64,000 nucleotides of DNA from Leifsonia shinshuensis (GTDB taxonomy: Bacteria > Actinomycetota > Actinomycetes > Actinomycetales > Microbacteriaceae): positions 1,426,001 to 1,490,000 of the forward strand of contig NZ_JAVDVK010000001.1 in assembly GCF_031456835.1 (NCBI RefSeq), given 5' to 3'. Positions 1 to 64,000 of this stretch are shown one piece after another (within the stretch, counting starts at the first letter, position 1; every line of letters begins with the position of its first letter). The notes under the pieces were generated by a model. That model made no database searches. It saw nothing but the letters and a program-made list of their open reading frames with translations, and was not told where the DNA came from. The position numbers and the translations under genes were made by a program.

Positions 1-454
1 CGCCCTTGACGACGAAGTAGGACCCGCGGATGGTGCCGGCCAGCTTCGACCGCTGGCGCGCGAACTTGAACGCGGAGAGCTCGTCGGGCTCGTCCATCCC
101 ATCGGAGAGCTTGAACCCGACGGCGCGCTTGCCCGCATCCTCCAGCGTCCAGAGCAGGTTCACCGACAGGCCGGACTCGTAGAAGACGTAGGTCCAGTCG
201 ATCCCCTCGACTTGGAACCGTGTCGCCTCGAGCGCCGGCGACGCGATCACGATGCCGCGCTCCTCCTCGAGCACCCGGGCGACGCGCGCGACGGCGTCCG
301 CCTCCTCCTCTGCCGTTCCGACGGTGAAGGCGTGGTCGTACTTGTTGCGGAAGTAGCGCGCCTCGTTCGCCCGCAGCCCCGCGAGCGCCTCGGCGACCGG
401 GGACGACTCCAGCCCGACGGTGGACACGTTCTCGAAGTCGACGACGTACGGCAT
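1..454 (-). CDS. Unknown protein, 3'-truncated by window edge
   Basis: This minus-strand frame opens at an ATG (454-452) and runs off the left edge, giving about 151 residues starting MPYVVDFENV. It is acidic, with no signal peptide or membrane segment. The visible part is mixed alpha/beta in composition and holds an Ala/Glu-rich stretch around residues 40-65. I recognise no family or catalytic motif. The frame has the high third-position GC typical of real genes here and diverges from the acetyltransferase at 573. It is probably a soluble conserved hypothetical protein, and the missing C-terminus prevents a better call. Confidence 0.6.
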   Translation of the reverse strand, partial: MPYVVDFENVSTVGLESSPVAEALAGLRANEARYFRNKYDHAFTVGTAEEEADAVARVARVLEEERGIVIASPALEATRFQVEGIDWTYVFYESGLSVNLLWTLEDAGKRAVGFKLSDGMDEPDELSAFKFARQRSKLAGTIRGSYFVVKG

Positions 455-572
455 GTTGCCCTCCCGGATCTCGGCGGCGGCTCGCCGCCCGCACCAACCT
501 AGCGCGACGAGTGGATGCGGTGCACGGGCGTGTCCGCTGCGCACGGCCCGGAAGGAGCGCGAGGATCGACGG

Positions 573-1112
573 GTGTCCGACCTGCTGATGCGCATCCAGA
601 GTCCCGAGTTCCAGGCGATGTCCGAGCGCGTGCTCGAGGTGACCGCCCTCACGTCCCGCCTCAACGTGCTGCCCTTCGACGATGAGGCGGGCAAGGCGGA
701 GCTGTTCGAGCGCATCCTCGGCCGTCCGCTGCCGCCGCGCGCCACGATCTACCCGCCGTTCTTCACCGACCACGGGCTCAACCTCGACCTCGCGGACCGC
801 GTCTTCATCAACCAGAACTGCACGTTCCTCGACTATGCGGGCATCCGCCTGGCCGAGCGCGTCATGGTCGCGCCCCAGGCGACCTTCATCACGGTCGGAC
901 ACCCCGTCGACACCGAGGACCGCCGCATCTGGCTGACCGGAGGCCCGATCGACGTGGAGGAGAACGTGTGGATCGGCGCGGGCGCCACGATCCTACCCGG
1001 TGTCACGATCGGCCGAGACTCCGTGATCGCGGCAGGCGCGGTCGTCGCGGAGGACGTGCCGCCGCGGAGTCTCGTAGCGGGCGGGAAGGCGACGGTGCGA
1101 CGGTCCTGGTGA
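573..1112 (+). CDS. Sugar O-acetyltransferase (maltose/galactoside acetyltransferase family)
   Basis: This 179-residue protein belongs to the left-handed beta-helix acetyltransferases (LacA/Maa/NodL type), which move acetyl from acetyl-CoA to a sugar hydroxyl in the cytoplasm. Visible features are the family stretch with NQNCTFLDYAGI, a candidate catalytic His in TVGHPVD, and hexapeptide-repeat sequence (VWIGAGATILPGVTIG) in the C-terminal third. The frame extends upstream into the divergent gene, but GTG at 573 has a purine-rich GAGGA about seven bases upstream and gives the family's usual length. The substrate cannot be told from sequence. Confidence 0.88.
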   Translation: MSDLLMRIQSPEFQAMSERVLEVTALTSRLNVLPFDDEAGKAELFERILGRPLPPRATIYPPFFTDHGLNLDLADRVFINQNCTFLDYAGIRLAERVMVAPQATFITVGHPVDTEDRRIWLTGGPIDVEENVWIGAGATILPGVTIGRDSVIAAGAVVAEDVPPRSLVAGGKATVRRSW

Positions 1113-1262
1113 CCGCGGGCTGCCGCGGCCCCGCGCGCCGTCTGGGCGCCCGCCGGGAAGGTGATCCGCCCTGTTCTGCGACACGGCCGGACGTGCTTGG
1201 ATGAGCGGGTGGGGCGTCCGACGAACGTCTCACCCGGACCGGCACGTCGCAGGAGCGCGAGT

Positions 1263-2105
1263 ATGGAGTTCGACAGACTGAGCGGGGCGGCGACCGACTC
1301 CGACCCCCAGATGCTCCTGCTCGAACTCATCGACAGCGTCGTCCGTTCGCTCCCGGCCGACGTCGCATCCCGCGCCCTGCTCGTCGAGCGCACCCGGTCG
1401 CTGAGCGACTGGATGGCACAGCGGCCCGGTCCGATCACCCGCCTGCGCCTGTCCGGTCCCACCGAGGCGCTGTCGCTGGAGTGGGAGCCGGGGCCGCGCT
1501 GGACCGCCACGGTGGAGCAGCTCCACGGGACGGTCTCGCTGTCGAGCCGCACCGTCCCCGTCAGTCAGTGGCTGACGGCGTTCGCCCAGCTCGTCACCGC
1601 CCTCGCGGTGAGCGCCGCGGAAGACGCGGCGGATTCGGAGCGCGCGCTGCAGGCGCTCGGGATCCTGGCGCCCGGATCGGAGGTCCGCGTCGACGACGCC
1701 AACCTCTCGCGCGACCTGCTGACCCTCGCCGCGCGCGTCCGGCGACGGGTCCCCGCGGAGGCGGCGGAGGCCGTGGAGCGGATCGGCGCCCTGCTGGCGG
1801 ACACACTCCCGCGAGTGGCCGGGACCGGCGAGCCCGAGGTGATCGTGCGCGTGGCGGCGACCGTGTACCTCCCCGACACGTTGCGGGCCTACCTCGCGCT
1901 GCCCGCCGGGTGGGCGGCCGAGCACACGCTCGCCGGCGGCCTCACCCCGGCTCAGGCGCTGATCGCGCAGCTCGACGCCCTCGAGTCCGCGGCGCGGACG
2001 ATGAGGGATGCGGCGGTCGAGCGGGACGCCTCGGCCCTGCTGGCCAACGGCCGGTTCCTGGCCGACCGGTTCGCCGGGTCCCGACGCGAGCTCGACCTGC
2101 CCTGA
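1263..2105 (+). CDS. Hypothetical protein, 280 aa
   Basis: The ATG at 1263 sits just after an AGGAG Shine-Dalgarno sequence and is preferred over upstream in-frame starts. The product is a soluble, helix-rich protein (MEFDRLSGAA...) with many Ala, Leu and Arg/Asp residues and no signal peptide or membrane span. No catalytic motif or named family is recognised. It ends 13 bp before the convergent CHAP gene. The codon pattern fits a genuine gene, and the function is unknown. Confidence 0.7.
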   Translation: MEFDRLSGAATDSDPQMLLLELIDSVVRSLPADVASRALLVERTRSLSDWMAQRPGPITRLRLSGPTEALSLEWEPGPRWTATVEQLHGTVSLSSRTVPVSQWLTAFAQLVTALAVSAAEDAADSERALQALGILAPGSEVRVDDANLSRDLLTLAARVRRRVPAEAAEAVERIGALLADTLPRVAGTGEPEVIVRVAATVYLPDTLRAYLALPAGWAAEHTLAGGLTPAQALIAQLDALESAARTMRDAAVERDASALLANGRFLADRFAGSRRELDLP

Positions 2106-2118
2106 CGGTCGGCTCCGC

Positions 2119-2949
2119 TCAGGGGTTGTCCGCGAACTGGTTCGTGAACGACGAATCCCGGCCGAGTGCGAAATCGACGAGCTTCCGGAACCGGTCCGGC
2201 TCGACGGCGGCGCTTCTCGCCTGCTCCACGGTGTCGGCCGTCTGGTAGTACAGCTCGTTCCAGTGCCGGGCCTGCGTCTCGCCGCCGTTGGCGTAGAGGA
2301 TGTTGTTGGCCGTGCGATCCCAGAAGATGCAGATGAACTGGGGCAGCCCGGGCGGAGGTTCCTCGCAGAAGTAGAGCCGCCCGCGTCCCTCCCTCCGGAT
2401 CGCGCTGGTGCGCGTGGCGGTGGCGCTCGCCGTCGCGGCGATCGCCCGCGCGACGGCGTCGTTGACGATGCGGTTGAGGTCGTCGAGTGAGGCCATGTCG
2501 AACTCATCTCCTTGCAGATAGGGCGGCCGGATGTAGCTGAGGATGTACCCGGCCGAGCGGGTGCGGTCGCGCATGTCGTCGCCGGGATTGGAGTTGGTGC
2601 CGCGCGAGGTCACGACGGAGCCGCCCGGCGACACGGCCACCACGATCTCGGTGTGGTCGGGGTCGCCGTCCCCGTCCCAGTCGAACGCCAGCACGTCGCC
2701 GGGCTGCACGCCCGCCGAGCCGTCGTGCCAGACGCCGCGGTCGCGTCCCCAGTTCTGGATCTGCGAGACGTAGGTGTAGTAGGGATTGCCGAACGAGTTC
2801 AGCCCGAACAGGTAGTAGCTGACGCAGGCCGCGCAGTCGTCGTAGTTGCTGTTGCCGCTCGGCCACCACGGGTTCGGCCAGGTGGCGCCGAACGACCGGC
2901 CCATCGCGGCGAGCACTTCCCCCGGCGACCGGTTGAGGAGTTCAGGCAT
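2119..2949 (-). CDS. CHAP/NlpC-like cysteine peptidase domain protein
   Basis: A 276-residue protein whose first ~145 residues look like a CHAP-type amidohydrolase/peptidase domain, the fold used by many peptidoglycan hydrolases and endolysins. The likely catalytic Cys is Cys39 in YDDCAACVSYY, and the His is in DGDPDHTEIV, followed by a Gly/Asn-rich turn. The remaining ~120 residues have no family I can name. There is no obvious signal peptide, so export would need another route. The start is well supported: AGGAGG lies about nine bases upstream of the ATG. An acidic, Pro-rich open frame (about 2942-3129, minus) abuts this start but lacks a good start signal. Confidence 0.72.
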   Translation of the reverse strand: MPELLNRSPGEVLAAMGRSFGATWPNPWWPSGNSNYDDCAACVSYYLFGLNSFGNPYYTYVSQIQNWGRDRGVWHDGSAGVQPGDVLAFDWDGDGDPDHTEIVVAVSPGGSVVTSRGTNSNPGDDMRDRTRSAGYILSYIRPPYLQGDEFDMASLDDLNRIVNDAVARAIAATASATATRTSAIRREGRGRLYFCEEPPPGLPQFICIFWDRTANNILYANGGETQARHWNELYYQTADTVEQARSAAVEPDRFRKLVDFALGRDSSFTNQFADNP

Positions 2950-3209
2950 CGCGCGGAACCTCCTCGCCGTAACTGGAGCTGATGGCGGGGGGCGCGGCCG
3001 GCTTGCCGGCGTTCAGGGGTGGCGGCAGGCCGAGGTCGTCCACTCGATCGTCCGGCGGGAGATCGTCGTCCGGGTTCCCTGTTTCGTCCGTCGTGCCGTC
3101 CCCCGTTCCTGGTGCATCGTGGGCGCAGGGTCATGGTACGACCGGGGTGACGGGCGGCGCGAGACAGGATGCGAGGGCCCTCCGGAGGAGCGGCGTAGCA
3201 GCCCCGGCG

Positions 3210-5363
3210 TCAGCAGATCGACAGCGACTCGACCCACGGGCCGAGCGCGTTCGGGCCGCCGATCACGCCGACCTTCGCCGTGCCGGCCGCCGCGAGCGCG
3301 TCCTCCGTCATCCGCGGGATGCACCCCGGAGGGGCCAGGTAGAGCGGGGAGCCGGTGCTCGCCGCGAGCGCCGCACCGGAGAGCGCGTCCGCGAACGCGG
3401 AGCCGGTGGCGAGGTAGGCGGAGGCGGGGTGGGCGTTCGCGTCCTGGCCGACGAGGAACGACGTCCCGTAGCGGTCGCCGCCGCCGAGGCGGGTCACCGA
3501 GCCGAGCGTCGCCAGCTGCTGGGCGATGCCGTCCGACAGCACGTCCGAGCCGCCGACGACGGTGAAGGATGTGGTCCCCAGCGTGCGCAGCAGTTCGAGC
3601 GTCGCCGGATCGACGGTCGCGGCCGAGCCGTCCACGAGAATCACCGGCGCTCCGGCGCCGCCCGCGGCGGCCGAGGCGGACAGGGCGTCGGCGAACCCGC
3701 GTCCGGTGGCGATGTACGCCTTGGGCACCGGCGCTGTGAAGGCGGACTGCACCAGCGCGCGGTTCGTCGCATACCGGTCGGACCCGGCCGCGCGCGTGAC
3801 GGGCGCGATCGCGCTGAGCTGGTCGACCACGGCCGGTGCGACCGCGTTGACGCCGCCGACGACGACGATCCGCTTCGGGGCAAGGGCCTTGATCTTGTCG
3901 ACCGTCCCCGCTGCGAGGAAGCCCGGCGGGGTGAGGATGAGCGGGCCCTTCGCCTTGGCGGCGACGGCCGCGGCGCCCAGGGCATCCGGGAAGTCGGTCC
4001 CGGTGGAGACGTACACGACCGGGGCGGTCGCCGGGTAGGCGGCGGAGGCGGCAGCGAGGGAGGTCTGATACCGGTCGGAACCGTAGATGCGCGTCACCGT
4101 CGGCGCCCAGCCGACCGAGTCGAGGTCGACGATCCCGAACCCCTGCTCGTCCACGGTCGTGTCGGTGCGGCCGCCGCCCATGACGAACGCGGTGTGCCCG
4201 TCGGGGGTGATGGCGATCGGCCCGCCGCCGGCGCCGGGAACCTGCGCGGTGACGGTCCGGGACGCGTCGTCGATGACGGCCAGCTCGCGGTTGTTCTCGC
4301 TGACGAGGACGCGGGCGCCTCCGGGCACGAAGCCGATGGAGGTCGCGTCGGTGTGCAGGCTGATGCTCGTCACGGTGCTGTCGGAGACCTGGAGCCGGTC
4401 GACAGCTTGTGTCATGCCGACGTACACGGAGGAGCCGTCGGGCGAGATCCCGATCGGGTGGAACAGGTTCTGGGAGCCGGGCAACGAGATCACCGTGGAG
4501 GTCCCTGTCGCCAGATCGACCTTCTCGAGCGTGGCGGACGACCTGTCGACGCCGGGGCGGTTCAGGAGGAACAGCGACGCGCCATCCTGGGTGATCACCG
4601 CGGCGCGGGGCTGCGTCTGAAGCGGCGCCGTCGAGGTCAGCTGTCCGGACGCGATGTCGATCACGGCAAGCCGCCCCACCGCGCCCGCGGTGTCGAACTC
4701 CGGCACGTACACCTTCGACGAGTCGGGAGCGAAAGCGATGTCGGCGCCGATCACCGTGCCCGTGCCCAGGTCGATCGTCGTCGTCACCTTCTGCTGCACG
4801 AGGTCGACGCCGACGAGCGTCGAGATCTCCTGCGTCGTGTCAGGGATGGATGTGCTCGTCAGCGCCCAGGCGGTCCGGCCGTCGGGTGCGACCCGGACGG
4901 TCAGCGCCTCGCCCCGGACAGGCAGGACCTTGACGACGGAATTGGAGGCAGTCGACACGAGCACGACAGCGCCGGCGGTCCCGAGGCCGGTGTTCCACCG
5001 TGTCTGCAGGTCGGCGACGACCAGCATCCGTCCATCCGGGGTGACATCGACGTCGTACGGGTAGACGTCGATCGGCACGGAGGCCAGGGCGCGGTGGCCG
5101 ACCATGTCCACATGCGAGAGGATGCTCGCCGCTGAGGTGGCATACAGCTGCGACCCGTCCGGCAGCATGGCGAGCTGGCTGCCTCCGCCACCCGGCACGA
5201 CGAGCTGCCCGGCCGACGGCGTCGACACCGTCGTGGGCGTCGCAACGGCGGTCGTCCCCGTCCACGTGAGCCCGGCCACGAGCAGCGTCACGGCCGCAAC
5301 GGACGATCGGCGAAGGAGGGACGGGAAGCGCCGGCGCGAGCCGGCCGGGTTGGAGCGCATCAA
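3210..5363 (-). CDS. Secreted beta-propeller protein with C-terminal cell-wall-binding repeats
   Basis: A 717-residue exported protein. Residues 1 to about 41 form a Sec signal peptide (basic start, hydrophobic core, AVA-type end). Residues ~45-420 carry YncE/NHL-like propeller repeats with recurring phrases such as VTPDGRMLVVAD, VAPDGRTAWA and ISPDGSSVYVG. The last ~290 residues are three putative cell-wall-binding repeats (CW_binding_2; IYGSDRYQTS, AAGSDRYATN, LGGGDRYGTS). It ends with a C-terminal Cys, as do the two other proteins of this repeat type in the window (29954-32125 and 32288-34186). It probably sits on the cell envelope as a binding or scaffold protein; no enzyme motif is seen. 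Confidence 0.85.
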   Translation of the reverse strand: MMRSNPAGSRRRFPSLLRRSSVAAVTLLVAGLTWTGTTAVATPTTVSTPSAGQLVVPGGGGSQLAMLPDGSQLYATSAASILSHVDMVGHRALASVPIDVYPYDVDVTPDGRMLVVADLQTRWNTGLGTAGAVVLVSTASNSVVKVLPVRGEALTVRVAPDGRTAWALTSTSIPDTTQEISTLVGVDLVQQKVTTTIDLGTGTVIGADIAFAPDSSKVYVPEFDTAGAVGRLAVIDIASGQLTSTAPLQTQPRAAVITQDGASLFLLNRPGVDRSSATLEKVDLATGTSTVISLPGSQNLFHPIGISPDGSSVYVGMTQAVDRLQVSDSTVTSISLHTDATSIGFVPGGARVLVSENNRELAVIDDASRTVTAQVPGAGGGPIAITPDGHTAFVMGGGRTDTTVDEQGFGIVDLDSVGWAPTVTRIYGSDRYQTSLAAASAAYPATAPVVYVSTGTDFPDALGAAAVAAKAKGPLILTPPGFLAAGTVDKIKALAPKRIVVVGGVNAVAPAVVDQLSAIAPVTRAAGSDRYATNRALVQSAFTAPVPKAYIATGRGFADALSASAAAGGAGAPVILVDGSAATVDPATLELLRTLGTTSFTVVGGSDVLSDGIAQQLATLGSVTRLGGGDRYGTSFLVGQDANAHPASAYLATGSAFADALSGAALAASTGSPLYLAPPGCIPRMTEDALAAAGTAKVGVIGGPNALGPWVESLSIC

Positions 5364-5397
5364 ATCAGCTAAGCATCCCGGGCGGACGATCTGTATT

Positions 5398-5411
5398 CCC
5401 TCGTTCGAGGG
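5398..5411. promoter_or_regulatory. Short palindrome upstream of the propeller/wall-binding gene
   Basis: CCCTCG-TT-CGAGGG is a perfect 6-bp inverted repeat about 35 bases before the start of the 3210-5363 gene (minus strand). It could be an operator or a small 5'-UTR hairpin. No regulator can be assigned. Confidence 0.3.
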
Positions 5412-5459
5412 GCAGGGCTGGGAATGGAGGAATGGAGGACTGGAGGCGGTGAGCGGTGG

Positions 5460-6071
5460 TCAGATGCCTCCCCCGGCGGCCCAGAGCTCCTCGGCCTCCA
5501 GGGTCAGATCGATCACCTGACGCAGGAGACCCCCCATCGATGTCGACCTCAGCAGGGTGTACCTGTCGTACTCGCCCAGCGGGGCGATCGCCGCCAGCTG
5601 CCACACGGCTGCGACCGGATCCTCCGACAGCTCGATCGCTGCATCCGACTCCGGCTCGTCGACGCGGGCGATCACGCGGCGGACGACCGCTTCGGCCTCG
5701 GCCCGCAGGGGTTCGAGCGCGTCGGACCACTCCAGATCGGGCAGCATCGAGAGCTCGGCCCGGGGATACGGGTCGTCGTCGAGCCAGGCCTCGACCGTGA
5801 ACCGCCGGGTCCCGACGCCCACGATGAACAGGTCGTCGGCGTCCGCGGTGGCGCTCACAAGATGCGCGATCGTCCCGACCGAGGCGCGCTGGTCGCCACC
5901 TCCGGCTTCGGACCCGCGCTCGATGAGGACGACGCCGAACTCGAACCCCGGTTCGACCTCGTCGAGCAATCGGCCGACCAACGTGAGATAGCGCGGCTCG
6001 AAGACACGCAGCGGGATCGCCACGAACGGGAACAGCACGGATCCGAGCGGGAACATCGGTGAGGCGGCCAT
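5460..6071 (-). CDS. LON peptidase substrate-binding domain protein
   Basis: A ~203-residue stand-alone LON N-terminal domain (PF02190-like). The opening FPLGSVLFPF ... PLRVFEPRYLTLV is the family signature. There is no AAA or protease module. In actinobacteria these are cytoplasmic proteins of unclear role. Start choice is uncertain: ATG at 6071 is listed, but ATG at 6056 just before the FPLG motif and GTG at 6086 are alternatives, and none has a strong ribosome site. It diverges from the DUF427 gene at 6107. Confidence 0.82.
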   Translation of the reverse strand: MAASPMFPLGSVLFPFVAIPLRVFEPRYLTLVGRLLDEVEPGFEFGVVLIERGSEAGGGDQRASVGTIAHLVSATADADDLFIVGVGTRRFTVEAWLDDDPYPRAELSMLPDLEWSDALEPLRAEAEAVVRRVIARVDEPESDAAIELSEDPVAAVWQLAAIAPLGEYDRYTLLRSTSMGGLLRQVIDLTLEAEELWAAGGGI

Positions 6072-6106
6072 ACCCCAGTGAAGCACCGCGGACGTACAGT
6101 GAACAG

Positions 6107-6604
6107 GTGACCCGACCCCGCCCCGAGATCCCAGGACCGGGTCAGGAGTCCGTGTGGGACTACCCGAGGCCGCCGCGCATCGAGCGCGTGGCCGCGCCCG
6201 TCACGATCCGTCTGGGCAGCCAGCTCATCGTCGACACCCGAGACGTCGTCCGGGTGCTCGAGACCAGCCATCCGCCTGTCTACTACCTCCCGATCGCGGA
6301 CTTCGCGCCCGGCGCGCTGGTCGACGCCGACGGCTCGTCGTTCTGCGAGTTCAAGGGAACCGCACGATACCTCGACGTGCGCGGCGGAGGCGAGGTGCGG
6401 TCCGCGAGCGGATGGAACTACCCGCATCCGTCGCCCGGGTACGAGCTGCTCCGGGACCGCGTCGCCGTCTACGCCCAGCAGATGGACGAGTGCACGGTCG
6501 ACGGCGAGGTCGTCACGCCGCAGCCCGGAGGCTTCTACGGCGGCTGGGTCACGAGGGCTGTGGTCGGGCCGTTCAAGGGGGTGCCTGGGTCATACGGCTG
6601 GTGA
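6107..6604 (+). CDS. DUF427 domain protein
   Basis: A 165-residue protein with a single DUF427 domain. Diagnostic pieces are PPRIERV near the start, the central SSFCEFKGTARY and SGWNYPHPS, and the C-terminal GGFYGGWVT. These are small beta-rich cytoplasmic proteins of unknown biochemical role. The GTG at 6107 gives a normal length and leaves a 35-bp divergent gap to the LON-domain gene. Upstream in-frame starts would run into that gap. Confidence 0.82.
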   Translation: MTRPRPEIPGPGQESVWDYPRPPRIERVAAPVTIRLGSQLIVDTRDVVRVLETSHPPVYYLPIADFAPGALVDADGSSFCEFKGTARYLDVRGGGEVRSASGWNYPHPSPGYELLRDRVAVYAQQMDECTVDGEVVTPQPGGFYGGWVTRAVVGPFKGVPGSYGW

Positions 6605-6643
6605 GCGCCGGGGATACCTGTCGCCAGCTCTACAGCTGAGTGC

Positions 6644-6910
6644 TTATGGCCCCTCGTGGAAGGTCAAACTGCCGTCCTGGCCGACGAAGGCGAAGAACCA
6701 TGTCCGATGGTCGTGGGCGCCGCGCTCGAACTTGCGACGCTTCGCACGCGTAGGGACGCCGTTCAGCACCCCGTCAGGCAGCGATACGCCCCGTCCTTCG
6801 GTTGCGGCCCGTCCCGATCCTGCGCACCACTCGACATGCCAACGTGTCGTCTCGTCGAGGAACTCGGACACGTCCTCACGCGTCAGCGCTCCGTCGGGCC
6901 AGTTATTCAT
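6644..6910 (-). CDS. Small hypothetical protein, 88 aa
   Basis: An ATG-initiated frame (MNNWPDGALTREDV...) encoding a soluble Trp- and charge-rich peptide with no signal peptide. Its start lies only 27 bp from the ychF-like direct repeat at 6938-6962, just outside the ATPase-HNH element. A GGGAC stretch is the only candidate ribosome site, and base composition is a little lower in GC than the flanking core genes. No family is recognised. It may be an old neighbour of ychF or part of the accessory patch. Confidence 0.5.
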   Translation of the reverse strand: MNNWPDGALTREDVSEFLDETTRWHVEWCAGSGRAATEGRGVSLPDGVLNGVPTRAKRRKFERGAHDHRTWFFAFVGQDGSLTFHEGP

Positions 6911-6937
6911 GGCTTAGTCCCTTGCTGAAATGGCTGG

Positions 6938-6962
6938 ACGTCGAACCGGAACTCCACCACGT
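6938..6962 (+). repeat. Direct repeat, distal copy (attachment-site-like)
   Basis: 25 bp identical to 9769-9793 except for one base; positions 6943-6962 match exactly over 20 bp (gaaccggaactccaccacgt). Read on the minus strand it still spells the YchF tail VVEFRFDV, but here it is attached to no ychF gene. Confidence 0.75.
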
Positions 6963-7055
6963 TACGACACGGTTAGGCATTGCTGGACCGGGTCGAACCG
7001 AGCGCGAAGCATTACTTCCAGAGGACGCGAAGATGAAGGCGCGTGTCGGGCTTTG

Positions 7056-7931
7056 TCAAGCAATCGGGTCGCTTGCTGACGGCAGGTCATCATTGGCCAA
7101 GACAAGCGGCCCAAAACCACCCCCACAGAACCATTCGCTTTGACTCCACGCGCGAAGTGCAGCGACGTTCCACGGCTCGAAGCCTCCGGTTGCCCAAGAG
7201 CGTTCAAGGTCGAGAAGAGATTGCCTTACGGCGGGCGCGCCGCCAAGCACGAACCTTTTTGTCAGTTCGAGACGGAGACCACCGAGGAAGCGGGACGCCT
7301 GTTTCGAGTAGAGCCGCCCGAGTTCGTGACGGCTGAAGTGCGCGCCGACTCGCGCCGATAGGGTCGCGTTCCACCGAGGGGGCGACACGATCGTGTAAGT
7401 CAACGCTCCGCTCGTCTCATTTAGGACGGCGACCAGCCAATCGAACTCTCCGAGATCATCAAAATACGGGTGGAGCGGTTGTTCCTCCGCCACCGCGGCC
7501 ACGAAGGCCTTCTTCTTCTTGTTGCACTTGCTGCATATCGGCACAAGGTTGAGCGGAGTGACAGCGAGATAGTGGAACGTCGACTTAGGCAGGTAATGAT
7601 CGAGCTCGTCGACCTCGCGTCGGAGACAGTACGGACAGTCAAAATCTCCGACTAGTTCCTTCAGAATCTCGTAGTACATGCGAGCATTGCGGTCTTGGGG
7701 TACTAGCCGGTTCGTATATGCCCATTTGACGGCGAGATGCTCGGGAGCACCGATCGTACCGAGCGTCTTTGGAGTGCGGTACAACTCTCCGGCCTGTCCC
7801 AGTGTCGCGTAGGTCGCTTCCGCGTCCACCAAGGACTGTTTGCTCGCGACCGCGAGGATCACCTCCGGCGAGGACTCCATAACCGCGAGAACATCCCCCA
7901 CGCCAAAAGGGGGTTTAGTTAGGGTCCTCAC
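7056..7931 (-). CDS. HNH endonuclease, PtuB-like partner of the ATPase
   Basis: A 291-residue protein with a zinc-stabilised HNH nuclease core at residues ~99-140. CPYC (99-102), the catalytic DH in DELDHYLPKS (111-112), Asn in LNLVPICSKC and a second CxxC (133-136) are all present, so the active site looks intact. About 95 residues precede the core and ~150 follow it. The GTG start overlaps the ATPase stop (GTGA), so translation is coupled and the proteins probably act as a complex. ATPase followed by HNH nuclease is the layout of Septu (PtuA-PtuB) anti-phage systems. That family name is inferred from domains and order, and the flanking residues match nothing I know. Confidence 0.8.
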   Translation of the reverse strand: MRTLTKPPFGVGDVLAVMESSPEVILAVASKQSLVDAEATYATLGQAGELYRTPKTLGTIGAPEHLAVKWAYTNRLVPQDRNARMYYEILKELVGDFDCPYCLRREVDELDHYLPKSTFHYLAVTPLNLVPICSKCNKKKKAFVAAVAEEQPLHPYFDDLGEFDWLVAVLNETSGALTYTIVSPPRWNATLSARVGAHFSRHELGRLYSKQASRFLGGLRLELTKRFVLGGAPAVRQSLLDLERSWATGGFEPWNVAALRAWSQSEWFCGGGFGPLVLANDDLPSASDPIA

Positions 7932-9472
7932 CTCGACTCCACTTCGGCGTACCAGTTCATGAGAACGCTTCGAGCTTCAAACCCCAGTTCGTCGCCAAAG
8001 TAGTCGAGTACTTCCTCGTAGGAACTTCGACTGCGTGCCGCATCGATGACCATTTTATGAAAGCCGGAATCCGTTACCTCTAATCCGAACACGCTGCTCG
8101 TGAGAGTGCTCACGTTCTCACCGAAGGTCTCCAAGACGGGCCGACGTCCCTGAACGAACGCCCCTGTTCGGCGAATCCTCCAAGCGCATTTTCGTGGAAC
8201 CTCTTGCAGAACGACGGGCGAGTGCGTCGCAACTATGGCAATCCCACTCTTGTTACGCATCAGGTCCGAAAGCGTCCGTGTGAATGCTGATAGCAGAGGC
8301 GGATGAAGATGCCCTTCCGGCTCATCCATCAAAACGAGCGTCTGCTCAGTTACGGTCTCCACCAAGCGCGTCACAGTGAGGAGGACGATCTTGTGTCCCG
8401 AACTCAACTTGTTGTAGACCGACATCGCCGACTCACGGAACTCAGCTTCAGTCGTCTCTTCGTCGTATCTGACCGCCAATTCTCTGACCTCAGCCGCCGA
8501 GAAGATTGGGTCGGATTCTAGGGTGGCAAGCGCCTCGATCCATGTGCCTTGCGATTTGGAACTGGCGACAAGCCATGCACTGTCCGCAAAGCCAACAGCA
8601 AGATCGTTCGGGGTTTGCGTGACGATCTTGCCGTCGTCAGTCCTCCGCTGGAGACCTAGATACGCGTAGGGCACCTTGTACGACTCGCGATCGTCTTCGA
8701 CTGGCAGCGACGGGTTATCGAAAGCGCTGAACGCAACATAGACGAGATTCGCCGCCTCGAGGGGCGGACCGTCGGTCGGAATATAGCCGTCGCGATCCTT
8801 GGGGGTCGACGTGCCCAAGATGTGGCGCCCCAGTGAGAGGAGTGTGCTGGTCTTTCCAGCACCGTTCCGGCCAATCAATACGTGGACGTTGGTCGGCGGC
8901 TTGGAATCACCAATTACCTCGAAGTCGAGTTTGAGCGGGGGTGCAATCGGGTTGAGCGATTCACGGACGAACGAGAAATCGAACGACGCCCGCACGTCGC
9001 CAAGCTGAAGAAGTCGTGGGTACTGACGGCGAACAGAGTAGGCGGTGACGCTTCTCATGAGCGAATTGATGACACCGGGGGACAAACGAACGTCCTCGAA
9101 CTCGCTCTGATTTACAGCCAGGTCTCTGAGATCCGACAGAATGTCAGCGCCGCGTTCGGCGCCGAATAGATTGTGAATATTGATGTAAAGGTCCGTGTCT
9201 TGGCCGACAGAGACGTACCTCGGCGGCAGCGAATCGAAAAGTTCAGGAATCGGGGTCGACCAAGTTTCTTGCTCGTCCTCGACGTAGTTGTGCTCGCGAT
9301 CCAGAATTTTGATGAAACCGAGTCGAGTCGACTCGCGCGAATCGAAATAATGCAGCGAGTAAAGAGTGCGGAACTTCCACCAGTCGTTCCATTCAGCGTG
9401 TTGCAGCCAGAATGTGCCTGCCTCGGGCTCTGAGGGCTGCCTGTCGCTTACCTGGAACTTCAAAATCGCCAC
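7928..9472 (-). CDS. ABC/SMC-type AAA ATPase, PtuA-like
   Basis: A 514-residue ATPase. Walker A is IGRNGAGKTS (~200-209), an ABC-like signature LSSGHK lies near 356-361, Walker B is LVLMDEPEGHLHPP (~379-392) and an H-loop ATHSPVV lies near 415. The spacing between Walker A and the signature (~150 residues) leaves no room for a long coiled coil. About 185 residues precede Walker A (Trp-rich start FWLQHAEWNDWW), longer than I would expect for a plain PtuA. It is probably the sensor/motor of a defence pair with the HNH nuclease. The start is uncertain: GTG at 9472 has AAGGA only two bases away, and a TTG three codons in is an alternative. Confidence 0.8.
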   Translation of the reverse strand: MAILKFQVSDRQPSEPEAGTFWLQHAEWNDWWKFRTLYSLHYFDSRESTRLGFIKILDREHNYVEDEQETWSTPIPELFDSLPPRYVSVGQDTDLYINIHNLFGAERGADILSDLRDLAVNQSEFEDVRLSPGVINSLMRSVTAYSVRRQYPRLLQLGDVRASFDFSFVRESLNPIAPPLKLDFEVIGDSKPPTNVHVLIGRNGAGKTSTLLSLGRHILGTSTPKDRDGYIPTDGPPLEAANLVYVAFSAFDNPSLPVEDDRESYKVPYAYLGLQRRTDDGKIVTQTPNDLAVGFADSAWLVASSKSQGTWIEALATLESDPIFSAAEVRELAVRYDEETTEAEFRESAMSVYNKLSSGHKIVLLTVTRLVETVTEQTLVLMDEPEGHLHPPLLSAFTRTLSDLMRNKSGIAIVATHSPVVLQEVPRKCAWRIRRTGAFVQGRRPVLETFGENVSTLTSSVFGLEVTDSGFHKMVIDAARSRSSYEEVLDYFGDELGFEARSVLMNWYAEVESR

Positions 9473-9764
9473 ATCCTTGATCGGCTCAAGACTCGATAAC
9501 GCATACAGTCTGGCAGTCGCTGTGCGGTAACAGGGAAGCGCACGCAGCGAAGATCGTCACCGCATTCATCCACCAAGCGAGGGCCTCCACGCGGTGTTCC
9601 GAGTGATGTGAGGCAACAAGGGTGCACAACAACCGAGCGATTGGTCGTCAATCAACCGTGGTCCCCGGCTCAGATCCGTCAGGCCCGGCGGGAGGTCCCT
9701 CCGACTGCGCCAACAGCACCACGGGCACACTAAGCGTCCCGCATTCAGCGGGCGTCCGGCGGTC
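9473..9764. other. Non-coding 292 bp between the ATPase gene and ychF
   Basis: No convincing gene is seen on either strand. The segment should hold the promoter of the ATPase-HNH operon (reading leftward) and any ychF terminator, but neither is obvious. A short inverted repeat (cccgc-attca-gcggg, about 9738-9752) lies just past the ychF stop. Confidence 0.5.
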
Positions 9765-10838
9765 TTACACGTTGAACCGGAACTCCACCACGTCCCCGTC
9801 CTGCATCACGTAGTCCTTGCCCTCCATGCGCGCCTTGCCGCGGGAGCGGGCCTCGGCGACGCTTCCGGCCTCCATCAGGGCGTCGAAGGAGATGACCTCC
9901 GCCTTGATGAAGCCCTTCTCGAAGTCGGTGTGGATGACGCCGGCCGCCTGCGGGGCCTTCCATCCCTTGTGGATGGTCCAGGCGCGCGACTCCTTCGGGC
10001 CCGCGGTCAGGTAGGTCTGCAGGCCGAGGGTGTCGAAGCCGATGCGGGCGAGCTGGTCGAGGCCGGACTCCTCCTGGCCGGTGGAGGCCAGCAGTTCTGC
10101 AGCGTCGGCCGCGTCGAGGTCGATCAGCTCCGACTCCAGCTTCGCGTCGAGGAAGACGGCCTGCGCCGGGGCGACCAGGGCTGCCAGCTCGGCGCGGCGG
10201 GACTCGTCGGTGAGCACGTCCTCGTCCACGTTGAAGACGTAGATGAACGGCTTCGCGGTGAGGAGCCCGAGCTCGCGCACCGGCTCCAGGTCGATCGAGG
10301 ACGTCGAGAGCGGCTTGCCGGAGTTGAGGTACTCGATCGCGGCGCGCGCGGTCTCGAGCACGATCGGCTCCAGCTTGCGGCCCTTGACCTCCTTCTCGTA
10401 GCGCTGCTCCGCCTTCTCCAGGGTCTGCAGGTCGGCGAGGATGAGCTCGGTGTTGATGGTCTCCATGTCGCCGGCCGGGTCGGTCTTGCCCGCGACGTGC
10501 ACCACATCCGCGTCGCTGAAGCCGCGCACGACCTGCGCGATGGCGTCGGCCTCGCGGATGTTCGCCAGGAACTTGTTGCCCAGGCCCTCGCCCTCGCTGG
10601 CGCCCTTCACGATGCCCGCGATGTCGACGAACGACACCGGCGCCGGAACGATCCGCTCGCTGTGGAACAGCTCCGCCAGGCGGTCGAGCCGCGGGTCGGG
10701 GAGGTTCACCACGCCGACGTTCGGCTCGATGGTCGCGAACGGGTAGTTCGCGGCGAGCGCGTCGTTCTTGGTCAGCGCGTTGAACAGGGTGGACTTGCCC
10801 ACGTTGGGCAGTCCGACGATTCCGATAGTGAGAGCCAC
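9765..10838 (-). CDS. ychF: Redox-regulated ATPase/GTPase YchF (OLA1 family)
   Basis: A 357-residue universally conserved Obg-family P-loop protein that binds ATP and associates with ribosomes. The G1 motif is GIVGLPNVGKSTLF at the N-terminus, the switch region includes FVDIAGIVKGASEGEGLGN, and a C-terminal TGS-like domain ends in VVEFRFNV. Length is full. It is preceded 24 bp upstream by the methyltransferase gene on the same strand. Its last nine codons form one of the two copies of the direct repeat bounding the ATPase-HNH cassette, and its own frame is intact. Confidence 0.97.
   Translation of the reverse strand: MALTIGIVGLPNVGKSTLFNALTKNDALAANYPFATIEPNVGVVNLPDPRLDRLAELFHSERIVPAPVSFVDIAGIVKGASEGEGLGNKFLANIREADAIAQVVRGFSDADVVHVAGKTDPAGDMETINTELILADLQTLEKAEQRYEKEVKGRKLEPIVLETARAAIEYLNSGKPLSTSSIDLEPVRELGLLTAKPFIYVFNVDEDVLTDESRRAELAALVAPAQAVFLDAKLESELIDLDAADAAELLASTGQEESGLDQLARIGFDTLGLQTYLTAGPKESRAWTIHKGWKAPQAAGVIHTDFEKGFIKAEVISFDALMEAGSVAEARSRGKARMEGKDYVMQDGDVVEFRFNV
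9769..9793 (+). repeat. Direct repeat, ychF-end copy (attachment-site-like)
   Basis: Lies within the last codons of ychF (stop at 9765-9767). It matches 6938-6962 in the same orientation with one mismatch in 25 bp. The pair defines the edges of the ATPase-HNH segment. Confidence 0.75.
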
Positions 10839-10862
10839 GGTCGTCCATTCTACGGGCCGGGG

Positions 10863-11609
10863 TCAGCCCTCCCGGGCGGCTCGGTACGAGCGGGTGACGT
10901 ACGGCAGCTCGATGGTGTCGCGGCCGGCGAGGTCGGGATGCTCGCGCAGCAGGCGCCGCAGCGACTGGATGACCGCGGCCTGACCGTCCGCATCCTTCGT
11001 GATGAAGTAGCTGCGGGACCGCGCCAGGTCGAGCAGCCCGTCGTGGCTGAGCGCCTGCACCCAGCCTGTCTCGTGCTTCTCCAACCGCCCGAACGGCTCG
11101 GTGAGCACCGGGTCGCCCTCGTCGTCGAAGGCGTACGACCCCGCATCCATCAGCTCGCCCAGCTCGCGCACCCAGCCGACGCTCTCGTCGCGCTCGTTCC
11201 AGATCAGCCCCAGACGGCCTCCCGGGCGCAGCACGCGGGCCACCTCGGGGATCGCGCGCTCCGCATCCACCCAGTGCCACGCCTGCGCGACCAGCACCAG
11301 CCCGAACGCGGAGTCCGGGAAGGGGATGCGCTCGGCGCTGCCCTCGCGCGCGTCCACGTCCGGCAGGCGCTCGCCGAGAACGCGGAGCATCTCGGGCGAC
11401 GGGTCGACCGCGGACACCTCGAAGCCGCGCGCGACCAGCGCCGCGGTCAGCTTTCCGGTCCCTGCGCCTAAGTCGAGTACCGGACCCTCGATGCCCTCGG
11501 TGAGCCAGCTCTCGGCATCCGCCGGGTAGGACGGCCGCGCGGCGTCGTACACGTCGGCGGCCCGGTCGAACGAGGCCGCGTGGAGGTCGCGCTGGTGACG
11601 GGATCGCAT
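10863..11609 (-). CDS. Class I SAM-dependent methyltransferase
   Basis: A 248-residue Rossmann methyltransferase of the Methyltransf_11/25 type. SAM-binding motif I is VLDLGAGTGKLT (~45-57), acidic motif II lies in VSAVDPSPEML, and motif IV is LVLVAQAWHWVD. The N-terminal AADVYDAARPSYP is typical of generic small-molecule methyltransferases (SmtA/UbiE-like). Substrate unknown. It sits just upstream of ychF on the same strand and may be co-transcribed with it. Confidence 0.88.
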   Translation of the reverse strand: MRSRHQRDLHAASFDRAADVYDAARPSYPADAESWLTEGIEGPVLDLGAGTGKLTAALVARGFEVSAVDPSPEMLRVLGERLPDVDAREGSAERIPFPDSAFGLVLVAQAWHWVDAERAIPEVARVLRPGGRLGLIWNERDESVGWVRELGELMDAGSYAFDDEGDPVLTEPFGRLEKHETGWVQALSHDGLLDLARSRSYFITKDADGQAAVIQSLRRLLREHPDLAGRDTIELPYVTRSYRAAREG

Positions 11610-11725
11610 GCCGCCGATGGTACGCGCCGGCGCTCACGCCGACCTCTTCGGGTTGTGGATGCGGGATGCGGCGGCACGCGGGCGGGATGCCGGGCGGCGT
11701 CGGTGGGCCGTGTCAGCATGACGAC

Positions 11726-12307
11726 GTGACCCTGGACTTCACCGCCATCGACTTCGAGACCGCCAACTCCTCCCCCGCCTCCGCGTGCTCGGTCGGGCTG
11801 GTGAAAGTGCGGGACGGCAAGGTCGTCGACCGCGCGGGATGGTTCATCCGGCCGCCGCTCGGGCACGACCAGTTCCAGGAGTGGAACATCCGCATCCATG
11901 GCATCCAGCCCCACCAGGTGGCGGACGCGGCGAGCTGGGTCGACCAGCTCGCCGACCTCGTCGAGTTCGCCGAGGACGACCACCTCGTCGCCCACAACGC
12001 GGGCTTCGACATGGGTGTCATCCGCGCCGCCTGCCAGGCCACACTCGTCGCCTGCCCCGAATACAGCTACCTGTGCAGCCTCCAGGTCGCCCGCCGCACC
12101 TACACGCTCGAGTCGTACCGCCTGCCGGTCGCGGCGATGGCGGCGGGATTCGACGGGTTCCAGCACCACGACGCCCTCGCCGACGCGGAGGCCTGCGCGG
12201 CCATCGTCATCCACGCGGCGCGGCGCCACGAGGCCGCGACGATCGCGGACCTCTCCGCGCTGACCGGCGCCCGCCTCGGGCGGATCGGCGTCCCCGTCGC
12301 CGCCTGA
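11726..12307 (+). CDS. DnaQ-like 3'-5' exonuclease
   Basis: A 193-residue DEDDh exonuclease resembling the DNA polymerase III epsilon subunit. ExoI is FTAIDFETANSS (Asp and Glu ligands), ExoII is VAHNAGFDMGV, and ExoIII is FQHHDALADAEACA with the catalytic His and Asp. GTG at 11726 gives an almost immediate entry into the ExoI strand, as usual for these stand-alone proteins. It probably trims 3' ends in repair or nucleic-acid turnover. There is no polymerase domain and no recognisable clamp-binding tail. Confidence 0.88.
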   Translation: MTLDFTAIDFETANSSPASACSVGLVKVRDGKVVDRAGWFIRPPLGHDQFQEWNIRIHGIQPHQVADAASWVDQLADLVEFAEDDHLVAHNAGFDMGVIRAACQATLVACPEYSYLCSLQVARRTYTLESYRLPVAAMAAGFDGFQHHDALADAEACAAIVIHAARRHEAATIADLSALTGARLGRIGVPVAA

Positions 12308-12349
12308 CCCTCGCGCCCCGCGCCTCGCGCGCCCCGCTCCGGCGGGCGT

Positions 12350-12406
12350 CGAGTCGTGAGTAGATGTCGCCACTCGCGGCGGATACGCGCATCCACTCAC
12401 GACTCG
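12350..12406. repeat. Intergenic palindromic repeat, family B copy 1
   Basis: Arms of 17 bp (cgagtcgtgagtagatg and its inverted partner near 12390-12406, one mismatch) surround a GC-rich centre between the exonuclease and rmuC. The same arm sequence recurs at 61008-61065. It could also serve as a terminator for the exonuclease gene. Confidence 0.6.
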
Positions 12407-12453
12407 CGGACCCGGCGACCCCCAGTGTCGGCGGCCTCTGACACACTCAGGGC

Positions 12454-13854
12454 ATGGACATCCTCGCCCTGCTCTTCGGCCTCCTGATCGGGCTCATCGC
12501 CGGCGCCGTCGGCGCGGGTTTCGCCGTCGCGAAGCTCATGCGCACGCGGTCCGCGGCCGAGCCCGCGACGCCGCTGGTCGACCCGGCCGTGCTGGCCGCG
12601 CAGCATCAGGCCGAGCTGGCCGAGCTGCGCGCGACGGAGGCCGCGGTGCAGTCGGAGATCCGCGCCGACCTGGCCGCTGCGCACGGCCGCGTGGACGCCC
12701 TGCAGGAGCAGTTGCTCACCGCCCAGCAGCAGTACCGCGAGACGGTGGAGCGGCACCGCGCCGAGGCCGAGGCGCGTTCCGCGCAGGAGCGGGCCGAGAG
12801 CAAGGTGCTGCAGGCGCTCGCGCCGGTGCGCGAGAGCCTGAGCGACATGCAGCGCAAGGTTGTGGAACTCGAGACGCAGCGCAACCAGCAGCACGGTCAG
12901 CTGACCCAGCAGCTGCGGTCGGCCGCCGAGTCGGAGGAGCGCCTGCGCAGCACGGCGGAGGCCCTGGCGTCCGCGCTGCGGTCGAACAGCACCCGCGGAG
13001 TCTGGGGCGAGACCCAGCTGCGGAGCGTGGTGGAGGCTGCGGGCCTGCTAGAGCGCGTGGACTTCGACGTGCAGTCGAGCATCCACTCGGAGTCCGGCGC
13101 GGGCCGTCCCGACATGATCGTGCGGCTGCCCGGCGGCAAGAGCATTGCGCTGGACGCCAAGGTGCCGTTCAACGCGTACCTCGAAGCCAGCCAGATCCCC
13201 GCGACCGCGACGGGACCGGAAGGTGCTCAGCGCGAGGCCCTGCTCAAGCAGCACGTCAAGGCGGTCCGCGACCACATCACGGCGCTCGGCAGCAAGGCGT
13301 ACTGGACGGGCCTGGAGTCGTCACCGGAGCTGGTCATCGCGTTCATCCCGAGCGAGTCGCTCGTGTCGTCCGCGCTCGAGGCGGACCCGTCGATCATGGA
13401 GTTCGCGTTCGGCAAGCGCGTGGCGCTCGCCTCGCCGGTGACGCTGTGGTCGGTGCTCAAGACCGTGGCGTTCAGCTGGCAGCAGGATGTGCTCACCCAG
13501 GAGGCGAAGCAGCTCTTCGACCTGAGCCGCACTCTCTACAGCCGGCTGGCCACGACGGCCGGCCACATCGAGAAGCTCGGACGCTCGCTGGAGCGCACCG
13601 TCAAGGACTACAACGGCTTCGTCGGGTCGTTCGAGCGCCAGGTGTTCCCGGCCGCCCGCAAGCTCAACGCGCTCGACGAGACCAAGGTGATCGGGGTGCT
13701 CGACGGCATCGAGGAGGCGCCGCGCGAGCTGACCGCGTTCGAACTGGTCAGCGAGCTGGAGCCGCGCGACATGCACGGGATCGACAAGCTGGCGATCGAG
13801 GAGCAGGAGCGCGCTCACGCCCTGGAGGCCGAGCGCGACAGCGGCGCGGCGTAA
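12454..13854 (+). CDS. rmuC: DNA recombination protein RmuC
   Basis: A 466-residue RmuC family protein. Residues 1-28 form an N-terminal membrane anchor (LLFGLLIGLIAGAVGAGFAV). A long Ala/Glu/Gln coiled coil follows to about residue 170. The RmuC nuclease-like core begins near NSTRGVWGETQLRSVVEAAG and includes IALDAKVPFNAYLEA and the conserved VIAFIPSESL. RmuC limits inversions and rearrangements in E. coli. Full length, ATG start. It follows the exonuclease gene and may share a DNA-maintenance role with it, though no overlap shows an operon. Confidence 0.93.
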   Translation: MDILALLFGLLIGLIAGAVGAGFAVAKLMRTRSAAEPATPLVDPAVLAAQHQAELAELRATEAAVQSEIRADLAAAHGRVDALQEQLLTAQQQYRETVERHRAEAEARSAQERAESKVLQALAPVRESLSDMQRKVVELETQRNQQHGQLTQQLRSAAESEERLRSTAEALASALRSNSTRGVWGETQLRSVVEAAGLLERVDFDVQSSIHSESGAGRPDMIVRLPGGKSIALDAKVPFNAYLEASQIPATATGPEGAQREALLKQHVKAVRDHITALGSKAYWTGLESSPELVIAFIPSESLVSSALEADPSIMEFAFGKRVALASPVTLWSVLKTVAFSWQQDVLTQEAKQLFDLSRTLYSRLATTAGHIEKLGRSLERTVKDYNGFVGSFERQVFPAARKLNALDETKVIGVLDGIEEAPRELTAFELVSELEPRDMHGIDKLAIEEQERAHALEAERDSGAA

Positions 13855-13915
13855 GGCCGGCGGCCGGGCCGGTCAGAGCCGGGCCGGTCGGAGCGGGGGC
13901 CTCAGAGCGGGCCGG

Positions 13916-14917
13916 TCAGAGCTGGTCGGGCTCCAGCCACTTCTCCGCGAGGTGGTCGGCGATCACACGACGAGCCGTGCCGGACTTCGACCGCAGCACG
14001 ATCGACTCGGTCCGGATGATCGGGCCCTTGCGGCGGACGCCCTCCACAAGGCCGCCGTCGGTGACACCGGTCGCCACGAAGAAGGTGTTGTCGCCCTTCA
14101 CCAGGTCATCCGCATCGTAGATCTTGTCCATGTCGAGGCCCGCGGCGATCCCGGCCGCGCGCTCCGCGTCGTCCTTCGGCGCGAGCCGGCCCTGCATGAA
14201 ACCGCCCAGAGCCTTGATCGCGCACGCGGTGGTGATGCCCTCCGGGCTGCCGCCGATGCCCACGCACATGTCGATGCGCGACTCGTACCGGGCCGCGTTG
14301 ATGCCGCCCGCGACATCGCCGTCGAGCAGCAGGCGGGTCCCCGCGCCGGCCGCACGGATCTCCTCGATCAGCTCCTCGTGCCGCGGCCGGTCCAGCACGG
14401 CGACACGGATCTCGCCCACCGGCTTGCCCTTCGCCTTCGCCAGCTCGCGGATGTTGTCCCCGATCGGCCGCGACAGGTCGACGACCCCGCGTCCCTCGGC
14501 CCCCGTCACGATCTTCGACATGTAGAAGACGGACGACGCATCCAGCATCGAACCGCGGTCCGACACGGCGATCACGGACAGCGCGTTCTGCCGCCCGGCG
14601 GCGGTCAGCGACGTGCCGTCGATCGGGTCCACCGCGATGTCGACGGCCGGTCCGCGGCCGTTGCCGACGTGCTCGCCGTTGAACAGCATGGGCGCGTTGT
14701 CCTTCTCGCCCTCGCCGATCACGATGACGCCGTCGAAGTTGACCGTCCCGAGGAACTTGCGCATCGCATCCACCGCCGCACCGTCGGCCGCGTTCTTGTC
14801 GCCGCGCCCGATCCACGGGGTCGCCCGGATGGCCGCCGCCTCGGTCGCGCGCACCAACTCCATGGCCAGGTTCCGGTCGGGATGCGTGAAGTGGGGTGCG
14901 CTGTCGGTGCTGGTCAT
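13916..14917 (-). CDS. glpX: Class II fructose-1,6-bisphosphatase
   Basis: A 333-residue GlpX-type phosphatase converting fructose-1,6-bisphosphate to fructose-6-phosphate in gluconeogenesis, metal dependent. The metal/phosphate motifs are VIGEGEKDNAPML and AVDPIDGTSLT, with GIGGSPEGITTACAIKALGG toward the C-terminus. ATG at 14917 follows a strong GGGAGG sequence and is preferred over a farther upstream start. It diverges from fba at 15157, so two enzymes acting on the same sugar phosphate share a ~240-bp promoter region. Confidence 0.95.
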   Translation of the reverse strand: MTSTDSAPHFTHPDRNLAMELVRATEAAAIRATPWIGRGDKNAADGAAVDAMRKFLGTVNFDGVIVIGEGEKDNAPMLFNGEHVGNGRGPAVDIAVDPIDGTSLTAAGRQNALSVIAVSDRGSMLDASSVFYMSKIVTGAEGRGVVDLSRPIGDNIRELAKAKGKPVGEIRVAVLDRPRHEELIEEIRAAGAGTRLLLDGDVAGGINAARYESRIDMCVGIGGSPEGITTACAIKALGGFMQGRLAPKDDAERAAGIAAGLDMDKIYDADDLVKGDNTFFVATGVTDGGLVEGVRRKGPIIRTESIVLRSKSGTARRVIADHLAEKWLEPDQL

Positions 14918-15156
14918 GGTGGGTCCTCCCGGACGGATGCGGAACGTCGTCGTCAACGCCGGCGCGGGCGTCGCGGCCGGACGCTGCCAGTGTATCGAGC
15001 GGGTCCCGGCCCGTCAGGGGTCGTGCACGGATGTCCAGATCCGTCCACAGGCGGCGGCTTCTCCACAGACTCGGCCCGCCTCCGCGACCCCGGATCGGGC
15101 GTCCGACCGCCTCGGTATGATGAGGGCGTTCGACATCCCCATCCCAAGGAGCTGCA

Positions 15157-16185
<1,029 letters not shown>

Positions 16186-16255
16186 CCAGCGCGGCGGCGG
16201 AGGCGTCCACGACATCCCGCCGCCACACCACCACCCAGCGAGGAGGCGCCCCGCG

Positions 16256-16936
16256 ATGGCCGAGCAGGAATCGCAGCCGGACGACCGGCCGCGCCCGCAG
16301 TACGGCGAGCTGGCGCCTCCCGGCTGGGTGTGGCATCCCCCGGCCGACGCCGACCGGCTGGACACGTCGCGCCCGCTGGAGCGGGAGGGCGACGGCGACG
16401 ACGCGTACGACCGCGCGGGCGCACCGCCGTCCGGTGCGCGAGTGCCCGGACTGCAGCCGCCCTACGGCCAGCGTCCGGACGGCCACCCGCAGGGAGTCCC
16501 CGGAGCGCCCGGCCAGACCGCGGGACCCGGTCAGCCGGCCCCGACCTGGAATCTGACGCTCACCGTCCTGCTCGCCGTCTTCGGGTTCTTCGGGATGTCG
16601 TACTCGATCGCCACGCTGCAGGCGATCCCCGCCTCGATGCAGCTGCTGCACAGCACGAACGGCCTCGGCGATTACACGCCTGCCCCCGTCGTCAGCACGC
16701 TGGTGCTCGTCGGCTCGATCCTCATGGCGGTCATCTGGGTCGTGTCCGCCGTGATCGCCGCGCTGCTGCTGGTCCGGCGGAGGCTGGCCTTCTGGGTGCC
16801 GCTCGTCGCCGGGATCGTGGCGATGGTCGTCCTGCTCATCTTCGCGGGCGCCGTGCTCGCGACGGATCCGGTGCTGCTCGGGTTCTACAGCGGAACGACC
16901 GCGCCCGGCACGTCGTCGCCGACGCAGAACCCCTGA
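16256..16936 (+). CDS. Proline-rich membrane protein, DUF6264-like
   Basis: A 226-residue protein. The first ~98 residues are hydrophilic and rich in Pro/Gly/Asp, with an early PRPQYGELAPPGWVW motif. Three hydrophobic spans follow (~100-120, ~145-172 and ~178-203) and the tail is Ser/Thr/Pro-rich. The PxYGExAPPGW start is common in Microbacteriaceae membrane proteins of unknown function; the DUF6264 name is a recollection and not verified. It lies 71 bp after fba in the same direction. Confidence 0.72.
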   Translation: MAEQESQPDDRPRPQYGELAPPGWVWHPPADADRLDTSRPLEREGDGDDAYDRAGAPPSGARVPGLQPPYGQRPDGHPQGVPGAPGQTAGPGQPAPTWNLTLTVLLAVFGFFGMSYSIATLQAIPASMQLLHSTNGLGDYTPAPVVSTLVLVGSILMAVIWVVSAVIAALLLVRRRLAFWVPLVAGIVAMVVLLIFAGAVLATDPVLLGFYSGTTAPGTSSPTQNP

Positions 16937-16970
16937 GGCCCGGGCGCGGGATCAGCGCCCCCGACCGGAA

Positions 16971-18029
16971 TCAGCGCCCGCGACCGCCGAGCGCCCGCGC
17001 GTCCTGCTTGCCCGTGATGTCCTTGCGCAGCTCCTTCGGCAGCGAGAACATGAGGTCCTCCTCCGCCGTCTTGACCTCCTGCACGTCGCGGTACCCCGCG
17101 CCCGCCAGGTCGTCGAGCACCTCCTGCACGAGCACCTCCGGCACCGAGGCGCCACTGGTGACACCGATGGATGCCGCCCCGTCCAGCCACTCCTGCTTGA
17201 TCTCGCTCGCGTAGTCCACCCGGTAGGCGGCCTTCGCGCCGTACTCGAGTGCGACCTCGACGAGCCGGACGGAGTTCGACGAGTTCGCCGAGCCGACGAC
17301 GATCACGAGGTCGGCCTGCTCGGCCACCTTCTTGATGGCGACCTGGCGGTTCTGGGTGGCGTAGCAGATGTCGTCGCTGGGCGGGTCCTGCAGGTTCGGG
17401 AAGCGCTCGCGCAGGCGGCGCACCGTCTCCATCGTCTCGTCGACCGAGAGCGTGGTCTGCGACAGCCACACGACCTTGTCCGGATCCCTCACAACGATCG
17501 AGTCGACGTCGTCCGGACCGTTCACCAGGGTGACGTGGTCGGGCGCCTCGCCCGCGGTCCCCTCGACCTCTTCGTGACCGGCGTGGCCGATGAGCAGGAT
17601 CTGGAAGTCGTCGCGCGAGAACCGCACGGCCTCGCGGTGCACCTTGGTCACCAGCGGGCACGTCGCGTCGATGGCGCGAAGTCCACGCTCGGCGGCGGCG
17701 TTGACGACCGCCGGCGAGACGCCGTGTGCCGAGAACACGACGTGCGCGCCCGACGGCACCTCGTCGACCTCGTCGACGAAGATCGCGCCCTGCTGCTCCA
17801 GCTCGGAGACGACGTGCACGTTGTGGACGATCTGCTTGCGCACGTAGACCGGCGCGCCGTACAGGTCGAGCGCCTTCTCGACGGCGACGACGGCCCGGTC
17901 GACCCCGGCGCAGTAACCGCGGGGCGCTGCCAGCAGCACCCGCTTATGTCCGACGACCGGGTTATCCTGAAGCCGTCGCCTGGCGCCGGGAATGCGCGGC
18001 ATCGGGAGGCTGATGGTTGCGTCGCTCAC
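16971..18029 (-). CDS. ispH: 4-hydroxy-3-methylbut-2-enyl diphosphate reductase
   Basis: A 352-residue Fe-S enzyme making IPP and DMAPP in the last step of the MEP isoprenoid pathway. All three cluster cysteines are visible: [10 protein letters not shown] near residue 40, [11 protein letters not shown] near 124, and CYATQNRQ near 228. The HGVSP and GSANSSNS substrate loops are also present. The N-terminus has a ~28-residue extension before [12 protein letters not shown]. Divergent from xseA with only 46 bp between starts. Product IPP feeds the cis-prenyltransferase encoded at 26145-26930. Confidence 0.96.
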
Positions 18030-18075
18030 CCCTCGATCCTACGTGAGCGCGCTGAACACGGAATGGGAGCACCCG

Positions 18076-19398
18076 GTGAGCCAAACCTCGACGGCGCCGA
18101 CCTCCACGGTCGCCATGCAGGCCGCTCCCCCGACGGTCGACGCTCCGTGGCCCGTCGCGCTGCTCAACAGCAAGATCAAGGGATGGATCGACCGCCTGGG
18201 CACCGCCTGGGTCGAGGGCGAGATCACGCAGTGGGGCATCTCCGGCGGCAACGTCTACGGCAAGCTCAAAGACCTCAACGAGGACGCGACGATCAGCTTC
18301 ACGATCTGGTCGTCGGTGAAGGCGCGCATCCCGGCCGACCTGAAGCAGGGCGACCGCGTGGTCGCCGCCATCAAGCCGAACTTCTGGGTCAAGGGCGGCA
18401 CCCTGACCATGCAGGTCTACGACATGAAGCACGTCGGCCTGGGCGACCTCCTCGAGCGGCTGGAGCGCCTGCGCCAGCAGCTCGCCGCCGAGGGCCTGTT
18501 CGCGATCGAGCGCAAGAAGCGCCTCCCCTTCCTCCCGCACACCATCGGGCTGGTGACGGGCAAAGACTCCGACGCCGAGAAGGATGTGCTCCGCAACGCG
18601 CAGCTGCGCTGGCCGCAGGTGCGCTTCCGGGTGCTGCACGCGGCCGTGCAGGGCGAGCGGACCGTCACCGAGGTGGTCTCCGCGATCCGCACGCTCGACG
18701 CCGACCCCGAGGTCGAGGTGATCATCGTGGCGCGCGGCGGCGGAGACTTCCAGAACCTGCTCGGCTTCAGCGACGAACGCCTGGTGCGGGCCGCCGCGGC
18801 GGCCCTGACGCCGATCGTCAGTGCGATCGGTCATGAGGCCGACCGCCCGCTGCTCGACGAGGTCGCCGACCTGCGCGCATCCACGCCGACGGATGCGGCC
18901 AAGCGTGTGGTGCCGGACGTCGCCGAAGAGCTCGCCCGGGTGCAGCAGGCACGGGCGCGGCTCGGGATGCGCGTCACGCAGCGCATCGCCCACGAGATCG
19001 ACCGGATCGGGCACCTGCGCACCCGGCCGGTCCTCGCATCCCCGTCGTGGATCGTCGACTCGCGCGCCGAGGAGCTGACCCGGTTCGTCGCGCGCGGCAC
19101 AGAGCTCGTGGGTCGGTGCGTCGAGCGCGAGACTACCCGCGTCGCCGAGCTGCGCGGCCAACTCCGCGCCCTCTCCCCCCAGGGGACCCTCGACCGCGGC
19201 TACGCGATCGTGCAGACGACTGCCGGCCACGTCGTCACCGACCCGGCGGAGGCGCCGGAGGGCACGGCGCTGCGGCTGACGGTGTCCGGCGGGTCGCTGG
19301 GCGCCACCGCCGGCACGGAGTTGCCCTCACCGGCCGGGCATGACGGGTTCTCCACAGGCGAGACCGCGCGGCCAGCGGGCGCACAGCCAGCCAAATAG
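18076..19398 (+). CDS. xseA: Exodeoxyribonuclease VII large subunit
   Basis: A 440-residue XseA. An N-terminal OB-fold (NSKIKGWIDRLGTAWVEGEI, ~35-120) is followed by the catalytic domain with IGLVTGKDSDAEKDVL, VIIVARGGGDFQNL and VSAIGHEADRPLLDEVAD, then a helical C-terminus ending in LDRGYAIVQ. GTG at 18076 follows GGGAG by six bases; longer frames would overlap ispH. It partners with XseB encoded immediately downstream to degrade single-stranded DNA. Confidence 0.95.
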   Translation: MSQTSTAPTSTVAMQAAPPTVDAPWPVALLNSKIKGWIDRLGTAWVEGEITQWGISGGNVYGKLKDLNEDATISFTIWSSVKARIPADLKQGDRVVAAIKPNFWVKGGTLTMQVYDMKHVGLGDLLERLERLRQQLAAEGLFAIERKKRLPFLPHTIGLVTGKDSDAEKDVLRNAQLRWPQVRFRVLHAAVQGERTVTEVVSAIRTLDADPEVEVIIVARGGGDFQNLLGFSDERLVRAAAAALTPIVSAIGHEADRPLLDEVADLRASTPTDAAKRVVPDVAEELARVQQARARLGMRVTQRIAHEIDRIGHLRTRPVLASPSWIVDSRAEELTRFVARGTELVGRCVERETTRVAELRGQLRALSPQGTLDRGYAIVQTTAGHVVTDPAEAPEGTALRLTVSGGSLGATAGTELPSPAGHDGFSTGETARPAGAQPAK

Positions 19399-19399
19399 A

Positions 19400-19729
19400 A
19401 TGGATGCCATGCCCACTCCCGAGACGACGTCCCCTGCCGGGGATCCGCTCAGCGCCCTCAGCTACGAGGAGGCGCGCGACGAGCTGATCCGCGTGGTCGG
19501 CGAGCTCGAGCAGGGCACCGCCACCCTCGAGGACTCGATCTCCCTCTGGGAGCGCGGCGAGGCGCTCGCGCGGCACTGCGAGGAGTGGCTGATCGGGGCG
19601 AAGGCGCGGCTCGACGCCGCACGCGCCGGCTCGGCCGCAGCGTCCGGCGCAGCAGCGCCCTCCGGCGCATCGGCGCCCTCCGGCGCATCAGCGCCCTCCG
19701 GCGCATCGGGGGCGTTCGACGGCGAATGA
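19400..19729 (+). CDS. xseB: Exodeoxyribonuclease VII small subunit
   Basis: A 109-residue XseB, longer than the usual ~80 because of a repeated tail. The conserved core LSYEEARDELIRVVGELEQG ... LEDSISLWERGEALARHCEEWL is complete. The C-terminus is an APSGAS repeat encoded by an 18-bp tandem array. The start is ATG 19400 (one base after the xseA stop) or ATG 19409. The stop overlaps the next gene's ATG (ATGA), so XseA, XseB and the DUF4245 protein are probably translated together. Confidence 0.92.
   Translation: MDAMPTPETTSPAGDPLSALSYEEARDELIRVVGELEQGTATLEDSISLWERGEALARHCEEWLIGAKARLDAARAGSAAASGAAAPSGASAPSGASAPSGASGAFDGE
19655..19708 (+). repeat. Three 18-bp tandem repeats inside xseB
   Basis: Three contiguous units of gcgccctccggcgcatcg (the middle one ends in a) encode APSGAS three times in the disordered XseB tail. 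Such in-frame arrays can change length between strains without shifting the frame. Confidence 0.85.
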
Positions 19730-20385
19730 GCCCCCGCAACAAGCCGCCCGTGGTCGTCGCGGAGCTCGGCCGGCCCGAGACGCCCGAGGAGACCGCCGCC
19801 CGTAAGGCGCAGAACTCGGCCAATCACCGCAACCGTCAGACGATCAACAACCTCGTCTACTCGCTCCTCGCCACCCTGGCGATCGTCGCGGTGATCGTCC
19901 TCATCGTGCCGCGGGGCAACCCGACGGCGACGAAGCCGGCCGTCGACTACACGAGCATCGCCCAGCAGGCGCAGGGCAGCGAGCCCGACCGGCTGCTCGT
20001 GCCGAAGCTGCCGTCCACGTGGTCGTCCAACAGCGCCGAGCTGCGCACCAAGACCCCGGACAACGTCGACTCCTGGTACATCGGCCTCATCACGCCCAAG
20101 CAGCAGTACATCGGCATCACGCAGGGATTCGGCGCCAACGACAGCTGGGTCGCCGACCAGGTGAACAAGTCGATGATCAAGGGGACGCGCCAGATCGACG
20201 GCGTGACCTGGGACGTCTACGACAACCGCACATCCAGCTCGGACAACGGCAACGTGGCGTACGCGCTCGTCAACCGGTCCGGCGACAGCTCGATCATCGT
20301 CTTCGGCACCGCCGACGACGGCGAGTTCCGCACGGTGGCGGCGTCGCTCGCCGACCAGATCCGCTCACTCGGAGGAGGACAGTAG
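19726..20385 (+). CDS. DUF4245 membrane-anchored protein
   Basis: A 219-residue DUF4245 protein. A basic cytoplasmic N-terminus (~45 residues, rich in Asn/Arg) leads into one transmembrane helix (VYSLLATLAIVAVIVLIV, ~44-62) and an extracytoplasmic domain (~65-219) with VDSWYIGLITPKQQYIGITQG. The ATG overlaps the xseB stop by 4 bp. The family is actinobacterial and commonly sits between xseB and a downstream metabolic gene. Function unknown. Confidence 0.88.
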   Translation: MSPRNKPPVVVAELGRPETPEETAARKAQNSANHRNRQTINNLVYSLLATLAIVAVIVLIVPRGNPTATKPAVDYTSIAQQAQGSEPDRLLVPKLPSTWSSNSAELRTKTPDNVDSWYIGLITPKQQYIGITQGFGANDSWVADQVNKSMIKGTRQIDGVTWDVYDNRTSSSDNGNVAYALVNRSGDSSIIVFGTADDGEFRTVAASLADQIRSLGGGQ

Positions 20386-21017
20386 TGCCCACGACCCGCC
20401 CAGGAAAAGTCTGGACCGCGATGCTCGACGGCAACGCCCGCTTCGTCGCCGGCGAGCCGCAGCATCCCCACCAGGACGTCGCGCGACGGGAGGTCGTCGC
20501 GGGTGGCCAGGAGCCGGTCGCCGCGATCTTCGGGTGCGCCGACTCGCGGCTGGCCGCCGAGATCATCTTCGACCTCGGCCTCGGCGACGCATTCGTCGTC
20601 CGGAACGCCGGCCAGGTCGTCTCCGACTCGGTCATCGGATCGCTGGAGTACGCGGTCGCGGTGCTGCACGTCCCGCTCATCCTGGTGCTCGGTCACGACA
20701 GCTGCGGCGCGGTCGCCGCGGCCATCGGATCGCAGGCCGCGGACGCCGATCCCCTGCCGCCGCACATCGCGCAGCTCATCCAGCCGATCGTCCCCGCCGT
20801 GCACCGCGTGGCGGGCGAGGGCGCGGTCGACCCGGCCGCGGTCGACGCGAGCGAGGTCGGCCGCGAGCACCTCCGTGACACCGTGTCCGAGCTGCTCGCG
20901 CAGTCCGAGATCATCAGCTCCGCGGTCGCCGAGAACACCCTCGCGATCGTGGGCGCCAACTACCGGCTCGCGGAGGGCCGGGTCGTGCCCGACGTCGTCG
21001 TCGGTCTGCGCGACTGA
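20385..21017 (+). CDS. Beta-class carbonic anhydrase
   Basis: A 210-residue beta-carbonic anhydrase interconverting CO2 and bicarbonate. Zinc ligands are visible in FGCADSRLAAE (Cys and the Asp-Arg pair) and in LGHDSCGAVAAA (His and Cys). VVRNAGQVV is also typical. The GTG start overlaps the stop of the DUF4245 gene by one base and has GGAGGAGG just upstream, so it belongs to the xseAB cluster. No signal peptide, so cytoplasmic. Confidence 0.93.
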   Translation: MPTTRPGKVWTAMLDGNARFVAGEPQHPHQDVARREVVAGGQEPVAAIFGCADSRLAAEIIFDLGLGDAFVVRNAGQVVSDSVIGSLEYAVAVLHVPLILVLGHDSCGAVAAAIGSQAADADPLPPHIAQLIQPIVPAVHRVAGEGAVDPAAVDASEVGREHLRDTVSELLAQSEIISSAVAENTLAIVGANYRLAEGRVVPDVVVGLRD

Positions 21018-21050
21018 CCAGCTCCCGCCAACAGAAAGGAAATACACACC

Positions 21051-22457
21051 GTGGTGGACACCCAGGCGGACGCCGAATACCGCATCGAACACGACACGAT
21101 GGGCGAGGTGCGTGTGCCGAAGCACGCCCTGTACAGCGCGCAGACGCAGCGCGCCGTCGAGAACTTCCCCATCTCGGGCTCGGTGCTCGAGCCGGCCCAG
21201 ATCGCCGCACTGGCCCGCATCAAGAAGTCGGCCGCTTTGGCGAACGCGCGCCTCGGCGTGCTCGACCAGGACGTGGCCGACGCCATCGCGTCCGCCGCCG
21301 ACGAGGTCGCCGCCGGTGCGCACGACGCGGAGTTCCCGATCGACGTCTACCAGACCGGATCGGGCACGTCGTCGAACATGAACATGAACGAGGTTCTCGC
21401 GACGCTCGCGTCGGAGCGTCTCGGCCGTCCGGTGCACCCGAACGACCACGTCAACGCGTCGCAGTCGTCGAACGACGTCTTCCCGACCTCGGTGCACATC
21501 GCCGTCACCGGCGCGCTGACCGATGAGCTCATCCCGGCGCTCGACCACCTCGCTGTCGCCCTGGAGGAGAAGGCGGAGCTGTGGGCGGAGGCCGTCAAGA
21601 GCGGCCGCACCCACCTGATGGACGCGACGCCGGTCACCCTCGGCCAGGAGTTCGGCGGCTACGCCGCGCAGGTGCGCTACGGCATCGAGCGCATCCGCGC
21701 CGCACTCCCCCGCGTCGCCGAGGTGCCGCTCGGCGGGACCGCGGTCGGCACGGGCATCAACACGCCGCTCGGCTTCCCGCAGCTCGTCATCGAGCTGCTG
21801 ACGCAGGAGACCGAGCTGCCGATCACGGAGGCGCGCAACCACTTCGAGGCGCAGGCGAACCGCGACGCGCTCGTCGAGGCGTCCGGCGCCCTGCGCACGA
21901 TCGCGGTCTCACTGACCAAGATCTCGAACGACCTCCGCTGGATGGGCTCCGGCCCGAACACCGGACTGGGCGAGCTGCACATCCCGGACCTTCAGCCCGG
22001 CTCGTCGATCATGCCCGGCAAGGTCAACCCGGTCATCCCGGAGGCCGTGCTCATGGTCGCCGCGCGGGTCATCGGCAACGACGCGACCATCGCCTGGAGC
22101 GGCGCGTCCGGCCTCTTCGAGCTGAACGTGGCCATCCCGGTCATGGGCACAGCGCTGCTGGAGTCCATCCGCCTGCTCACCCAGGCCAGCCGCGTGCTCG
22201 CCGACAAGACGATCCGCGGCCTGGAGGCCAACCTCGAGCGGGCGCGCGCGTTCGCCGAGTCGAGCCCGTCCATCGTCACGCCACTCAACCGCGTGATCGG
22301 CTACGAGGCGGCCGCCAAGGTCGCCAAGCACGCCGTCGCCAAGGGCATCACGGTGCGCGAGGCCGTCATCGACCTCGGCTTCGTCGACCGCGGCGAGGTC
22401 ACCCTCGACCAGCTCGACTCGGCCCTCGACGTCCTCTCCATGACCCACCCCGGCTGA
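21051..22457 (+). CDS. fumC: Class II fumarate hydratase
   Basis: A 468-residue FumC converting fumarate and malate in the TCA cycle, iron independent. [39 protein letters not shown] and the superfamily signature [12 protein letters not shown] are all present. The start is GTG 21051 (or 21054), preceded by GAAAGGAAA. It follows the carbonic anhydrase by 33 bp and probably ends the operon; the palindrome at 22501-22558 may terminate it. Confidence 0.97.
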
Positions 22458-22500
22458 CCCCTCCTCTCGGGGCTCCGCCCCACCGTGGTCGCTCCACTGT

Positions 22501-22558
22501 CGAGTACACGAAAACTGCACGCGGAACCCGTTCTCCGCGTGCAGTTTTCGTGTACTCG
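22501..22558. repeat. Long palindromic repeat, family A copy 1
   Basis: Perfect 25-bp arms (cgagtacacgaaaactgcac plus gcgga, and the inverted copy) with an 8-base loop. Nearly identical to the copy at 23271-23336 in the same orientation. Located 44 bp after fumC, it would form a very stable hairpin in RNA. Confidence 0.9.
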
Positions 22559-22678
22559 GGGGCGCTGCCCCACCATCGGTTCCTCAGTTAATCCGGGCGG
22601 CGGCGGCGTGTCGGCGGATTAAGTGAGGAAGCGATGACGGGGGGCGGGAGGCGGGCGCAGGCGCTTTAGAGTCGAGGG

Positions 22679-23245
22679 ATGCTGTCGTTTGCGGATGCGC
22701 TGCCGAGGCGGCCGCGGCGCGTGCTGGTCGCGGGAGTGGCGGGGAGCGGCAAGACCACGCTCGCGGGGCGGATCGCCCGCTTGACGGGCGGTCCGCACAC
22801 CGAAATCGACGGTCTCTTCCACGGCCCGGACTGGCAGCCCCGTCCGGAGTTCGTGGCGGATGTGGAGGCGTTCACGGCCGAGGAGGCCTGGACGACCGAG
22901 TGGCAGTACTCGAGCGCGCGCGAACTTCTGGCTCAGCGCGCCGACCTCCTCGTCTGGCTCGACCTCCCCTTCCTCCGCGTGACACTGCCTCGGGTGGTGC
23001 GCCGCACCGTCGTCCGCCGCATCCGCCGGATCGAGCTGTGGAACGGTAACCGCGAGCCGGGCCTGGCCACGTTCTTCACCGACCGCGAGCACATCGTGCG
23101 CTGGTCGATCTCGACCCGCAACACGTATGCGGAGCGCGTCCCGGCCGCTGAGCGCGCGCATCCTCACCTCGTGGTCGTCCGCCTCCGCTCCCCGCACGAC
23201 GTCGAACGCTGGCTCTCCGGCCCCCTCGCCGCCGCCACCCGCTAG
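22679..23245 (+). CDS. P-loop kinase-like NTPase (adenylate-kinase/topology-modulation type)
   Basis: A 188-residue small P-loop protein. Walker A is VAGVAGSGKTTLAGRIA near residues 17-32. EIDGLFHGPDW is the acceptor-site-like Asp motif seen in FlaR/topology-modulation and adenylate-kinase-like proteins, and LLVWLDLPF is the Walker-B-like strand. An Arg-rich region (VVRRTVVRRIRRIELW) looks like a lid. It is likely to phosphorylate a small molecule, substrate unknown. The gene stands alone between two copies of a long palindromic repeat. Confidence 0.8.
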   Translation: MLSFADALPRRPRRVLVAGVAGSGKTTLAGRIARLTGGPHTEIDGLFHGPDWQPRPEFVADVEAFTAEEAWTTEWQYSSARELLAQRADLLVWLDLPFLRVTLPRVVRRTVVRRIRRIELWNGNREPGLATFFTDREHIVRWSISTRNTYAERVPAAERAHPHLVVVRLRSPHDVERWLSGPLAAATR

Positions 23246-23270
23246 CCGCCCCGCGAACCCGCGCCCCCCA

Positions 23271-23336
23271 CCGTCGAGTACACGAAAACTGCACGCGGAA
23301 ACCGTTCTCCGCGTGCAGTTTTCGTGTACTCGACGG
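23271..23336. repeat. Long palindromic repeat, family A copy 2
   Basis: Perfect 29-bp arms (23271-23299 and 23308-23336) with an 8-base loop. The inner 58 bp match copy 1 with one base different in the loop. It lies between the convergent P-loop gene and phoH, so it could terminate both. Confidence 0.9.
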
Positions 23337-23362
23337 GGGTTGCCCGGGGGCGGCGCGCCGGG

Positions 23363-24721
23363 TCAGGCGAGTTCGTTGGCCTCCAGCATTTCGGTGACGA
23401 GGGCCGCGATGGCGGAGCGCTCGGAGCGGGTGAGGGTGACGTGGGCGAAGAGCGGGTGGCCCTTCAGGGTCTCGATCACGCTGGCGACACCGTCGTGGCG
23501 GCCGACGCGCAGGTTGTCGCGCTGCGCGACGTCGTGCGTCAGCACCACGCGCGAGTTCTGGCCGATCCGGCTGAGCACCGTGAGCAGCACGTTGCGCTCC
23601 AGCGATTGCGCCTCGTCCACGATCACGAACGCGTCGTGCAGGGAGCGGCCGCGGATGTGCGTGAGCGGCAGCACCTCCAGGATGCCGCGGTCCTGCACCT
23701 CGTCCAGGACGTTCTGCGACACCAGGGCGCCGAGCGTGTCGAACACCGCCTGACCCCACGGGTTCATCTTCTCCCCCGCGTCGCCGGGGAGGTAGCCGAG
23801 CTCCTGGCCGCCGACCGCGTACAGCGGGCGGAACACCATGATCTTCTTGTGCTGCCGCCGCTCCAGCACCGCCTCGAGGCCGGCGCAGAGCGCGAGCGCC
23901 GATTTGCCGGTGCCGGCGCGGCCGCCGAGCGAGAGGATGCCGACCTCCGGGTCGAGGAGCAGGTCGATGGCGAGCCGCTGCTCCGCCGAGCGGCCGTGCA
24001 GCCCGAACACGTCGCGGTCGCCGCGCACCAGCTTCACCTCGCCGTCGGCGACGACCCGGCCGAGCGCCGAGCCTCGGTCCGAGTGGATGACGAGCCCGGT
24101 GTTGATCGGGAGGCCCTTCGCCTGGTCGCTCCGCATCCACTCCTCTTCGTAGAGGGACGCCATCTGGTCGCTGCCGAGCGAGATGTCGGCGAGGCCGGTC
24201 CAGCCGGAGTCGACGACCTGCTCGTGCCGGTACTCCTCGGCCGCCAGGCCGATGGAGGCCGCCTTGACGCGCAGCGGCAGGTCCTTGGAGACGACGGTCA
24301 CGTCGAGCCCGTCGTTCGACAGGTTGAGCGCCACGGCGAGGATGCGGGAGTCGTTGTCGCCGAGCTGCATGCCGCTCGGGAGGACGGACATGTTCGAGTG
24401 GTTGAGCTCCACCCGCAGGGAGCCGCCGTCGCCGACGGGGATCGGGAAGTCGAGCCGTTCGTGCTCGACCCGCAGGTCGTCGAGGTTGCGCAGCGCCTGC
24501 CGCGCGAAGTACCCGAGCTCGGGATCGTTGCGCTTGCCTTCCAGCTCGCTCACGACGACGACCGGGATGACGACAGCGTGCTCCGCGAAACGGAAGATGG
24601 CCTTCGGATCGGAGAGGAGGACGGACGTGTCGAGCACGTACGTGCGCTCTGCGGTCTTCGCCTCCCCCGCCGTCGAGCCGTTCGACCGGGTTGCTGCCTG
24701 TCGGGTTGCTGATTCCGCCAC
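23363..24721 (-). CDS. PIN-domain PhoH-family ATPase (PhoH2 type)
   Basis: A ~452-residue fusion. The N-terminal PIN RNase domain starts [13 protein letters not shown] with further acidic residues in GDNDSRIL. The C-terminal PhoH helicase/ATPase domain has Walker [13 protein letters not shown] and Walker [13 protein letters not shown]. PhoH2 proteins unwind and cut RNA. The start is uncertain: GTG at 24721 is used because GGGAG lies five bases upstream, but the frame stays open to 24862. Convergent with the P-loop gene. The 24722-24940 gap holds no other gene. Confidence 0.92.
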
Positions 24722-24940
24722 GACCACTCCCACCCCGCCGCTCCCTCGGGAGCCGGCGGATCTCACTGGCGAGACGGCCGCTGGGTTCCGAGACGAACTT
24801 TTGTGGCCGTCTCGATCGGGCGCGGTGCCCGATGGGTCGAACCTACGCCCGGCCGCCGACATCGATCGGCGGACCTGCCGCGTGTCGTGTTACGGCCGGG
24901 TGAACAATCGCCCCCAGTTCTGGGAGGTTGCCCGCGGCCC

Positions 24941-26059
24941 TCAGGCGACGGACGCGTACGAGGTGAAGGCGGCGCGCAGCATGTCGAACGTCTCCTCCGT
25001 GGTGCCCGCGTGGACGCTGACCCGCACGTTGGACGCGCGCACCGACGCGGTGACACCGTGGTTGAAGAGGGATGCGCCGAGCGCGGTCAGCTGCTCGGGC
25101 TGCGGCTCCAGCACGATGATGCCCGCGCGCTCGTTAGGGCTGCGCGAGGACGACACCGGGACGGCGAACTCGTCGGCCAGCTCCAGCACGCGTTCCACCC
25201 CGTCGGAGACGGCGGACGCGATCGCCGCGACGCCGACCTCTGCGACCTCTTCGAGGGCGGCGGCGAACCGCGCCTCCGCGACGAGGTCCGGGTTCGAGAC
25301 CGAGAAGGCGCGGGCGCCGCGCACCGGTTCGAGCACCTCGTCCCACGGCTGGTCGACGCCGGAGCCCGTCCAGCCGCTGAACACCGGGGTCAGGTGGTCG
25401 ACGGCGCGCTCGCTGAGGGCGAGGAACCCGGTGCCCCAGCCGGCGCGCATCCACTTCTGGCCGCCCGACACGACGACGTCGGCGACCTCCCACGGCGCGT
25501 CGACGACGCCGAAGCCTTGAATCGCGTCGACGATCAGCAGACGGTCGCCGATGACCTGACGGATGCCGTCGATGTCGGCCAGGTAACCGGTTCGCGAGTC
25601 CACGAGGCTGACCATGACCGCCGAGGTGGAGTCGGTGAGCTGCTCCCGGATGCGCGCGGGCGTCACGCGGTCGTGGTCGGTCTCGAGCCACACCGGCGTC
25701 ACGACGCGCAGCGCCTGCGCGGCGCGCTCGGCCGCGTAGGTCACGGACGGGAACTCGGCCGGCGAGACGAGCACGTCGCCGCCGGTCAGCCCGAACGCGG
25801 CGTGCAGGAGCCCGCTCGACGCGTTCGGCTGGAACACGATCTGCTCGGAGGGGAACCGGGTCACGACCGCGACAGCATCGCGCACGCGGTCGTCCTCCGC
25901 GCGCATCCGCTCGATCGTGCCGAAGCGGGCGCGCGAGAGGATCTCGTACTGGCCGAGGGCCTCGGCGCGCGCGGCCTCCGAGAGCGGTCCGACCCGCCCG
26001 TAGTCCAGGTAGCCGGGCTCCTCGCCGAACCCGCGGGCGAACTCCTCGATCGTCGTCAC
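24941..26059 (-). CDS. Class V aminotransferase family PLP enzyme
   Basis: A 372-residue fold-type I PLP enzyme. The Schiff-base lysine is in VVSGGQKWMRAGWG, and the PLP-contacting Asp is in LLIVDAIQGFG. Residues ~85-105 hold the phosphate-binding region. It resembles cysteine desulfurase/isopenicillin-N-epimerase-like members, but no distinctive Cys loop of an IscS/SufS desulfurase is visible. The reaction is therefore open (aminotransferase, lyase or epimerase). No operon partner is apparent. Confidence 0.86.
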   Translation of the reverse strand: MTTIEEFARGFGEEPGYLDYGRVGPLSEAARAEALGQYEILSRARFGTIERMRAEDDRVRDAVAVVTRFPSEQIVFQPNASSGLLHAAFGLTGGDVLVSPAEFPSVTYAAERAAQALRVVTPVWLETDHDRVTPARIREQLTDSTSAVMVSLVDSRTGYLADIDGIRQVIGDRLLIVDAIQGFGVVDAPWEVADVVVSGGQKWMRAGWGTGFLALSERAVDHLTPVFSGWTGSGVDQPWDEVLEPVRGARAFSVSNPDLVAEARFAAALEEVAEVGVAAIASAVSDGVERVLELADEFAVPVSSSRSPNERAGIIVLEPQPEQLTALGASLFNHGVTASVRASNVRVSVHAGTTEETFDMLRAAFTSYASVA

Positions 26060-26144
26060 CCTTCGATTCTGCCGGATGGGCGCATCGCCCGACGCCGCAT
26101 CAGCCGCCGAAGCCCGCCGAAGCCGCGCAGAAGCCCACGCCGGA

Positions 26145-26930
26145 TCAGCCGCCGAAGCGGCGGTTGCGGCGCGAGTAGTCGCGCACCGCGCGCAGGAAGT
26201 CGACCTCGCGCAGGTCCGGCCCGAGCGCCTCGACGAAGTAGAACTCGCTGTGCGCGCTCTGCCAGAGCATGAAGTCGCTGAGCCGCTGCTCGCCGGACGT
26301 GCGGATGACGAGGTCCGGATCGGGCTGGCCTCCGGTGTACAGGTGCTCGCCGATGAGGTCCGGCGTGAGCAGGTCAGCCAGGGTCTCCAGGCTCCCGCCC
26401 TCGGCGTGGTGCGCCGCGACGATGCTGCGCATCGCGTCGGTGATCTCCTTGCGTCCGCCGTAGCCCACCGCCAGGTTGATGTGCATCCCCGGGTTGTCGG
26501 CCGTGCGCTTCTCGGCGTCGGCGAGCGCCTCCACCAGGCGGGCCGGCAGGCCGGTCGTCGTCCCGACGTGCTTGACCCGCCAGTCGCGGTAGTGCGAGAC
26601 GTCCTCGGCCAGCTGCGCGATGATCTCGATCAGGTCGCCCAGCTCGCCGCTCTCGCGGTTGGTCAGGTTGTCGGACGACAGCAGGTAGAGGGTGACGACC
26701 TCGATCCCGAGCTCGTCGCACCACTCCAGGAACTCGCGCATCTTCGCCGCGCCGGCTCGGTGCCCGTGCGCGACCGTCGTCAGCCCGGCCTGCCGCGCCC
26801 ACCGCCGGTTGCCGTCGATGATCATCGCGACGTGCTTCGGCAGCGCGTCGCGGTTGAGGTCGCGGCGGAGGCGCTTCTGGTAGAGACCGTAGAGCAGGCC
26901 GCTGGCCCCGGGTGCTGCTCGTCTGCTCAC
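26145..26930 (-). CDS. uppS: cis-Prenyltransferase (isoprenyl diphosphate synthase)
   Basis: A 261-residue cis-prenyltransferase condensing IPP onto an allylic diphosphate for lipid-carrier synthesis. HVAMIIDGNRRWARQAGL contains the catalytic Asp and the Arg pair, GHRAGAAKMREFLEWC follows, and the C-terminal DLVIRTSGEQRLSDFMLWQ contains the Arg/Ser pair binding IPP. In the syntenic M. tuberculosis block the equivalent is Rv1086, a short-chain Z-farnesyl diphosphate synthase, so product length (C15 versus C50/C55) is unsettled. Divergent from the hemolysin III gene. Confidence 0.93.
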   Translation of the reverse strand: MSRRAAPGASGLLYGLYQKRLRRDLNRDALPKHVAMIIDGNRRWARQAGLTTVAHGHRAGAAKMREFLEWCDELGIEVVTLYLLSSDNLTNRESGELGDLIEIIAQLAEDVSHYRDWRVKHVGTTTGLPARLVEALADAEKRTADNPGMHINLAVGYGGRKEITDAMRSIVAAHHAEGGSLETLADLLTPDLIGEHLYTGGQPDPDLVIRTSGEQRLSDFMLWQSAHSEFYFVEALGPDLREVDFLRAVRDYSRRNRRFGG

Positions 26931-27019
26931 GCTGCTACGTTAGCGCGGTCACCGGGATGCGGCTGCCGTGCGGACCGTGCTTTCAGCATCCCGGCACCCG
27001 CCTCCTCTACGCTTGCTCC

Positions 27020-27865
27020 ATGTCGCCCCGCAACAGCCCGAACCCCTCCCGTCCGGATGGTGTCCGCGATGGCGAGGACGTCGCCGAGCTCCTCGCCGAG
27101 CCCGCGAGCACGCTCGACGCCTCCGACGCCGCCGTGAAGGCCGACGACCAGGAGGCGCGCGATGGCGGACCGGAACTGCCCAACATCCCGCTGCTGGACG
27201 CGTCGCCCGCGAATCCCGGTGACATCAAGCCGACCTGGCGCGGATGGATCCACGCGGGCACCTTCCCGGTCGCGATCGCGGCCGGGATCGTCCTGATCTC
27301 CCTGGCGCAGGGCGCCCCCGCCAAGTGGGCGTCCGCGGTGTTCATGCTCACGTCGATGCTCCTGTTCGGCAACTCGGCGCTCTACCACCGCTTCAACTGG
27401 CGTCCGCGCACCAAGGTCATCCTGAAGCGCATCGACCACGCGAACATCTTCCTGCTGATCGCGGGCACCTACACGCCGCTCGCGGTGCTGGCGCTGCCGC
27501 CGAGCAAGGGCATCCTGCTGCTCTCGCTGGTCTGGGCCGGTGCACTGATCGGGATCGGGTTCCGGGTGTTCTGGATCCACGCCCCGCGCTGGCTCTACGT
27601 GCCCATCTACATCGCGCTCGGCTGGGCGGCGATCATGTACATCGTCGACCTGCTGAACGCGAACGTCGCCATGATGGTCCTCGTGATCGTGGGCGGCATC
27701 CTGTACACGATCGGCGCCGTCATCTACGGCATGAAGCGACCCAACCCGTTCCCGGGGCGTTTCGGCTTCCACGAGATCTTCCACACGCTGACCGTGCTCG
27801 CGTTCCTCTGCCACTGGACGGCCGTCCTCCTGATCGCCATGCACCCCGCCTACAACGGAGGCTGA
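27020..27865 (+). CDS. Hemolysin III / PAQR-family membrane protein
   Basis: A 281-residue protein with a ~70-residue acidic cytoplasmic N-terminus followed by seven hydrophobic spans. Family motifs are SALYHRF with a metal-binding Ser/His, RIDHANIFLLIAGTYTP, and the C-terminal FGFHEIFHTLTVLAFLCHW with the zinc histidines. Despite the name these are TrhA-type membrane-homeostasis proteins; haemolysis should not be assumed. ATG 27020 is preferred over an upstream in-frame start inside the promoter region. Equivalent to Rv1085c by position. Confidence 0.92.
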   Translation: MSPRNSPNPSRPDGVRDGEDVAELLAEPASTLDASDAAVKADDQEARDGGPELPNIPLLDASPANPGDIKPTWRGWIHAGTFPVAIAAGIVLISLAQGAPAKWASAVFMLTSMLLFGNSALYHRFNWRPRTKVILKRIDHANIFLLIAGTYTPLAVLALPPSKGILLLSLVWAGALIGIGFRVFWIHAPRWLYVPIYIALGWAAIMYIVDLLNANVAMMVLVIVGGILYTIGAVIYGMKRPNPFPGRFGFHEIFHTLTVLAFLCHWTAVLLIAMHPAYNGG

Positions 27866-27882
27866 GCGCGCCGCAGAAATGC

Positions 27883-27913
27883 AGAACGCCCCGGACGTCA
27901 GTCGGGGCGTTCT
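27883..27913. terminator. Bidirectional hairpin terminator
   Basis: An 11-bp perfect stem (agaacgccccg paired with cggggcgttct, 9-base loop) lies between the convergent hemolysin III gene and greA. The ends are T-rich on the plus strand (ttctctctg) and A-rich on the other side, so it could stop both transcripts. Confidence 0.85.
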
Positions 27914-27933
27914 CTCTGTAGTGCGGGTCGGGC

Positions 27934-28425
27934 TCACTGACCGGTGTAGGTCTCGACCTTCGTCACCTCGACCGCGATTTGACGGCCGTTGGGAGCGGTG
28001 TACTCCGTCTTGTCGCCGACCTTCAGGCCGAGGATGGCCGCGCCGAGCGGGCTCTGCTCGCTGTAGACGGGGAGGTCGGTGCCCGCGGCGATCTCGCGGT
28101 TGCCGATGAGGAAGACGCTCTCGTCGCCCGCGATCGTCGCGGTGATGACGGTGCCCGGCTCGACCACGCCGTGGCTCTCCGGGGCGGCGCCGACGGTGGC
28201 GCTGCGCAGCAGGTTGGTGAGCTGCACGATGCGGGCCTCGATCTTGCCCTGCTCGTCCTTCGCCGCGTGGTAGCCGCCGTTCTCCTTGAGGTCGCCCTCT
28301 TCGCGGGCCGCCTCGATGCGCTTCGCGATCTCGTTACGGCCGTTGACGCTGAGCTCCTCGAGTTCGGCCGAGAGACGGTCGTACGCGTCCTGGGTCAGAA
28401 ACGTGACCTGAGACTCCTGAGACAT
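27934..28425 (-). CDS. greA: Transcription elongation factor GreA
   Basis: A 163-residue GreA. An N-terminal coiled-coil finger (LTQDAYDRLSAELEEL ... AREEGDLKENGGYHAAKDEQ) carries the acidic tip residues (D and E in the EEGDLKEN region) that help RNA polymerase cut backtracked transcripts. The C-terminal FKBP-like domain ends with SPLGAAILGLKVGD. Full length. It follows the DUF4307 gene, separated by a hairpin at 28501-28523. Confidence 0.97.
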   Translation of the reverse strand: MSQESQVTFLTQDAYDRLSAELEELSVNGRNEIAKRIEAAREEGDLKENGGYHAAKDEQGKIEARIVQLTNLLRSATVGAAPESHGVVEPGTVITATIAGDESVFLIGNREIAAGTDLPVYSEQSPLGAAILGLKVGDKTEYTAPNGRQIAVEVTKVETYTGQ

Positions 28426-28500
28426 GATGAACTCCTTCGCGCCGGTGCGGCGGGGAGCCGCTCGGCAGATGGGGCCGGTTGGGAACCGGTGCTAAAGTCG

Positions 28501-28523
28501 ACGCCCCGGCAAAGCCGGGGCGT
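28501..28523 (-). terminator. Hairpin between DUF4307 gene and greA
   Basis: A 10-bp GC-rich stem (acgccccggc paired with gccggggcgt) with an AAA loop lies just past the DUF4307 stop on the minus strand and is followed by CGACTTTAG. It is a likely terminator of that gene, or an attenuator ahead of greA. Confidence 0.75.
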
Positions 28524-28535
28524 ATCCGCACAATA

Positions 28536-28937
28536 CTAGGTCAGCCAGCAGCTGTTGATCAAACCCGTGTTGGGCTTCATGATCGTGCGGATGGACTCGG
28601 TGTGCGCGGTCACGCGCTGGTCCGATCCGGAGTACTGGACGATGCGCCAGCCGACGATCGCGAAGTCCTCGTTGAGCGCCTGGATCGCGCAGGTCACCGG
28701 CGTCCCGACGGGGGCGTTGATGGTGAACGAGATGTCGACATGGTGGTCGTCGGGGATGGTGTACGCGGTGTCGGTGGCCTCGAGGTTCGCCTGGTCGTTG
28801 TCCCAGCCGGCCCAGAACACCCAGGCGGTGACGACGGCGACGAGTGCCACGAGACCGCCCACGAGCAGCCAGCGGTCGCGCCGCTTGCGCTGCGGGGTAC
28901 GGCCGTAGCGGGTGTCGAGGGTCGGGGTCGCCGTCAT
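28536..28937 (-). CDS. DUF4307 membrane protein
   Basis: A 133-residue protein with a basic N-terminus (RYGRTPQRKRRDRW), one transmembrane helix (LLVGGLVALVAVVTAWVFW, ~24-43) and an external beta-rich domain containing VTCAIQALNEDFAIVGWR. This matches the DUF4307 family, found next to greA and mca in actinobacteria (Rv1081c position). Function unknown. Divergent from the mca remnant at 29029. Confidence 0.87.
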   Translation of the reverse strand: MTATPTLDTRYGRTPQRKRRDRWLLVGGLVALVAVVTAWVFWAGWDNDQANLEATDTAYTIPDDHHVDISFTINAPVGTPVTCAIQALNEDFAIVGWRIVQYSGSDQRVTAHTESIRTIMKPNTGLINSCWLT

Positions 28938-29028
28938 GCGTGCACCGCCATGCCGTCCAGCTCCGCCTCCCGCTCAGGGGCCCGCCGTCGGGCGACGGTA
29001 GGCTGGAACCAGACTAGGAGAGAAAGCT

Positions 29029-29148
29029 GTGAATGCTGCCGCCCGCCGGCTGATGGCCGTGCACGCGCACCCGGACGACGAGTCCAGCATGGGAGTGGAG
29101 ACCGAGATGCCCGAGACCGACCTCTTCGCCGGGGTGATGGCCGAGTGA
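29029..29148 (+). pseudogene. mca: Internally deleted mca (mycothiol S-conjugate amidase) mini-ORF, 39 aa
   Basis: The reading frame starts at a GTG with AGGAG eight bases upstream and encodes LMAVHAHPDDESS, the exact N-terminal zinc-site sequence of Mca. It then jumps to PETDLFAG, the C-terminal signature (Mca proteins end in PETELFAG-like sequence). Some 250 internal residues are missing, so no amidase can be made. The deletion is in frame, the start signals survive, and the stop overlaps the next gene's GTG. The locus order (greA, DUF4307, mca, small membrane gene) matches Rv1080c-Rv1083, which supports the identity. Either a decayed gene kept as a translational leader, or a strain or assembly deletion. 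Confidence 0.8.
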
Positions 29149-29411
29149 TCGCGGACGCCCTGCTGCGCGCCTCCGTCCGCCTGGCGGCGACGCCCGCCCC
29201 CACGCCGACGGGATCGCCCTCCGACGACTCGGTGACCCCGGGCGTGCTCGGCTTCGTCGTGACGTTCCTGCTCGCGGTGGCCGTCGTCCTCCTCGTGATC
29301 GACATGACCCGCCGCATCCGCCGGGTGCGCTACCGGGCGGAGATCGCGGAGAAGCTGGATGCGGAGCAGGCCGAGCGCGACGCGGACGACCCCCGCGGCA
29401 ACGGCGCGTGA
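29145..29411 (+). CDS. Small single-span membrane protein (Rv1083-like)
   Basis: An 88-residue protein with an N-terminal Thr/Pro segment, one transmembrane helix (GFVVTFLLAVAVVLLVIDM, ~35-53) and a basic then acidic cytoplasmic tail (TRRIRRVRYRAEIAEKL). GTG at 29145 overlaps the mca remnant stop (GTGA). It occupies the position and has about the size of Rv1083 next to mca in mycobacteria. Expression probably depends on ribosomes delivered by the mca mini-ORF. Confidence 0.75.
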   Translation: MIADALLRASVRLAATPAPTPTGSPSDDSVTPGVLGFVVTFLLAVAVVLLVIDMTRRIRRVRYRAEIAEKLDAEQAERDADDPRGNGA

Positions 29412-29884
29412 GGGCGCGGACCGCTCTCGCGATCGGCGGCGGAGCGCTCGTGGTGCTGGGCGTCGCCATGACGACGGCCGTAGTGGCCGCCCCGCACCCC
29501 GCGGACCCGACGCACGTGGCGTCCGTCGCGTCCGCAGGTGCGGCGCCCGGGACGACCGCGCCCGCGGCGACGCCCCGGCCGACGGCGTCACTGTCCTCCG
29601 CCGACGAGAAGCTCCTGGGCTACGTTCGGACGCTGCCGGGGGTGAACGATGTGACGGCCGACAGCGTCGGCGAGTTCACCGACCTGACCTGCGCCACCCT
29701 CCGCTCCCCCAAGATGTCGACGGCGTTCTACAGCCAGGTGCTGACCGTCGAGCAGAAGGGCTACTCGCTCACCGCCGACCAGGCGAACGGCCTGCTCGCG
29801 GCGACCGCTCAGGCGGCGTGCCCGGATGCGCGACGCGTCGTGGAGAGCCGCGGCGCCGACGCGGCGACGGCGCCGGTCGGCTGA
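29408..29884 (+). CDS. Secreted or membrane-anchored DUF732-like protein
   Basis: A 158-residue protein. Residues 5-29 form a signal peptide or anchor (ALAIGGGALVVLGVAMTTAVVA), followed by a Thr/Pro/Ala linker and a small helical domain (~60-145) with LGYVRTLPG and one pair of cysteines (DLTCATL and AACPDA) that could form a disulfide, as in DUF732 proteins. The GTG start overlaps the previous stop by 4 bp, making a three-gene coupled chain with the mca remnant. Function unknown. Confidence 0.65.
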   Translation: MRARTALAIGGGALVVLGVAMTTAVVAAPHPADPTHVASVASAGAAPGTTAPAATPRPTASLSSADEKLLGYVRTLPGVNDVTADSVGEFTDLTCATLRSPKMSTAFYSQVLTVEQKGYSLTADQANGLLAATAQAACPDARRVVESRGADAATAPVG

Positions 29885-29953
29885 CCGCGGCCGGCCGCAG
29901 CGCAGGCGGGAGCGGCCCCGCCGCCCCCGGCGCGGCCGGCCGCGGCTCCGGCG

Positions 29954-32125
29954 TCAGCAGGTCGTGCCGCGCGAGACCCCGTCGCCGACCACGTTCGGGC
30001 CGCCCAGCACGGCCGTCGAGCGCACGCCGAGGCTGAAGAGCTGATCGGCCTCCGGCTTCGTGAGGCAGCCGCCCCGCGCAAGCAGGAGCGGCAGGTGCGC
30101 GTGACCGCCCCAAGCGGCGCCCGTGAGTGCATCCGGGAAGTCCAGCCCGGAGGCGATGAGCGCGGTCGGAGCGTCAGGGAAGGCGAAGGCCGTGACCGCG
30201 GCGTTGGTCGCGAACCGGTCGAAGCCGGCGAGCCGGGTGACCTGCGCGACCGCGGACAGGGCGTGGTCGAGTGACGACGGGACGACGTTCGCGCCGCCGA
30301 CCACGGCGATGCGCTTCGGTGCAAGGGCCGCCAGGGTTCCACCGACCGTGACGCCGGTCGTGTCGCTCCCCGGCGTCAGCAGGACCGGCCCGCCCTGGCT
30401 GCCGGCGGCGCCGGTGGCCGAGAGCGCGTCGGGGAAGCTCGTGCCGCTCGCCACGTACGCGATGTCCGCCGAGCCCGGCGCGAAGGCGTAGTGGGCGACG
30501 ATACTGCTCGTGTCGTACCGGTCTCCCCCGGCCAGCCGCACCACGTTCGGCACGATCGCGGCGAGGGAGTCGGTCACCGCCGGCGTGACGGCGTTGACGC
30601 CCCCGACCACGACGACCCGCGCCGGGTGCAGCCGGACGATCTCGTCGGCCACGGTTTTCGGCAGCATCCAGGGCGCCGTCAGCAGCAGCGGTCCGCCCTC
30701 GTGGGCCGCTGCGGCGCCCGCCGAGAGCGCGTCCGGGTAGTTCGTGCCCGACGCGACGTACACGACGGGAGCGCTGATCGGATAGCCGGCCTGCGAGATG
30801 GCGACCGACGTCGCATAGCGGTCGAATCCGCTCACGCGCTGGTCGGGCAGGTGCTGGTGCCGGACGTCGAAGCTCTGCACGCCCATGAACAGCGAGCTCT
30901 GGTCCGTGCGGGAGATCACCGGGGTCTCCAGCCAGCCGTAGCTCGCGGCGAACGCTCCGGCCGAGCCGTCCGCCGGGTACGCGGCATCCAGCTCGTCGGC
31001 CGGCACGGTGAGGGTGGTGCTCGCTCCGGGGTCGGTGTGGCAGGTGGCGACGGCCTGCAGCCGCAGGGTGAAGTCGCTCTGCCGGAGCGCGTCGTCGACG
31101 GCCGCGTGATCCGTGTGGGTGTAGACGAAGCATCCCTTGGCGTCCAGGTTGCTGTAGGCGCCCACGACACCGGCGTCGGGCAGCGAGCCGTCGATGCCGA
31201 GCGCCGCCTTCTGCGCGAGCACCGTGCGCATCGCCCAGTCCACCTTGGCCGGGGTCAGGTCGCCGTCGCCGAGGTCGAAGTCCACGAGGGCACCGCGTCC
31301 CTGCCGGTCCGTCCAGACCCGGGCTGTGGAGTCGGTGAAGTCGGCGGCGTGGACGCCGTTCGGCCGGTCCGGTTGACGGGCCTCGCGCTTCAGATCCACG
31401 CCCCCGGTCGGGAAGGCCGCCGTGGTCACGGAGGGTCCGAAGTCCCCGGGCAGGCTGGTGTCCGACCGCGACATCGTCGTGAAGTAGTTCAGCCACGAGT
31501 TCAGGCGCGCCTCTTCGCAGGAGGCGGTCCGCATCCCCTGCGGTGCAGGCGACACCGGGGTGATGCCGTCGAGCACGCTGAGTGCGTAGCCGACCGGGCT
31601 GCAGTGGTAGGTGGACTCGCCGCGGGTCATCAGGACGAACACCTTGTAGAGGTCCGGCCGGTTCGCGTAGAACGACGCGGCCTCGAACTCGTCGTCGGGA
31701 TGCGGGATGGCGATGTAGAGGATGCGCGCCGGCGACGCGGTCGGCGCCGGTGCGGGGGCTGCCGGGTCGGTCGGCGCGGGGGTCGACGTGCTGGGCGCAT
31801 CGGTCGGATCGGGCGACGGGGTGTTCTCCGGTGCCGTCGGGTCCGCGGGTGTGCCGGTGCTGCCGCCGGACGGGTCGGTCGGGTCAGGGGTGGCGGGTGC
31901 GGCCGGATCGGTGGGAGCGGACGGGTCGGATGGATCGACCGGTGCGCCCGTCGCCGACGGATCGCTCGTCGCGCCGGTGGGGTCGCCGGCGTCGCTGGTG
32001 GACGCCACCACGCGTGAGCCGGCGGATGCGGGTACCTCGGCGGGCAGGGCGGAGAAGCCGGTGGTGGTCAGGGCGATGAGAGCGAGCGCGGCGAAGGCGC
32101 GCGCGCTGGAGGCACGGTGGGGCAA
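29954..32125 (-). CDS. Secreted PIG-L/LmbE deacetylase with cell-wall-binding repeats (copy 1)
   Basis: A 723-residue exported protein. Signal peptide ~1-35; a long Pro/Asp/Ser/Thr linker ~42-131; PIG-L domain ~132-400 with zinc motif PHPDDE (141-146) and a second HTDH motif; then three CW_binding_2 repeats (VSGFDRYATS, LAGGDRYDTS, LAGFDRFATN) to a C-terminal Cys. PIG-L enzymes remove N-acetyl groups from amino sugars, so an envelope-bound glycan deacetylase is likely. The closest relative is the next gene upstream (32288-34186), and the pair looks like a tandem duplication. The substrate is not shown by sequence. Confidence 0.85.
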   Translation of the reverse strand: MPHRASSARAFAALALIALTTTGFSALPAEVPASAGSRVVASTSDAGDPTGATSDPSATGAPVDPSDPSAPTDPAAPATPDPTDPSGGSTGTPADPTAPENTPSPDPTDAPSTSTPAPTDPAAPAPAPTASPARILYIAIPHPDDEFEAASFYANRPDLYKVFVLMTRGESTYHCSPVGYALSVLDGITPVSPAPQGMRTASCEEARLNSWLNYFTTMSRSDTSLPGDFGPSVTTAAFPTGGVDLKREARQPDRPNGVHAADFTDSTARVWTDRQGRGALVDFDLGDGDLTPAKVDWAMRTVLAQKAALGIDGSLPDAGVVGAYSNLDAKGCFVYTHTDHAAVDDALRQSDFTLRLQAVATCHTDPGASTTLTVPADELDAAYPADGSAGAFAASYGWLETPVISRTDQSSLFMGVQSFDVRHQHLPDQRVSGFDRYATSVAISQAGYPISAPVVYVASGTNYPDALSAGAAAAHEGGPLLLTAPWMLPKTVADEIVRLHPARVVVVGGVNAVTPAVTDSLAAIVPNVVRLAGGDRYDTSSIVAHYAFAPGSADIAYVASGTSFPDALSATGAAGSQGGPVLLTPGSDTTGVTVGGTLAALAPKRIAVVGGANVVPSSLDHALSAVAQVTRLAGFDRFATNAAVTAFAFPDAPTALIASGLDFPDALTGAAWGGHAHLPLLLARGGCLTKPEADQLFSLGVRSTAVLGGPNVVGDGVSRGTTC

Positions 32126-32244
32126 GCGGATCCTCGGGCAGGTCGAGACGGATGCTGGTCCGTCTCCTTCGGGTTTTCGTCGCCGGGGATCACCGGCTTC
32201 GCCAGCCTAGAAGCGCGAAGGGATAACGGACGACCGCTCAGTAC

Positions 32245-32258
32245 CCCCAGATCTGGGG
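32245..32258. promoter_or_regulatory. 14-bp perfect palindrome upstream of the PIG-L gene
   Basis: ccccagatctgggg lies about 120 bases before the start of the 29954-32125 gene and just past the stop of the 32288-34186 gene. It is too short to be a strong terminator and looks like a protein-binding site. The regulator is unknown. Confidence 0.4.
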
Positions 32259-32287
32259 AACCGCTGGCCCCACTTCGGGCGGTTCGC

Positions 32288-34186
32288 TCAGCAGGTCGCG
32301 CCGCGCGTGACACCGTCCCCGACAACGTCCGCTCCGCCGAGCATCGTGATGGAGTCGGCTCCGAGCGTGTAGAGCTGGTCGGCCTCGAGCTTCGCGAGGC
32401 ACCCGCCGCGGGTCAGGAGCAGGGGCACGTGCGCGTGGCCCGCCCAGGCCGCGCCGGTCAGGGCGTCGGGGAAGTTGAGGCCCGAGGCGATCAGCGCCGA
32501 CGGGGCGGAGTCGTAGGCGAACGCCGTCACCAGCGCATTGGTCGCGAACCGATCGCTTCCCGCTAGTCTCTGCACCGGCGCGACCCCGGTCAGTGCCCGG
32601 TCGAGGGAGGCCGGTACGACGGAGGCGCCCCCGACGACGGCGATCCGCTTCGGCGCCAGGCCGGCGAGCGTGGCGCGGACCGTCGCGCCGGTGGTGTCGC
32701 CGCCCGGCGTCAGGAGGACGGGAGCGCCCTCGGTTCCCGCCGCGCCCGTCGCCGAGAGCGCGTCGGGGAAGCTGGACCCGCTCGCGATGTAGGCCGTCGC
32801 CGCGGAGCCCGGCGCGAAAGCGTACTCGGCCACCCGGCGACTGGTGTCGAACCGGTCTCCGCCCGCGAGCCGGACGACGTCGGGCGCGAGGGCGGCCACG
32901 GCGTCGGCGACCGCGGGCGTGACCGCACTGTCGCCTCCGACCACGACGACCCGAGCGGGATGCAGCCGGGTGATCTCGTCCGCCACCGCGCCCGGCAGCA
33001 TCCACGGCGCCGTGATCAGGAGCGGGCCGCCCTGGTGGGCCGCTGCCGCTCCGGCGGAGAGCGCGTCCGGGAAGTTCGTGCCCGACGCCAGATAGACCAC
33101 CGGGGCGCCGTCGGGATACGACGCCTGCGAGATCGCGACACTGGTCAGGAAGCGGTCGGCCCCGCTCACCCGGCGCCCCGGCAGGTGCTGGAAACGCACA
33201 TCCACGCTCTGGACACCCATGAAGAGGGAGCTCTGATCCGCGCGGGAGACGACCGGCGTCTCGAGCCACGAGTAGCTCTGCGCGAAAGCGCCGGCGGAGC
33301 CGTCCGCCGGGTAGGCGGCATCGAGGTGGCCCGCGGGGACCGTCGAGGTGCTGGTGGTCCCGGAGTCGTCGCGGCAGGTCGTCGCGCCCTGGAAGCGCAA
33401 GCCGAGGTCGGTCTGCCGCAGCGCGTCGCTGATCGCGGTGTGGTCGCGGTGGCTGTAGCGGAAGCAGCCCGGCACGTTCTCGTTGCTGAATGTGCCGACG
33501 GCGCCGTAGTCGGGAAGCGTCGTGTCCAGACCGAGCGCCGCCCTGCCGCCGATGACCGTCCGCAGCGCCCACGCAGCCTTCGCCGGCGTCAGCGCGCCGT
33601 CGCCGAGGTTGAAGCCGACGAGCGCACCCCGGCCCCGGCGGTCGACCCACACCCGGGCGGTCGAGTCCGTGAAGTCCGGGATCACGGCATTCGAGGGGAT
33701 CTCCGGCCGGACCCCCGGACGTGACAGCGAGACCCCGCCGGCCGGGAACGCCCCCGACGTCGTCGCCGGGCCGAAGTCGCCGGGCAGCGAGGTGTCGGTC
33801 TGCGACATGGCGGAGAAGTAGGACAGCCAGGAGTTCAGCCGCGCCTCCTCGCACGACGCGGTGCGGATCCCACGCGGAGCGGGTGTCACCGGCGGCGCTC
33901 CCTCGCTCACGGCGAGTCCGTACACGACCGGGCTGCAGTGCGTCGTCGCCTCCCCGCGCGTCATCAGCACGAAGACCTTGTAGAGGTCCGGCCGGTCGGC
34001 GTACATCGCCGCCGCCTGGAACTCGTCGTCGGGATGTGCGACTGCGATGTAGAGCACGCGGGAAGGAGTCGTGGCCGCCGGAGCACTGCGTTCGAGCGCA
34101 CGCGCCGCGGTCGGCGCCAGGCTGCCGATACTGCCGATGCCGGCGATCACGGCAACGCCGACGGCGAGTGCGCGCAGGAACCTCAT
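32288..34186 (-). CDS. Secreted PIG-L/LmbE deacetylase with cell-wall-binding repeats (copy 2)
   Basis: A 632-residue homologue of the 29954-32125 protein without the long linker. Signal peptide ~1-30; zinc motif AHPDDE at 50-55; second metal motif SHRDH; near-identical stretches across the catalytic domain (LYKVFVLMTRGE, RTASCEEARLNSWL, QSSLFMGVQS) and three CW_binding_2 repeats ending in a C-terminal Cys. It is intact. The second copy may differ in substrate or timing. The ribosome site lies in or next to a hairpin (34192-34221). Confidence 0.85.
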   Translation of the reverse strand: MRFLRALAVGVAVIAGIGSIGSLAPTAARALERSAPAATTPSRVLYIAVAHPDDEFQAAAMYADRPDLYKVFVLMTRGEATTHCSPVVYGLAVSEGAPPVTPAPRGIRTASCEEARLNSWLSYFSAMSQTDTSLPGDFGPATTSGAFPAGGVSLSRPGVRPEIPSNAVIPDFTDSTARVWVDRRGRGALVGFNLGDGALTPAKAAWALRTVIGGRAALGLDTTLPDYGAVGTFSNENVPGCFRYSHRDHTAISDALRQTDLGLRFQGATTCRDDSGTTSTSTVPAGHLDAAYPADGSAGAFAQSYSWLETPVVSRADQSSLFMGVQSVDVRFQHLPGRRVSGADRFLTSVAISQASYPDGAPVVYLASGTNFPDALSAGAAAAHQGGPLLITAPWMLPGAVADEITRLHPARVVVVGGDSAVTPAVADAVAALAPDVVRLAGGDRFDTSRRVAEYAFAPGSAATAYIASGSSFPDALSATGAAGTEGAPVLLTPGGDTTGATVRATLAGLAPKRIAVVGGASVVPASLDRALTGVAPVQRLAGSDRFATNALVTAFAYDSAPSALIASGLNFPDALTGAAWAGHAHVPLLLTRGGCLAKLEADQLYTLGADSITMLGGADVVGDGVTRGATC

Positions 34187-34191
34187 CCTCT

Positions 34192-34221
34192 GTCCTCTCG
34201 GGTGGTGTCACCTGAGAGGAC
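34192..34221 (-). promoter_or_regulatory. Hairpin covering the ribosome site of PIG-L copy 2
   Basis: 8-bp arms (gtcctctc and gagaggac) with a partly paired loop lie 6 bases before the ATG of the 32288-34186 gene. On the minus strand the second arm GAGAGGAC is the purine-rich ribosome site. It may equally be the terminator of the lysE-type gene that ends at 34271. Confidence 0.4.
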
Positions 34222-34270
34222 GCAGCGATCAGCGGATCATGACGGCGATGGGGCCCATCGCCCCGCCGGC

Positions 34271-34900
34271 TCAGTGGCCGGGCAGGAGCATCACTCCGCG
34301 CTCGATCAGCAGCGCCACGCCGATCGCCGTCATGGCAGCGCCCGACACCTTGGCGACCACCGCGGCGCTCCGCGGCCGCGAGACCAGGACGAAGCGCGCG
34401 AGGAGGGCGACGCCCGAGTACACGACGGCGCAGGTCACCACGAACAGTCCTCCGAGCAGCAGCATCTGCGCCGCGGGCGGCCAGCCGGACTCGGGGCTGG
34501 TGAACTGCGGCACGAGCGCCACCAGCACCAGGAGTCCCTTGGGGTTGAACCCGGACACACCGGCGCCGCGGAGGAAGCTGGCCCACGGCGATCCCGCACG
34601 CGACGTCACCTCGGCCAGCGGCACGGAACGGCGCAGGAGTCCGTTCAACCCGATCCACACGAGGTAGAGCGCACCCCCGACCGTGAGCACGCCGAGGAGG
34701 ACGGGACTGGCCGCCACGAGGGCTCCCACCCCCACCGCCACGGCGACGACGACGAGCGCATAGCCGCTCAGGATGCCCGCGACCGACGACACCGCGCGTC
34801 GCCCGGCCCCCGCGGCGATCGCGTACGCCCAGTCGGCGCCCGGGGTGAGCACCAGGAGCGCTGCCACGCCCCAGAATCCGAGGATCGCCGTGGTCGCCAT
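34271..34900 (-). CDS. LysE-family amino-acid exporter
   Basis: A 209-residue LysE/RhtB translocator with six hydrophobic spans. LTPGADWAYAIAAGAG near the start is the family's conserved first-loop motif, and VSGFNPKGLLVLVALVPQF the central one. It exports small amino acids or related compounds. ATG 34900 is preferred because GAGG lies upstream. Divergent from an Lrp/AsnC regulator, the usual pairing of exporter with amino-acid sensor. The 122-bp gap should hold both promoters. Confidence 0.9.
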   Translation of the reverse strand: MATTAILGFWGVAALLVLTPGADWAYAIAAGAGRRAVSSVAGILSGYALVVVAVAVGVGALVAASPVLLGVLTVGGALYLVWIGLNGLLRRSVPLAEVTSRAGSPWASFLRGAGVSGFNPKGLLVLVALVPQFTSPESGWPPAAQMLLLGGLFVVTCAVVYSGVALLARFVLVSRPRSAAVVAKVSGAAMTAIGVALLIERGVMLLPGH

Positions 34901-35022
34901 CCCGCTGCCTCCGTCCCTCACGCGGGCCTTTCCCGCTTCTGGGCGGCAATCTATGTCAATCCGGGCCGAAAGTGCTCCCTGATTCTGCGCAGTGTCCGAC
35001 GGAATGTGGAAGAATCCACCGC

Positions 35023-35496
35023 ATGGATGCCATCGACCGCGAGATCCTTGCCGTACTCCAGGAGGATGGGCGGATCAGCCTCACCGACCTCGCCGACCGC
35101 GTCGGGCTGACGCTCTCCCCGTGCCACCGCCGCGTGCGCGAGCTGGAGCGGTCGGGGGCGATCGAGCACTACCGCGCGGTGGTCTCCCCGTCGGCGGTGG
35201 GCCTCGACTTCGAGGCGATCGTCTTCGTGCGCATCGACCGGACCGACCCGGAGACGGTCGGCGCCTTCGAGGCCGGAGTGCTGGCCATCCCGTCGGTGGT
35301 GCAGGCCGAGCGCCTGTTCGGCGACCCGGACTACATGCTGCGAGTGCTCACGACCGACCTGACGGCCTACCAGGAGCTGTTCGACGGGCCGCTGGGCGCG
35401 CTGCCCGGGGTGCGGAAGCTGTCCTCCACCCTGGTCATGAAGCAAGTGACGGGGCCGCGAGCGCTGCCGACCGGCCTCGCGCGGGCGAAGGGCTGA
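35023..35496 (+). CDS. Lrp/AsnC-family transcriptional regulator
   Basis: A 157-residue regulator. The N-terminal helix-turn-helix (MDAIDREILAVLQEDGRISLTDLADRVGLTLSPCHRRVREL) is followed by an RAM/AsnC ligand-binding domain with the GDPDYMLRVLTTD turn. Such proteins bind amino acids and control transport or catabolism. ATG 35023 places the first helix correctly. It probably controls the divergent LysE exporter. Confidence 0.92.
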   Translation: MDAIDREILAVLQEDGRISLTDLADRVGLTLSPCHRRVRELERSGAIEHYRAVVSPSAVGLDFEAIVFVRIDRTDPETVGAFEAGVLAIPSVVQAERLFGDPDYMLRVLTTDLTAYQELFDGPLGALPGVRKLSSTLVMKQVTGPRALPTGLARAKG

Positions 35497-35504
35497 GGCG
35501 AGGG

Positions 35505-36764
35505 CTACTCGTCGTCGACGACCGGGTCGTAGCCCGCCGCGCGCAGCGCCTCGATGACGTGCCGCCGGTGGTCGGTGCCGCGCGTCTCCACGCTCACGTC
35601 GAGTTCGACCTGGCTCAGCTGCATCCCGCGTCCGTGACGCGTGTGCAGCACCTCGACCACGTTGGCGTTCACGCCGGCGAGGATCTCGGCGATGCGAGCG
35701 AGCTGGCCGGGGCGGTCGGGCAACTGGATCGTGAGCTTGAGGTACCGGTCGGACGCCGCGAGACCCTGGCTGATCACGCGCTGCATCAGCAGCGGATCGA
35801 TGTTGCCGCCGGACAGGATGGCCACGGTCGTTCCGTCGGCCGGGATCGCCCCGGCGAGGATGGCTGCGACGCCGGCCGCGCCCGCGGGCTCGACCACGAG
35901 CTTGGCGCGCTCCAGCAGCATGACCATGGCGCGGGCGATGTCGTCCTCGGAGACCGTGACCACCTGGTCGACGGCCTCCCGGATGATCTGGAAGTTGAGC
36001 GCGCCGGGCCGGCTCACGGCGATGCCGTCCGCGATCGTGGCGACCAGGGAGATGTCGGTCGGCTCCCCCGCGGCCAGGGACGGCGGGTAGGCGGCGGCGT
36101 TGGCCGCCTGCACGCCGATCACGCGGACCTCGCGGCCTTCACGCGCCGCGCGCTGCTTGACCGCGCTGGCGACGCCCGAGATCAGCCCGCCGCCGCCGAT
36201 CGGGACGACGAGCGTGCGCACATCCGGCACCTCGTCGAGGATCTCGAGGCCGAGTGTGCCCTGCCCCGCCACCACGTCCGGGTGGTCGAAGGGCGGGATG
36301 AGCACCGCGCCGGTCTCCGCGGCGAAGTCGGCCGCGGCGCGCAGGGTCTCGTCGACGATGCTGCCGCTCAGCACCACATCCGCCCCGTAGGCGCGCGTGG
36401 CCTGGAACTTGGGGATGGCGACGCCGACCGGCATGAAGATCGTGGCGTGGATGCCGAGCTCGCGCGCCGCGAAGGCCACGCCCTGCGCGTGGTTGCCCGC
36501 CGACGCGGCGACCACGCCCCGCGCGCGCTCCTCGGCCGTGAGCTTCGACATCCGGTTGTAGGCGCCGCGGATCTTGTACGACCCGGTGCGCTGGAGGTTC
36601 TCGCACTTGAGCACCACCGGCGCGCCGAGGATGTCGGTGAGGTACCGCGAGGTCTCCATCGGCGTCGGCTGGGCGACGGCGGCGACGGTGGCGCGCGCTG
36701 CCTCGAACTCGTCCAGGCTGGGCCCGGCGAACGGGGTGCGCGTGTGATCGGTCGCGGTTGCCAC
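35505..36764 (-). CDS. ilvA: Threonine ammonia-lyase (threonine dehydratase)
   Basis: A 419-residue fold-type II PLP enzyme converting threonine to 2-oxobutyrate, the entry to isoleucine. The PLP lysine is in RTGSYKIRGAYN, SAGNHAQGVA binds the substrate, and the PLP-phosphate loop is VVPIGGGGLISG. The last ~85 residues form one ACT-like domain (LKLTIQLPDRPGQLARIAEIL), a shorter regulatory domain than the double ACT of E. coli IlvA. Convergent with the Lrp gene, stop codons 8 bp apart. Confidence 0.94.
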   Translation of the reverse strand: MATATDHTRTPFAGPSLDEFEAARATVAAVAQPTPMETSRYLTDILGAPVVLKCENLQRTGSYKIRGAYNRMSKLTAEERARGVVAASAGNHAQGVAFAARELGIHATIFMPVGVAIPKFQATRAYGADVVLSGSIVDETLRAAADFAAETGAVLIPPFDHPDVVAGQGTLGLEILDEVPDVRTLVVPIGGGGLISGVASAVKQRAAREGREVRVIGVQAANAAAYPPSLAAGEPTDISLVATIADGIAVSRPGALNFQIIREAVDQVVTVSEDDIARAMVMLLERAKLVVEPAGAAGVAAILAGAIPADGTTVAILSGGNIDPLLMQRVISQGLAASDRYLKLTIQLPDRPGQLARIAEILAGVNANVVEVLHTRHGRGMQLSQVELDVSVETRGTDHRRHVIEALRAAGYDPVVDDE

Positions 36765-36817
36765 GCGCCCAGCCTAGCGGCGGACGTATGCCGTCGACTG
36801 TATGCGGGTGCGACCTA

Positions 36818-38077
36818 CTACCGCGCGGGCGGGCGGCGGACCGGCCGCGGGACGGTCTCCCAGATCGCCCGCTCCGGCGGGGTGTAGTCCGACGTCGGGG
36901 TGTTCCGCCAGACGCCGCTGGCGATGTAGTGCACCATCACGTTCAGCACGGCCACGAACGGCACGGCGAACAGCGCGCCCGGGATGCCGGCGAGCAGCGA
37001 CCCCGCCGCGACGGCCAGCACCACCGCGAGCGGGTGCACCTTCACCGCACTGCCCATGATGAGCGGCTGGAGGATGTGCCCCTCGATCTGCTGCACGAGC
37101 AGCACGACGCCGAGCATGATCAGCGCGAACACCCAGCCCTTGAAGACCAGGGCGATGAAGATCGCCAGCGCTCCCGTGACGACCGCGCCGACGACAGGGA
37201 TGAACGACCCGAGGAACACCAGGACCGAGATCGGGATGACGAGGGGCAGCCCCAGGAAGAATGCTCCGAGGCCGATGCCGAGCGCGTCGATCGAGGCGAC
37301 TAGCACCTGCACCTTCGCGAAGTTCTTAAGCGTGACCCAGCCGGCCTTGCCCGCTCCGTCGATCGCCGCGCGCGAGCGCTTCGGGAAGACCCGGACGATC
37401 CATCCCCAGATGCTCTTGCCGTCGATCAGGATGAAGATCGTGCTGAACAGGACCAGCAGGGCGCCGGCGAAGACATGCCCGAGCGTGGAGCCGACCGACA
37501 GCGCACCCGAGAGGAAGACCTGGCTGTCCTGCTGGATCGACTTCCCGATCGAGGCGAACGCGTTGCTGATCTGATCGGGGCTGAGTCCGAGGGGACCGGA
37601 GGTGAGCCACGCCTGCAGGTCGTTGAACGAGGCGACCGACTGCTTCTGCAGCTCCCCGCTCTGCCGCGTCACCTGCCAGATCGCGAGGTACAGCAGGCCG
37701 CCGACGACCACGATGAGCGTGATCAGCACGACGACGATCGCGAGCCACTTCGGCCAGCGGTGGCGCACCAGGAAGTCCTTGAACGGCACGAGCAGACCGG
37801 CGAGCAGCACCGCGATGAGCACGGGGATGACGATGAGCTTCAGCTGGATGATCAGGAAGATGACGACGGCGAGGACCGCGCCGATCAGCAGCAACCGCCA
37901 CGACCAGGCGCCCGCGATGCGCATCCCCCGCGGAACGGTCTCGTCGGCGGGCTCGATGGGCTCGCCGAGGTCACGGCGGCGGCGCTGGAACCACGCGCGT
38001 GCGGGCGCGCGGTTCGCATCCGGGCCGGCGCCGGGTGCGGTCGTGGGCGACGGGACGGGGCGGTCGATGTCGGACAT
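36818..38077 (-). CDS. AI-2E family transporter (PerM-like membrane protein)
   Basis: A 419-residue polytopic protein. A hydrophilic Pro/Arg N-terminus (~1-55) is followed by paired spans (LLLIGAVLAVVIFLIIQL and IPVLIAVLLAGLLVPF), a soluble segment, then the C-terminal multi-span block with GSFIPVVGAVVTGALA and the family signature EGHILQPLIMG. Members export diverse small molecules or ions; quorum-signal transport should not be assumed. ATG 38077 chosen over an upstream frame start. Confidence 0.9.
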   Translation of the reverse strand: MSDIDRPVPSPTTAPGAGPDANRAPARAWFQRRRRDLGEPIEPADETVPRGMRIAGAWSWRLLLIGAVLAVVIFLIIQLKLIVIPVLIAVLLAGLLVPFKDFLVRHRWPKWLAIVVVLITLIVVVGGLLYLAIWQVTRQSGELQKQSVASFNDLQAWLTSGPLGLSPDQISNAFASIGKSIQQDSQVFLSGALSVGSTLGHVFAGALLVLFSTIFILIDGKSIWGWIVRVFPKRSRAAIDGAGKAGWVTLKNFAKVQVLVASIDALGIGLGAFFLGLPLVIPISVLVFLGSFIPVVGAVVTGALAIFIALVFKGWVFALIMLGVVLLVQQIEGHILQPLIMGSAVKVHPLAVVLAVAAGSLLAGIPGALFAVPFVAVLNVMVHYIASGVWRNTPTSDYTPPERAIWETVPRPVRRPPAR

Positions 38078-38176
38078 GCCCGTCAGTGTAGGCCGCGGCA
38101 CTCCCGGTGCAATGGAACCGCGGCCCGGCGGTCGGCCCCTTCCCAGGCGGGTGATCCCGTCGTACGGGTGTGGGCC

Positions 38177-38782
38177 TCAGAGCGTGATGATCAGCGGCGG
38201 GTACTCGATGTCGGTGCGGTACCACTGCCAGGTGGAACCGCCGGTCTGCTGGATGGACGCGTAGGTCACCTGGCCGGGCGCCACGTTGTGGAGCCCGACC
38301 ACGACGGCCACGTTCCCGTTCACGGTGCGCGCGCCGGCACCCGAGACCGAACCCGCGCCCGCGTATCCGCCGACGGTGAGGGAGACCGGGCCGTTCGCCG
38401 TGATGGCGAAGGTCAGCACATAGCTGCCGACCGAGGTCACCCCGTAGGCCGACGGCGTGAAGTGGACGGAGACGCCCGGACCGCCCGACGGGGTCGGCCG
38501 GTAGGTGAAGGACGCGTACGGAGTGCCCGTGGTGTCCGTCTGCATGATGTCGGAGGCGATCAGGGTGAGGTTCGTCCTGCCCTTCCCCACGGTGTGGGTG
38601 GGGCTGATGGAGTCGATGGGGCGGAACCACGGGAAGGTGATGATCTCGTGCACCGACACCTGGTGCGCGAGGTCCGTGAGGGACAGGGTTCTCTCGAACG
38701 TCGTGAGGTCGATCGTCTCAGCGGCTTCCGCTGCGTCGTCCTCCCCCGCGCGCTCCCCCGGAGTTGGAGACTCGCTGGACAT
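38177..38782 (-). CDS. Hypothetical protein, 201 aa
   Basis: An acidic N-terminus (~25 residues) is followed by a beta-rich soluble domain rich in Thr, Gly and Val (e.g. VGSYVLTFAITANGPVSLTVGG), suggesting a beta-sandwich. No signal peptide, so probably cytoplasmic. No family recognised. It lies upstream of the AI-2E gene on the same strand. Confidence 0.7.
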   Translation of the reverse strand: MSSESPTPGERAGEDDAAEAAETIDLTTFERTLSLTDLAHQVSVHEIITFPWFRPIDSISPTHTVGKGRTNLTLIASDIMQTDTTGTPYASFTYRPTPSGGPGVSVHFTPSAYGVTSVGSYVLTFAITANGPVSLTVGGYAGAGSVSGAGARTVNGNVAVVVGLHNVAPGQVTYASIQQTGGSTWQWYRTDIEYPPLIITL

Positions 38783-38819
38783 GCGCGCACCCTACTCCGG
38801 GGCCGGCGCGGCGCGACAG

Positions 38820-39878
38820 TCAGCGCGGCGCGACGGTGACCGGGGATCCGCTCAGGCCGACGCTCACGCGATCCCCCGGCTCGGGCCGCTCCCGCGCACC
38901 GTGCTGCAGCGACAGCTCGCTGCCGTCCTCGAGCCGCACCCGCGTGCGCCGGAGCGCCCCCAGGAAGCTGGTGGTGAGCACGACGCCCGGGATGCCGTCC
39001 GCGACGAGCAGGACGTCCTCCGGACGCACATACGCGGTGACCGGCCCGTCGTCCACCGGCGACGCGAGCGGGACCTCCTGGCCGAGAGCCGACAGCCGCC
39101 CGGCGGCCACCATGCCCTCGACGCGATTGGTCAGGCCGACGAACTCGGCCACGAACGCCGTCGCGGGACGGTGGTAGAGCTCCTCGGGGCTGCCGATCTG
39201 CTCGATCCGGCCCGCGCGCATGACGGCGACGCGGTCGGCGACGGCGAGCGCCTCCTCCTGGTCGTGCGTGACGAAGAACGTGGTGATGCCGAGCTCCGTC
39301 TGGATGCGGCGGATCTCGTCCCGCAGCTGCACGCGCACCTTGGCGTCGAGGGCGGAGAGCGGCTCGTCGAGCAGCAGCACGCGCGGCTCGGTGACGAGTG
39401 CGCGGGCGAGCGCGACGCGCTGCTGCTGGCCGCCGGACAGCTGGTGCGCGTAGCGGTCGGCGTGGTGGTCGAGGCCCACCAGCTCGAGCGCCTCGGCCGC
39501 GCGCCGCCGGCGCTCCGCCGGGGCGACCTTGCGCATCCGGAGACCGAACTCGACGTTCTGGCCGGAGGTGAGGTGCGGGAACAGGGAGTACGACTGGAAC
39601 ACCATCCCGAGGTCGCGCCGGTTGGTCGGCTCGTCGGTGACGTCGCGTCCGTCGATCAGGATGCTGCCGCTGTCCACGCGCTCCAGTCCGGCGAGCGAGC
39701 GCAGCGCGGTCGTCTTGCCGCAGCCGCTCGGGCCGAGCAGGGCGATCAGCTCGCCCGGCGCAGCCTGCAGGTCGAAGCCGGCCAGCCCGGCGCCGCCGCC
39801 GAAGTCGCGGACGAGGTCGCGCAGTTCGACGGTGGATCCGGTGCGCGCGGAGAGGACGGGGGTCTCGAGGGCGGTCAT
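38820..39878 (-). CDS. ABC importer ATP-binding protein (PotA/FbpC type)
   Basis: A 352-residue ATPase with Walker A LLGPSGCGKTTALRSL, Q-loop MVFQSYSLFPHLT, signature LSGGQQQRVALARAL, Walker B RVLLLDEPLSALD and H-loop FVTHDQEEAL. A C-terminal TOBE domain (~270-350) is of the kind found in iron, polyamine and phosphonate importers. Last gene of a four-gene operon; its ATG comes one base after the preceding stop. Confidence 0.93.
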   Translation of the reverse strand: MTALETPVLSARTGSTVELRDLVRDFGGGAGLAGFDLQAAPGELIALLGPSGCGKTTALRSLAGLERVDSGSILIDGRDVTDEPTNRRDLGMVFQSYSLFPHLTSGQNVEFGLRMRKVAPAERRRRAAEALELVGLDHHADRYAHQLSGGQQQRVALARALVTEPRVLLLDEPLSALDAKVRVQLRDEIRRIQTELGITTFFVTHDQEEALAVADRVAVMRAGRIEQIGSPEELYHRPATAFVAEFVGLTNRVEGMVAAGRLSALGQEVPLASPVDDGPVTAYVRPEDVLLVADGIPGVVLTTSFLGALRRTRVRLEDGSELSLQHGARERPEPGDRVSVGLSGSPVTVAPR

Positions 39879-39879
39879 G

Positions 39880-40743
39880 TCAGCCTTTCGCGGTGCGCCG
39901 TCGCCGCACGCTCACGAGGCGGTCGACGACGACGAGGAGGACGAACGCGAACACCAGCGCGAGGAGCGCGAAGATGACCGCGACGAAGGGGTCGGACTGC
40001 GACACCAGCAGCAGCGAGGTCTGCAGGTTGACGCGGGAGAGGAGCGAGGCGATGGTGAACTCGCCCAGCACGACGGCGACCGAGAGCGCGGCGGCGGCAA
40101 GGATGCCGCGCCGCAGGTCCGGGACGAGCACGCGCCAGAACACGGTCCACCAGGGGGCGCCGAGCGAACGGGCCGCCTCGCTGAGCGTGATCATGTCGAC
40201 GGCGGCGACGTTGCTCTGGATGGCGCGGTAGGCGTACGGCAGCACAGTGATCCCGTACGCGAAGGCGAGCGTCCACGCACCGGAGCCGAAGACGTCCGTC
40301 ACGACGGCGTAGGTCGGCGCGAGGCCCACCACCATCACGATCGCCGGGATCATGATCGGCAGCAGGCAGATCCCCTCGAGCAGCCGGCGCAGCTTCGGGA
40401 ACCGCAACTCCACCAGCACGATCGTCGGCAGCAGCACCAGCAGCATGATCGCGACGGTCACGACCGCGAGCACGAGCGAGTTGCCGAGCCCCTGGTAAAC
40501 GCGGTCGTACCGCGTCGTCTCTCCCGAGAAAACGGCCACCCAGCGGTCGATGTTGTACACGCCGGGCTTCGCCGTGCGCAGGGTGAACTCGACCATCGAG
40601 AACAACGGGATGAGGAAGAACAGCCCGAGGACCACCCAGATGACCGTGCGGACGGCGGGACCGGGCCCGAGACGCAGCTCCTGCGAGCGCCTGCGGCGGG
40701 CCGGCCGGACCTCCGGGGTGCGGGTGTCCACCGCGCGCGTCAT
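39880..40743 (-). CDS. ABC importer permease 2
   Basis: A 287-residue permease with six hydrophobic spans, starting VIWVVLGLFFLIPLFSMVEF after a basic N-terminus. The EAA coupling loop is visible as SEAARSLGAPWWTVFWRVLVP. ATG 40743 overlaps the end of permease 1 (ATGA). It pairs with permease 1 and the ATPase of the same operon. Confidence 0.92.
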   Translation of the reverse strand: MTRAVDTRTPEVRPARRRRSQELRLGPGPAVRTVIWVVLGLFFLIPLFSMVEFTLRTAKPGVYNIDRWVAVFSGETTRYDRVYQGLGNSLVLAVVTVAIMLLVLLPTIVLVELRFPKLRRLLEGICLLPIMIPAIVMVVGLAPTYAVVTDVFGSGAWTLAFAYGITVLPYAYRAIQSNVAAVDMITLSEAARSLGAPWWTVFWRVLVPDLRRGILAAAALSVAVVLGEFTIASLLSRVNLQTSLLLVSQSDPFVAVIFALLALVFAFVLLVVVDRLVSVRRRRTAKG

Positions 40744-41717
40744 CGCTGCCACCTCGCGGTGCGGCGGACCAGCGCCGAGTAGCCGAGCATGACGACGACC
40801 ATCACCAGCAGCATCCCGAGCGCCATGGCGCCCGCGAGGTTGGCGCGGCCGAGCACGGTCTCGCTGATCAGCGCCTGCCGGATCTGCAGCGAGACGATGT
40901 TGTTCGCCTGGCCGACCAGTGCTGCGGCGGTCGCGTACGACGAGAAGGCGTTGGCGAAGAGGAGCAGCAGGCTGCCCAGGAACGACGGGAGCAGGATGGG
41001 GCCGCCCACACGCGTCCAATACGTCCAGCGGCTGCCGCCCAGCGTCGCCGTCGCCTCCAGCCACTGCGGACGGAGTCCCTCCAGCGCCGGCATGAAGGTG
41101 ATGACCATGAGCGGGATCTGGAAATAGAGGTACGGCAGGATGAGGCCGGGCACCGTGTACAGCCACACCCCGTTCTCATAGATGTTGATGTGCGCGACCG
41201 TGCGGAGCAGCACGGTGACGAGGCCCTGCGCGCCGATCGTCGCGATGAAGGCGAACGCCAGCATGACGCCGCCGAACTGCGCGAGGACGCTGCTCGCCGA
41301 ATCGACCAGCGAGCGGGTCACGCCGCCGGGGCGCGAGCGCAGCAGGGCGAAGCACAGCGCCGCGCCGGCGATGGCCCCCACGATCGCGGTGACCGCGGAG
41401 AGCCAGAAGGCGCCGAAGAACGAGCCGGCGATGGCCGGCTCCATGAGCCCCGTCAGGTTGGCCCAGGTGAAGCGGCCGTCCGCATCCAGGAAGCCGCTGC
41501 CCACGGCGACGACCGTCGGAACGGCCAGGAAGACGATCACGTAGAAGGCGAACGGCGTCAGCCCCAGCACGGCGGCAGCGCTCTTCCGGCGCCGCCGCCC
41601 GGCCCTGACGCCTGCGGGCCGGGCCGACGACGGCTGCCGCCGGGTCTCCGTCGCGGAGACGCCGGCGGCAGCACGATCGACCGCAGGCGCCGCGGCGCCC
41701 GTCACGGTCTCGGTCAT
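40740..41717 (-). CDS. ABC importer permease 1
   Basis: A 325-residue permease with a ~45-residue basic/Ala-rich N-terminus and six spans starting at LGLTPFAFYVIVFLAVPTVV. The EAA-type loop is LEATATLGGSRWTYWTRVGGP. ATG 41717 overlaps the binding-protein stop by one base (TGATG). Together with permease 2 it forms the transmembrane channel of the importer. Confidence 0.92.
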   Translation of the reverse strand: MTETVTGAAAPAVDRAAAGVSATETRRQPSSARPAGVRAGRRRRKSAAAVLGLTPFAFYVIVFLAVPTVVAVGSGFLDADGRFTWANLTGLMEPAIAGSFFGAFWLSAVTAIVGAIAGAALCFALLRSRPGGVTRSLVDSASSVLAQFGGVMLAFAFIATIGAQGLVTVLLRTVAHINIYENGVWLYTVPGLILPYLYFQIPLMVITFMPALEGLRPQWLEATATLGGSRWTYWTRVGGPILLPSFLGSLLLLFANAFSSYATAAALVGQANNIVSLQIRQALISETVLGRANLAGAMALGMLLVMVVVMLGYSALVRRTARWQR

Positions 41718-42853
41718 CAGCCGACCGCGTTCGCCCACTTGGCGTTGAGCAGCGTGCCGGCGTCGGTCGCCTGCTTGTCGCTCATCACGGCCACTTTGTC
41801 GAGCTTGCCCGGGAACTCGTCCTTGTCGAGCGTGCCGGCCTTCTCCATGGCGTCGACGCGCGCCGGGTAGGCGCCGCCCTTCAGCCACGCGTTCTGGGCG
41901 GCATCGCTGTAGAGGTACTCCTCCCAGAGGCGCGCGGCCGCGGGGTGCGGGGCATCCTTGTTGATGGCCTGGTTGTAGTAGCCGACGTAGGCGGTGCCCG
42001 GGAGCACGACGTACTTCCAGTTCACGCCGCCGCCCTTGATGGTGTCGGAGGTGGCGTAGCCTTTCTGGTTGAACGACCAGTCGAGCAGCACCGGGGTCTC
42101 ACCGGAGGCGATGGTGTTGGGCTTGCCGTCGGCGGCGTTCCAGTTGCCCGCCTTCTTGAGCTTCGAGAACCAGTCGATGCCCGGGGTCAGGTCGTCGAGC
42201 GTCCCGCCGTTCTGCAGGGTGGCGTACGCGACCGCGCCGGCCGCGGCGGCCGCCTGGGTCGGGTTGCCGTTGAGCGCGACCGCACCCTTGAACTCGGGCT
42301 TCAGGAGGTCGTCGAACGACTTCGGGGCGGTCTTGATCTTGTTGGCGTCGTAGCCGACCGCCATGACGCCGTAGTAACCGACCTTCCAGAGGCCGTCCTT
42401 CTCCTTCTGGCCCTCGGGGATGTCGTCCCAGCCGGTCGGCTTGTAGGCGGCGAAGTACTGGGTGTTCGCCAGAGCGACCGAGGAGCCGATGTCGAAGGTG
42501 TCGGGAGCGGTGTCCTGGCCCTTGAGCTTCTTCGCGGCGTCGATCTCCTCCTGGCTGGAGGCGCTGTCCTGGCTCGGGTTGATCGTGATGCCGTACTTCT
42601 TGGTGAAGCCGTCGAAGATCTCCTGGTAGTTCGCCCAGTCGCCCGGGGTCGCGATGATGTTGAGGCTGCCCTCCTTCTTCGCGGCGGCGACCAGCGCATC
42701 CATCCCGCCGGCCGACGCGACGTCGGTGGCGGTGCCGATCTTCGCGGTGTCGGCGGTGCTGGCGTTCGCGCCGCCGGAGCAGGCGGAGAGCGAGAGTGCG
42801 ACGACGGCGGCCGCGGCCGCGAGGCCGGCGACACGTGCGCGCTTGTTGATCAC
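41717..42853 (-). CDS. ABC importer substrate-binding lipoprotein
   Basis: A 378-residue extracellular solute-binding protein. A signal peptide with lipobox LSLSACSGG predicts attachment of Cys to the outer membrane leaflet. The mature part starts with GMDALVAAAKKEGSLNIIATP, the type 1/8 binding-protein fold used for polyamines, iron(III), thiamine or 2-aminoethylphosphonate. The ligand cannot be decided here. GTG 42853 has GGAGGAAA upstream and is first in the operon SBP-permease-permease-ATPase. Confidence 0.92.
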   Translation of the reverse strand: MINKRARVAGLAAAAAVVALSLSACSGGANASTADTAKIGTATDVASAGGMDALVAAAKKEGSLNIIATPGDWANYQEIFDGFTKKYGITINPSQDSASSQEEIDAAKKLKGQDTAPDTFDIGSSVALANTQYFAAYKPTGWDDIPEGQKEKDGLWKVGYYGVMAVGYDANKIKTAPKSFDDLLKPEFKGAVALNGNPTQAAAAAGAVAYATLQNGGTLDDLTPGIDWFSKLKKAGNWNAADGKPNTIASGETPVLLDWSFNQKGYATSDTIKGGGVNWKYVVLPGTAYVGYYNQAINKDAPHPAAARLWEEYLYSDAAQNAWLKGGAYPARVDAMEKAGTLDKDEFPGKLDKVAVMSDKQATDAGTLLNAKWANAVG

Positions 42854-42993
42854 GGGTTTCCTCCAGTGCAAGGTGTCGACCGGGCGGTGCGCCCGGACGT
42901 GGTCACCGTAGGAAGGCCAGGCGTCCGGGCGCCTTCGCGCCGGTGACACCGCGGTGAACGTCCGGTGTCCGGGGTTGTCGCTATGGTCGTTCC

Positions 42994-44223
42994 GTGGTCG
43001 AACAGATCTCCCCCGCACTCGCACGTCGCATCGCGCTCGCCGCACAGGGGTTCGGCAGGCCGCATCCCGACGCGGTGGGCGCCCGCCAGCTCAACGGCCT
43101 GATGGACCGCCTGCGCCTGCTGCAGATCGACTCGGTCAACGTCTTCGAGCGCAGCCACTACCTCCCCGCGTTCGCCCGCCTCGGCGCCTACGACCGCGGC
43201 CTGCTCGACCGGCTGACGTTCGACGCCCGCGGCCCGTACACCGAGTACTGGCCGCACGAGGCGGCGTTCATGCGCACGGAGGACTGGCCGCTGTTCGCCT
43301 GGCGGATGCGCGAGTACCGCGAGCGGTACGGCGGCCCAGGCAGCTGGTACGAGGTCAACCAGAGCACGGTGGAGTGGCTGCGCGGGGAGCTCGCCGCGAA
43401 CGGACCGCTGGTGGCCGGCGACATCGAGCACGACGCCAACTACCGCACCGGACCGTGGTGGGGATGGTCGGAGGTCAAGCGCGCCCTGGAGCGGATGTTC
43501 CTGTTCGGCGAGGTCGCGATCGCGGGGCGAACGCGCTTCCAGCGCCGGTACGGGCTCGCCGCCGACGTGCTGCCCGCGAGCGTGCTGGAACCGACGGTGA
43601 GCGACGAGGACGCCATCCGCGAGCTCCTGGGGCGCGCGGCGGTGGCGCACGGGATCGGGACGGCGCGCGACTTCGCCGACTACTACCGCATCAAGGGCCC
43701 GCGCGTCGGCGTGGCGCTGCAGGAGCTGGAGGATGCGGGCGAGCTCGTCCCGGTCGAGGTGGCCGGGTGGGAGAGCGCCGGGCGGCCGCTCCGCGCCTGG
43801 ATGCACCGCGACGCTCGCAAGCCCCGGCGGGTGGAGGCGGCGGCGCTGCTGTCGCCGTTCGACCCGGTGGTCTGGTACCGCGACCGGGCGCTGCGCGTGT
43901 TCGGGTTCCACTACCGCATCGAGATCTACACGCCGGCACCGCAGCGGGTCTACGGCTACTACTCGCTGCCCATCCTGATCGACGACGCCCTGGTCGGGCG
44001 CATCGACCTGAAGAGCGACCGGCAGGCGGGCGTGCTGAGGGTGCAGTCGGCCTGGACGGAACCGGAGATGCCCGCCGTGCCGCTCGACCGCCTCCTTCCG
44101 CTGCTGGCTGAGACGGCCGCGTGGCAGGGGCTCGACCGGGTGGAGGTCGCGGAGGGCGCCCGGGGCGACCTCGCCCCGATCCTCGCGGCGGCGCTGCGCC
44201 CGGGGGTAGGGTTCGGGGCATGA
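42994..44223 (+). CDS. ycaQ: YcaQ/AlkX-type DNA glycosylase (interstrand-crosslink repair)
   Basis: A 409-residue HTH_42/YcaQ protein. Three winged-helix modules fit the length. The catalytic Q-I-D motif is at residues 44-46 (LLQIDSVNVFERSHYL), and EYWPHEAAFM near 85 is the second family signature. E. coli YcaQ unhooks alkyl crosslinks and excises N7-alkyl purines, so a role in alkylation repair is likely. GTG start. The stop overlaps the next gene (ATGA). Confidence 0.9.
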   Translation: MVEQISPALARRIALAAQGFGRPHPDAVGARQLNGLMDRLRLLQIDSVNVFERSHYLPAFARLGAYDRGLLDRLTFDARGPYTEYWPHEAAFMRTEDWPLFAWRMREYRERYGGPGSWYEVNQSTVEWLRGELAANGPLVAGDIEHDANYRTGPWWGWSEVKRALERMFLFGEVAIAGRTRFQRRYGLAADVLPASVLEPTVSDEDAIRELLGRAAVAHGIGTARDFADYYRIKGPRVGVALQELEDAGELVPVEVAGWESAGRPLRAWMHRDARKPRRVEAAALLSPFDPVVWYRDRALRVFGFHYRIEIYTPAPQRVYGYYSLPILIDDALVGRIDLKSDRQAGVLRVQSAWTEPEMPAVPLDRLLPLLAETAAWQGLDRVEVAEGARGDLAPILAAALRPGVGFGA

Positions 44224-44681
44224 CGTCACCGCTGGACTACCTGGATCAGGACGGGGCCGACGAGGCCGACTACGAGTCGCCGATGCGCGAGCTGTACGCC
44301 TATCACGACGGCGACACCTGGCTCGACGGCATCGTCACGGGCGTGAGACCGCACGGAGCGTCGGACGGGGGCACGCTCGTCCAGTTCGACGAGCGCCTGT
44401 GGGTGCCGGCGCGCGAGGTCCGCAGCTCCGACCACTACATCGCGGTGCTACTCAACCCCGACTCGGAGGTCTATGCCGAGGTGATCCAGTCGCTCGTCGA
44501 CGGGAAGCCGAAGGAGGTCATCCGCGACGTCTCGATCGTGGGCGACGACAACGTCGGCACCGAGTGGCGCCTGCTGGACGAGCCCCCGACGGGCACCCGC
44601 GTCCGCTACCGCTACACGGGCACCGCCGAGCTGCAGGTGCCCGACGGCGACCACGTGCCCGACGGGCGCGCGAGCGCGTAG
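44220..44681 (+). CDS. Hypothetical protein coupled to ycaQ, 153 aa
   Basis: An acidic soluble protein (LDYLDQDGADEADYES...) with a probable small beta-rich domain (WLDGIVTGVRPHG...LVQFDERLWVPAREV). No signal peptide, membrane span or known motif. Its ATG overlaps the ycaQ stop by 4 bp, so the two are translated together, which may hint at DNA repair. Confidence 0.72.
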   Translation: MTSPLDYLDQDGADEADYESPMRELYAYHDGDTWLDGIVTGVRPHGASDGGTLVQFDERLWVPAREVRSSDHYIAVLLNPDSEVYAEVIQSLVDGKPKEVIRDVSIVGDDNVGTEWRLLDEPPTGTRVRYRYTGTAELQVPDGDHVPDGRASA

Positions 44682-44738
44682 CGCGTACTGCGCTGCGCCG
44701 GCCGTTCCGCGCCGTCGGCCGGCCGCGCCGCGCCCGCC

Positions 44739-45473
44739 TCAGGCGGTGCGCCGCTGCAGCGTGAGCGCCCCGAGCACGACCGCCGCCACCGCGAACGACC
44801 CGATGATGAGCAGCTGGCCGCCGACGTAGGCGGCGTCGTGGCTGTCCGCCGCCACCGCGTTGAGCGCATCCACCGCGTGCGACAGCGGCAGCCAGTCGCT
44901 GATCTCCTTCAGACCCGCCGGCAGCTCGTCGCGCGGCAGGAAGATCCCGCCCAGCAGGATCTGCGGGAACACCAGCAGCGGCATGAACTGCACCACCTGG
45001 AACTCGGTGCGCGCGAACGCGCTCGCGAACAGCCCGAGGGTGCTGCCGAGCACCGCATCCGTCACGGCGACCGCGACCAGGAGCCAGGGGTCGCCTTTCA
45101 CGTCCAGCCCGCACACCCACAGCGCGTAGCCCGACGCCAGCAGCGCCTGCACGATCGCCAGCAGCCCGAACGCGATCGTGTAGCCGAGGATGAAGTCGCC
45201 GCGCCCGAGAGGCATCGACAGCAGGCGCTCCAGCGTCCCGGTGCGGCGCTCCCGCAGCGTGGTGATGGAGGTGACCAGGAACATCACGATGAACGGGAAC
45301 AGCGCCAGGATGGCCGGCCCGATCGTCTGGAACACCGGCGTGTCCGTGAAGATCCACGCCACCAGCCCGATCAGGAGGCTGGGCACGATCAGCAGCAGCA
45401 CCACGGTGCGGGGATCGTGGCGGATCTGGGTGAGCACCCGGCCCGTGGTCGCCAGCGTTCTGGTGGGGTTCAT
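44739..45473 (-). CDS. ABC-2 type exporter permease
   Basis: A 244-residue permease with six hydrophobic spans (e.g. TVVLLLIVPSLLIGLVAWIF). The ABC-2 signature region TTLRERRTGTLERLLSMPLGRGDFILGY is followed by FMPLLVFPQILLGGIFLP. Typical of drug, lipid or antibiotic exporters of the NodJ/DrrB kind. The ATG overlaps the ATPase gene by 4 bp. Confidence 0.92.
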   Translation of the reverse strand: MNPTRTLATTGRVLTQIRHDPRTVVLLLIVPSLLIGLVAWIFTDTPVFQTIGPAILALFPFIVMFLVTSITTLRERRTGTLERLLSMPLGRGDFILGYTIAFGLLAIVQALLASGYALWVCGLDVKGDPWLLVAVAVTDAVLGSTLGLFASAFARTEFQVVQFMPLLVFPQILLGGIFLPRDELPAGLKEISDWLPLSHAVDALNAVAADSHDAAYVGGQLLIIGSFAVAAVVLGALTLQRRTA

Positions 45474-46261
45474 CGCACGTCCTCCCCGAGGTCCGCCGCG
45501 TCCTCGTCCGTCCCGGGCAGCGCGTGGCGCGCGTGCCGGCGCCGGAGCAGCGCGAGGAACGCACCCTCCGCATCCGCCGCCCCGGTCTCGGCGAGCAGCT
45601 CGTCGGGCGTCGCGTCGGCGAGCACGGCGCCGTCGCGCATGAGGATCAGCCGGTCGCAACGGGTCGCCTCGTCCATCACGTGGCTGGAGATGAGGAGGCT
45701 GGTGCCCGAGTCGGCGAGGCGGTGGAACAGGCCCCACAGCTCCACCCGGAGCAGCGGATCGAGCCCGACCGTGGGCTCGTCGAGCACCAGCAGGTCGGGC
45801 GAGCCGAGCAGGGCGGCGGCGAGCGAGACGCGGCTGCGCTGGCCGCCGGAGAGCGCCGACACCAGCCGGCCGGCGTGCTCCTCCAGGTCGGTCGCGGCGA
45901 TCGCGCGCTCCACATCCGCCCGCCCGGCGCCGAGGACGCGCCGGAAGTAGGCGAGGTTCTGCCGGATGGTGAGGTCGTCGTAGACGCTCGCCGCCTGCGT
46001 GACGTAGCCGACACGGTGTCGCAGGGGCGCCGAACCGGCGGGCTGACCGAGCACGGTCACCGTGCCGCCCTTGACGCGCTGCACGCCGACGATCGAGCGC
46101 ATGAGGGTCGTCTTCCCGCATCCACTCGGCCCGAGCAGGCCGACGACCTGCCCGCGCGGGATGCGGAGGTCGAGGCCGTGCAGGATGTCGGCGCGGCCAC
46201 GACGCACCCGGAGGCCCTCGATGGCGACGGCGGGCTCCACCGCATCCGGCGAATTCATCAT
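45470..46261 (-). CDS. ABC exporter ATP-binding protein
   Basis: A 263-residue ATPase with Walker A GLLGPSGCGKTTLMRSI, Q-loop VTQAASVYDDLT, signature LSGGQRSRVSLAAALL, Walker B LLVLDEPTVGLDP and H-loop ISSHVMDEA. It pairs with the ABC-2 permease. Start at ATG 46261 or 46258. It lies 60 bp downstream of the TetR gene in the same direction, indicating an autoregulated exporter operon. Confidence 0.92.
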   Translation of the reverse strand: MMNSPDAVEPAVAIEGLRVRRGRADILHGLDLRIPRGQVVGLLGPSGCGKTTLMRSIVGVQRVKGGTVTVLGQPAGSAPLRHRVGYVTQAASVYDDLTIRQNLAYFRRVLGAGRADVERAIAATDLEEHAGRLVSALSGGQRSRVSLAAALLGSPDLLVLDEPTVGLDPLLRVELWGLFHRLADSGTSLLISSHVMDEATRCDRLILMRDGAVLADATPDELLAETGAADAEGAFLALLRRRHARHALPGTDEDAADLGEDVR

Positions 46262-46321
46262 GTGCTGAATTATTCGCTCCGGCGGACGCCGCGTCAAGAC
46301 ACCACTCGCGGCGCGGTCGCG

Positions 46322-46948
46322 TCAGGAGACAGGCGCGTCGGGGTCGCCGAACAGGTGCCACTGGAGCACCGGCCCGACCCGGCGCGCGAGATCCTCCGCG
46401 GGCGTGCTCGCGATCGGCTCGACCTGCAGCGCGTAACGGGTCATCATGATCCCGACCAGCTGGGCGGCGGCGAGCTCCCCGCGCAGGGATGCGTCGGGCG
46501 CGTCGCTCAGGGAGGCGAGCTTCGACAGCACCTCCCGCTGCAGGAACTCCCGCACCATCCGCGTGCCCGGCCCGCTGCCCAGCACGGTGCGCAGCACCAC
46601 GACCATCCGCCGGGCGGACTTCTCGTCGTCGAGGCGCTCCAGGATGTAGCGCACCAGCGACTCCCCCACCCGGTCGCGGGGGCCCGCCAGCACCACGTCG
46701 AGCACGCGGTCGGGCCGCAGCGGCACCTCGAGCGTCGCGGCGAACAGGTCCGCCTTGCCGTCGAAGTAGTGGTGGACGAGCGCGGAGTCGACGCCAGCGC
46801 GGCGCGCGACCGCACGGAGCGAGGCTGCCTCGTAGCCGCGCTCGGCGAACTCGTCGGCCGCCGCGCGCAGGATCGCCGAGCGCGCGGACGCCGCGCCGCG
46901 CTCCTTGCGCGGCCGCCCGGGTCGGCGACGTTCGGCCAGCTCGCTCAC
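46322..46948 (-). CDS. TetR-family regulator of the ABC exporter
   Basis: A 208-residue TetR protein with N-terminal GRPRKERGAASARSAILRAA, helix-turn-helix YEAASLRAVARRAGVDSALVHHYF and a variable ligand domain resembling TetR_C_17-type members. GTG 46948 gives a normal length; longer frames enter the lemA promoter region. Its place as first gene before the ABC ATPase and permease suggests it represses them and itself until a toxic ligand appears. Confidence 0.88.
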   Translation of the reverse strand: MSELAERRRPGRPRKERGAASARSAILRAAADEFAERGYEAASLRAVARRAGVDSALVHHYFDGKADLFAATLEVPLRPDRVLDVVLAGPRDRVGESLVRYILERLDDEKSARRMVVVLRTVLGSGPGTRMVREFLQREVLSKLASLSDAPDASLRGELAAAQLVGIMMTRYALQVEPIASTPAEDLARRVGPVLQWHLFGDPDAPVS

Positions 46949-47100
46949 GGAGCCATTGTGCACCCGGACGTCCACTGTCCGCCTCTGAGGTGGTTGCTTC
47001 GAGTGTGATGGGAACGCGGTCGGCGCCGCCTCCGCCGAAGCTAGGATGTGACCTGCGCAATCACTCGACCCGGCGCCTGTACACAAGGAGTTCAGCGAAC

Positions 47101-47667
47101 ATGGAATGGCTCATTCCGGTCATCATCGTCGTCGTGATCGTGGCGATCATCGGGATCTATCTGTGGGCCACCTACAACTCCCTCGTGACGCTGAAAGTCC
47201 GTGTGGACGAGGCGTGGAGCGACATCACGGTGCAGCTGAAGCGCCGTGCCGACCTCATCCCGAACCTGATCGAGACGGTCAAGGGATACGCCGCGCACGA
47301 ACGCGGGGTGTTCGAGTCGGTGACGCAGGCGCGCGCCGAGACGCTGTCCGCGCAGACGCCCGGTGAGGCGTCGGTCGCCGAGAACCACATGCAGACCGCG
47401 CTGAAGAGCATCTTCGCCGTGGCCGAGGCGTACCCGCAGCTGCAGGCGAGCCAGAACTTCCTGCGTCTGCAGGCCGACCTGGTCGACACCGAGGACAAGA
47501 TCCAGGCGTCGCGCCGGTTCTACAACGGCGGCGTCCGCGAGTTCAACACCAAGATCAAGGTCTTCCCGAACAACCTGTTCGCCCGACGCCTTGGCTTCAC
47601 CGAGCGCGAGTTCTTCGAGGTCGACAACCTCGCCGCGATCGCCGAGCCTCCGCGCGTCCAGTTCTAG
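47101..47667 (+). CDS. lemA: LemA family protein
   Basis: A 188-residue protein with one N-terminal membrane helix (LIPVIIVVVIVAIIGIYLW) followed by a four-helix LemA domain: YNSLVTLKVRVDEAWSDITVQLKRR with LIPNLIETVKGY, and the C-terminal FNTKIKVFPNNLFARRLGF. LemA proteins often sit beside membrane proteases. AAGGAG precedes the ATG. It is 7 bp upstream of the HtpX-like gene. Confidence 0.95.
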   Translation: MEWLIPVIIVVVIVAIIGIYLWATYNSLVTLKVRVDEAWSDITVQLKRRADLIPNLIETVKGYAAHERGVFESVTQARAETLSAQTPGEASVAENHMQTALKSIFAVAEAYPQLQASQNFLRLQADLVDTEDKIQASRRFYNGGVREFNTKIKVFPNNLFARRLGFTEREFFEVDNLAAIAEPPRVQF

Positions 47668-47674
47668 GGCGTCG

Positions 47675-48559
47675 ATGTACAGGGCGATCGCCAGGAACAA
47701 GCGCAACACCGTCTTCATCATCCTGCTGTTCCTGGTACTCATCGGTGCGCTCGGATGGCTGGCCTCGGTCATCTACCAGAGCTACACGATCCTCGTGGTC
47801 GTGCTCATCGGGGCGATCCTCTACGCGCTGTTCCAGTACTACCTGGCGAGCAGTCAGGCGCTGAGCATGTCGGGGGCCATCCCCATCCAGAAGGCGGACA
47901 ACCCGCGCCTCTGGAACATCGTCGAGAACCTGTCGATCACGACGGGGACGCCCATGCCGGCGGTCTACATCGTCAACGACCCGGCGCCGAACGCGTTCGC
48001 GACCGGGCGCGACCCGCAGCACGCGTCGGTCGCCGCCACGACGGGGCTGCTCGACATCATGACGGATGCGGAGCTCGAGGGCGTCATGGCGCACGAGCTC
48101 GGGCACGTGCGCAACTACGACATCCGGCTCGGGATGATCGTGTTCGGCCTCACCGTCGCGATCGGCTTCATCGCCGACATCTTCCTGCGGATGGCGTTCT
48201 TCGGCGGCAACCGGAACAACAACAACGGCGGCGGCAACCCGGTCGTGCTGGTGTTCGGGCTGATCGCCGCGATCGTGGCGCCGCTGGTCGCGACGCTGGT
48301 GCAGCTGGCCGTCTCGCGGCAGCGTGAGTACCTGGCCGACGCGACGGGTGCGCTGACGACGCGGCACCCGGACGCCCTGGCGAGCGCGCTGCTCAAGCTG
48401 GAGGCGTACGGCCGCCCGATGCGCAAGCAGAACTCCTCCATGGCGCACCTGTGGATCAACGACCCGCTGAAGCCGGGCCTCGTAGCGCGCCTGTTCTCGA
48501 CGCACCCGCCGATCCCCGAGCGCGTCGAGCGCCTGGAGTCGATGGGCGGCAGCTTCTAG
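47675..48559 (+). CDS. htpX: HtpX-like M48 zinc metalloprotease
   Basis: A 294-residue membrane protease. Two N-terminal spans (VFIILLFLVLIGALGWLASVI and ILVVVLIGAILYALFQYYL), the zinc motif MAHELGHVRNYD (HExxH), a third and fourth hydrophobic region around an Asn/Gly-rich loop, and the third zinc ligand Glu in SRQREYLADATGA. It degrades damaged membrane proteins. Operon with lemA. Confidence 0.94.
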   Translation: MYRAIARNKRNTVFIILLFLVLIGALGWLASVIYQSYTILVVVLIGAILYALFQYYLASSQALSMSGAIPIQKADNPRLWNIVENLSITTGTPMPAVYIVNDPAPNAFATGRDPQHASVAATTGLLDIMTDAELEGVMAHELGHVRNYDIRLGMIVFGLTVAIGFIADIFLRMAFFGGNRNNNNGGGNPVVLVFGLIAAIVAPLVATLVQLAVSRQREYLADATGALTTRHPDALASALLKLEAYGRPMRKQNSSMAHLWINDPLKPGLVARLFSTHPPIPERVERLESMGGSF

Positions 48560-48576
48560 CCCGCTGACTGCCGCGG

Positions 48577-48618
48577 TTCGGAACGTCTGCGCCCGCGCGC
48601 GCGGGCGCAGACGTTCCG
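48577..48618. terminator. 42-bp perfect palindrome between convergent genes
   Basis: Arms of 21 bp (tcggaacgtctgcgcccgcg plus c, and its inverse) meet with no loop. It sits between the convergent htpX and lactone-oxidase genes. There is no clear T-run on either strand, so it may be a bidirectional terminator or a repetitive palindromic unit. Confidence 0.7.
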
Positions 48619-48661
48619 AGACGCAGCAGACATCGGCGCGAAGGCCGGCGCGGCGCGCGGG

Positions 48662-49975
48662 TCAGGGCCCGAGCACGCGGCGCAGGTAGACGTTCTCGAA
48701 GCGGCGGTCCGGGTCGAGCCGGTCGCGCACCGCGAGGAAGTCGTCGAACCGCGGGTAGACCGCACGCAGCGCGTCCGCATCCCGGCTGTGCAGCTTGCCC
48801 CAGTGCGGCCGGCCCTCGTGCGCGACCATGATCTCCTCGACCGCCGAGAAGTACGCGCGCTGGTCCTCCCGGTAGTACCGGTGCACCGCGATGTAGCCGC
48901 TCTCGCGCCCGTAGGCGGTGGAGAGCCAGTTGTCGTCGGCCGCCGCGCTGCGCACCTCGATCGGGAAGGAGATGCGCCAGCCGCGCCGCTCGATCAGCGC
49001 CTTCACTTCGGCGAGCGCCGCGGGCACCGCCTCCCGGGGCAGGGCGTACTCCATCTCGCGGAACCGGACGGTGCGGTTGGTGACGAAGACGCGCGGCGCG
49101 TGGTCCGTGAAGTCGCGGTTGCCAGTGAGCCGTTGCGCCAGGCGGCTGAACGGCGGGATGACGCCGGGTGCGACGGCGCCGAGCGCGCAGACGCCGCGGT
49201 AGACGCCGTTGGCGAGCAGTTCGTCGTCGACCCAGCGCCCGGCACGTGACAGCGGCTTGCGCTCGGCCGTGAGCGGCAGCCGGGTGTTCGTCTTGGTGAG
49301 CGCCGTCTCCGTGTGCGGGAACCAGTAGAACTCGAAATGGTCCTCCGCGGCGGACCGCTCGAGGTACGACTCCATCGTCGCCTGCAGCGGTTCCGGCCGC
49401 TCGACGGCCTGGAGCAGGTACGCCGGGACGCACTGCAGCGTGACGTCGACGATCACGCCGAGCGCCCCCAGCCCGAGCCGGGCGGCCGGGAGCAGCTCCG
49501 CGTTCTGCGTCTCGTCGATGCGCAGCAGCTCCCCCAGTCCGGTCACCAGGGTGAGGCCGACGATCTGCGTCGCGAGGCCGCCGAACGATCCGCCCGTCCC
49601 GTGCGTGCCGGTGGAGGTGGCGCCCGCGATGGTCTGGCGGTCGATGTCGCCCATGTTCTCCAGCGCCAGCCCGTGGGGCCGGAGCAACCGCGGCAGCTGA
49701 TGCAGGTGCGTGCCCGCCGCGAGCGTGACCCGTCCGCGTTCGAGGTCCACATCCAGGATGCCGTTCAGATCCTCGAGGTCGAGCTGCACGCCGGGTGCGA
49801 CAGCGATGCCCGTGAAGCTGTGGCCCGCGCCGACGGGTTTGACGCGCATCCCGGTGCGGATGGCCGCCTGCACCGCGCGCTGCACCGCCTCGGCGGACGC
49901 GGGACGCTCGACGCGCTGCGGGCGCACCGCCTCGGTCCGCCCCCAGTTGCGCCAGAGTCCGCCGACCGCCGTCAC
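48662..49975 (-). CDS. FAD-linked aldonolactone oxidase (D-arabinono/L-gulono-1,4-lactone oxidase family)
   Basis: A 437-residue VAO-type flavoenzyme. FAD-binding PCMH domain ~20-185 with VKPVGAGHSFTGIAVAPGVQLDL and ATSTGTHGTGGSFGGLA. The ALO domain follows, with FEFYWFPHT and the C-terminal HWGKLHSRD (an HWGK motif typical of the family). It oxidises aldonolactones or sugar alcohols. GTG 49975 overlaps the previous stop (GTGA). Last gene of the TetR-controlled operon. Confidence 0.9.
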   Translation of the reverse strand: MTAVGGLWRNWGRTEAVRPQRVERPASAEAVQRAVQAAIRTGMRVKPVGAGHSFTGIAVAPGVQLDLEDLNGILDVDLERGRVTLAAGTHLHQLPRLLRPHGLALENMGDIDRQTIAGATSTGTHGTGGSFGGLATQIVGLTLVTGLGELLRIDETQNAELLPAARLGLGALGVIVDVTLQCVPAYLLQAVERPEPLQATMESYLERSAAEDHFEFYWFPHTETALTKTNTRLPLTAERKPLSRAGRWVDDELLANGVYRGVCALGAVAPGVIPPFSRLAQRLTGNRDFTDHAPRVFVTNRTVRFREMEYALPREAVPAALAEVKALIERRGWRISFPIEVRSAAADDNWLSTAYGRESGYIAVHRYYREDQRAYFSAVEEIMVAHEGRPHWGKLHSRDADALRAVYPRFDDFLAVRDRLDPDRRFENVYLRRVLGP

Positions 49976-51264
49976 AGGAAGACCTTGCCGTCGCCGCGAT
50001 ACGTGGCCGCCTCGCCGACCACGCGCGCCCGGCCGTCCACCGTGTCCACCAGGTGGAAGGCGTCGACGTGCTCGCTGAGCTCGCCCGACTTCGTGTGCCG
50101 CAGCCAGACGCGGTCGCCGATGCGCATGACGCTCGCGGCGGCCCCGGTCAGCGGTGTCTGCACCTCGCCGGCCATCTCGCGCGTCACCATCGACAGGCCG
50201 GTCGGCCACTCCACCGACGGCATCCGGTCGGGCCCGGGCGGGCCGGAGGCGATCCAGCCGCCGCCGAGCAGCGTCGCCGTGCCCGCATCCGGGCGGCGCA
50301 CGACCGAGAGGGCGAAGGATGCGGCCGGCGCCGGACGGAACGACCGGTACGTGTCGAACAGGTGCCCGCCGAAGAGCCCGCTGCCCGCGGCGATCTCGGT
50401 CACCGCGTCGTCGGAGGCGGTGAACTCCAGCGACCCGGTTCCGCCGCCGTTCACGAACTCCAGGTCGGCGATCGCACGCACCGCGGCGACCGCCTCGCCA
50501 CGTCGCCCGAGCAGCTCCTCGCGGGAGTTCTTCTGCATCCAGCGCAGTGTCGCGCCCCACGCCGGCTTCCCGGGGGGATTGTCGCCCTGGCCGGCGATCT
50601 GCGCCTCGTAGCCCATCATCCCGACGAGGGCGAAGCCGGGGCGGCGGACGATCGCCGCCGCCAGCTCGCGAGCGGCCGCGGCCGAGTGCACCGGCGACCG
50701 GTAGACCCCGACGTGGCCGAGCACCGGCGCGAGCCAGGAGGAGTCGAGTTCGAGGCACAACCGGATGGTCTCGCGCGAGCCTGGAGGCACGATGGCGTCG
50801 ATGAGGTCGAGGTGCGCGATCGAGTCGACCATCAGCGTCACCCGGGACGCGAGCTCGGGCGACGCCGCGAGCCGCCGGATCGCGCCCCGGTCGGCGGTCG
50901 GGTATCCGACCACGACATCCTCGACGGGCGGATGCTCGGCGTCACCCTCGGCGAGCCACAGCGCCTCGGGCAGCGTGTACGCGAGCACGCCCGCGTACCC
51001 GGGCAGCGCGAGCACCGCATCCAGCACCGACCGGACGCGCACCGACTTGGACGCGACCCGGATGCTCTTCGCCGCGCGCCCCGACGGCACGGTCGCGCGC
51101 CGCAGCATGTCGTGCGCGTTGTGGCGGAGGGCGGGCAGGTGCAGCACGGCGAGCGGCGGGTCCAGCTGCGCGGTCGCGGCGGAGAGCGACGGCCAGAACA
51201 CGTCGGGCGTCGTCCAGGTGCGCTCGGCGGCGACCGGCGGGGTGGCGAGGTTCAGGTCGGTCAT
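49972..51264 (-). CDS. Alanine-racemase-fold PLP enzyme (D-threonine aldolase-like amino acid deaminase/aldolase)
   Basis: A 430-residue fold-type III PLP protein with an N-terminal TIM barrel. LRRATVPSGRAAKSIRVASKSV contains the probable PLP-binding Lys region, YTLPEALWLAEGD follows, and GGGTGS (~280) matches the PLP-phosphate loop. The C-terminal domain contains GGGWIASGPPG and VWLRHTKSGELSEH with candidate metal-binding His residues as in D-threonine aldolases. The substrate is unknown, but the neighbour oxidase suggests a hydroxylated or sugar-derived compound. ATG overlaps the MFS stop by one base. Confidence 0.82.
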   Translation of the reverse strand: MTDLNLATPPVAAERTWTTPDVFWPSLSAATAQLDPPLAVLHLPALRHNAHDMLRRATVPSGRAAKSIRVASKSVRVRSVLDAVLALPGYAGVLAYTLPEALWLAEGDAEHPPVEDVVVGYPTADRGAIRRLAASPELASRVTLMVDSIAHLDLIDAIVPPGSRETIRLCLELDSSWLAPVLGHVGVYRSPVHSAAAARELAAAIVRRPGFALVGMMGYEAQIAGQGDNPPGKPAWGATLRWMQKNSREELLGRRGEAVAAVRAIADLEFVNGGGTGSLEFTASDDAVTEIAAGSGLFGGHLFDTYRSFRPAPAASFALSVVRRPDAGTATLLGGGWIASGPPGPDRMPSVEWPTGLSMVTREMAGEVQTPLTGAAASVMRIGDRVWLRHTKSGELSEHVDAFHLVDTVDGRARVVGEAATYRGDGKVFL

Positions 51265-52520
51265 CAGCGCACCGCTTTCACTCGGGCGACCGCGAACGCA
51301 CCCGCGAACGCGAACAGGGCGGACAGGACGAACAGGCCGGCGAAGCCGCCGAGGGCGGCGACGATCATCGCGCCGAAGAGCGGGGCGACGGCCTGCGGAA
51401 CGGCGAGGGCGATGTTCATGATCCCCAGGTCTTTGCCGCGGGTCTCCGGGTCGGGCAGCACTTGCGTCGCGAGCGCCTGGTCGACGCTGAGGAAGCAGCC
51501 GTACCCGACGCCCAGCAGCGCGGCCGCGATGAACGCGACCGACAGATCCGGCACGAAGGCGAGCAGCAGCGCCGCGACCCCCTGCACCGCCGAGGACGCG
51601 AACACGAACGCCTTGCGGCGCCCCAGCCGGTCGGAGAGCCGCCCGAGCACGAGCGACGCGACGATGACGAACACCATGTAGATGAGGATGAGGACGAGCA
51701 GGTCGTCGTCCGCGTTCGGGTCGCGCAGGCCGAACTCCAGGAAGTACAGCAGCAGCGACGTCCCGAACGCGTTGCCGAAGTTGACGAGCACACGGCTGAG
51801 CAGCGTCCAGCCGAAGTCGGGGTGAGCGCGCGGGCTGATCCACAGCCCCTCGATGACTCCGCGCACCGACATCCGTTCGCGCAGCTCCGGCGGGAGCACG
51901 GCATCCGGGAGCAGCAGGAACGGCAGCGCGAGGATGAGCAGCAGCACCGCCATCGCGGTGTACCCGACGAAGGCGCCGACGAAGACGTAGGTGACCAGGG
52001 CGACGCCGAGGATGATCCCGATCGCCTGCGGGGCGCTGATCCAGCCGCTCACGTAGCCGCGCTGGTCGACCGGCACCTGGTCGCTGATGGTCGCCGTGAG
52101 CGCCGCGGTGAGGATGCAGAACCCCGTGAGCGCCAGCGACCAGAACACGCCCATCCCGACGATGCTCGTCTGCAGCCCGAGCAGGACGAGGGACACCGCG
52201 AAGACCAGGGCGCCCGCCGCGATCCACGGGCGGCGGCGGCCGAACCGGCTCGTGGTCCGGTCGGAGAGCGCACCCGTCAGCGGGTAGGCGACGATCGCGC
52301 AGACGCCCGAGATGCCCGAGATCACGCCGAACGCCACGACGTTGTCGACCCACGACGTGGTGTGCAGCTCGGTCTGCACCTGGTCGGGCAGGAGCTTCTG
52401 GATGGGCGCGAGCTGCGCCATCCACACCCCCAGCCAGGCGACGGCGAAGGCGGCGATCCACCGGCCCGGCACCTTGCGGACGGGCTCGGCGAAGACCGCC
52501 GGCGTGGAGGTGTTCGTCAT
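51264..52520 (-). CDS. MFS transporter
   Basis: A 418-residue permease with about 12 hydrophobic segments. The MFS loop motifs are GALSDRTTSRFGRRRPWI between spans 2 and 3 and LGRLSDRLGRRKAFV between 8 and 9, resembling the glycoside-pentoside-hexuronide/melibiose type. It probably imports the compound handled by the two downstream enzymes, though export is not excluded. ATG 52520 overlaps the TetR stop by 4 bp. Confidence 0.9.
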   Translation of the reverse strand: MTNTSTPAVFAEPVRKVPGRWIAAFAVAWLGVWMAQLAPIQKLLPDQVQTELHTTSWVDNVVAFGVISGISGVCAIVAYPLTGALSDRTTSRFGRRRPWIAAGALVFAVSLVLLGLQTSIVGMGVFWSLALTGFCILTAALTATISDQVPVDQRGYVSGWISAPQAIGIILGVALVTYVFVGAFVGYTAMAVLLLILALPFLLLPDAVLPPELRERMSVRGVIEGLWISPRAHPDFGWTLLSRVLVNFGNAFGTSLLLYFLEFGLRDPNADDDLLVLILIYMVFVIVASLVLGRLSDRLGRRKAFVFASSAVQGVAALLLAFVPDLSVAFIAAALLGVGYGCFLSVDQALATQVLPDPETRGKDLGIMNIALAVPQAVAPLFGAMIVAALGGFAGLFVLSALFAFAGAFAVARVKAVR

Positions 52521-53218
52521 CGGCGGCCTGCTTTCGGGTCGGAGGTGCGGGAGACGGAGGTGCGGGATGCGGCGGTGCTGGATGCGGCGGGCGTGTGGCT
52601 GCGGGATGCGGCGGGCGCCGTCAGGGCGGCGAGCGCGTCGGCGGCGACGTCCATGGTGGCGGCGGCCGCCCGGTCGTCCCGCGTCACCAGCCAGGCGAGC
52701 GTCAGACCGTCGGTGAACGACACGAGGATGCGGGCCACCTCGTCGATCGGCCGCAGCCAGACGCTGCCCGTCAACCGTGCGGCGTCGGCGGCCGCCTGTG
52801 CGGCGACGGCGTGGTAGCGCGCGTACTGGCGCTGCGCGAGCGGCTCGAACCCGGGCTCGCGGAGCGCCCACTGGGTCAGCTCGAGCATCGCCTTCTCGCG
52901 GTCGGGGTCGGCGCGGACGCCGTCGAAGTAGTGCTGAAGCCCGGCGCGGACCGCTTCGCGCATCCCGACACCGTGCCCGCCGTCGCAGCCCGCCAGCACC
53001 GGCGCGAAGTCGCGCTGCTCGCTCTCGACGGCCGCCTCGATGAGCTCGGCCATCAGCTCGTCCCGCGATGCGAACACGTAGTGGAAGGAGGCCAGGGGCA
53101 TGTCCGCCTCGGCGACGATCCGCCGGGTGGTGGCCGCGGCGACGCCGTCGCGCGCGATCAGCCGGAGCGCAGCCTGGACCAGCGCCGTGCGCCGGTCCGC
53201 CACCGGGATACGCGTCAT
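52517..53218 (-). CDS. TetR-family regulator of the MFS-aldolase-oxidase operon
   Basis: A 233-residue TetR protein with helix-turn-helix DGVAAATTRRIVAEADMPLASFHYVFASRDEL and a ligand domain with TQWALREPGFE. The tail is low complexity (repeated TAASRTSVSRTSD). ATG 53218 is used; an extra 26 residues are possible. First gene of a four-gene operon in which every junction overlaps. The inverted repeat at 53263-53278, 45 bp before the start, is a likely binding site for autoregulation. Confidence 0.87.
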   Translation of the reverse strand: MTRIPVADRRTALVQAALRLIARDGVAAATTRRIVAEADMPLASFHYVFASRDELMAELIEAAVESEQRDFAPVLAGCDGGHGVGMREAVRAGLQHYFDGVRADPDREKAMLELTQWALREPGFEPLAQRQYARYHAVAAQAAADAARLTGSVWLRPIDEVARILVSFTDGLTLAWLVTRDDRAAAATMDVAADALAALTAPAASRSHTPAASSTAASRTSVSRTSDPKAGRR

Positions 53219-53262
53219 CCGGACTCCTGAGGCTCTGCCGCGCCCCATCGCGCGGGAGAAAG

Positions 53263-53278
53263 TGGGACAGTCGTCCCA
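53263..53278. promoter_or_regulatory. Inverted-repeat operator, probable TetR site
   Basis: tgggac-agtc-gtccca, a perfect 6-bp inverted repeat with a 4-base spacer, in the divergent region between the TetR gene and the gene at 53350. The half-sites and spacing resemble operators of actinobacterial TetR proteins. A second, looser inverted repeat (gtgtc-N9-gacac, 53300-53318) overlaps a TTGACA-like box and may belong to the rightward promoter. Confidence 0.6.
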
Positions 53279-53349
53279 GATGTCAGTATGCCGCAAATTG
53301 TGTCGATGAGTTTGACACGCCCGGGCCGTACCCCCTGGAATGGGGTGGA

Positions 53350-55629
53350 ATGCGGGGATTTACGAGCGACGTGTCACCACCAGTCCGGCCACGGGGGTCG
53401 AGCGGACTGGTGTCGTTCGCGACCGTCGCCGCGCTGGCGGCTCTGCTGTTCAGCGCCGCCGGACTGATCGGGGACGCGCCTCCCGCGACCGCGACTCCCG
53501 CCCCTCACACACCCCTCGCACCGCAGCACCTCGCGTCACCGTACGCCGCAGCACACGAAGCACCCGCCTCGGCGGCACCGCAGCCGCCCGCCGCAGCTCC
53601 CGCGGATACCCAACCGCCGTCGAGCACCCCCTCCCCGCCGCCCACACCGCAGCCGCTGAGGATGGACTCCCTCCCGACCGGGCTCGTCACCTCCTTCCCG
53701 CTCCCCGTCTCGGGCACCGCCACGCCCGGCGACGTGGTCGCGGTGTCCGCCGGCTCGACGCCGGGCGCCTCGGAGAGCTGCCAGGCGACCGTCGGAGACG
53801 ACGGACGCTGGTCGTGTGGGCTCGCCTCGCTGCCGGACGGCGGCGGGGTGGCCGTGCGGGCCGAGGCGCGGTCGACCGGCGAGTCCACCGGTGACCGGGT
53901 GGATGTGCTGCACCCGCCGACGATCAGCGGCAGCGGGGTCGTCTCCACGTCCGGCGCCGTCCGCGGCACCGCCTTCCCCGGCGCGCGGGTAACCGTGACC
54001 GCCGAGACGGGTGCGAGCTGCACCTTCCCGGCGGACTCCAACGGCGCGTGGGGATGCGTGCTGAGCGGTTCCCTGCCCGACGGGCGGCACACCGTGTCGG
54101 CCACACAGGTCGCCGGCTTCTCCACCCAGCGCTCCGGCCGCAGCGCCGCCGTCCCGCTCGCCGTGGACCGCACCCCGCCCGGCGCCCCGAGCATCACCAC
54201 TCCCGCGCCCGGCTCCTCCGCCGCTGCCGGCACGCCGGTCTCCTTCGGCGGGTCCGGCGAGTCCGGAGCACGCGTCACGCTCTACGCGCAGACACCCGGC
54301 GGCACCACCGTCGTCTGCAGCGCGCAGGTGGTGAGCGGCGCGTGGTCGTGCGCGGGCGTCCTCGACGGCGGCGCGTACACGGTGTCGGCCCTGCAACGTG
54401 ACGCCGCGGGGAACGTCAGCCCGGGCAGCAACCCGGTCACCCTGACCGTCGCGGCCGCGGCCGGCGCTGCGGCCGCGCCGACGCCGTCTCCCACACGTAC
54501 CCCGGCGCCGACCCCCACGCCGTCGGCTCCGGCGCCCGCCGCTCCGGGTGCCGCGCCGCCCACCGGCCCGGCCAGTCCCGGCACCCAGGAACGGTTCGAC
54601 GCGCCGTTCACCACCGCGAGCGCACCCGTGGTGTCCGCGGCGGCACTGCCCGGGTGGATGCGGTCGGCCGGTCTCGCCGTCGCCGCCCTGCTGCTCCTCG
54701 TGCTGCCCGCGAGGCTGCTGGCCGCGGCCCTGGCCCGCGGCCGCGCCCAGCGCGAACGCCACGGCGCGCACCGCGGCGCGCTGTTCGGCCGCAACCGGCC
54801 GCGCTCGGACGTGTCGGAGGCATCCGCCCTGTTCGGTGAGGCCGGCGCGGCGCGAGCCGCCGAGAGCGACACCCCTGCTGTCTCGCGGTCGCAGCGCTTC
54901 TGGTCGATCGCGGCCACGGGGCTTGCGACGGTGCTGCTGGTGACCCTCTCCACGCCGGTCCCCGACGCGGGCACGTACCCGAGCGTCCTGGTCGCCGTCG
55001 CCCTCGCCGTCGCGGCCGTGAACGCCGTGTGGGTGCTCGCGGGTCGCGGTCTCGCGCCGCACTTACATCTCCATGTGCCGCACCTGGTGCTGCGGCCGGG
55101 CCTGCTCCTGGTGGTCGCGGTCGCGGCGATCGGATCGCGCGTCCTGGGCCTCTCCCCCGCGCTGCTGTTCGCCCTGGTCCTCGGGCTCGCCCTCGGACCG
55201 CACGCCGGACGGGTGCGGCGCGGACGCATCGCCGCCGTCCAGGTGTCCGCCGTCGCCGCGCTAGGCGTGCTCGCGTGGCTCGCAGTCGGTCTGCTGGGAG
55301 TCCCGTCCGACCCGGCGAGCGCGTTCGTCGTCGAACTCGTCAACGCCCTCGCCCTGACCGGCATCGGCTCGGCGGCAGTGATGCTGCTGCCGATCGGCGG
55401 CCTGGCCGGACGTGCGATCGCGCAGTGGTCGCGCTGGCTGTGGGCGGGGCTCAGCCTGGTGGTCTACACCGTGCTGTTCGCGCTGCTGCTGCCCGTGGCA
55501 TCCCTCGTCGAGCGCGGGGTGGGCATCCTGGTCATCGTCGCGGTGGCCGTCGGCTTCGCGGCGACCAGCGTCGCGGTGTGGCTGTGGGAGCGGTACGTCG
55601 CGCCCGCGCTCGACCGCAGCGTGCCCTAG
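53350..55629 (+). CDS. Large envelope protein: Ig-like repeats plus polytopic membrane domain
   Basis: A 759-residue protein. An N-terminal hydrophobic segment (LVSFATVAALAALLFSAAGLIG) acts as signal or anchor and precedes a Pro/Ala-rich stretch. Three Ig-like beta-sandwich repeats follow (~110-380), each with a Cys pair around phrases such as GRWSCGLASLPDGG, GAWGCVLSGSLPDG and GAWSCAGVLDGG. A Pro/Thr linker leads to six or more spans (~425-759) including ILVIVAVAVGFAATSVAVWL. ATG 53350 follows GGGGTGG. Function unknown; probably surface-exposed adhesion or wall-sensing domains on a membrane base. Ends 4 bp into the convergent SEC-C gene. Confidence 0.75.
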   Translation: MRGFTSDVSPPVRPRGSSGLVSFATVAALAALLFSAAGLIGDAPPATATPAPHTPLAPQHLASPYAAAHEAPASAAPQPPAAAPADTQPPSSTPSPPPTPQPLRMDSLPTGLVTSFPLPVSGTATPGDVVAVSAGSTPGASESCQATVGDDGRWSCGLASLPDGGGVAVRAEARSTGESTGDRVDVLHPPTISGSGVVSTSGAVRGTAFPGARVTVTAETGASCTFPADSNGAWGCVLSGSLPDGRHTVSATQVAGFSTQRSGRSAAVPLAVDRTPPGAPSITTPAPGSSAAAGTPVSFGGSGESGARVTLYAQTPGGTTVVCSAQVVSGAWSCAGVLDGGAYTVSALQRDAAGNVSPGSNPVTLTVAAAAGAAAAPTPSPTRTPAPTPTPSAPAPAAPGAAPPTGPASPGTQERFDAPFTTASAPVVSAAALPGWMRSAGLAVAALLLLVLPARLLAAALARGRAQRERHGAHRGALFGRNRPRSDVSEASALFGEAGAARAAESDTPAVSRSQRFWSIAATGLATVLLVTLSTPVPDAGTYPSVLVAVALAVAAVNAVWVLAGRGLAPHLHLHVPHLVLRPGLLLVVAVAAIGSRVLGLSPALLFALVLGLALGPHAGRVRRGRIAAVQVSAVAALGVLAWLAVGLLGVPSDPASAFVVELVNALALTGIGSAAVMLLPIGGLAGRAIAQWSRWLWAGLSLVVYTVLFALLLPVASLVERGVGILVIVAVAVGFAATSVAVWLWERYVAPALDRSVP

Positions 55630-56012
55630 GCCCGGCGGTCGGCCGTGACCGCGTCCACGTAGAACCAGTCGCGGCCCTCGCGGACGAAGCGCGAGACCTC
55701 GTGGAGGCTCCCCCGCTCGGCGCCCTTGTAGTGCGCGACGAACTCGACCACACCGTCGGTGTCGAACGGTCCGCCGCGCTCCGTGCGCTCGATGTCGAGC
55801 CGGTACCAGCGGACGTCCGCGTCGAGCGTGAGCTCGGCGGGACGCGTCGAGGGATGCCAGCTGCGCAGCAGGTAGCCGGCGTCGCCGAGGGCGAACGCGC
55901 TGAACCGCGACCGCATCAGCCGCTCCGCGGTGGGAGCGGGCTCGCCGCGGTGCAGCGGGCCGCAGCACGCGTCGTAAGTCTCGCCGCTCAGGCAAGGACA
56001 GCGGGTGGTCAC
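55626..56012 (-). CDS. YchJ-like SEC-C motif protein (UPF0225 family)
   Basis: A 128-residue protein. The N-terminal zinc-binding SEC-C-like motif is CPCLSGETYDACCGPLH, followed by RLMRSRFSAFALGDAGYLLRSWHPSTRP and a small NTF2-like fold with FVREGRDWFYVD. The family is widespread in bacteria with unknown function. Full length; stop overlaps the convergent membrane protein gene. Confidence 0.9.
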   Translation of the reverse strand: MTTRCPCLSGETYDACCGPLHRGEPAPTAERLMRSRFSAFALGDAGYLLRSWHPSTRPAELTLDADVRWYRLDIERTERGGPFDTDGVVEFVAHYKGAERGSLHEVSRFVREGRDWFYVDAVTADRRA

Positions 56013-56244
56013 CCACCGAGCCTAGCCGCGCGTCGCGCCCGCTCAGGCCCCGGCTCCGGCCCCGGACATGGAGACCCGGCCGACGCCCACGTCGGGGGGA
56101 TCCTGGGCGCCGGCCGGGTCGGGGACACCTCACCAGAAAGGGTGTCGGCCATCATTGTGGTCCCCGAAGGTGAGCGGGTTCTTCGGACGTCCTGAAGGTC
56201 TTCGCAGACGCGGGGGAATCGGGCGACGGTGTAGCGTTGAGCCC

Positions 56245-56352
56245 ATGGAAGGTCTGCTCATCGGATTCATCTGGCTCGTCGTCGTGGTCGGAGGCGGCAT
56301 CGCTGCTGCGGCGATCGTGCAGATGATCAGGTCCCCGTACCGCGACCGGTAG
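56245..56352 (+). CDS. Very small membrane protein, 35 aa
   Basis: ATG at 56245 opens a 35-codon frame: a short start, one strong hydrophobic helix (LLIGFIWLVVVVGGGIAAAA) and a basic end (RSPYRDR). A weak purine-rich stretch lies upstream. The ORF is typical of genuine single-span mini-proteins but has no known family. It lies 40 bp before the tRNA gene. Confidence 0.5.
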   Translation: MEGLLIGFIWLVVVVGGGIAAAAIVQMIRSPYRDR

Positions 56353-56392
56353 AGCACCTCCGCATCCGTCGCCCGACGCGGCCGCGGGCCAC

Positions 56393-56466
56393 GCCCCCAT
56401 AGCCCAATCGGTAGAGGCAGGCGACTTAAACTCGCCCGAGTGTGGGTTCGAGTCCCACTGGGGGTA
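56393..56466 (+). tRNA. tRNA with anticodon UAA (Leu by anticodon), short variable arm
   Basis: A complete 74-nt cloverleaf. Acceptor stem GCCCCCA/TGGGGGT, D arm, a perfect anticodon stem GGCGA/TCGCC with loop CTTAAAC (anticodon UAA), 5-base variable loop CGAGT, and a perfect T stem GTGGG/CCCAC with loop TTCGAGT. The discriminator is A. CCA is not encoded. Bacterial leucine tRNAs normally have a long variable arm, so the class-I shape with a UAA anticodon is unusual. It would read UUA, a very rare codon in this genome. Confidence 0.85.
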
Positions 56467-56635
56467 CTCCTTGGGGGCTTCGGCCGTGCTTCCGTCGGAA
56501 AAGACCCTCGAAATCTCCGACGCAGCGCTCTGCCGCGGGACTTTCGCGGCGCTTCCGGCCGGATCTCCGACGGACGATCGCAGATCTCCGACGATCGGTC
56601 GTGCCGCGACGGCACGAACCTGCCGCAGACGCACG

Positions 56636-56665
56636 AAGGCCCGGCCCCCTGAGGGGCCGGGCCTT
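56636..56665. terminator. Hairpin terminator between tRNA and ndh
   Basis: A 13-bp stem (aaggcccggcccc paired with ggggccgggcctt) with a 4-base loop, 16 bp past the ndh stop (minus strand) and downstream of the tRNA (plus strand). The 56467-56635 stretch before it holds no gene I can support. Confidence 0.85.
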
Positions 56666-56681
56666 CGACGCGGTCGGTGCG

Positions 56682-58100
56682 TTACTTCGCGGTGACCTCA
56701 GCGGGCTGCTTGGTCGCCGGCTCCGCCTTCTTGCGGGCGGGGGCCTTCTTCGCCGGCTCGGCCGGAGCGGCCTCGACGGCCGGCTTCGGGCGGGCGGCGA
56801 ACTCCTCGAAGTTCGCGCGCGGGTTCTGGACGGCCTGCAGCGACACGATGTCGCGGTCGAGCCACAGGTTGTTCCACCAGCCCCAGATCACGCGGAACTT
56901 GCGCTCCCACGACGGCATCGCGAGGCCGTGGTAGCCACGGTGGGCCAGCCAGCCGAGAACGCCCTTGACGGCGATCTTGCCCGACTGGAGCACGCCGACG
57001 CCGACGCCGAGGCCGGCCACCGCGCCGAGGCTCTTGTGGTAGTACTGGCGCGGCAGCTCGCCGCGCAGCGAGGCGACGATGTTCTTCGCGAGCAGCTTGC
57101 CCTGACGCACCGCGTGCTGGGCGTTCGGCACGCAGTAGCCGCCCACGCCGCCGCCGGTCAGATCGGGGACGGCGGACACGTCGCCCGCGCCCCAGGCGTC
57201 CTCGATGATCTCGTCGTCCGTCCCGACGCGGAGGTCGGCGCGCACGCGCAGGCGGCCGCGCTCCTCGATCGGGAGGTCGGTGTGACGCACGATCTCCGGG
57301 TTCGCCATGACGCCGGCGGTCCAGACGATGAGGTCGGACTCGAAGCTCTCACCGGTGGACAGCTGGATGACGCCGTCGACCGCGCTCGAGAGCTGCGTGT
57401 CGAGGTGGATCTGCGCACCGCGCTCCGCCAGGTTCTTGATCACCCAGTGGCTGGTCGGGAGCGACACCTCCGGCATGATCCGGCCCATGGCCTCGATCAG
57501 GTGGAAGTGCGTGTCCTCGAAGGAGATCTCCGGGTAGCGCTTCAGCAGGGCGCTCGCGAAGGAGCGGAGCTCGGCGAAGATCTCGATGCCCGCGAAGCCG
57601 CCGCCGACGACGACGAAGGTGAGCAGACGGTCGCGCTCCGGGCCGGCCGGCATGCCCGCCGCCTTGTCGAAGTTGGTGAGAAGCCGGTCGCGGATGTACA
57701 CGGCCTCCTCGATGTTCTTGAGGCCGACGGCCTGGTCGGCGACGCCCGGGATCGGGAACGTGCGCGACACGGCGCCGGCCGTGACCACGACGATGTCGTA
57801 CTCGAACTCGTAGGATTCGCCCACCGGCGGCTGGATCGTGGCGACCTTGCGCGCGTGGTCGACGTAGGTGACCTTCGCGGTGATGATGTTGGTCGTCTTG
57901 AGGTGGCGGCGGTGCGCGACCACCGCGTGACGCGGCTCGATGGAGCCCGCCGCGACCTCCGGGAGGAACGGCTGGTACGTCATGTAGGGCAGGGGGTCGA
58001 CCATGGTGACCTCGGCCTCGCCCGGGCGGAGCTGCTTCTCGAGCTTCCACGCGGTGTAGAAGCCGGCGTATCCGCCGCCGACGATCAGGATTTTGGGCAC
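56682..58100 (-). CDS. ndh: Type II NADH dehydrogenase
   Basis: A 472-residue membrane-associated flavoprotein passing electrons from NADH to menaquinone without pumping protons. The FAD-binding start is ILIVGGGYAGFYTAWKLE, the NADH-binding GxGxxG-type strand is FVVVGGGFAGIEIFAEL, and AWGAGDVSAVPDL with PNAQHAVRQGKLLA completes the family pattern. The C-terminal ~45 residues are a Lys/Ala/Pro-rich tail like those of other actinobacterial NDH-2 proteins. GTG 58100 has GAGGAGA upstream; other upstream starts are less likely. Confidence 0.94.
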   Translation of the reverse strand: MPKILIVGGGYAGFYTAWKLEKQLRPGEAEVTMVDPLPYMTYQPFLPEVAAGSIEPRHAVVAHRRHLKTTNIITAKVTYVDHARKVATIQPPVGESYEFEYDIVVVTAGAVSRTFPIPGVADQAVGLKNIEEAVYIRDRLLTNFDKAAGMPAGPERDRLLTFVVVGGGFAGIEIFAELRSFASALLKRYPEISFEDTHFHLIEAMGRIMPEVSLPTSHWVIKNLAERGAQIHLDTQLSSAVDGVIQLSTGESFESDLIVWTAGVMANPEIVRHTDLPIEERGRLRVRADLRVGTDDEIIEDAWGAGDVSAVPDLTGGGVGGYCVPNAQHAVRQGKLLAKNIVASLRGELPRQYYHKSLGAVAGLGVGVGVLQSGKIAVKGVLGWLAHRGYHGLAMPSWERKFRVIWGWWNNLWLDRDIVSLQAVQNPRANFEEFAARPKPAVEAAPAEPAKKAPARKKAEPATKQPAEVTAK

Positions 58101-58138
58101 AGTGATGCGTCTCCTCAACACGAAAGTTTGGGCCTACA

Positions 58139-59527
58139 TTACTCCCTGCTGCGCATCCGCCTGAAATGCAGCCACGCGCCGGTGCCGCCGAGGGCGACGA
58201 GGACGAGGAAGCCGGCGATCAAGGCGAATGGCAGCCAGAAAGCGGTGAGGACGCTCCATTGCGGCCAGAACATCTGACTCCATGGTACCGCGCGCTCGGG
58301 GGTCAGTTTCGCGGGCACCGGCGCAGCGCGAACATCCCCGCCCGCTGCCGGCGGCGCGGTGGCGGACGGCGACTGCGCCCGGCGGTGGATGCGGATCCAG
58401 TCCGCGAGGTCGCCCATCGGGTTCGCCGTGACGTGCGGGACCGTGGCGGTGACCGCCGCCGCCGCATCCAGCAGCCCGTAGCCGTAGATGGGGCTGGGCA
58501 CCGCGCCGCCTGCGGGCCGAGCGGTGCGGATGATGCGCTCGATCACATCCGCCGCCTTCAGCTCGGGATGCGCGGCCCGCACCAGCGCGACCGCCCCGGC
58601 GACCAGAGGTGCCGCGCCGCTGGTGCCCGCCCACTGCACGTAGCCCCCGCCCGGGTTCGCCCCGACGAGCTGCTCGCTCGGCGCCGAGACGCCGATCGTG
58701 ATGCCTTGCGCTGACGCATCGAAGCTCGCCCGCCCCGCGCGGTCGACGCCCGCGACGGTCAGCACGCCCGGGATGGTCGCGGGCGCGCCGACCTCGCTGG
58801 TGCCGCTCCCCCGGTTGCCCGCGGCGGCCACGATCACGACGTCGTGGGCGAAGGCGTACTGGAAGGCCTCGTCCCAGCTGGGCGGCCAGTCCAGGGTGTT
58901 GCGGGTCAGCGACATGTTGATGACCTTCGCGCCGTTGTCGACCGCCCAGTGGACGGCCTGAGCGATCTGCTCGTCGCTGCCCACCGGTCCCAGCGCCTTG
59001 CCGAGCGCGACGGACACCGCCAGCACGCCGGCCTCGGGCGCGGCGCCGAGCACACCGCTGTCCGGCCCGGTGCCGCGGCCGGCGAGCAGCGAGGCGACCC
59101 ACGTGCCGTGGTTCGCGCTCTCCGCATCCCCCAGCGGCTTCTCGCCGTTCGCCGAGCCGACGCCCGACACGTCCGTGCCGCCGACGATCGCACCGGCGAG
59201 GTCGGGGACGGACCCGTCGACGCCCGTGTCGATGACGGCGACGGTCACCCCGGCGCCGCGCGTGGTGGCCCAGGCCTGCGAGAAGCCGTAGTCGTTCAGC
59301 CAGTACTCGAGGTCGCGGACCTGGTCGGCGTGCGCGGCGGTCGCGGGGACGACCGCACCTGCGAGGGCGACCGCGACGACGGCGACGGATGCGGTGAGCC
59401 GCGCCAGGCGCGCGCCGGACGTGCGCCGCGCGCCGGCAGCACGTCGCACACCGACGAGGCGTCGCAGACGCTCCGCACCGCGGTCGCGCATCCCCCCGCG
59501 GACCGCCGCCCCACCCCTGCGCGCCAT
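58139..59527 (-). CDS. Membrane-anchored subtilisin-like serine protease (mycosin-like)
   Basis: A 462-residue S8 peptidase. Signal segment ~42-66; catalytic Asp in VTVAVIDTGVDG, His in NHGTWVASLLAG, Ser in AGTSGAAPLVAGA; the oxyanion Asn lies in VAAAGNRGSG. A Pro/Ala spacer and one C-terminal helix (LPFALIAGFLVLVALGGTGAWL) anchor it outside. The layout resembles mycosins of type VII secretion, but no ESX gene is nearby. The start may be ATG 59491 rather than 59527. It follows the DUF501 gene by 7 bp. Confidence 0.9.
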   Translation of the reverse strand: MARRGGAAVRGGMRDRGAERLRRLVGVRRAAGARRTSGARLARLTASVAVVAVALAGAVVPATAAHADQVRDLEYWLNDYGFSQAWATTRGAGVTVAVIDTGVDGSVPDLAGAIVGGTDVSGVGSANGEKPLGDAESANHGTWVASLLAGRGTGPDSGVLGAAPEAGVLAVSVALGKALGPVGSDEQIAQAVHWAVDNGAKVINMSLTRNTLDWPPSWDEAFQYAFAHDVVIVAAAGNRGSGTSEVGAPATIPGVLTVAGVDRAGRASFDASAQGITIGVSAPSEQLVGANPGGGYVQWAGTSGAAPLVAGAVALVRAAHPELKAADVIERIIRTARPAGGAVPSPIYGYGLLDAAAAVTATVPHVTANPMGDLADWIRIHRRAQSPSATAPPAAGGDVRAAPVPAKLTPERAVPWSQMFWPQWSVLTAFWLPFALIAGFLVLVALGGTGAWLHFRRMRSRE

Positions 59528-59534
59528 GCGGAAC

Positions 59535-60050
59535 CTACCCCGCGACGTCGATGCGGCACTCGCACACCGCGGGCGACCATCCGCCGCGGGCGAGCGCGAG
59601 GTCGCCGATCGGGTTGACGCCGGGTCCGGCGGCCAGCGCGTGGGCCGCGAGCGCGTGCAGGCACTTGACGCGGGACGGCATCCCGCCGGCGGAGATGCCG
59701 GAGATCTCGTCGACGACGGCGATCGACTCGCGGTCGGCGAGGTACTGCTCGTGCGCCTCCCGGTACTGCGCGGCGACCTCCTCGTCGTCCGCGAGCAGGT
59801 CGTTGTACTCGTTCATCACCTGGGTCGCCTCGAGCGCCGACATCGCGGCGGTCGCGGCCGGATGCGTCAGGTAGTAGAAGGTCGGGAACGGCGTCCCGTC
59901 GTCGAGCCGCGGGGCCGTCGAGACGACGGTCGGGCGGCCGCACACGCAGCGCGCGGCGATGCCGACGACGTTGCGGGCCGGGCGGCCGAGCTGCTCGGAG
60001 ACCACGGCGATGTCGTCGTCGGTCACGGGATCGAAGGGCGGTCGGGTCAT
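59535..60050 (-). CDS. DUF501 domain protein
   Basis: A 171-residue protein with a DUF501 domain. Pieces recognised are VVGIAARCVCGRPTVVSTAPRL, TPFPTFYYLTHP and the C-terminal GGMPSRVKCLHALAAHALAAGPGVNPIGD. Cys residues in RCVCG, VKC and CEC could bind metal. The family sits beside septum-formation genes in actinobacteria; function unknown. It starts five bases after the FtsB-like stop. Confidence 0.9.
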   Translation of the reverse strand: MTRPPFDPVTDDDIAVVSEQLGRPARNVVGIAARCVCGRPTVVSTAPRLDDGTPFPTFYYLTHPAATAAMSALEATQVMNEYNDLLADDEEVAAQYREAHEQYLADRESIAVVDEISGISAGGMPSRVKCLHALAAHALAAGPGVNPIGDLALARGGWSPAVCECRIDVAG

Positions 60051-60055
60051 GCGGG

Positions 60056-60580
60056 TCACTTCTTCGGTGCGGGGGTGGGAGTCGGGGTGGGCGACGTGGG
60101 CGCTCCGCCCAGCTGCTGCGGGGTCGCCTCGGTGAGGCCGGCGCCCATGAACGAGCCGAACAGCGAGCTCACCCAGTCGGTGCGCGTCTTCTGCAGCCGC
60201 GAGCTGACGGGGGTCGCGTCCTGCTTCGCCGCCGGCGGCCGGTCGTCGATGACCAGGTAGCTGACCTCGCCGGGCATCACGTAGTAGAGCCGGTCGCGAG
60301 CCTGAGCGCGCAGGTAGCTGGGGTCGTTCCAGCGGGCGCGCTGGTCCTTCAGCGTGTTCACCTGGGTGGCGAGCTGGTCGACCGCGTGCTGCTGGTCGGA
60401 GATCTGCTGGCGCTGGGCGAGGAACGCCTGCACGGTGGGCGCGAGGATGACGACGGCCAGCACGAGCACGCCCATCATGACGAGCGAGAACGCCGAGAAG
60501 TGCAGCTGGCGGAGCCACCGTCCGGTGCCGGTGGGCCGGGACATGCGCACCGGGACGCGGCGCGTGCGCGGCTTCGGCAT
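60056..60580 (-). CDS. Septum formation initiator (FtsB/DivIC-like)
   Basis: A 174-residue single-span division protein. Basic N-terminus, one membrane helix (FSLVMMGVLVLAVVILAPTV), then an extracytoplasmic coiled coil (QQISDQQHAVDQLATQVNTLKDQRARWNDPSYLRAQARDRL) of FtsB/DivIC type, and a Pro/Thr-rich tail. It would join the divisome between FtsL and FtsQ-like proteins. ATG 60580 has GGGAGGG upstream. Runs with DUF501 and the protease as an operon. Confidence 0.92.
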   Translation of the reverse strand: MPKPRTRRVPVRMSRPTGTGRWLRQLHFSAFSLVMMGVLVLAVVILAPTVQAFLAQRQQISDQQHAVDQLATQVNTLKDQRARWNDPSYLRAQARDRLYYVMPGEVSYLVIDDRPPAAKQDATPVSSRLQKTRTDWVSSLFGSFMGAGLTEATPQQLGGAPTSPTPTPTPAPKK

Positions 60581-60689
60581 GGGCCCTCCCGGTCTCGGAT
60601 CGCGGCGTCGGACGGAGCCGGTCGGCCCCCTCCCATCGTAGGCGACGGATCCTCCCGCGGCGGCGGCGCGTCGGGGTGTCGGGATGCGC

Positions 60690-60935
60690 TCAGCCGCCGC
60701 CCAGCAGGGCGACCAGCCGCACGACGCCCAGCGCGAGCAGCACCGCCGCACCGACGGCGAACACGGCCCCGAGAGTGCGGGCATCGCGCGCCCGGAAGCG
60801 CGTGCGCGCATCCTGATCGGCGAAGAACGCCGCCGCCCGCCCGGGCCGCATCAGCAGGAACACCCCCAGCACGGCGAACAGCCCCGCGAGCGCGAGGAAC
60901 AGCACCAGGGGGACGACCTCGGACTCCGTCCTCAT
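60690..60935 (-). CDS. Small two-span membrane protein
   Basis: An 81-residue protein with two hydrophobic helices (VVPLVLFLALAGLFAVLGVFLLM and LGAVFAVGAAVLLALGVVRLVALL) separated by a charged loop with RFRARDART. No family recognised. It lies between eno and the FtsB-like gene on the same strand. Codon use supports a real gene. Confidence 0.68.
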   Translation of the reverse strand: MRTESEVVPLVLFLALAGLFAVLGVFLLMRPGRAAAFFADQDARTRFRARDARTLGAVFAVGAAVLLALGVVRLVALLGGG

Positions 60936-61007
60936 GCGAGCACCGCGCCCGCTACGTCCTCGATCTCCGGCACCTCAGCACCATACCGCCCGCGTGCCGT
61001 CGGTCGG

Positions 61008-61065
61008 CGAGTCGTGAGTGGATGTCCGAATTCCCCGCGAATGGTGAGTACATGTCGCAACTCGG
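61008..61065. repeat. Intergenic repeat, family B copy 2
   Basis: Begins cgagtcgtgagtggatgtc, matching the arm of the repeat at 12350-12406, then carries a second related unit ggtgagtacatgtcgcaactcgg. It lies between the small membrane gene and the eno terminator. Confidence 0.55.
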
Positions 61066-61090
61066 CACGCGACGGCATCCCCGAGACGCG

Positions 61091-61122
61091 GAACGGCCCC
61101 CGGGGGAACCCGGGGGCCGTTC
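61091..61122 (-). terminator. Hairpin terminator of eno
   Basis: gaacggcccccggg pairs with cccgggggccgttc around a short centre (32 bp), 18 bp past the eno stop on the minus strand. No long T-run, as is common in actinobacteria. Confidence 0.85.
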
Positions 61123-61139
61123 GCGGCGCGCGGGGTGCG

Positions 61140-62462
<1,323 letters not shown>

Positions 62463-62483
62463 CTAGTGAGGCCGGGTGGCGCG

Positions 62484-63776
62484 CTACGCCAGCGGCTTGA
62501 GCTCGAGCGCCGAGGCGTCCGCGGTGTCCGGGTTCACGAACGCGAAGGAGCGGAAGCCGGAGGCGGCCGCGCGGTCGAGCACGCCCTTGAGGTTCTTCGC
62601 GCGCCGGTCGAGGCGGACGCGGCTCCCCCGGGCGACCAGTTCGGACTTGATCGCGACCAGGCGATCGAGCGGGACGGCGGGGTCGTAGACGAGCACGACG
62701 GACTCCGACGAGGCGTCCTCGGGAAGCTCGATGAGGTCGACGACCCGCTCGAAGCCGATCGAGAACCCGGCGGCCGGGACATCGGTGCCGAGGAAGCGGC
62801 CGATCATGCCGTCGTAGCGTCCGCCGCCGCCGACCGAGCTGCCCGAGCCGGGGTGCGAGATCTCGAAGATGGTCCCGGTGTAGTAGCCCATCCCGCGGAC
62901 GAGCGTCGGGTCGAACCGCAGGCTGACGCCCGGCGGCAGGGTGTCGAGCGCGTGGGCGAGCGCCTCCAGGTCGGCCACCGCATCCGTGTCGAGCCCCTCG
63001 GGCAGGATGCCGGTGATCGCCTCGACCGTGAGCTCCACACCCCCGTCGGCCAGGTGCGGCTCGAGCTTGGCGAGCAGCCCGCCGAGCACGGCCGCGGCGT
63101 CGGCGCCGCCCTCCGCGAGCTCGGCGACCACGCCCTCCGCGCCGATCTTGTCGAGTTTGTCGATCGAGATCAGCACCTGGGGCCAGCGAGCCTCGTCGAA
63201 GCCGCAGTACTCCAGCAGCCCGTTCAGGATGCGGCGGTCGTTGATCCGGATCGTGCAGTCGCTGAGGCCCAGCGCCTCCAGGGCGGCCGCCGTCGCGGTG
63301 ATGAGCTCGACCTCGGCCAGCTGCGAGCCCTCGCCGATGATGTCGATGTCGCACTGCACGAACTGGCGGTAGCGGCCTTTCTGCGGTCGCTCCGCGCGCC
63401 AGACGGGGGCGATCTGGATGCTGCGGAACACCGGCGGCAGCTCCGCACGGTGCGAGGCGTAGAACCGCGCGAGCGGGACGGTGAGGTCGAACCGCAGGCC
63501 CAGGTCGGACAGGCTGAGCAGGTCGCCCGACTCCATCGCCGCCGAGAGGTCGTCGCCGTCGAGGCCGCGCTTCAGGATGCTGAACGACAGCTTCTCGTTG
63601 TCGCCGCCGAGCCCCGAGTGGAGGCGCTCCACGTCCTCCACGACGGGCGTCTCGATCTCGTCGAAGCCGTGGGCGGCGAAGCTGCGGCGGATCACCCCGA
63701 GGGCATGCTCGCGGCGGGCCTTCTCGGCGGGGAGGAAGTCGCGCATGCCGCGGGGCGGGGTGATCGGTAAGGCCAT
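62484..63776 (-). CDS. hisS: Histidyl-tRNA synthetase
   Basis: A 430-residue class II synthetase. Motif 1 region near PPRGMRDFLPAEK, motif 2 in FRSIQIAPVWRAERPQKGRYRQFVQCD, the histidine-specific loop LVRGMGYYTGTIFEI, motif 3 with GFSIGFERVVDL, and a C-terminal anticodon-binding domain. ATG 63776 begins ALPITPPRG as usual; longer frames are not supported. Divergent from the gene at 63922. Confidence 0.97.
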   Translation of the reverse strand: MALPITPPRGMRDFLPAEKARREHALGVIRRSFAAHGFDEIETPVVEDVERLHSGLGGDNEKLSFSILKRGLDGDDLSAAMESGDLLSLSDLGLRFDLTVPLARFYASHRAELPPVFRSIQIAPVWRAERPQKGRYRQFVQCDIDIIGEGSQLAEVELITATAAALEALGLSDCTIRINDRRILNGLLEYCGFDEARWPQVLISIDKLDKIGAEGVVAELAEGGADAAAVLGGLLAKLEPHLADGGVELTVEAITGILPEGLDTDAVADLEALAHALDTLPPGVSLRFDPTLVRGMGYYTGTIFEISHPGSGSSVGGGGRYDGMIGRFLGTDVPAAGFSIGFERVVDLIELPEDASSESVVLVYDPAVPLDRLVAIKSELVARGSRVRLDRRAKNLKGVLDRAAASGFRSFAFVNPDTADASALELKPLA

Positions 63777-63861
63777 GCTCTGATTCTTCCATGTCGGCTC
63801 CCTGCACACCTCCCGGGGGGATCGCGGTGGCTCGGCCGACGCGCGTAAACTGCGGGCGTTG

Positions 63862-63916
63862 CCACCCTGATGCCGCTCCGCGCGCGCGGCTCGGTGGTGT
63901 CCTCCACGGGGAGGAC
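63862..63916 (+). promoter_or_regulatory. Structured 5' leader with ribosome site inside a hairpin
   Basis: Two nested stems (ccacc 63862-63866 with ggtgg 63893-63897; gccgc 63872-63876 with gcggc 63886-63890) are followed by a 7-bp hairpin gtcctcc (63899-63905) / ggaggac (63910-63916) with loop acgg. The GGAGG ribosome site for the ATG at 63922 is in the second arm, so opening the hairpin could control translation. It resembles no riboswitch I can name. Confidence 0.5.
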
Positions 63917-63921
63917 CTGGC

Positions 63922-64000
63922 ATGAGTCGCATCCGTCCGACCACGGCGCCTGCTCGCTGCCAGACAGTAGAGGCCGACAACGCGTCCGTCGGGACCAGGA
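63922..64000 (+). CDS. Start of unknown gene, cut by window edge
   Basis: ATG with GGGGAGG seven bases upstream begins a frame MSRIRPTTAPARCQ... that stays open to the right edge (26 residues). Too short to identify. It diverges from hisS and follows a strongly structured leader. Confidence 0.5.
   Translation, partial: MSRIRPTTAPARCQTVEADNASVGTR

Follow-up and report, generated by a model that had tools for sequence, protein, structure and literature searches.

What is left of a gene that has become useless when the start codon of its neighbour overlaps its own stop codon? Downstream effects should limit gene loss in operons, and natural series of such loss have rarely been laid out. The question is raised by a 39-codon open reading frame of Leifsonia shinshuensis (29029..29148, plus strand), which lies in the window analysed here, a stretch of 64,000 nucleotides (contig NZ_JAVDVK010000001.1, positions 1,426,001 to 1,490,000). 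The frame stands at the locus of mca, the gene for mycothiol S-conjugate amidase. No earlier account of this relic locus was found in the open-licence literature.

Results and Discussion

The mini-ORF translates as VNAAARRLMAVHAHPDDESSMG followed directly by VETEMPETDLFAGVMAE and the stop. The N-terminus of Mca contributes about 22 codons, containing the AHPDDE motif (29029..29094, plus strand), and its C-terminus contributes 17 codons and the stop (29095..29148, plus strand); the junction was set by eye in an alignment with intact mca and is accurate to a few codons. The Mca equivalog model TIGR03446 matches the translation in two separate stretches with E 1.2e-7. Only the ends contribute to the score of 31.6 bits, which lies below the curated cut-off of 277.15 bits and hence below full-length Mca, and Pfam PIG-L alone gives E 0.12 only. 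In the congener G019, a full mca that begins VNAAARRLMAVHAHPDDESSKGAG and ends SKVETEMPETDLFAGVRA occupies the same locus. Because of this gene and of the two-stretch match, the N- and C-terminal similarities are not due to chance, and the alignment indicates that the mini-ORF descends from mca at its conserved locus. The claim of the earlier note that mca was reduced here to a 39-codon in-frame mini-ORF was thereby borne out, with about 22 + 17 codons close to the 20 + 15 it had given.

It had also described the ribosome site, the GTG start, the frame and the GTGA overlap as preserved, and all of these are present. The Shine-Dalgarno-like AGGAGA (29016..29021, plus strand) precedes the GTG and pairs with the 16S tail at a duplex energy of -8.6 kcal/mol. 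The pattern CTA(A/G)GAGA ahead of the mca start is matched in 28/28 Leifsonia genomes. At 29145..29148 (plus strand) the stop of the mini-ORF and the start of the next gene share GTGA. The tail additionally contains an ORF with its own ATG, MPETDLFAGVMAE plus stop (29107..29148, plus strand), and the SD-like GGAGTGGAGA at 29092-29101 stands before this ATG with an SD energy of -9.1.

On the other side, the divergent DUF4307 gene (28536..28937, minus strand; PF14155, E 3.4e-24) served as anchor of the locus, being present in 28/28 Leifsonia and 148/150 family genomes. Between the two lies the near-palindrome TAGGCTGGAACCAGACTA (28999..29016, no strand assigned) with two opposed TAnnnT elements. 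This pattern was found in all 28 Leifsonia and in 53 of 79 family regions, compared with a background of 0.047 per shuffled segment and 0 in segments within mca. Its conservation suggests that TAGGCTGGAACCAGACTA is probably a symmetric bidirectional promoter of the DUF4307 gene (minus strand) and the mca shell (plus strand). Promoters of this kind are reported for other bacteria (PMC12825309, PMC10268837).

Directly behind mca or its relic, at a conserved position, follows the gene of a small membrane protein of 88 aa (29145..29411, plus strand), for which Pfam, NCBIfam and PDB gave nothing credible. An assignment as the oxidase subunit CtaJ, which is MSMEG_4693 according to the section cited (PMC8523172), was rejected, as NF050118 gave 12.1 of 43 bits (E 0.2). 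The GTG of a putative secreted 158-aa protein (29408-29884) overlaps the stop of the membrane-protein gene, again as GTGA; among the 27 other Leifsonia regions, a match to it is listed in G015 only. Further along, two tandem paralogous secreted proteins are encoded on the minus strand (29954-32125 and 32288-34186). They carry CWB2 repeats, from Pfam for the first, and an HPDDEF stretch that resembles PIG-L below Pfam detection.

Mca loss turned out to be genus-wide and not special to this genome. Among 28 Leifsonia genomes, Mca scores above the cut-off in only three (G003, G012 and G019). The same three pass for MshC, and MshD (searched at E 1e-20) passes in these and in G006. No genome passes for MshA, MshB or Mtr; since even the three mca-bearing genomes fail, these proteins are uninformative as markers and MshC and MshD were used instead. 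The earlier note had concluded that losing Mca removes the detoxification step. Mca is indeed gone, and with it more than that step, because MshC and MshD are missing too. Mycothiol is stated to be "used sparingly in Microbacteriaceae" in the section cited (PMC6106888). G006 (L259), which has lost mca and mshC but still has MshD above its threshold, represents an intermediate point in the loss of mycothiol.

Could the short frame be an assembly collapse of an intact mca? We consider this very unlikely. The genome is a single 3.79-Mb contig of completeness 100, and the PF02585 matches reported for the whole genome include no second Mca; the sole match elsewhere is a 355-aa fusion of a receiver domain with a PIG-L deacetylase domain (G000:C1:359020, L001). 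MshC is absent as well. In addition, 24 other Leifsonia genomes are without mca at this locus, with other junctions. A second mini-Mca of 77 aa, from a different contig, was moreover found in a protein collection.

For the history of the loss we used a tree of greA, DUF4307, trhA, uppS and rpoB (6313 columns). A split with support 100 sets the clade of this genome apart from the remaining Leifsonia. Within the clade the mca-bearing G019 is sister to the mca-less G013, likewise with support 100. Given this topology, G013, G014, G009, G015 and at least one other lineage lost mca separately, unless G019 regained it; in that case, six differing lengths still require separate in-frame changes. Relative to G019, the net deletions are 756, 804, 780, 783, 744 and 771 nt, all multiples of 3 (only net lengths were compared, and the tail lengths differ in G000, G005 and G009). 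As these lengths differ, there were several losses or length changes.

The frame from the mca start to the mca tail is open in all eight mca-less species of the clade, and their internal deletions differ. In seven of them it reaches the overlap; in G015 it continues into the next gene. With a chance of one third each, such retention has p 0.0005 for seven lineages, 0.0014 for six and 0.004 for the five whose losses are forced by topology alone. Outside the clade, the GTG-to-tail frame is kept in 0/6 lineages with tail remains, so that the genus-wide count is 7 of 13 (p 0.10). The frame is thus kept within this clade and not elsewhere in the genus. The 77-aa mini-Mca was excluded from these tests because a search of a protein collection detects in-frame cases only.

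We sorted the 25 mca-less genomes into three classes and then checked them by script. In class A (n=14), an ORF with a start codon contains the mca tail and ends at the overlap in 14/14. Seven of these begin at the original GTG and have 23-43 codons (G000, G021, G001, G014, G009, G013, G005), and seven start inside or just before the tail (G017, G024, G020, G027, G004, G007, G006). In class B (n=7), the next gene now starts in the region of the tail ATG (G015, G008, G010, G025, G026, G018, G023); in G015 this frame is shared with the GTG as well. Class C (n=4) has lost the tail, and the next gene uses its own start (G002, G011, G016, G022). In G002 (L089), an ATG newly formed within the former SD opens an 18-codon ORF whose end lies at the overlap; it may be a leader that was regained.

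The 39-aa product itself is very improbably a functional microprotein. The ORF is predicted in a database (P0001), but the length of 23-43 aa and the middle sequence vary between sister species, and the conserved peptide expected of a microprotein was not found in their comparison. Substitutions in the tail are not concentrated at third positions and give no sign of codon-level constraint.

A second idea is neutral recent decay, in which internal deletions left a remainder that is simply not yet lost and whose frame was never selected. The erasure of the relic in other genera, the lack of peptide conservation and the pooled frame test with p 0.10 only are all in its favour. It has to be set against the clade frame test (p 0.0005-0.004) and against the fate of mshC, a gene whose loss is presumably of similar age. 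On its two sides mshC has uppP and a convergent gene that we take to belong to the PAC2 family. A tblastn search (E 0.01) gave no trace of it in 24/24 mca-less genomes examined, where its neighbours now stand 12-247 nt apart (G023, whose uppP is split in two matches, is outside this count). Having no gene behind it to protect, mshC was erased completely. We regard neutral decay as improbable.

We assign a probability of about 0.6 to the reading that mca was lost under a polarity constraint and that the shell serves the overlapping small membrane-protein gene. The mini-ORF and the 29145 gene form a pair with a 4-nt stop/start overlap and an open upstream ORF with a start codon. In E. coli, coupling is reported to require no more of the upstream gene than its last 15 nt (Huber et al. 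2023, PMC10666635). In another study, 14 overlapping pairs were tested and strict coupling was reported for 13 (Huber et al. 2019, PMC6728339). In Leifsonia, the downstream start is less accessible with a shell (0.34) than without (0.51, p 3e-5). The equal-window values are 0.371 and 0.525 (p 2e-4, composition-corrected p 0.02), with the species not being independent points. Genomes with the intact gene resemble class A, and classes B and C are higher. At the family level there is no difference (36 v 29, p 0.67; G048 and G132 lack a candidate start, and G055 is displayed separately).

The main rival is that cis elements were retained and no coupling takes place. On this view the downstream gene requires the promoter, the final mca codons persist only as carriers of its SD and start region, and the frame stays open by coincidence. 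The weak SD that coupling would lead one to expect before the downstream start was not found in shell-bearing Leifsonia. The SD-like energy just before 29145 is -9.3, and the SD at the overlapping start averages about -9.6 in shell-bearing species vs -6.6 in direct-start Leifsonia. Because it is stronger and not weaker with the shell, the 29145 gene may start unaided. The overlap proves little, since the second codon of the downstream gene, ATC, preserves ATGA or GTGA even without a leader ORF, as it does in 3/4 such species. A tail without codon-level constraint and the loss of the GTG frame outside the clade fit this rival too. It does not predict that 7/7 clade lineages stay in frame from a distant GTG, that the GTG is retained at all, or that the tail is longer than an SD requires, and we judge it possible but unlikely. 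Translational coupling accordingly remains likely and no firmer than that, because the SD strength, the ATC-derived overlap, the family accessibility and the unconstrained tail codons count against it.

How long does such a shell last? Outside Leifsonia, we analysed 80 regions from the 148 family genomes with the DUF4307 anchor, a non-random set chosen to include Mca-lacking genomes and then filled in handle order. Between DUF4307 and the membrane gene, mca is present in 47 and absent in 32; the remaining region, G065, ends early at a contig end and is out of the count, and G143 is included in the 32 despite a chance-level downstream match (E 6.8). The 4-nt overlap occurs in 36/47 mca-bearing genomes, and at order level in 20/30 loci under a first-candidate rule. 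The mca tail motif (<=400 nt) is absent in 31/32 mca-less genomes. The one genome that has it, G055, again shows a GTGA overlap. From these 31 genomes, and from the Leifsonia lineages that keep the tail only or start the next gene directly, it follows that the shell is dispensable in the long run; it is probably transitional.

The idea of the earlier note that the shell feeds ribosomes to the membrane-protein gene therefore holds in part. Frame retention in the clade, the contrast with mshC and the more structured downstream start speak for it; the uninformative overlap, the dispensable shell and a tail that holds the SD of the next gene speak against it, which leaves it no more than likely.

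Conclusion

In summary, the relic is confirmed, and its interpretation is supported in part and widened to a genus-wide, repeated and polarity-shaped loss of mca that came after mycothiol genes had been lost; the window shows this process at an intermediate stage. The mechanism that we infer involves translation of the mini-ORF, termination-reinitiation and selection against polar effects. In ancestral Microbacteriaceae, mca would have been followed by the small membrane-protein gene with a 4-nt stop/start overlap. When Leifsonia ceased to make mycothiol, mca would have become useless and been deleted repeatedly, and selection would have removed those deletions that disrupted expression of its overlapping neighbour. 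Survivors would keep the promoter, the SD, the start and the mca tail with the overlap. Ribosomes would load at the GTG, or at the tail ATG in older relics, make a short peptide of no significance, terminate at TGA and reinitiate at the GTG that overlaps it.

More tentatively, and at slightly less than even odds, we propose that such polarity-constrained erosion follows a pathway that can be repeated. Where the first gene of an overlapping pair is no longer of use, sister species would independently cut it back to its start and its last dozen codons, in every case in frame, so that a coupling ORF remains that is non-coding in function; later the internal SD-ATG of the tail would take over or turn into the start of the neighbouring gene, and finally the relic would vanish. 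If this is true, Leifsonia shows all stages together, from the full gene over the 77-aa and 23-43-aa relics to tail only, fused start and none, and offers a natural experiment on how operon partners outlive the death of a neighbour. At this one locus, with mshC as internal contrast, a single genus displays graded stages, and the part that overlap coupling plays in genome reduction becomes directly testable. Annotators should be aware that an ORF of 20-40 codons ahead of an overlapping gene may be a relic that has a role in cis.

With the ATGA termination-reinitiation pairs, as the sections cited describe them (PMC6728339, PMC10666635), the locus shares the 4-nt overlap, and it would share an upstream ORF read into the downstream start and the sufficiency of a short 3' piece of the upstream gene. 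There, however, the upstream gene is functional, while here it is a deletion relic for which coupling is inferred only. Ordinary pseudogene decay or reductive mycothiol loss in Microbacteriaceae, in the section cited (PMC6106888), has the lost pathway in common with our case, but the decay in this clade spared start, frame and tail. Compared with the Mca of TIGR03446, the protein ends, the locus and the promoter are the same and about 250 residues, most of the enzyme, are missing. Leader peptides and upstream ORFs can couple translation, and the mini-ORF resembles them as a short ORF overlapping a gene start; it differs from them in having no known regulatory signal and in its origin from a gutted enzyme.
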